The position numbers and the translations under genes are program-made. Shown here piece by piece: positions 1 through 20,624 of a stretch of DNA of 20,624 nucleotides; position 1 is the stretch's first letter, and every line of letters starts with the position of its first letter. Source of the DNA: a virus; the IMG/VR virus record IMGVR_UViG_3300008012_000257, positions 1 to 20,624 of that record; one strand, given 5' to 3'. The notes below the pieces were generated by a model. That model had not been told where the DNA came from. It saw only the letters and a program-made list of their open reading frames with translations, and made no database searches.

Positions 1-331
1 AGACGTTCCTATTCCGGCCCATAGTCACTTTACCTTTAATTCAACTATATCAAACGCTACTCTAAACAGTGCAAACCTTACAACCAGTAACGCCCCGTTC
101 CAGCAACATCGGGGCCAAGGCTCTGACTGGGCGTACATGATGGCTGACAGTGGTTCAAACGCATCCGTTGGTAAGACTTCTGTCACCGGCGGCAACAGCA
201 ATGGCTCACACGCCCATGCTATCAACGGTTCCGTCACATCTACTTTCAATCAATCAAACCTAGCTGCCAATGCCAGTGCTGTTGATATTGAAAATCCATA
301 CCTTGCAATTCGTTACATGATAAAGTTTTAA
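1..331 (+). CDS. Tail-collar / tail-fibre-type protein, C-terminal end (5' partial)
   Basis: The reading frame is open from base 2 and runs into the window from the left; the stop TAA is at 329-331. The visible ~109 residues are rich in Asn, Ser, Thr and Gly. They contain the His motifs PAHSHF and GSHAHA and end in NPYLAIRYMIKF. That ending is the usual closing strand of phage tail-collar and short-tail-fibre proteins, where the chain ends in (P)PYLxLxYIIK. The role would be host-surface recognition at the tail tip. The next gene but one is another collar protein, so two paralogous or alternating receptor-binding proteins sit side by side. The internal ATG at 137 is not a likely start, because fibre-like sequence continues upstream of it. 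The N-terminal part and true length lie outside the window. The identification rests on composition and C-terminal motifs only. Confidence 0.75.
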   Translation, partial: DVPIPAHSHFTFNSTISNATLNSANLTTSNAPFQQHRGQGSDWAYMMADSGSNASVGKTSVTGGNSNGSHAHAINGSVTSTFNQSNLAANASAVDIENPYLAIRYMIKF

Positions 332-332
332 G

Positions 333-632
333 ATGAGATATAACGCACGATTAGGAGACAGGTTTTTGTGGACGAGCGATGGCTCTAGCTTTTCGTTCCT
401 TACCATTCATTGCTATAGTGCGCGTGACGGACAAGACGAAGAGTTTACTTTGTTTTTTGATCGTTTCCCCGAAGGCACAACTCGTGTCAGTTACGACGAA
501 GATAGCGGCACAGGTATATACTGCATCAATGGCGGAGAAGAGATAAGCGAAGACGGTGACTTGCGGTGTAGTCATCTAAAGACGATGTTTGAAAGCAATG
601 TCGCGATGTTGGAGCACATGGAAGATGAGTAG
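333..632 (+). CDS. Small acidic protein of unknown function between two tail-collar genes
   Basis: This is a 99-aa protein that I do not recognise. It is acidic, especially in the second half with runs such as DEDSG and GGEEISEDGD. It has no signal peptide or membrane segment. The ATG lies one base after the TAA of the upstream fibre gene and has no clear Shine-Dalgarno sequence, so translation is probably coupled to termination upstream. Its end overlaps the next collar gene by 8 bases if that gene starts at 625. The sandwiched position fits a tail-fibre accessory protein, such as a chaperone or small tip subunit, but this is inferred from location only. The ORF is tightly packed with its neighbours on the same strand, which supports it being real. 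Confidence 0.7.
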   Translation: MRYNARLGDRFLWTSDGSSFSFLTIHCYSARDGQDEEFTLFFDRFPEGTTRVSYDEDSGTGIYCINGGEEISEDGDLRCSHLKTMFESNVAMLEHMEDE

Positions 633-1326
633 TTACGGACAACTAAAAAGAGACGCTGCAATTTTCGTCCCGGTTGGGCTCATAGTTCCTTGGACAACGG
701 CAACTGCTCCTAGTGGTTTCCTTTTGTGCGCCGGACAAGAGGTTTCACGAACTGATTACGCTGCGTTATTCGCTGTAATTAGCACTACATATGGCTCGGG
801 CAACGGCAGTAGCACTTTTAATCTACCTGACCTCGCTGGTAAGCAGGTTGTTTTTGACGACGGCAACACCACCCTGGCAGCGAATGCCGGTGCTGCTTCG
901 GCTACAATCAACACAAATATTAACACGGCATCAGCGAATATTTCTTCTAATGTTAGCGGTAACACTAGCAATTTTGCCTTAACGCCAAATCACCTACCCG
1001 CACACACACACAAAATGTTTGGCGGAAACACTAGCAGGCCCGGCAGTGGATCGGTTATCTCAACTCCCAACAAAAACGTAGTGTTTGAGGGCTCTGGCGG
1101 TAACGCAGGTTATATCATGCGTTCTGACCCAAACAACGCCACAGCAACGGGTGGTAACACAAGTAGTGTTTTTAATGGTAACGCAAACAATGGAGCTAAT
1201 CATGCCCACGGGGCAGGAAACCTAGCTGTCGCCTCTAATTTTGGGGGAACCATCAACGCTACTACCGATAATGTTAGTTCGTTGCTGTACACAAGTCTTA
1301 TACTTAACGCGATTATAAAACACTAG
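625..1326 (+). CDS. Phage tail-collar domain protein
   Basis: Read from the ATG at 625 this gives 233 aa. Residues about 15-72 form a textbook tail-collar (phage T4 gp12-like) domain. A Pro-Val-Gly-x-Ile-x-Pro-Trp start is followed by AP-SGFLLCAGQ, then SRTDYAALFAV, TTYGSG and TFNLPDLAGK. The rest is a Ser/Thr/Asn/Gly-rich fibre-like region with LPAHTH near residue 125 and NHAHG later. The protein would sit at the distal tail as a receptor-binding or adhesin subunit. An in-frame ATG at 589 exists, but it would place MKAMSRCWSTWK, read from the alternate frame of the upstream gene, ahead of the domain. Start 625 (MSSYGQLKRD) gives a normal N-terminus, with GGAG at 611-614 upstream. Unlike the partial gene on the left, its C-terminus (LNAIIKH) only loosely keeps the usual closing strand. 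Confidence 0.88.
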   Translation: MSSYGQLKRDAAIFVPVGLIVPWTTATAPSGFLLCAGQEVSRTDYAALFAVISTTYGSGNGSSTFNLPDLAGKQVVFDDGNTTLAANAGAASATINTNINTASANISSNVSGNTSNFALTPNHLPAHTHKMFGGNTSRPGSGSVISTPNKNVVFEGSGGNAGYIMRSDPNNATATGGNTSSVFNGNANNGANHAHGAGNLAVASNFGGTINATTDNVSSLLYTSLILNAIIKH

Positions 1327-1329
1327 GAG
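1325..1329 (+). promoter_or_regulatory. Ribosome binding site for the stabilisation protein gene
   Basis: AGGAG overlaps the TAG stop of the collar gene and lies six bases before the ATG at 1336. It is a stronger site than those of most junctions here, which mostly rely on overlap. Confidence 0.6.
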
Positions 1330-1335
1330 TGTCAC

Positions 1336-3426
1336 ATGCCTTTGATGAAGCTCCAGTTCCGGCCCGGCATCAACCAAGAAACCACTCGTTACATGAACGA
1401 GGGTGGCTGGTACGACTGCGACAAAGTTCGCTTTCGCTACGGCGTGGCTGAAAAGATTGGTGGCTGGACGCGTTACTCTGCTACGACCTTTGAAGGCATT
1501 TGCCGTAAGATGCACAACTGGGTTGCGCTAGATGCTTCCAATTACCTAGCTCTTGGCACACATCTGAAGCTCTATATTGAAGAAGGCACAAACTACAACG
1601 ACATAACCCCTGATCGTAAGTCATCAACTTTGTCTTCTGGCTCCTTGTCAGCCACTAGCGGTAGCGCAGTGGTTACGATTACCGACAATGGTCACGGTGC
1701 AATCACAAACGACTACGTCACTATTACTAACGCTACAACGTTTGCTGGGATTCCGGCCGATGATTTGAACAAAGAGCATATCATCACTCGTATAGACGGT
1801 AACACTTTTACGATCACTGTTGCCACGACTGCCACAGGCACAGCTACCGGGGGCGGTACACCCACACTCACTTATCAAATCAACACCGGTCTTTCTACGA
1901 TTACCGGCGGTACCGGTTGGGGTGCCAGCACGTGGGACGGTGAGACTGCCGACGATGTCACGACAACCTTAAACGGTGCTATCACAAACAGTGCCACAAC
2001 AATTACGCTGACAGATGCCTCAAGCTTTCCCTCTGCTGGGCAGGTTCGTATTGGAACAGAGCTCATCAACTACACTGGTAAAAGCGGTAACAACCTGACC
2101 ACGTGTACTCGTGGTGTTGAAAGCACAACCGCTGCCGCTCACTCGAACGGTGCAACCGTTGTTGCCACCACTAGCATGGTTGCTTGGGGTGAAGCTGCAA
2201 CAATCTCTGTTACGTCTGGGACAGAGGCGCGTTTGTGGTCGTTCGACAACTTTGGTGAAGACCTGATTGCCAATGTGCGCGACGGTAACATCTACTACTG
2301 GGACAAGAGCAATGGCTTGAACAACAGAGCCGTAGCTCTCAGCACATTATCTGGGGCAAGTGGCACACCAACCGTCGCTCGTCAGATTATTGTTTCTGAC
2401 CGTGATCGCCACGTAATTGCTTTTGCTTGTGACCCGACCACTGATGTCGGTACGCAAGACCCCCTTCTCATCCGTTTCTCTGATCAAGAGAACGCTGCTG
2501 ACTGGACACCTACAGCTACGAACACCGCTGGTGATTTGATCATTGGTTCAGGATCTAAGTTTGTGGCTGCGATTGAAACCAAACGTGAAATTCTGGTTTA
2601 CACCGATGCCTCATTACACACACTCAAGTTTATCGGTGCGCCGTTTACTTTCGGTATCTCTCAGATTTCAACAGGTATCAGCATTATTGGACCAAACGCT
2701 GCTGTCGCTGTGAACGATGGCGTGTTCTGGATGGGTGAAAATCAGTTCTATGTTTACGATGGTCGTACCACTCAAATCCCCTGCTCGGTTCGTGCAAAAA
2801 TATTTGACGACCTTAACTTGGACCAGCGTGAACTTGTGACCGCTGCGCTCAATTCTCAGTACAACGAAGTGTGGTGGTTTTATCCGTCGCTCAACTCAAC
2901 AGAAAACGATAAATATGTCGTCTACAATTACGAAGAAAAGGTTTGGTATTTTGGTACACTAGGTCGAACAGCTTGGGTAGATGCTGAGACGCGCTCTTAC
3001 CCTGTGGCCGCTGCACCTGACAACAATCTATATAATCATGAAAACGGTAATGATGACGGATCTAACAATCCAGCCACTGCGATTACGTCTTTTATCGAAA
3101 GCAGCCCCATGTCACTCGAAGCGGGTGACAAGTACATGCTGACTAACAAAGTGCTGCCCGATGTCACCTTCGCTGGTTCGACAGGCGCAAATCCAGAGGT
3201 TACGTTTGAGTTGAGGGCATATAATAATCCGGGTGAAAACTATGGCGAGGCATTAACCAGCGATGTAACTCGTAGTGCCACGAGCCCAGTAGAGCAATAC
3301 ACGGACGAGTTGTATATGCGCCTGCGTGGTCGCTCCTTCTCTCTGCGTTTAAGTAGCTCGGATCTCGGGACTCAATGGCGGGTCGGTGTTCCGCGTGTTG
3401 AAGTAAGGCCGGACGGGAAACGATAA
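1336..3426 (+). CDS. P22 gp10-like phage stabilisation / tail hub protein with inserted FCCH-like and Ig-like modules
   Basis: This 696-aa protein starts with FRPGINQETTRYMNEGGWYD and VRFRYGVAEKIGGW. That opening is typical of the 'phage stabilisation protein' family related to P22 gp10, which closes the portal/tail channel of podoviruses. Residues about 290-330 (WSFDNFGEDLIANV, GNIYYWD) and the later aromatic repeats continue this beta-rich family. Two extra modules interrupt the N-terminal half. Residues ~100-180 look like an E1 FCCH-type beta barrel (VVTITDNGHGAITNDYVTI, later GNTFTITV). Residues ~208-278 form a common phage surface module (TTITLTDASSFPSAGQVRIG, then LTTCTRG and AAAHSNGA). 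The start has a good RBS, and its stop overlaps the next ATG as TAATG. The family call is from remembered motifs; the module names are moderately sure. Confidence 0.8.
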   Translation: MPLMKLQFRPGINQETTRYMNEGGWYDCDKVRFRYGVAEKIGGWTRYSATTFEGICRKMHNWVALDASNYLALGTHLKLYIEEGTNYNDITPDRKSSTLSSGSLSATSGSAVVTITDNGHGAITNDYVTITNATTFAGIPADDLNKEHIITRIDGNTFTITVATTATGTATGGGTPTLTYQINTGLSTITGGTGWGASTWDGETADDVTTTLNGAITNSATTITLTDASSFPSAGQVRIGTELINYTGKSGNNLTTCTRGVESTTAAAHSNGATVVATTSMVAWGEAATISVTSGTEARLWSFDNFGEDLIANVRDGNIYYWDKSNGLNNRAVALSTLSGASGTPTVARQIIVSDRDRHVIAFACDPTTDVGTQDPLLIRFSDQENAADWTPTATNTAGDLIIGSGSKFVAAIETKREILVYTDASLHTLKFIGAPFTFGISQISTGISIIGPNAAVAVNDGVFWMGENQFYVYDGRTTQIPCSVRAKIFDDLNLDQRELVTAALNSQYNEVWWFYPSLNSTENDKYVVYNYEEKVWYFGTLGRTAWVDAETRSYPVAAAPDNNLYNHENGNDDGSNNPATAITSFIESSPMSLEAGDKYMLTNKVLPDVTFAGSTGANPEVTFELRAYNNPGENYGEALTSDVTRSATSPVEQYTDELYMRLRGRSFSLRLSSSDLGTQWRVGVPRVEVRPDGKR

Positions 3427-3677
3427 TGCCACAGCGATCACTTGTACCACCCACAATCTCCGATGCTCCAGAGGAGTATCGCCGTGAGTACATCTCCGAC
3501 TTGGCTCGTGCCTTGGAGCTTCTGATCGAGCAGGTCAACTCTGAAGGTGAGCTCCGTGCTTCGGCATTGGACAGCACTAAATCACCACTGGTTCTCAAGG
3601 ATCTACCTACGTCAGCCTCGGGACTTGAAACTGGTTCTGTTTATAATGACAGCGGAACACTGAAGGTGGTAACTTAA
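3426..3677 (+). CDS. Small virion-associated protein (83 aa)
   Basis: The ATG overlaps the upstream stop by one base (TAATG), so translation is coupled to the stabilisation protein. The 83-aa product has a helical, charged N-terminal half (PEEYRREYISDLARALELLIEQV). A short beta-type tail follows, ending in LPTSASGLETGSVYNDSGTLKVVT. Endings of the form LPTSASGL-x-G-x-x-YNDSGTLK-V are widespread in uncharacterised small structural proteins of marine phages, usually next to tail genes. I infer a tail or head-tail junction accessory. No enzyme motif, signal peptide or membrane segment is visible. The exact role is unknown. Confidence 0.72.
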   Translation: MPQRSLVPPTISDAPEEYRREYISDLARALELLIEQVNSEGELRASALDSTKSPLVLKDLPTSASGLETGSVYNDSGTLKVVT

Positions 3678-3684
3678 CGGTTTT

Positions 3685-3702
3685 TTGGCTATAATGGGCC
3701 AA
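3685..3702 (+). promoter_or_regulatory. Possible internal late promoter: TATAAT box inside a small dyad
   Basis: A perfect TATAAT lies at 3690-3695 in the 36-base gap between the 83-aa and 457-aa genes, the widest gap of the late block up to that point. It is flanked by a 5-bp inverted repeat, TTGGC at 3685-3689 and GCCAA at 3698-3702, and preceded by a T6 run. No convincing -35 hexamer is found 16-18 bases upstream and there is no TGn extension. It may be a weak or activator-dependent promoter, a small mRNA hairpin ahead of the start site, or chance. Confidence 0.3.
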
Positions 3703-3713
3703 CAAGGGATAAA

Positions 3714-5087
3714 ATGATGCAAGGTATTCAGACATTAGGACCAGGTGTAGCAGAAAAAATGGCTGCTATGGGTCAGTTCGAGGACGATCAAATCGCTCAC
3801 GTTGCTGAAGGTGAGGTGATTGTCCCTGCCCCAATCCTGAAATATTACCCCGAAGTCAAGGATCAGGTCTTTGCAGCGATTAGAGATCAGGGCTTAGAGC
3901 CAGAGCAGTTTATTGTTGGTAACGAAATGGTCGCCATCAACCCCAACACTGGCGTTCAAGAGTTTGGGTTCTTCAGAAAACTCTTTAAGAAGATTAAAAA
4001 GGTTGTAAAGAAAGCCGCGCCACTTTTACTTGCCGCTGCTTTGCCTATGGCTGCTCCGGCTCTTTTTGGATCGGGCGCAGTATTGGGTGGAGCCGTTGCG
4101 AAGATGGGTACGGCTAGTGCTCTTGATGCTGCTTTCAAAGGCGGCAACCTTAAAGACGTTCTAAGGGCTGGTGCTACTGGTGCCGCTGTTGGTGGTATTG
4201 GTCAGTTTGCTTCTAATGTAGCGACTAATGGCACTGGTGGTTATATCTCTGGTGCGAACTACAACCCAGCGGCCACCCCTGCACCAACAGCCGCGGCACC
4301 AGCCGCGCCAACAGCCGATCCAGCGATCTCATCATCGTCAGTGGCTCCTGCCGCCACCCCGGCGAAAGGTATAGTTAGTGTTCAACAGCCGCAGGTGCAG
4401 GCAGCTAATTTTACTCCGGCTGACGCAGGCCTAGACTTTACGCCCGACCCGAATGCTGTGTTCGATGAAACTACCGGCCAGTTTGTAAAGGACAGTGCAG
4501 CTAGTTCTGGTTCTGGTTCTAGTGTTAGGGCTCTAGCAGATGTTGCCACTGATGCTAACAAGCTTATGGAAAAGGGTTTCTCACCCGAAAGAGCTCTTAA
4601 CATCGCGCAAAACAAGGGCGGAGTTCCTGGGTTTACCGATAAAGTAGTAAACGAATTTTCTAACAACCCGCTTCCCGCAACAGGGTATGCTCTCAGCACC
4701 GCTTCTATGGCGGCACCTCTCTTCATGAGCGACGAAATGCCGGAGCAGCCTAGCATGACTCTCAACCAAGAAGAGTTAGAGGCACTCTTAAACCAGGGAA
4801 ACATCCTGAACTATCAAGGCAGGCCCATTGAAGGCATGTACTACAACCCCGAAACAGAGTCGTTTCAGGATGTACCATACGTGCAAAGTAGTGGTATAAT
4901 GGCAGCGGCCGCTGGTGGACACATCATGGGCCCCGGAACAGGGACTTCGGACAGCATCCCTGCATATCTGTCTGACGGTGAGTTCGTCATGACAGCAGAC
5001 GCAGTTAAAGGCGCAGGTAACGGTGACCGTAAGAAAGGTGCCGCTAAGATGTACGCCATGATGAACAAGTTTGAAGGACAAGCATAA
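3714..5087 (+). CDS. Putative internal virion / ejection protein with cationic-hydrophobic segment and duplicated GE(V/F) motif
   Basis: This 457-aa protein is of a type common in marine podovirus-like phages and has no assigned enzyme activity. Residues 24-80 form a conserved block (DDQIAHVAEGEVIVPAPIL, later VGNEMVAINPNTG). Residues 87-100 are strongly basic (FRKLFKKIKKVVKK) and run into a 29-residue Ala/Leu/Gly hydrophobic stretch at 101-129, which looks membrane-active. An Ala/Pro/Thr-rich linker lies at ~185-215. The C-terminus (~403-435) carries GPGTGTSDSIPAYLSDGEFV followed by MTADAVKGAG, a motif seen in many phage structural proteins. AAGGG at 3704-3708 precedes the MM start; either Met is possible. 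Position before other Gln/Ala-rich virion genes suggests an ejected protein that inserts in the host envelope. That function is inferred. Confidence 0.7.
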   Translation: MMQGIQTLGPGVAEKMAAMGQFEDDQIAHVAEGEVIVPAPILKYYPEVKDQVFAAIRDQGLEPEQFIVGNEMVAINPNTGVQEFGFFRKLFKKIKKVVKKAAPLLLAAALPMAAPALFGSGAVLGGAVAKMGTASALDAAFKGGNLKDVLRAGATGAAVGGIGQFASNVATNGTGGYISGANYNPAATPAPTAAAPAAPTADPAISSSSVAPAATPAKGIVSVQQPQVQAANFTPADAGLDFTPDPNAVFDETTGQFVKDSAASSGSGSSVRALADVATDANKLMEKGFSPERALNIAQNKGGVPGFTDKVVNEFSNNPLPATGYALSTASMAAPLFMSDEMPEQPSMTLNQEELEALLNQGNILNYQGRPIEGMYYNPETESFQDVPYVQSSGIMAAAAGGHIMGPGTGTSDSIPAYLSDGEFVMTADAVKGAGNGDRKKGAAKMYAMMNKFEGQA

Positions 5088-6259
5088 TGCCATCTAATAA
5101 CTCATCAAGTGCCACCCAAAAAGAGCTTAGAGAAGCTCAAAAAGAGCTTGATCGGCTGAAAGCTCTCAGCGAACAGCAGGCGCAGCAGATTTACGCGTAT
5201 GAAGAAGGCTTTGATCCAGCCCAAGCTGGCTCGTCACCTCTTTACTCTCAGGGTCAAAACGTAATGGAAAATCTGCCTGACAAAGCAGAAGTTTCAATTG
5301 CTATGAATCGCTTGGCTCCGTATCAGGAAGAGTTTCAAAAGGACATCTTCCGTACGACCCGCGAGTTAGCCGACGCACCTATTATGACTCCAGAGCAGCG
5401 AGTTGCTGGTTTTAACCCGCTTCAGCAGGCTGCAATCACTCAAGGCCAAGAGCAGATTCTTGGTGTCCGGGATCCCGAGACGGGACAACTCTTGCAGGCA
5501 GGCATGGGTATTGGTGGTTATCAACCAATGCTGCAAGAAGCGATTTCTGGTACTCGCGCTTCTACTGGTCAGGCTCTTCGTGCCGAAGGCATGTATGACC
5601 AAGACATCACACGCCAGTTCATGGATCCGTTCCAGCAAGAAGTAATCGACGCATCACTGCGTGATATCTCTCGTGCTGGCGAAATGGAACGTCAAAAACT
5701 ATCCGACGCTGCCGTCGGCGCAGGTGCTTTCGGCGGTAGCCGTGACGCACTTTTGCAAGCCGAGCAGTATCGTGGTCAGATGCAGCAGATGGCTGACACC
5801 GCTGCCCGTCTCCGTTCGGCTGGTTTCCAACAAGCACAACAGGCTGGTATGGGCGCATTCGAAGCTGCTCGTGGCCGCGACCTTGGTATTGCTGGCCTGA
5901 TTGGTCAGGCTGGTGGTCAGATAGGTGGCCTTGCCACACAAGCGCAAGCGCAGGCAGGGCAGGACATTGCTACGCTGCAAGGCTTGGGTGGTATGTCACA
6001 AGCGCAGCAGCAAGCGCAGTTCGACGCACAACGCGCCACGGAACTGGAACGTTTGTACGAGCCTTACAAGCGTGTTGGCTTTATGACTGATGTCATGGGA
6101 GGCACTCCTAGTGTTCAATCCTCCATGACCGCTACCCCTCCAGCGCAGCAGCCAGCAGGTCCAAGTAGTACTTCGCAGTTTATTGGTTTGGGCATCGCGG
6201 GACTTGGTGCTTTGGGCGGATTGGGTTACCGTCCGTTCAGTAATAGTACGACACAGTAG
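5087..6259 (+). CDS. Gln/Ala-rich virion protein, putative ejection-cassette member
   Basis: The start overlaps the previous stop by one base (TAATG), with AAGGA at 5074-5078 as RBS. The 390-aa product begins with a predicted coiled coil (residues ~8-40, KELREAQKELDRLKALSEQQ). A highly recognisable block follows at ~176-230 (QFMDPFQQEVIDASLRDI, then LSDAAVGAGAFGGSRDALLQ). This block recurs in marine phage structural proteins of unknown function. After it comes a long Gln/Ala/Gly-rich helical region, and the last ~25 residues are hydrophobic and Gly-rich (FIGLGIAGLGALGGLGY). No catalytic motif is visible. The composition and place between two similar genes fit an internal virion protein that leaves with the DNA; the role is inferred. 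Confidence 0.72.
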   Translation: MPSNNSSSATQKELREAQKELDRLKALSEQQAQQIYAYEEGFDPAQAGSSPLYSQGQNVMENLPDKAEVSIAMNRLAPYQEEFQKDIFRTTRELADAPIMTPEQRVAGFNPLQQAAITQGQEQILGVRDPETGQLLQAGMGIGGYQPMLQEAISGTRASTGQALRAEGMYDQDITRQFMDPFQQEVIDASLRDISRAGEMERQKLSDAAVGAGAFGGSRDALLQAEQYRGQMQQMADTAARLRSAGFQQAQQAGMGAFEAARGRDLGIAGLIGQAGGQIGGLATQAQAQAGQDIATLQGLGGMSQAQQQAQFDAQRATELERLYEPYKRVGFMTDVMGGTPSVQSSMTATPPAQQPAGPSSTSQFIGLGIAGLGALGGLGYRPFSNSTTQ

Positions 6260-6275
6260 GGGAGCTAAGATTATT

Positions 6276-7721
6276 ATGGGATATTTTAAGAGATTCCTCG
6301 AAGAACAAAAGAAAAAACAAGAGCAAGAAAAGATGGCGCGACTTTTGTACGGAGGGGCGCAATCAAGCAATCCTTTGAGCTTTGTCGCGTATCCGGGGCA
6401 GGCTCCAATGGGCTATAATAAAGGCGGTGTTGTTGGTGAGCACCGTAAAATGTTCCGTAAGCCGGGCCTCGCTCGTCAGGCTCTTGGTATTCTTGCCTCA
6501 TCAGGAGAACTGATGAACGAGGTGCAGCCGCGTATGCAAATGGCGCAAGCGGGTGCTGTGAACAAGTCGCTGTTTGACCAAGCCACTCGTATGGTGGACG
6601 GCATGATTGCATCCGGTCAAGCACCGGCCGCTAATCGTGATGCTGCTATCAACAACCTTTATCGCTACTATGAAAACCAGGCTCTGATGAACCCTCGCCC
6701 CGCTGCCCCGCGTATGCAGGGTTACATGGATCCAGCTAGTGGCCCGATCGATACAACTGGTGTTCTTGCTGTGCCTGCCGCCGCGGCTCAAAAAGTTTCG
6801 GGCGGCATAGGATCTATGGTTGATAGCTTCGTCAACCCCGACTCTCCCCCTCCCGGAGAAGCGTTGCGACCCCAAATGGAAGAGGACGATACTCGTATAG
6901 AGCGTCTCGCTAAAAACATCGGCTCTGGACTTCTTTCCACCGCGCAGCTTCCCTCTAATATTGCTAAAGGAATCAATCGTGTCGGCTCCGGTGTGGTAGA
7001 TGTCGCCGCTGGACCAGCCGAGGAACCGATTTTTGATAATCCGCTTGTGACCTCGGCAAAGGCTGAGGACGCTACTGTTGAGCCTACCGCGGACGCTGAT
7101 AAACTCAAAAACAAGGAGCGGGTGGGCGAAGAATCCGCAAATGCGGACCTTCTCAAACAACTTGAAGCTCTTAAAAAAGAGAATGAAGAGCTTACTAAAC
7201 TTCCCACCGAAGGGGAAAAAGAAGCTATTGATCCGTTCCTCGAACGCTATAAAGAGATGACCGGCAATGATGAAAATGATTTCTACCAAGCCATGATGAC
7301 GGCTGGTCTGGCTATCGCTGGCGGAGAAAGTGACGACCCCGTCATGAATATAGCCAGAGGCGCGTTGGCTGGTCTGCAACAATACAGCAAAGGCAAGAAG
7401 GATCGCCGCGATTCACTGTTCTTGGCCGAGATCCAAGCACGGAAACTCAAGGCTGCTGAGACACCGGCACAAGTTAAGTTACTTGAGTACTTTGAGAAAA
7501 ACCCTGAAGCCTTGAAAACATTTCAAAAGTACAATATCAACGAAAGCAGTGCCGAACCTGAAAGAGATCGCCGTGATATTGGGAAAGAGTATGACCTGCC
7601 TCCGCCTCTAGCACGTCAGCTACAGCTTGAAATAGAAGTGGCAAAAAGCTTCGGAGAGGTTTTGGATATCGCTGAACGTGCACGAGAGATTAAATCTGGC
7701 GGAGCAACTGTCACCAAGTAA
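6276..7721 (+). CDS. Putative internal virion / structural protein with coiled coil
   Basis: I place the start at the ATG at 6276, preceded by GGGGAG at 6259-6264. The frame is open to an ATG at 6183, but that would overlap the 390-aa gene by 77 bases. From 6276 the product is 481 aa. It opens with a basic helix (MGYFKRFLEEQKKKQEQEKM). A disordered, Pro/Ala-rich middle follows. A coiled coil lies near residues 285-310 (LLKQLEALKKENEELTKL). A hydrophobic Ala/Gly segment near 335-350 (AMMTAGLAIAGG) is followed by DDPVMNIARGALAGLQQYSK and a basic KGKKDRRD patch. No enzyme domain is seen. It sits directly before the 1423-aa protein and is probably part of the same particle or ejection assembly. 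That is inferred from neighbours. Confidence 0.72.
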   Translation: MGYFKRFLEEQKKKQEQEKMARLLYGGAQSSNPLSFVAYPGQAPMGYNKGGVVGEHRKMFRKPGLARQALGILASSGELMNEVQPRMQMAQAGAVNKSLFDQATRMVDGMIASGQAPAANRDAAINNLYRYYENQALMNPRPAAPRMQGYMDPASGPIDTTGVLAVPAAAAQKVSGGIGSMVDSFVNPDSPPPGEALRPQMEEDDTRIERLAKNIGSGLLSTAQLPSNIAKGINRVGSGVVDVAAGPAEEPIFDNPLVTSAKAEDATVEPTADADKLKNKERVGEESANADLLKQLEALKKENEELTKLPTEGEKEAIDPFLERYKEMTGNDENDFYQAMMTAGLAIAGGESDDPVMNIARGALAGLQQYSKGKKDRRDSLFLAEIQARKLKAAETPAQVKLLEYFEKNPEALKTFQKYNINESSAEPERDRRDIGKEYDLPPPLARQLQLEIEVAKSFGEVLDIAERAREIKSGGATVTK

Positions 7722-7730
7722 GGGGTCTCA

Positions 7731-10700
7731 ATGGCTAAGTTAAACATACCTGGCAGAGGCTCTTTCGAAGTTGATGATTCAGTTCTCAATTTATCTGAGC
7801 CCGAGTTACAAGCTTTTGCAAAAGACTTCGCAGCAAAACTAGACGCTGAAGACGACGTGTCTGTCTTTGGCGATATCGCCACGGGCGTAGGTGCGGGTGG
7901 CGTGGGTTTCGTGCAGGGGCTCTCGGAACTCGGAGCTTCAACAGTAGACCTTGCTTTCGATACAGACTACAGCCGCGGTGTTACGGAAAGCTTTGAAGAG
8001 CTCAAAGAAGCTACGGGTCTTGTGCCGCAAACAACAGCCGGTGAAGTAGCCGAAGCTATTACAAATTTTGGTGTCGGCATCATTCCGGTGCTTGGCTGGA
8101 TGAGTAGGGCAAATGCAGCAGCCAAAGGCACAAGCTTACTTAAAGCACAAGGAATGCTGGGTAAGTCAGCGGAAGCTTTCGGCAAACGCTATAAAAACAT
8201 TCTTACAAAAGTTGACGACACAGGTACACGGGTTAATCGATTTGCTGGACAAGCTGCGGTGGGCTCTCTTGCGGCCGGTGCCGCTGATTTCGCAGTCAGC
8301 CCCGACGGTATGCACACTTTGTCCGACGCGTTCGACGCAATGCCGGAAGGCTTGAAAACAATCGAGGACACAGGTCTTGAAGGCCGCGAAGAAGCTGCAC
8401 GTAAGCTACTCAACAAGCTTAAAGTCGCGGCGGAAGGTGCTGCATTCACCACCGCTTTTGAGCTTCTTGGCCCGACAATAAAAGGTGCTTCGTTTGTTAT
8501 TGGCAACACGCCGGGTGTTCCGGTTATTGCGCGTAATGTTTCTTTCGGGCTAGAAACTTTGGGTGGAGCGATTGAGTCATCTTTTCCAAAAGCCACTAAG
8601 AAAGCAAAAGAAGTATTCAGCACGGCACGTGGCGCACCGCGTGAGTTCTACGAACTGACAGAAGACTTAGGCGCACAGATAGATGCTCCCGAGGCTGTTG
8701 GTATGAAGCTTTTTACTGATTTCGATAAGAGCGTTCGTAATACTGTATCCCTACAGGGCATCTACGGAAAAGGAAAAGCAAGTCGCCAAGATGCTTTTTC
8801 TTCAGCGATTAGATTTCTCGAAGGGGAAGACGATGCCTTAAAAGGCTATGACCAAGAGGTTGTATCGTCGGCCACAGAAATGCGTAATCTGGTTACAAAT
8901 CTATCAGAAGAGATTTACGACGAGTTGGATATCGCGGTCAAAAAAGGTGACCTACCCGCAGAAGAGTTAAAACCTGTGCTGGGTGCAATTAAGACACAGT
9001 TCAACAGTTACCTTCGTCGTATGTATGAAGGACCCATGAATAAGTCTTACAGCGAACTTACACAAGGGCCTGAAAAAGAAACGTATGAAGCGGCTGTGGA
9101 AGAAATCTACAGAGCAATTCGAGAAGAAAAAACCAACGCTGGTATAAAAGTGATTGATGAAGAGCTTGCCAGACAAGAGGCGCGGTCCTTTGTTGATGAG
9201 CAGCTTGGTTTTCCAGCAGGTTCTTTGGGGGAAAGCGGCGCACCGTTGTCCGCCGTCCGTGTCGAACAAATAGCGGACGACGCAACTCTCCTCAAGCGTA
9301 AGCTTAAAGAGGAAGCTGGATCTAAAAAACGTGTTCCTATTTACACCTTGTCAGACTCTATCCTGTCGTCTCGATCAAAGCGTCTAGATAAAGCACCTAG
9401 TCTTCGCGGCCTGAAACGAGAGCGGACAGAGGGACGAGAGGCTTTGGAGCACCGCTATCTCAGGACAATCGCAGACATGTCTCGTTTCCGTGAGACAAGC
9501 AAATTTTACCGTCAGATTGCCGACGATGCCAGTATGTCCTCGTCCATGAAAGAAGCTGTTGAGGCTGTCAACAAAGGTATGCCGGGTCCGATGATTATCC
9601 GTCCCGCTACTGAAGCAGAAGGGTTTGGTCAAGAAACAATCGATGACTTAATGAAGCTGACGGACGCTGGGTACACAATACTCAGGGACGACAACAACAA
9701 GGCAATCATCTCCAAGTACGGCCCACTTACAGGGGGACTTATTCGTAATGATGCATATGAAGCGATCACTGCAATTCAGCGCACTCCGGACGGGGTTTTC
9801 GATGCTGCTTGGTCTATGGCTCTACAAGCTAAAGGTATATCGCAGATGGGCATGACGGTACTTAACCCGATTGGTCAAATAAGGAACTTTAACTCAAACC
9901 ACTTTGCTCTTATGGCTAACGGCAACATTATGAATGGTGCCGATATGGTAGACAGTATGAGAATTGCAGCAGGTAAAGCATCTAACTTAGCTGACGATGA
10001 TTTCCGTAAATTCTACGACCTTATGGGTGAGCAGGGGCTGCGTGACCAAAGCTTGACCATGAATGAATATCGTTCGCTTCTCAGAGAGGGTCGGGGTATC
10101 GACCGATTAGGCGCAAGCACCACTTCAGAAATGATTGAGAAAGTTGTTCGTGCGGTTCCGGGTGTTAAGACAGCAGAAGCTGTCTACGCCGGAGTTGATA
10201 ACATGGCTAAGACAGTGGCATTTGCGGGAGAGCGGGGCAAGTATGCCGCTGCTATTCGTAAGGCTGGATTAAATGTAGATGATGCGTTCAAGTTAGCTGA
10301 TGGCGACAGTGTCTTGGCGCGTGATTTTGTAAACCAAGGTATTGCTGTTCGTCCTCAGTCTCTTTCTGAAACAGAGAATTTCTTAAATGTTTTAGCTGGA
10401 GACATTGTTAAGAAAACAATGCCTATTTACTCTCGTGTACCGGAGGCTATTCGAGCAGTTCGTCGGGTTCCTGTTATTGGTAACTTCGTAGCCTTCCCGG
10501 CGGAGAACATCCGTAACTCTACCAACATCCTGAACCAGTCTCTTAAAGAGATGGGCTATAAAGTTGGTGACGAGCTCCGCGCACAAATTGGAGACAAAGC
10601 TGCCGCTAGACTTGAGCGTCAAATCAGAACCATCGGCGCACGTCGCGCTATGGGTGCTTACGCCTCTATCTCTATGATACCGGCAGCGATCGTCGGAGCG

Positions 10701-12002
10701 AGTAAAGTTGCTTCGGGCATGAGCGACGAAGACTACGAAGACTTCATGAATAGTGAGGTCCCAAGCTATCTACGGGATCACACTCTTGTTATCTTGAACG
10801 ACAAACCGGGATCGACAGAGTACATGGATCTCAGCTACATGATGTTCTACGACTATCTGAAGACACCTCTCAAGAACGCTATCAGAGAATACAACAACAA
10901 AGGTGAAATCGGCGCATCAGAGGCAGAGCAGATTATGACCGGTGCTTTGGCTGGTATGTACGGTTACCTCGAACCATTCGCATCGGAAGCTATTGTGGCT
11001 GAACGTTTGATTGATGCAACCGTTCGTAATGGCCGCACGGCTACTGGAGCTTCGATCTACGGAGTGAACGACAATCCCGGTGAGAAAGCGCAGAAGGGCT
11101 TCTTGCATGTGCTTGGCGGCATGGAACCGGCCGCGCTTAAACTGTTGTACGAAGTGAAGTCTACTGGACTTGAAAAAGGCCGACTGGTTCGCGCTTTTAC
11201 AGAAACACCGTCAGCCACTGGCGCGGAGTACACAATCCCGGAAGAGCTTCTGACCTTATCAAGCGGCCTACGTAAACTAGAGACCAACAAAAGACAAAAC
11301 CTGTTCTATAAAGGATCCGAGTTTAGTCGTAATCGTACCGGCAGCGTCACAGAGTTTACTCGTTTTGCCAAGCGCAACGACGTAACACAGGAACAAGTAG
11401 AGCAGCAGTACACTGAGTCGATGGGCGATTTGTTCAGGGCTCAACAGCAGCTACATCGAATTGTGTCTTCATATCGAAGAAGAGGCATGTCGGACAATAC
11501 TATTCGTCGTTCTCTGCGGGATGCAAATATCGGTAAGCGTGATATAGCTTCTGTTATGCGCGGAGAGTTCCGACCCTACCGTGTCAGTAATCAACTAAAC
11601 AAATTCTTGATAAACGAGGAAGATCGTCAGGGTTTGAAGCGTGTTCTGCGCCGTGTTGATCGTGGTCGCATGAACAAATTGTATCAAGAACTGCGCGGAA
11701 AATCACTTGAAGAAAGTTTTGACGAGATTCCGGGCGATCAAAGCTCTTTGCAAAGCATTGAAAACATTGAAGAAAAACGACCTCTCTCGTCGCCTGTAGC
11801 ATCGAATGCCGTACCTATGGACACCGCTACGGGACCAGAGGCATCATTTGACCTGTCCGGTTTGTCCGATTTCTCCGTATCACAGCAGCCTGTTCAAACT
11901 GCTGGGTTGCAACCTGTTCAACCAGACGCTAGTCTCTTAGGTGATGACCCTGTGACTATCGCAAGGAATATGCAAATCGCACAAAGAACCAGGAGGGGTT
12001 AA
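7731..12002 (+). CDS. Very large internal virion (ejection) protein, 1423 aa
   Basis: An RBS (AAGGGG at 7720-7725) sits six bases before the ATG. At 1423 aa this is the largest gene, comparable in size and place to T7 gp16-type internal virion proteins, though I see no lytic transglycosylase active site. Hydrophobic Gly/Ala segments occur at ~47-75 (GDIATGVGAGGVGFVQGL), ~105-130 (FGVGIIPVLGWMSRA), ~160-185 (GQAAVGSLAAGAADF) and ~973-995 (GAYASISMIPAAIVGASK). The rest is mainly helical and charged. Blocks around 700-730 (GMTVLNPIGQIRNF) and 910-935 (RRVPVIGNFVAFPAENIRNS) match my memory of giant virion proteins in marine phages. It ends in GDDPVTIARNMQIAQR. The likely role is forming part of the DNA-ejection channel across the envelope. 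The function is inferred; the gene itself is certain. Confidence 0.75.
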   Translation: MAKLNIPGRGSFEVDDSVLNLSEPELQAFAKDFAAKLDAEDDVSVFGDIATGVGAGGVGFVQGLSELGASTVDLAFDTDYSRGVTESFEELKEATGLVPQTTAGEVAEAITNFGVGIIPVLGWMSRANAAAKGTSLLKAQGMLGKSAEAFGKRYKNILTKVDDTGTRVNRFAGQAAVGSLAAGAADFAVSPDGMHTLSDAFDAMPEGLKTIEDTGLEGREEAARKLLNKLKVAAEGAAFTTAFELLGPTIKGASFVIGNTPGVPVIARNVSFGLETLGGAIESSFPKATKKAKEVFSTARGAPREFYELTEDLGAQIDAPEAVGMKLFTDFDKSVRNTVSLQGIYGKGKASRQDAFSSAIRFLEGEDDALKGYDQEVVSSATEMRNLVTNLSEEIYDELDIAVKKGDLPAEELKPVLGAIKTQFNSYLRRMYEGPMNKSYSELTQGPEKETYEAAVEEIYRAIREEKTNAGIKVIDEELARQEARSFVDEQLGFPAGSLGESGAPLSAVRVEQIADDATLLKRKLKEEAGSKKRVPIYTLSDSILSSRSKRLDKAPSLRGLKRERTEGREALEHRYLRTIADMSRFRETSKFYRQIADDASMSSSMKEAVEAVNKGMPGPMIIRPATEAEGFGQETIDDLMKLTDAGYTILRDDNNKAIISKYGPLTGGLIRNDAYEAITAIQRTPDGVFDAAWSMALQAKGISQMGMTVLNPIGQIRNFNSNHFALMANGNIMNGADMVDSMRIAAGKASNLADDDFRKFYDLMGEQGLRDQSLTMNEYRSLLREGRGIDRLGASTTSEMIEKVVRAVPGVKTAEAVYAGVDNMAKTVAFAGERGKYAAAIRKAGLNVDDAFKLADGDSVLARDFVNQGIAVRPQSLSETENFLNVLAGDIVKKTMPIYSRVPEAIRAVRRVPVIGNFVAFPAENIRNSTNILNQSLKEMGYKVGDELRAQIGDKAAARLERQIRTIGARRAMGAYASISMIPAAIVGASKVASGMSDEDYEDFMNSEVPSYLRDHTLVILNDKPGSTEYMDLSYMMFYDYLKTPLKNAIREYNNKGEIGASEAEQIMTGALAGMYGYLEPFASEAIVAERLIDATVRNGRTATGASIYGVNDNPGEKAQKGFLHVLGGMEPAALKLLYEVKSTGLEKGRLVRAFTETPSATGAEYTIPEELLTLSSGLRKLETNKRQNLFYKGSEFSRNRTGSVTEFTRFAKRNDVTQEQVEQQYTESMGDLFRAQQQLHRIVSSYRRRGMSDNTIRRSLRDANIGKRDIASVMRGEFRPYRVSNQLNKFLINEEDRQGLKRVLRRVDRGRMNKLYQELRGKSLEESFDEIPGDQSSLQSIENIEEKRPLSSPVASNAVPMDTATGPEASFDLSGLSDFSVSQQPVQTAGLQPVQPDASLLGDDPVTIARNMQIAQRTRRG
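11991..11996 (+). promoter_or_regulatory. Perfect AGGAGG ribosome binding site embedded in the end of the 1423-aa gene
   Basis: The last Arg-Arg codons of the giant protein (AGG AGG) form a consensus Shine-Dalgarno sequence, followed by GGT TAA and the endolysin ATG at 12002. The spacing is five bases, and the start overlaps the stop by one base. This should give efficient coupled translation of the lysis gene. Confidence 0.65.
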
Positions 12003-12385
12003 TGGACTGGTCAAAATATCCGAACTTTAGCGAGTCGGAGTTCGCATGTTCACATTGTGGCGAATGCCACATGAACGAATCTTTCATAGCCAAGCTTCAA
12101 TCGCTTCGCTCTCATTACGGAAAGGGACTAACGATATCTAGTGGATACCGCTGTCCCGATCACCCTATCGAAAAGAAGAAAGCAAAACCCGGCACCCACT
12201 CAAGTGGTCATGCCGCGGACATAAAGATATCGCACGGCGCAGCTATTGAACTGTTAACACTAGCTCTTCGCAGCGGAGCCTTCACAGGCATCGGGATACA
12301 GCAGAAGGGTAGTCATGGTTCCCGCTTTCTTCACTTGGACGATAAAGAAATGGGTCCGACACGCCCGACTATCTGGTCTTACTAA
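12002..12385 (+). CDS. Endolysin: M15-family zinc D-Ala-D-Ala carboxypeptidase / L-Ala-D-Glu-type peptidase
   Basis: This 127-aa single-domain protein has the hallmarks of the M15A/M15_3 peptidases used by phages to cut peptidoglycan stem peptides. LTISSGYRCPDHP (43-55) is the family's substrate-groove strand. H66-x2-G-x-A-x-D73 (GTHSSGHAAD) supplies two zinc ligands, and FLHLD (109-113) supplies the third via H111. The N-terminus has the usual SESEFAC block with extra cysteines (CSHCGEC, residues 16-22). There is no signal peptide, so it must reach the wall through a holin or other lesion. No holin or spanin gene is visible in the window. Expression is coupled to the giant virion protein through the AGGAGG site and TAATG overlap. 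The enzyme class is confident; which peptide bond is cut is not determined. Confidence 0.9.
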   Translation: MDWSKYPNFSESEFACSHCGECHMNESFIAKLQSLRSHYGKGLTISSGYRCPDHPIEKKKAKPGTHSSGHAADIKISHGAAIELLTLALRSGAFTGIGIQQKGSHGSRFLHLDDKEMGPTRPTIWSY

Positions 12386-12835
12386 ATGACACCATCATCA
12401 TTGCAGGTTCATACCGGCGACATCGGAGAAGCATTGTGTCTCTATCGTCTCCGACAAATGAATGTTCCTTGTGAAATCGTGCAACTCGGAACCACTGACA
12501 TCATTGCCATGGTCGGTATAAAACCTGTTCGCGTTCAGGTTAAAACATCTCGTACCGTATATGAGGGGGCTAGAGCAAAGAAGGACGGCGGTCAGAAATA
12601 TCCTATCAGAGCCACCTATCACTTCTCGGTAGCCAAGGGCAGCAAAACAAAAGTCGCCCTCACCGAAGCTGACTGCGATATCCTAGCCCTTGTTGGTCTC
12701 GACCACGAAGGCGTTTTATTTCTACCGATGTCCGGGATACGTCATCAAAAGACAAAGCGTGTATCGGCTGCTGATTATCTAGACCCGGAACTCGCAGCTA
12801 GTAGCTGGAACAAAGCTGTTAGGAAGCTATACTAG
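12386..12835 (+). CDS. PD-(D/E)XK superfamily endonuclease
   Basis: The ATG follows the endolysin stop with no gap (TAAATG) and no RBS is apparent, so translation should be coupled. The 149-aa product shows a compact PD-(D/E)XK nuclease core. E15 lies in GDIGEALCLYRL, D38 in LGTTDIIAM, and Q51-V-K53 in VRVQVKTS, which has Gln in place of the usual acidic residue. This QVK form is known from the homing-endonuclease-like PDDEXK_5 group and some resolvase-like relatives. C-terminal LFLPMSGIRHQKTKR continues that group's pattern. A metal-dependent DNA endonuclease is therefore likely. It could be a selfish homing enzyme, a resolvase for branched replication DNA, or a host-DNA degrader. It is the last gene of the + strand block, meeting the replication operon head-on. 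The fold is fairly sure; the role is open. Confidence 0.75.
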   Translation: MTPSSLQVHTGDIGEALCLYRLRQMNVPCEIVQLGTTDIIAMVGIKPVRVQVKTSRTVYEGARAKKDGGQKYPIRATYHFSVAKGSKTKVALTEADCDILALVGLDHEGVLFLPMSGIRHQKTKRVSAADYLDPELAASSWNKAVRKLY

Positions 12836-12858
12836 GCGGGTTCATCCAACCGTTTATC

Positions 12859-12903
12859 AAGAAGTCGTCAATGATAATCATTCGTCAGCCGGTATGACTT
12901 CTT
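12859..12903. terminator. Nested inverted repeats between convergent operons (possible weak bidirectional terminator)
   Basis: AAGAAGTC (12859-12866) pairs perfectly with GACTTCTT (12896-12903). Inside it lies a second perfect dyad, AATGATAATCATT (12870-12882). The site covers the 42-base gap between the last + strand gene and the stop of the last - strand gene. The stems are AT-rich, and the T runs on either strand are only four bases or fewer. Termination is plausible by position but not well supported by structure. Confidence 0.35.
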
Positions 12904-13315
12904 TTCGAATACGGTGCAGCGTAACCTGAATACCCCACTTGCGCTTGCCGCTAATGGTTGGGGCGATGTTGAAGGTATGACTTACAAATATCTCCCAGCC
13001 AAACAACAGGCGGATACCGACGAAGTTCACAGGCATCTCGAAGTCCGGATACTCTGGCACGAAACCAATGCCATGCCCTGTCACTGTCCGCAGCCCTAGT
13101 GGGTATCGAAAGTACCGAGCATTCAGACTTATTGGAACGTCTTGGCATCCCGAGCCGCCGCCTTCATAGTGACCTTCGAACTTCTTGACCGGGTCCATTA
13201 TCACTCGGAGGTCCTTGGATTGATTACCCTTATAAAAAGGCTGTACTGGCTTGTAGACAAACAAGTGATACAGATAACATTTTTCTACGTGATAAATAGT
13301 TTGATCTTTAGCCAT
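12878..13315 (-). CDS. Protein of unknown function at the end of the replication operon (145 aa)
   Basis: The gene starts nine bases after the DNA polymerase stop. The RBS AGGAG overlaps that TAG, so it is the last gene of the leftward replication operon. The product (MAKDQTIYHVEKCYLYHLFV...) alternates hydrophobic and aromatic residues in a beta-strand-like manner, is slightly basic, and has a Gly-rich turn (EGGGSGC). The strand pattern and final segment (KRKWGIQVTLHRIRKEV) could suit a small OB-fold or similar beta barrel that binds nucleic acid. I cannot assign a family, and the resemblance to T7 gp2.5-type SSBs is only impressionistic. There is no signal peptide, no membrane segment and no catalytic motif. 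Position suggests a DNA replication or nucleotide-metabolism accessory. Confidence 0.7.
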   Translation of the reverse strand: MAKDQTIYHVEKCYLYHLFVYKPVQPFYKGNQSKDLRVIMDPVKKFEGHYEGGGSGCQDVPISLNARYFRYPLGLRTVTGHGIGFVPEYPDFEMPVNFVGIRLLFGWEIFVSHTFNIAPTISGKRKWGIQVTLHRIRKEVIPADE

Positions 13316-13324
13316 TGTGGTCTC

Positions 13325-15265
13325 CTATTCGATTTCACCCCAGTTATCGCCTAACGCGAAGTCAATCTTAAATGGTACCAAAGCTGGTATGCATGTTTCC
13401 ATAATTTCTTTTATTTTGTTTGCTTGACTTTCGCTCTCTATATTGAAGCACAGTTCATCATGCACTGTGAGCAGGGGAGTGAACCCCTCTTTATAGCAGT
13501 CTACCATCGCACGTTTCATCTGGTCAGCACTCGACCCTTGTATCAACCGGTTGAGAGCCTTGTATGTGTAGGCACGTTTCAGCGATTCTTTCGGGCCATG
13601 CTCACGTCGGGCATCTTCAAACGGCAGCGCACGGTGCAGGCCATAACGCTTCGGCTCCCATTTATCAAAGCGGCATCGTCGGCCAAGCACTGTTCGAACA
13701 ACCCCGTTGGTTTCTGCTGCGCGAGAGACAGCATCCGCTAGTCCTTTTACAAACGGAACCTTAGCGTTGTAGTCGCCTAGCAAGTCTTTAGCTTCGTCCT
13801 TTTCGATATCCAAGACACCAGCCAACTTGTTGATGCCCATGCCATACATAATGCCGAGGTTCACAGTCTTAGCGTCTTTACGAGAAATGCCTGCCATGTC
13901 AGCCACCATCTGGTGAAAGTCTGCGTCATCTTCTTCGTACTTATCAATTACTTCCTGGATCATCGGGTGCCTTTTTGCTCCCGATAACGAGCCAGCATAG
14001 TGCGCCAGCCATCGTGGTTCTTGCGACGCATAGTCAAAGCTGCCCCATTTATTGCCTTCATCAGGGACAAACAATCCTCTAATAGCTTTCTTAATCTGAG
14101 GGTCACGAGCCGGTATCTGCTGTAGATTCGGGTTGGAGGATGAGAACCGACCCGTGACCGTGCCACCATCATCCGAACGGAGGGGGTGGAACTCTGCGTG
14201 AATGCGACCTTTGTGCGAGAACTTAAATATGTTTTCAATAAATGTCGTATTCGCTTTGTTGAACTCTCGCATACGCAATATAGATTGCGCGACTGGGTGC
14301 TCATGGGCTGCAAGAAATTGCTTCGTGAAACTCGGAGCTTCTTTTGCTGTGCGCGGATAGTCGAGGCCAAGCTTGTCGAATGCTTTGGCTAAAGAGGCTG
14401 CTGCCCATGGCTCAACCTGAAACCCAACCATCTCTTCGATCGCCTGATGCAGCTTGTTCTCTTCACTGTTAAGGTAGTCACGAGCTTTCTGAGCTCCTTC
14501 AAGATCTACCTTCACACCGTTCCAGCGCATGTCGAGTAATAGCGGTGTTAAGTCTGTCTCCATCTCAAAGATGCTAGAGACTTCATCGCTTACAAGTTCT
14601 GGCTTCAAGCGGTTCCACAAACGTAATGTGATATCTGCATCTTGTTCTGCATAGCGGCCGACAAAGCGAGAAGGCAAACGCCACATCTCTGCCTTTGGGT
14701 CAAAGCCATAGTCCATAGCAGCGGCGCGGAGTGTCTTCTCACTCTTGCCCTCGCCCAGATAATCAATCGTCAAAGAGTTTAGATTGTACCAGCGACGGTT
14801 CTCGTCCAGCATCGCAGCCGCGGTCATTGTATCATAAACCCTGCCGTTAACTTTGATACCCGCCCAGCGCAACCAGCCCAAATCGTACTGAGCGTTGTGC
14901 ATCACCTTCGGCACATCGGTCTCACAGACTTTCTTAACGAAAGCCATGACAGACTTCTCTGGCATATTGCCACCGCCCTCATGACGAATAGGGAAGTACC
15001 CTGTGAAATCGCCATACGCAATAGCGATACCACAGATAAAACCATCGTTACGAGCCCAGCCAGGCCCCATAGTCATCAGGTTTGGATCAGAAGTTTCTAA
15101 GTCAATTGATATAATCTTGGCTTCTTCGAAGCCCCGTGGAAACCCAGCCGGTGGCGACCAGTCTTGGTCTAGCGCACCGTAGGCAACGTCTTTGATATCA
15201 CTGTCTTTCACATCTTCGAGCTTTTGAAAAAAACCTAGCTGTCCGGTCATACTTGGAAACTCCAT
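13325..15265 (-). CDS. polA: DNA polymerase I family (family A) with 3'-5' exonuclease; Leu at the '762' position
   Basis: This 646-aa replicative polymerase has an intact DnaQ-like proofreading domain. Exo I is D55-L-E57, Exo II is N124-AQY-D128 and Exo III is Y205-AEQ-D209. TGRFSSSNPNLQQIP (371-385) leads into the polymerase core. Motif A is D411-YASQ-E416-P-R418, an unusual variant of DYSQIELR that keeps the metal Asp, Glu and Arg. Motif B is R462-KDAK466-TVN-L470 with Y474-G475, and motif C is VHDE (601-604). The residue matching E. coli Phe762 is Leu470. No 5' nuclease domain is present, as usual in phages. The start could be the Met at 15265 or the sixth codon at 15250, which would give an ATGA overlap with the helicase stop and has GGAG nine bases upstream. 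It copies phage DNA together with the primase and helicases of this operon. Confidence 0.95.
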   Translation of the reverse strand: MEFPSMTGQLGFFQKLEDVKDSDIKDVAYGALDQDWSPPAGFPRGFEEAKIISIDLETSDPNLMTMGPGWARNDGFICGIAIAYGDFTGYFPIRHEGGGNMPEKSVMAFVKKVCETDVPKVMHNAQYDLGWLRWAGIKVNGRVYDTMTAAAMLDENRRWYNLNSLTIDYLGEGKSEKTLRAAAMDYGFDPKAEMWRLPSRFVGRYAEQDADITLRLWNRLKPELVSDEVSSIFEMETDLTPLLLDMRWNGVKVDLEGAQKARDYLNSEENKLHQAIEEMVGFQVEPWAAASLAKAFDKLGLDYPRTAKEAPSFTKQFLAAHEHPVAQSILRMREFNKANTTFIENIFKFSHKGRIHAEFHPLRSDDGGTVTGRFSSSNPNLQQIPARDPQIKKAIRGLFVPDEGNKWGSFDYASQEPRWLAHYAGSLSGAKRHPMIQEVIDKYEEDDADFHQMVADMAGISRKDAKTVNLGIMYGMGINKLAGVLDIEKDEAKDLLGDYNAKVPFVKGLADAVSRAAETNGVVRTVLGRRCRFDKWEPKRYGLHRALPFEDARREHGPKESLKRAYTYKALNRLIQGSSADQMKRAMVDCYKEGFTPLLTVHDELCFNIESESQANKIKEIMETCIPALVPFKIDFALGDNWGEIE

Positions 15266-16776
15266 CTCCCACGACCTTCAATCAGGTGTAGGTTGTGCTT
15301 GGCACGTGTCATGCCCACATAAAAAGTACGCACCTCACTATCCGGATCATTCATCGTCTGGCAAGCGCGAGACGTTTCAAGCATTAAAGCAACGTTGTCT
15401 GCTTCGCCGCCTTTTGCTTTGTGAATGGTGGATAACTTGATACGCGGGTTCTCAGAGTCGAACTTCTCACCAGCCCGAAGCACGGACTGGATATAGATGC
15501 GATCATTATCTGGAATACGGAGAACGTCGAACCACTGCTTGGGTTCGCCGAACAAATCTTCTGTCTGTTCCATAAGCCGTTGGACATCTGACATGGAGAC
15601 AACATCTTCATTAATCATGCTGTCTATGTGCTTGTCGCCCTGACGACGTATGCGCTTTTCAATATCCATAAAAGCCCACATGTTCTTAAACTCATCACGT
15701 CCCAGACTAGAGCCAGTCGTTAATCTTGTCCATCCCCTTGTTGCGTCTATGATTTTTTGCGATACGCTGAACCCGGAGCCTTGTCGGAAGAACAAAAGCC
15801 CCATCTCTTTCATGCGAGAAGCAACCTGATTGGCAATGTAATTTGTCCGGCACAACACCAGCCACTCCCCCTGGGTCAGGTCGAGTTCATCTAAATTAAA
15901 ATGCCAATTAATTGTACCCTTGCGTTCAGTCGGTTTCCACTGCTTGTACACTCGTTTAGCCACACGACTAATCAAGTGACCCGAAACTCGGTGCACGTCA
16001 AAAGGAACACGATAGCTCTGATCCAGCACTGTTGCATTTTTGCAACGCCCCTTGAAGTCTTCGGGGTCTACGCCCATCCACTCGTATATGCATTGGTCAT
16101 CATCGCCAGCATACACGACTTCTCTTGTGTTCTTCGCCAGCTTATCAACCATCTCCCATTGCAACGGGACAAGGTCTTGTGCCTCATCAACAATCAACAG
16201 GTCAAGATCGGGACAATCGCCGCGTTCAACAAAGTCCTCAATCATGTCGGTAAAATCAATCTTACCCAACTCTTCTTTATAGTCTTGAAGACCTCTGTTA
16301 ATTATCTCAAGCTGTCGATAGTCCAGATTGTTGTAGTTGGTTCTGTTAAACTGGTGCCGAGGGGTCACGCGTCTGACACGAGCCATGTTTATAATCGACA
16401 GATACACATCTCCCGGCGCACCCATGCGAAAGAACTCACCGTCATTCATGTTCATGCTTTTTGTAGAACGAAACTCTACGCCAAGTAATTCCTCCAACCG
16501 CTTATAGTCAGCCGAAGCCATAACATCCTTCGTGCTAAGTCTAAGCTGGTGGAATGCCAACGAGTGAAGCGTACGAAAGTAGGGCATCGATTTTATTTCC
16601 AGCCCCAACTCAGAAGCTGCACGAGTACGCGCTTCCTCCGCTGCTTTCTTACTGAACGACACAAACGCGATACGCTGCGGTGCCACACCCTCACGCAGGC
16701 GTTCCTTCACCAGATTGATCAGCGTATATGTTTTACCTGTTCCGGGCGGTCCCAGTATTGCTCTAGGTTCTATCAT
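15247..16776 (-). CDS. UvrD/Rep/PcrA-type superfamily 1 DNA helicase
   Basis: This 509-aa ATP-driven helicase contains all SF1A motifs in order. Walker A is GPPGTGKT (9-16). Motif Ia lies in FVSFSKKAA (38-46). Motif II is DEAQD (197-201). Motif III is GDDDQCIYEWMG (224-235). Motif IV is DQSYRVP (252-258). Motif V is STIHKAKGGEAD (about 443-456) and motif VI is YVGMTRAKHNL (about 485-495). It is shorter than bacterial UvrD (~720 aa), having reduced 1B/2B insertions, which is usual for phage versions. Its ATG overlaps the 74-aa gene's stop (ATGA), and its own TGA falls within the start region of the polymerase, so the three are translationally coupled. It probably unwinds DNA ahead of the polymerase or processes recombination intermediates. 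No DnaB-type replicative helicase is visible in the window. Confidence 0.93.
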   Translation of the reverse strand: MIEPRAILGPPGTGKTYTLINLVKERLREGVAPQRIAFVSFSKKAAEEARTRAASELGLEIKSMPYFRTLHSLAFHQLRLSTKDVMASADYKRLEELLGVEFRSTKSMNMNDGEFFRMGAPGDVYLSIINMARVRRVTPRHQFNRTNYNNLDYRQLEIINRGLQDYKEELGKIDFTDMIEDFVERGDCPDLDLLIVDEAQDLVPLQWEMVDKLAKNTREVVYAGDDDQCIYEWMGVDPEDFKGRCKNATVLDQSYRVPFDVHRVSGHLISRVAKRVYKQWKPTERKGTINWHFNLDELDLTQGEWLVLCRTNYIANQVASRMKEMGLLFFRQGSGFSVSQKIIDATRGWTRLTTGSSLGRDEFKNMWAFMDIEKRIRRQGDKHIDSMINEDVVSMSDVQRLMEQTEDLFGEPKQWFDVLRIPDNDRIYIQSVLRAGEKFDSENPRIKLSTIHKAKGGEADNVALMLETSRACQTMNDPDSEVRTFYVGMTRAKHNLHLIEGRGRWSFQV

Positions 16777-16997
16777 TCTTCTGTATCCGGATGCACAAAC
16801 ACAGGTGTTGTTTCTCCGACATAGGAACCCTGCACGTTATAGTAAAAGTGATCCCATGCATCTTCTTTGGACATGCCTTCAAACTCCATGAAGATTTGCA
16901 CGACATTTTCTGCGTCGTACACAAACACATCTTCGAACCCACAACGTGAGCCAATACCTATGATCGCTTCGTCAAACTGTTCTGGTAGCTTCATCAT
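16773..16997 (-). CDS. Small acidic protein of unknown function (74 aa) between primase and helicase
   Basis: The product (MMKLPEQFDEAIIGIGSRCG...) is acidic with aromatic residues and no recognised domain. The first ATG (16997) overlaps the primase TGA by one base and lies ten bases after a consensus AGGAGG at 17013-17008 within the primase coding sequence, so this start is preferred over the second Met. Its TGA overlaps the helicase ATG as ATGA. This tight coupling on both sides supports a real gene whose product is made in step with primase and helicase. A partner or regulator of one of them is possible. The function is unknown. Confidence 0.72.
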   Translation of the reverse strand: MMKLPEQFDEAIIGIGSRCGFEDVFVYDAENVVQIFMEFEGMSKEDAWDHFYYNVQGSYVGETTPVFVHPDTEE

Positions 16998-18523
16998 CAG
17001 AAGGGTACCTCCTCTCCACGTACATCGGGTTGCGGTATGTCCGGTTCCGCGCCAAACTCTGGTATCGACCAGACACGAATAACTTTGGACTTGCCTTTGG
17101 TGTCGGCAAAGCGGCGAGACTCACTCGCACTCTTACCGCTGTTCAATTCCTTCAGCCGCTCCTGTATCTGACCACGGGTGTACGCGTTAAAGTTCTTGGC
17201 GCGTAGGAACTCCATGAAGGAGTCGAGACGGAAGTATGTGCGACCCTCTTCTGTCCACGGCTTGCCCAACATAAGTTCTTCAGCCGACTGTGCTTGCACA
17301 CGGCCGTTGCAGAAACCTTCGAGCATGTCCACAAACTGGCCTTTGTAGGTTAGTTCTTCCGGCACCTCGATCACAACCATCTGCTGCATCAAACCATTGA
17401 CAGCCATCTCCCAGTCACTCTTCTTGATTTCGGGGGGCATGAAGTTTAGCTGCTCCATGCAGGCACGTTGGAACCGTTGGAACATCTGCAACTCTTCGGT
17501 GCTAACCTCAATACGTCCGCCGTTCACGTCAACAAACCAGACGCGTGGATCGGCCTCGACAACCGAGAGACCCGTGACTTCGACAGACGAGCCGCCGCCA
17601 ATACCAAACTCACAACGCCGACACGCTGCCTTATCGCAGTGGTCTTTGAACGGTGACTGGTTGCACATGTAGAAGTATTCTTTGCGGTCAATGGACTGCT
17701 GTATTGATACAACCTCCGACGCAGACAGGGGTGGGTTGCAGTATGATTGGTTGTCTTTTTCTAGCTGCTGCTGCCATCCTGTTGGATCTTGCTGCTTGCG
17801 ATAGATAGCCATCTGCGTCATAGCGAGGTTTCGTTCGCCAGAACCGAAAGACTTCATTGCGAGTATGAGTAGGCACGGCGGTGCGCCGGGCAGGTCGGTG
17901 GTGCTGTCGGCCAACTCGATAGATAAAAATTTGTTAGGTGTTACGGCAATCTTTTCAGCTTTGTCGAGAAACTCTTCCAGAGAAAGCTCATTACCCTTCG
18001 CGTCAAGCGCAGGGCGAGTCGTAAGATCAGCGTCAAAATACGGAAGGTTGATGAAGTTACCGACATCGCCACGCTCAACAAGAAGCTGCTCTTGCTTCGG
18101 AAAGATTTCACTGCCGCCATGTCCCAGTATGGCTGCAACCTCTGATAGCTTGTCGCGCATATCCGCCGCAGGAACCCAACCTTTGACAAAGAAATATATG
18201 TGAGCTCCACCAGACTTACTACGGCAAACAACAGCAGGAAGCTTAAGAGAAGCGCACTGCCGAGCAATAGCGTTAAGATCGAGTGGATAAACGTCCACAT
18301 CAATAACGCCGAAACGACAATCATTTCTTTCGGTGATAGGGATAGATCCGACACCCTGCTCTCCGTCCAAGTGCTTCTGTACTAAGGCCTCTGTAAGTGG
18401 CTCTCTGATTATACGCGATTTGGCCTCTTGTTTGCCACCGCGCCGAGAATCCGAAATTGTTGTCTGTCCATGTGCTGCACCGAAACCTTCAAATACAGCC
18501 ATGAACCTTTTGGTAGTGTCCAT
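16997..18523 (-). CDS. Archaeo-eukaryotic-type primase (TOTE/phage AEP) with PriCT-like and Cys-rich segments
   Basis: This 508-aa primase or primase-polymerase has an N-terminal AEP catalytic core. The metal-binding motif is D75-V-D77 (FGVIDVDVYP). The second motif is SKSGGAH108IYFF, and GNFINLPYFD (155-164) closes the core. FGSGERNLAMTQMA through PPLSASEVVSIQQS (about 226-277) resembles a PriCT-type helical domain. A Cys/His cluster follows (C287, H295, C296, C301, C304) that could bind zinc. The C-terminal ~200 residues hold a winged-helix-like block (TEEGRTYFRLDSFMEFLRA) and end in an acidic GEEVPF tip. It lacks a fused helicase domain, so unwinding must come from separate proteins. GAGGG lies five bases before the ATG, directly downstream of an intrinsic terminator. 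It makes primers for the PolA encoded two genes on. The family is sure at AEP level. Confidence 0.87.
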   Translation of the reverse strand: MDTTKRFMAVFEGFGAAHGQTTISDSRRGGKQEAKSRIIREPLTEALVQKHLDGEQGVGSIPITERNDCRFGVIDVDVYPLDLNAIARQCASLKLPAVVCRSKSGGAHIYFFVKGWVPAADMRDKLSEVAAILGHGGSEIFPKQEQLLVERGDVGNFINLPYFDADLTTRPALDAKGNELSLEEFLDKAEKIAVTPNKFLSIELADSTTDLPGAPPCLLILAMKSFGSGERNLAMTQMAIYRKQQDPTGWQQQLEKDNQSYCNPPLSASEVVSIQQSIDRKEYFYMCNQSPFKDHCDKAACRRCEFGIGGGSSVEVTGLSVVEADPRVWFVDVNGGRIEVSTEELQMFQRFQRACMEQLNFMPPEIKKSDWEMAVNGLMQQMVVIEVPEELTYKGQFVDMLEGFCNGRVQAQSAEELMLGKPWTEEGRTYFRLDSFMEFLRAKNFNAYTRGQIQERLKELNSGKSASESRRFADTKGKSKVIRVWSIPEFGAEPDIPQPDVRGEEVPF

Positions 18524-18534
18524 GTCACCCTCTT

Positions 18535-18580
18535 AAAAAATACGGGGTGTGCTTCCTCTTATCCGAAGCAACACACCCCG
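18535..18580 (-). terminator. Intrinsic (rho-independent) terminator between the SSB-like gene and the primase gene
   Basis: Read on the minus strand, a perfect 9-bp GC-rich stem CGGGGTGTG / CACACCCCG (18580-18572 with 18551-18543) closes a loop. Inside the loop GCTTC/GAAGC can add a further helix with a bulge. The stem is followed by TATTTTTTAA, with the T6 run at 18540-18535. This is a clear intrinsic terminator in a 64-base gap inside the replication operon. It should cut, or partly cut, transcription before the primase while allowing high expression of the two upstream genes. Confidence 0.88.
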
Positions 18581-18587
18581 CACCACA

Positions 18588-19391
18588 CTAGAACGGCAGG
18601 TCGTCAGACTCAATAGTCTTAACTGCCGTTTCTAAATCTGGATCTTGTGCTGCCTTAACTTCACCGGCGGTGACCATTCTGGCAAAGTCCTTCGCCTTTT
18701 CGTACAAGGCAGGGTCTTCCACAAATCCAGCTTTGCCGACAATCTTCCAAGACTGCCAGCTACCCATGTCATTAGACCGCTCATCCGTTGACATGTTCCA
18801 TACGATGCCGAAGGACGGAACCTTGAAGGACTTGTCACCCTTCTTAATTTCCTGCATCGCAATCATTGTGTTCCATTGACGGGACACTTTGAGGTTCGAG
18901 GATTTCATATCCAAGATAGCGGTTTGCCAACTGCCGCTTGTCGGATCTTGGATCATGACGTAGTGCTGTGCGGACACAACGAGCTCGTTGCCGTTTGGCA
19001 TCATCTCTTTGTTTCCTTCACGTTTCGCATTCAACACGCTTGGATCGTTCGGTGACAGTTCACCATGGAACCCGCCGCCTTCATCGTATGGAGTAAACTC
19101 CAAATACTTTTTAACGAAACCACACGCGATGATGTTCACACCGTCTTCGGCCTTCCACACCTGGCGAGTGACAGTATTGAATATGTCACCTTGCTCGGCA
19201 CCCTCAATATACTTTTCGTTCTTCTTTTTAAGTTCCGGCGACACCGGTTGAAGAACGCGCAAGAACGGGATTTGCAAATCATCTTGCGTAAAGTTTTCGG
19301 TACCTGCGCCAGCATCCTCTAGGAAGGTATCCAGCATTGCGGCTGGAAGCTGCGCTTCTGCTTTTTTAGTTACTGCTTTAGTTTCACTCAT
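18588..19391 (-). CDS. Putative phage single-stranded DNA-binding protein with SSB-type acidic tip
   Basis: This 267-aa protein matches no classical domain by eye. It belongs to a type seen next to phage replication genes, with IPFLRVLQPVSPEL (41-54) and GDIFNTVT (68-75). The core (about 40-235) alternates beta-type hydrophobic segments (NIIACGFVKKYLEF, FGIVWNM, WQSWKIVGKAGF). The last seven residues are ESDDLPF, closely matching the DDDIPF tip by which bacterial SSBs and phage SSB analogues recruit partner proteins. With the strong terminator right behind it and the operon start two genes upstream, it would be made in large amounts, as expected for an SSB. The start codon is fixed by the 8-base gap to the upstream stop; its RBS is weak. 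The SSB role is an inference from tip, position and expression layout. Confidence 0.68.
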   Translation of the reverse strand: MSETKAVTKKAEAQLPAAMLDTFLEDAGAGTENFTQDDLQIPFLRVLQPVSPELKKKNEKYIEGAEQGDIFNTVTRQVWKAEDGVNIIACGFVKKYLEFTPYDEGGGFHGELSPNDPSVLNAKREGNKEMMPNGNELVVSAQHYVMIQDPTSGSWQTAILDMKSSNLKVSRQWNTMIAMQEIKKGDKSFKVPSFGIVWNMSTDERSNDMGSWQSWKIVGKAGFVEDPALYEKAKDFARMVTAGEVKAAQDPDLETAVKTIESDDLPF

Positions 19392-19399
19392 TTTAGTTT

Positions 19400-19960
19400 C
19401 TACTTTCGTTTGATTTTAGCTTCAGTTCCGACATAAGCCCCGAACATATCGAGGTCTAGTTCGGTTCCCGTCCCCAGCTTGTCTTTAATCCAAGCCTTCA
19501 AAGTGGACGGATGGACGCTCTTTCGATTGTCCGGGTCGAGACCCTGCCTCATGCAGTCGTCTACGAACGCACCAGCTTGGTTATCTTGTCCGCGGCCGAA
19601 GGAAACCTTGACCTCGTTCTTGATAATATCGTCCTCGCCAATGCTGCGGAGGAAGTTAAATGCTTCCTCCTTTCTAGCTTCGGGGATTGAGGCGTACACG
19701 AACTGGTTCAACGAAACGGAGTTACCGTCTACATCGACACGATCCATGCCCATCTCAATCATCTCTGCTGGAATTAGTTCGCGGGTGATACGCTGAAATT
19801 CTTTCTTCGCATCTTTCGCCGCTTGCTCGTGTTGCTCTTGCAGGCTTTGCTGCTGTTGAGCTTCACGAATGAGATTGGATAGCTTTGATCCACTCTCGGT
19901 AGTGACAGTGTCAAACGCTTCTGCATCTGCTGCCATCTGGTCGAATAGGCCATTACTCAT
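19400..19960 (-). CDS. First gene of replication operon: coiled-coil protein of unknown function (186 aa)
   Basis: The start follows a good RBS (AAGGAAG a few bases upstream). Residues ~25-62 form a charged, Gln-rich coiled coil (LIREAQQQQSLQEQHEQAAK). A compact alpha/beta C-terminal part follows, with VHPSTLKAWIKDKL (149-162) and DMFGAYVGTEAKI (171-183). The VHPSTL(K/R)A block and the final FGxYxGxxAKI recur in phage early proteins of unknown function, often beside SSB, recombinase or exonuclease genes. It is followed after eight bases by the SSB-like gene, and both lie upstream of the intrinsic terminator, so they form a two-gene unit. A DNA-binding or replication accessory role is plausible but not shown by any motif. 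Confidence 0.72.
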   Translation of the reverse strand: MSNGLFDQMAADAEAFDTVTTESGSKLSNLIREAQQQQSLQEQHEQAAKDAKKEFQRITRELIPAEMIEMGMDRVDVDGNSVSLNQFVYASIPEARKEEAFNFLRSIGEDDIIKNEVKVSFGRGQDNQAGAFVDDCMRQGLDPDNRKSVHPSTLKAWIKDKLGTGTELDLDMFGAYVGTEAKIKRK

Positions 19961-20095
19961 TTGGCTTCCTTTCTACTCTCTACTTCTCCGTTTATAGCCC
20001 GTCGGCTTTGATGTAGACAGTTCGTCCCAGCTTTTTGGGAGTTAGAGGGAGGGTTCCTATCGCTGGCGGTGATAAGTGATCTATCGATCGCACCG

Positions 20096-20124
20096 TTGAC
20101 GAACCATCTACTATGTCCTATATA
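20096..20124 (+). promoter_or_regulatory. Sigma70-type promoter for the rightward helicase operon
   Basis: TTGACG at 20096-20101 (5/6 to consensus), a 17-base spacer, and TATATA at 20119-20124 (4/6). The predicted start is near 20131, about 37 bases before the SNF2-like gene's ATG. The -10 is shared with the leftward promoter. Confidence 0.65.
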
Positions 20125-20147
20125 AGTTGGGATAACTTAAACGTCAA
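20119..20147 (-). promoter_or_regulatory. Sigma70-type promoter for the leftward replication operon, sharing the same -10
   Basis: On the minus strand, TTGACG (20147-20142), a 17-base spacer, and TATATA (20124-20119). This is the exact mirror of the rightward promoter. The predicted start is near 20112, giving a ~150-base leader before the 186-aa gene. Confidence 0.62.
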
Positions 20148-20168
20148 CCCCTAATCGGATCTATACAC

Positions 20169-20624
20169 ATGTATGAATACAAGACAGAACCATACGACCA
20201 TCAGCGTGATGCGTTCGAAGCCAGCAAAGACAATCTAAACTACGCCTACTTTATGGAGATGGGCTGCGGTAAATCCAAAGTCCTCATTGATAACATGGCA
20301 TACCTATACGAGAATGGTGAAATCGACACCGCCGTTATCGTGGCACCGAAGGGCGTATACCGGAACTGGGTGCTGAAAGAGATACCCATCCATCTGCCAG
20401 AACGAATCGATCACCGTGTATTTACTTGGAGGGCATCGCCAAACAAGGCGCAGAAGAAAGAGTTGGAAGAGGCCACCATCATCGGTGGGCATGACGGGCT
20501 CCGCATCTTGGTTGTAAATGTAGAAGCATTCGCTACCGAAAAGGTCATGCGGTATCTTAGGACATTCCTAAAAGATAGTTACTTTCTCTTGGCGGTAGAT
20601 GAGAGCACTACCATCAAGAATCCC
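20169..20624 (+). CDS. SNF2-like superfamily 2 DNA helicase/translocase, N-terminal part (3' partial)
   Basis: The frame is open from ATG 20169 to the window end (152 codons). It starts MYEYKTEPYDHQRDAFEAS, where the PYDHQ segment is the Q-motif-like adenine contact. Motif I follows as MEMGCGKSK (a GxGKS/T P-loop, with Cys-Gly where SNF2 proteins have Leu-Gly). Motif Ia is VIVAPKGVYRNW, the following part has ILVVNVEAF, and motif II is AVDESTTIKNP, the DE-S/A-xx-IKNP signature typical of SNF2 rather than DEAD-box proteins. It would use ATP to move along or remodel DNA in early infection. No strong Shine-Dalgarno is present (only CGGA about ten bases upstream). It is the first gene of the rightward operon driven from the shared promoter. 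The C-terminal RecA lobe lies beyond the window. Confidence 0.88.
   Translation, partial: MYEYKTEPYDHQRDAFEASKDNLNYAYFMEMGCGKSKVLIDNMAYLYENGEIDTAVIVAPKGVYRNWVLKEIPIHLPERIDHRVFTWRASPNKAQKKELEEATIIGGHDGLRILVVNVEAFATEKVMRYLRTFLKDSYFLLAVDESTTIKNP

Follow-up and report, generated by a model that had tools for sequence, protein, structure and literature searches.

The locus examined here raises the question of what a perfectly mirrored sequence is doing between two divergent phage genes, and whether its symmetry is the property that has been conserved. The window, that is, the whole stretch of DNA that was analysed, is an entire virus record of 20,624 bases, and its source phage was probably marine. 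The genes flanking the mirrored sequence diverge, a 186-aa ORF reading from 19960 on the minus strand and a helicase ORF from 20169 on the plus strand:

20169 to 20624, plus strand: SF2 DNA helicase gene, running off the window (phrog_62, E=1e-20; tblastn to annotated phage helicases).
19400 to 19960, minus strand: first gene of the leftward operon, DUF7307 / Pam3 gp33-like, 186 aa (Pfam PF23984, E=3.7e-29).
18588 to 19391, minus strand: Pam3 gp34-like gene, 267 aa (Pfam PF23977, E=1e-68).
16997 to 18523, minus strand: primase (archaeo-eukaryotic primase domain), 508 aa.
15247 to 16776, minus strand: UvrD-like helicase, 509 aa.
13325 to 15265, minus strand: family A DNA polymerase with a 3'-5' exonuclease domain, 646 aa.

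Between the primase and the UvrD-like helicase lies a 74-aa gene (16773-16997, minus strand) belonging to phrog_13182, of unknown function. In DSL-LC04 a small gene in this position is called "RNA polymerase sigma-G factor", and another record has "DNA-directed RNA polymerase" there, labels that are probably annotation noise. Among annotated phages, 023Pt_psg01 (53%) and Pelagibacter phage HTVC027P (46%) come nearest by helicase; their records start and finish near the same junction. A blastn search of the promoter region against phage records gave no match.

The mirrored element consists of GTTGACG (20095-20101), TATATA (20119-20124) and CGTCAAC (20142-20148), which share a common centre at 20121.5. 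The coordinates given by the sequence-only reading are exact: the dyad TTGACG-17-TATATA-17-CGTCAA spans 20096-20147, and each strand reads TTGACG-17-TATATA, so that a single -10 is legible both ways. The parts, with the start sites they would imply, are as follows:

20096 to 20101, plus strand: -35 element of the rightward (helicase) promoter, TTGACG, in the GTTGACG arm; its TTGAC is kept at 8/8 close-clade junctions.
20119 to 20124, no strand: palindromic TATATA, the -10 common to both promoters, 17 bp from each -35.
20142 to 20147, minus strand: -35 element of the leftward (replication operon) promoter, TTGACG on the minus strand, in the CGTCAAC arm; its GTCAA is kept at 8/8 close-clade junctions.
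20131 to 20132, plus strand: predicted rightward transcription start, 7 nt past the -10, placed from the -10 position.
20112, minus strand: predicted start of leftward transcription, 19 positions away from its rightward counterpart, likewise placed from the -10 position.

Read in either direction, the window shows the features by which we defined a sigma70-type promoter, namely a TTGACA-like -35, a spacer of 16-18 bp and TA at -12/-11. What it does not have is a T at -7, since TATATA places an A there in both directions; this T is needed in most phyla, though not in Alphaproteobacteria. A stock sigma70 promoter scan of the window did not report the site; because such a scan demands T at -7, we do not regard its silence as counter-evidence. 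Both -35s carry five of the six consensus bases at the optimal 17-bp spacer, from which initiation would probably be strong and about equal each way. Most probably, the element is an overlapping divergent pair of promoters for the housekeeping sigma70 of the host, here perfectly mirrored on one -10.

This reading draws its main support from the homologous junctions of related phages. Scans of IMG/VR together with annotated phages yielded 113 divergent junctions, which reduced to 36 non-redundant ones. TTGAC stands upstream of GTCAA at a distance of 25-75 bp in 27 of these 36, against 0.39 expected from dinucleotide shuffles, and the pair is present at all eight junctions of the close clade. 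The -10 distances are equally constant. Every rightward promoter of the paired set has TA at -12/-11 exactly 17 bp from TTGAC (27/27), while on the leftward side the distance is 17 bp for 8/9 promoters in the close set, the exception (psg01) fitting at 16 bp, and 18 bp for 18/18 in the distant set. Other spacings between -35 and TA never exceeded 6/9 in the close set or 5/18 in the distant one; the -10 search behind these counts used a hand-made score, and the related sequences are not fully independent.

An alignment of the window with L005 and L009 has GTTGAC, CCTATATAAG and GTCAAC as its main invariant blocks, and between the window and L009 these blocks are kept while the spacers are only about half identical. 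L009, with about 66% helicase identity, reads TTGACA-17-TATATA-17-TGTCAA. In the distant clade the leftward -35 falls within the start of the helicase gene (ATGxxxGTCAAx), and the valine codon bearing GTCAA is GTC in 37/37 sequences, a count that overstates independence given that these sequences are related, compared with 27% among valine codons at the same loci. Such a bias fits selection at the level of the DNA, not of the protein. Two other lineages (L115 and L156) also have GTCAA at the start codon, in a different reading frame.

Both promoters being conserved in relatives, the claim of two opposed sigma70-type promoters sharing one -10 in the window, directed toward a replication operon and a helicase gene, is supported. 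The alignment of related phages that had been suggested as a check bears it out in part: most relatives keep both -35s and their -10 distances, but some distant ones have a lost or degraded -35. The rightward -35 is weak in L115, L133, L156 and L158, and the TTGAC...GTCAA pair is missing from L149, HTVC023P, L165 and L195. In HTVC027P a gene is inserted and the promoters are separate.

The geometry of the pair falls into three registers, or classes. In register (a), found in the window, L005 and L009, the outer span is 52 bp, TATATA is shared and the predicted starts lie 19 apart. In register (b) (L006, L007, L008, L010, L014 and psg01) the outer span is 36-37 bp, the predicted starts are 33-35 apart and the -10 of each promoter adjoins the -35 of the other. 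Register (c), seen in most of the distant clade, has an outer span of 60-62 bp and predicted starts 8-12 apart. The shared -10 is kept in L001-L005 and L009; elsewhere the registers are compact or wide, without a shared -10. In a tree of the 186-aa protein, in which the long branches of HTVC027P, psg01, L165, HTVC023P and L195 are unsurely placed, the window, L005 and L009 form a group (support 99/98) nested in a clade (99/99) in which the remaining close members show the compact register. The mirrored shared -10 thus looks to have arisen once within this set, as a derived state. The idea of a perfect mirror with a shared -10 as a conserved design does not hold, this being the derived register of one small clade among compact, non-shared arrangements. 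What the alignments indicate as the conserved property is instead a pair of strong, mutually exclusive promoters, of which mirror symmetry would be one derived register.

The pattern TTGAC-N18-TATA occurs two to three times per record in those 37-57 kb relatives that have matches, with at least one match always at the junction. Two class (c) relatives lack it, because their -10s misfit the pattern at that spacing. These occurrences support the junction as a principal host-type promoter site, though not necessarily the sole one. A second promoter-like site (TTGACC...CTATA or similar) was seen once per genome in three larger relatives, on the helicase strand and far from the junction (G001:C1:38651-38677, G002:C1:43050-43076 and G003:C1:36176-36202).

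Assuming that the pair works as its layout implies, polymerase bound in one orientation would transcribe the replication operon leftward from about 20112, and polymerase bound in the other would start at about 20131 and read rightward into the helicase gene. With almost complete overlap of the two footprints, only one orientation would be occupied at a time. Since the footprints overlap in all three registers, simultaneous two-way occupancy is physically unlikely throughout. We infer promoter activity, start sites, use of the host sigma70 and mutual exclusion from motifs and their spacing. It is conceivable, and we propose this only tentatively, that the lineage has kept a strong, mutually exclusive promoter pair over deep divergence, splitting early transcription between the replication operon and the helicase gene, in three overlapping registers of which the mirror form is allowed by a host sigma with no need of T at -7.

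That such competition would serve regulation, as a switch, and not simply follow from compact packing, is speculative. These could be ordinary divergent early promoters that overlap in a short gap, the mirror and the exclusion having no regulatory role, and we give this explanation an even chance. It competes with the switch step only and leaves the promoter pair itself untouched. In its favour, the register varies between clades (outer spans of 36, 52 and 60-62 bp) while each promoter is kept, the intergenic gap of the distant clade is only about 82-100 bp, which would force overlap, and E. coli bidirectional promoters compete weakly at basal activity (PMC12825309). The close clade, however, has a gap of about 200 bp and a leftward leader of about 150 nt, room enough to separate the promoters, and they overlap at 8/8 junctions, which leans mildly against packing. 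Moreover, the extra DNA found in L009, L127, L139, L146 and psg01 never splits the pair but sits between it and the leftward gene. Taken together, we regard packing without regulatory purpose and purposeful competition as about equally likely. The insertion in L009 includes an additional small gene, whose product has an apparent signal peptide, between the intact promoter pair and the 186-aa gene.

The dyad might instead serve as the operator of a dimeric regulator, repressor or activator, its likeness to promoters being secondary. Perfect 7-bp arms flanking a palindrome are what such a site would look like, and TAAGTT-N5-AACTTA at 20123-20139 forms a further inverted repeat. A dimer would require half-sites at a fixed spacing, however, whereas in relatives the outer span of the arms goes from 52 to 36 to 60-62 bp with the arms and the -35/-10 distances persisting. 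The arms also match the sigma70 -35 and stand at the correct distance from the -10. We therefore consider an operator improbable, and the alternative raised by the sequence-only reading is disfavoured because the distance between the arms shifts by 9-16 bp in relatives that preserve each -35/-10 spacing. The TAAGTT/AACTTA repeat, which we considered as an operator in its own right, was dropped, being broken in L002 and L005.

As for chance, TTGACG-N15..19-TATATA occurs exactly twice in the window, both times at the dyad, and in none of 100 dinucleotide shuffles, while TTGAC-N42-GTCAA is found once against 0.04 expected per window. A search for TTGAC-18-TATATA-18-GTCAA over 2.9 million viral contigs returned 14 matches, six of them from the window's clade. 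Judged on the single sequence, the dyad is only modestly improbable by chance; it is the conservation among relatives that puts it well beyond. A one-direction promoter with an accidental mirror image is a very remote prospect: about 38% of shuffled versions of the intergenic region do contain a 7-bp inverted repeat (1.6% one centred on a 6-bp palindrome) and the mirrored pattern shows no general enrichment in viral contigs, its eight matches outside the clade equalling the eight of an inverted control, but divergent relatives retain the two -35s and the two -10 distances far more often than expected. Two unrelated mirrored matches (L267 and L272) lie in divergent gaps, compared with none of the control matches. 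The one in L272 (4032-4083), an unrelated virus contig, is fully mirrored (TTGACA-17-TATATA-17-TGTCAA) and stands between a ribbon-helix-helix-like short ORF followed by a DnaB-like helicase, and a divergent 428-aa gene (names assigned by eye).

Downstream of the leftward start, the transcript would begin with a leader containing a conserved hairpin:

19961 to 20112, minus strand: predicted leader, some 150 nt long, at the 5' end of the leftward RNA.
19996 to 20007, minus strand: conserved hairpin AGCCGACGGGCT / AGCCGNCGGGCTNTAA in the leftward leader.

The hairpin AGCCGNCGGGCTNTAA is present once per genome in close relatives and three times in tandem, at 24-nt intervals, in L009 (1912-1975, minus strand), and L014 has a compensatory change in it (AGCT/AGCT). 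Rfam gave no match in the window or in ten relatives, the hairpin included. It could be an RNA operator or a processing site for the replication operon.

The A at -7 bears on the question of the host. Sigma70 promoters of alphaproteobacteria commonly lack T at -7: in three of the alphaproteobacteria examined, -10 elements without it account for over 60% of the sigma70 set, and in a fourth for over 80% (PMC8407463). TATATA would therefore be acceptable as a -10 in these bacteria, and the A at -7 is consistent with an alphaproteobacterial host without being proof of one; for E. coli-like hosts it would be unfavourable. The nearest cultured relatives infect Pelagibacter, and the sole yield of a host search of genome contigs was a phage-like contig in a Gammaproteobacteria MAG. 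This 61-kb contig (L262, NYWC01000010.1), with a near-identical phage region, is filed under Gammaproteobacteria bacterium CPC27, and its placement may be either a binning accident or a host clue.

Bacterial bidirectional promoters with a shared symmetric -10 are already known from the work of Warman, Grainger and colleagues (PMC12825309, PMC10268837). Like them, the phage element has opposed sigma70 promoters on one -10, lies between divergent genes, a location common but not required in that class, and would bind polymerase one way at a time. The class is defined by starts on opposite strands 7-25 bp apart, and the predicted phage starts, 19 positions apart, adjoin its commonest, 18-bp group. 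Retention of the shared -10 in relatives is not part of the definition. The differences lie elsewhere. Five E. coli bidirectional promoters tested had low basal activity, and natural ones compete only above an activity threshold, competition being created by improving a -35 (PMC12825309). The phage -35s, by contrast, are both near consensus at 17 bp, which would be predicted to place the element in the competitive range. Furthermore, the phage shares the whole 6-bp palindrome TATATA, whereas an 18-bp start separation implies, by our deduction, sharing of A-11/T-7; a six-base palindrome may be easier to share in hosts tolerating the absence of T at -7. Finally, the element is phage-borne, and its relatives move among three registers with both promoters kept.

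Two other systems are partly comparable. The alphaproteobacterial sigma70 promoters (PMC8407463) have the same TTG-type -35, 17-bp spacer, TA at -12/-11 and no T at -7, but are not described as bidirectional. Pseudomonas phage YuA (NC_010116) has an annotated -35/-10 promoter with reported activity upstream of the homologous helicase gp02; there, however, the upstream gp01 is co-oriented with the helicase and the record annotates a single direction. For phage bidirectional promoters, no close precedent was found among the papers covered by a literature search.

Bidirectional promoters being newly recognised in bacteria, a naturally strong, symmetrical and conserved case would offer a clean test of polymerase mutual exclusion as regulation. 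The phage series also provides natural variants of one junction in three registers that can be compared directly, and it suggests a reason why perfectly palindromic shared -10s can be carried where the host's -10 has no T at -7. Set beside the known systems, what is new here is an apparently strong, phage-borne and lineage-conserved variant of the known bidirectional promoter.
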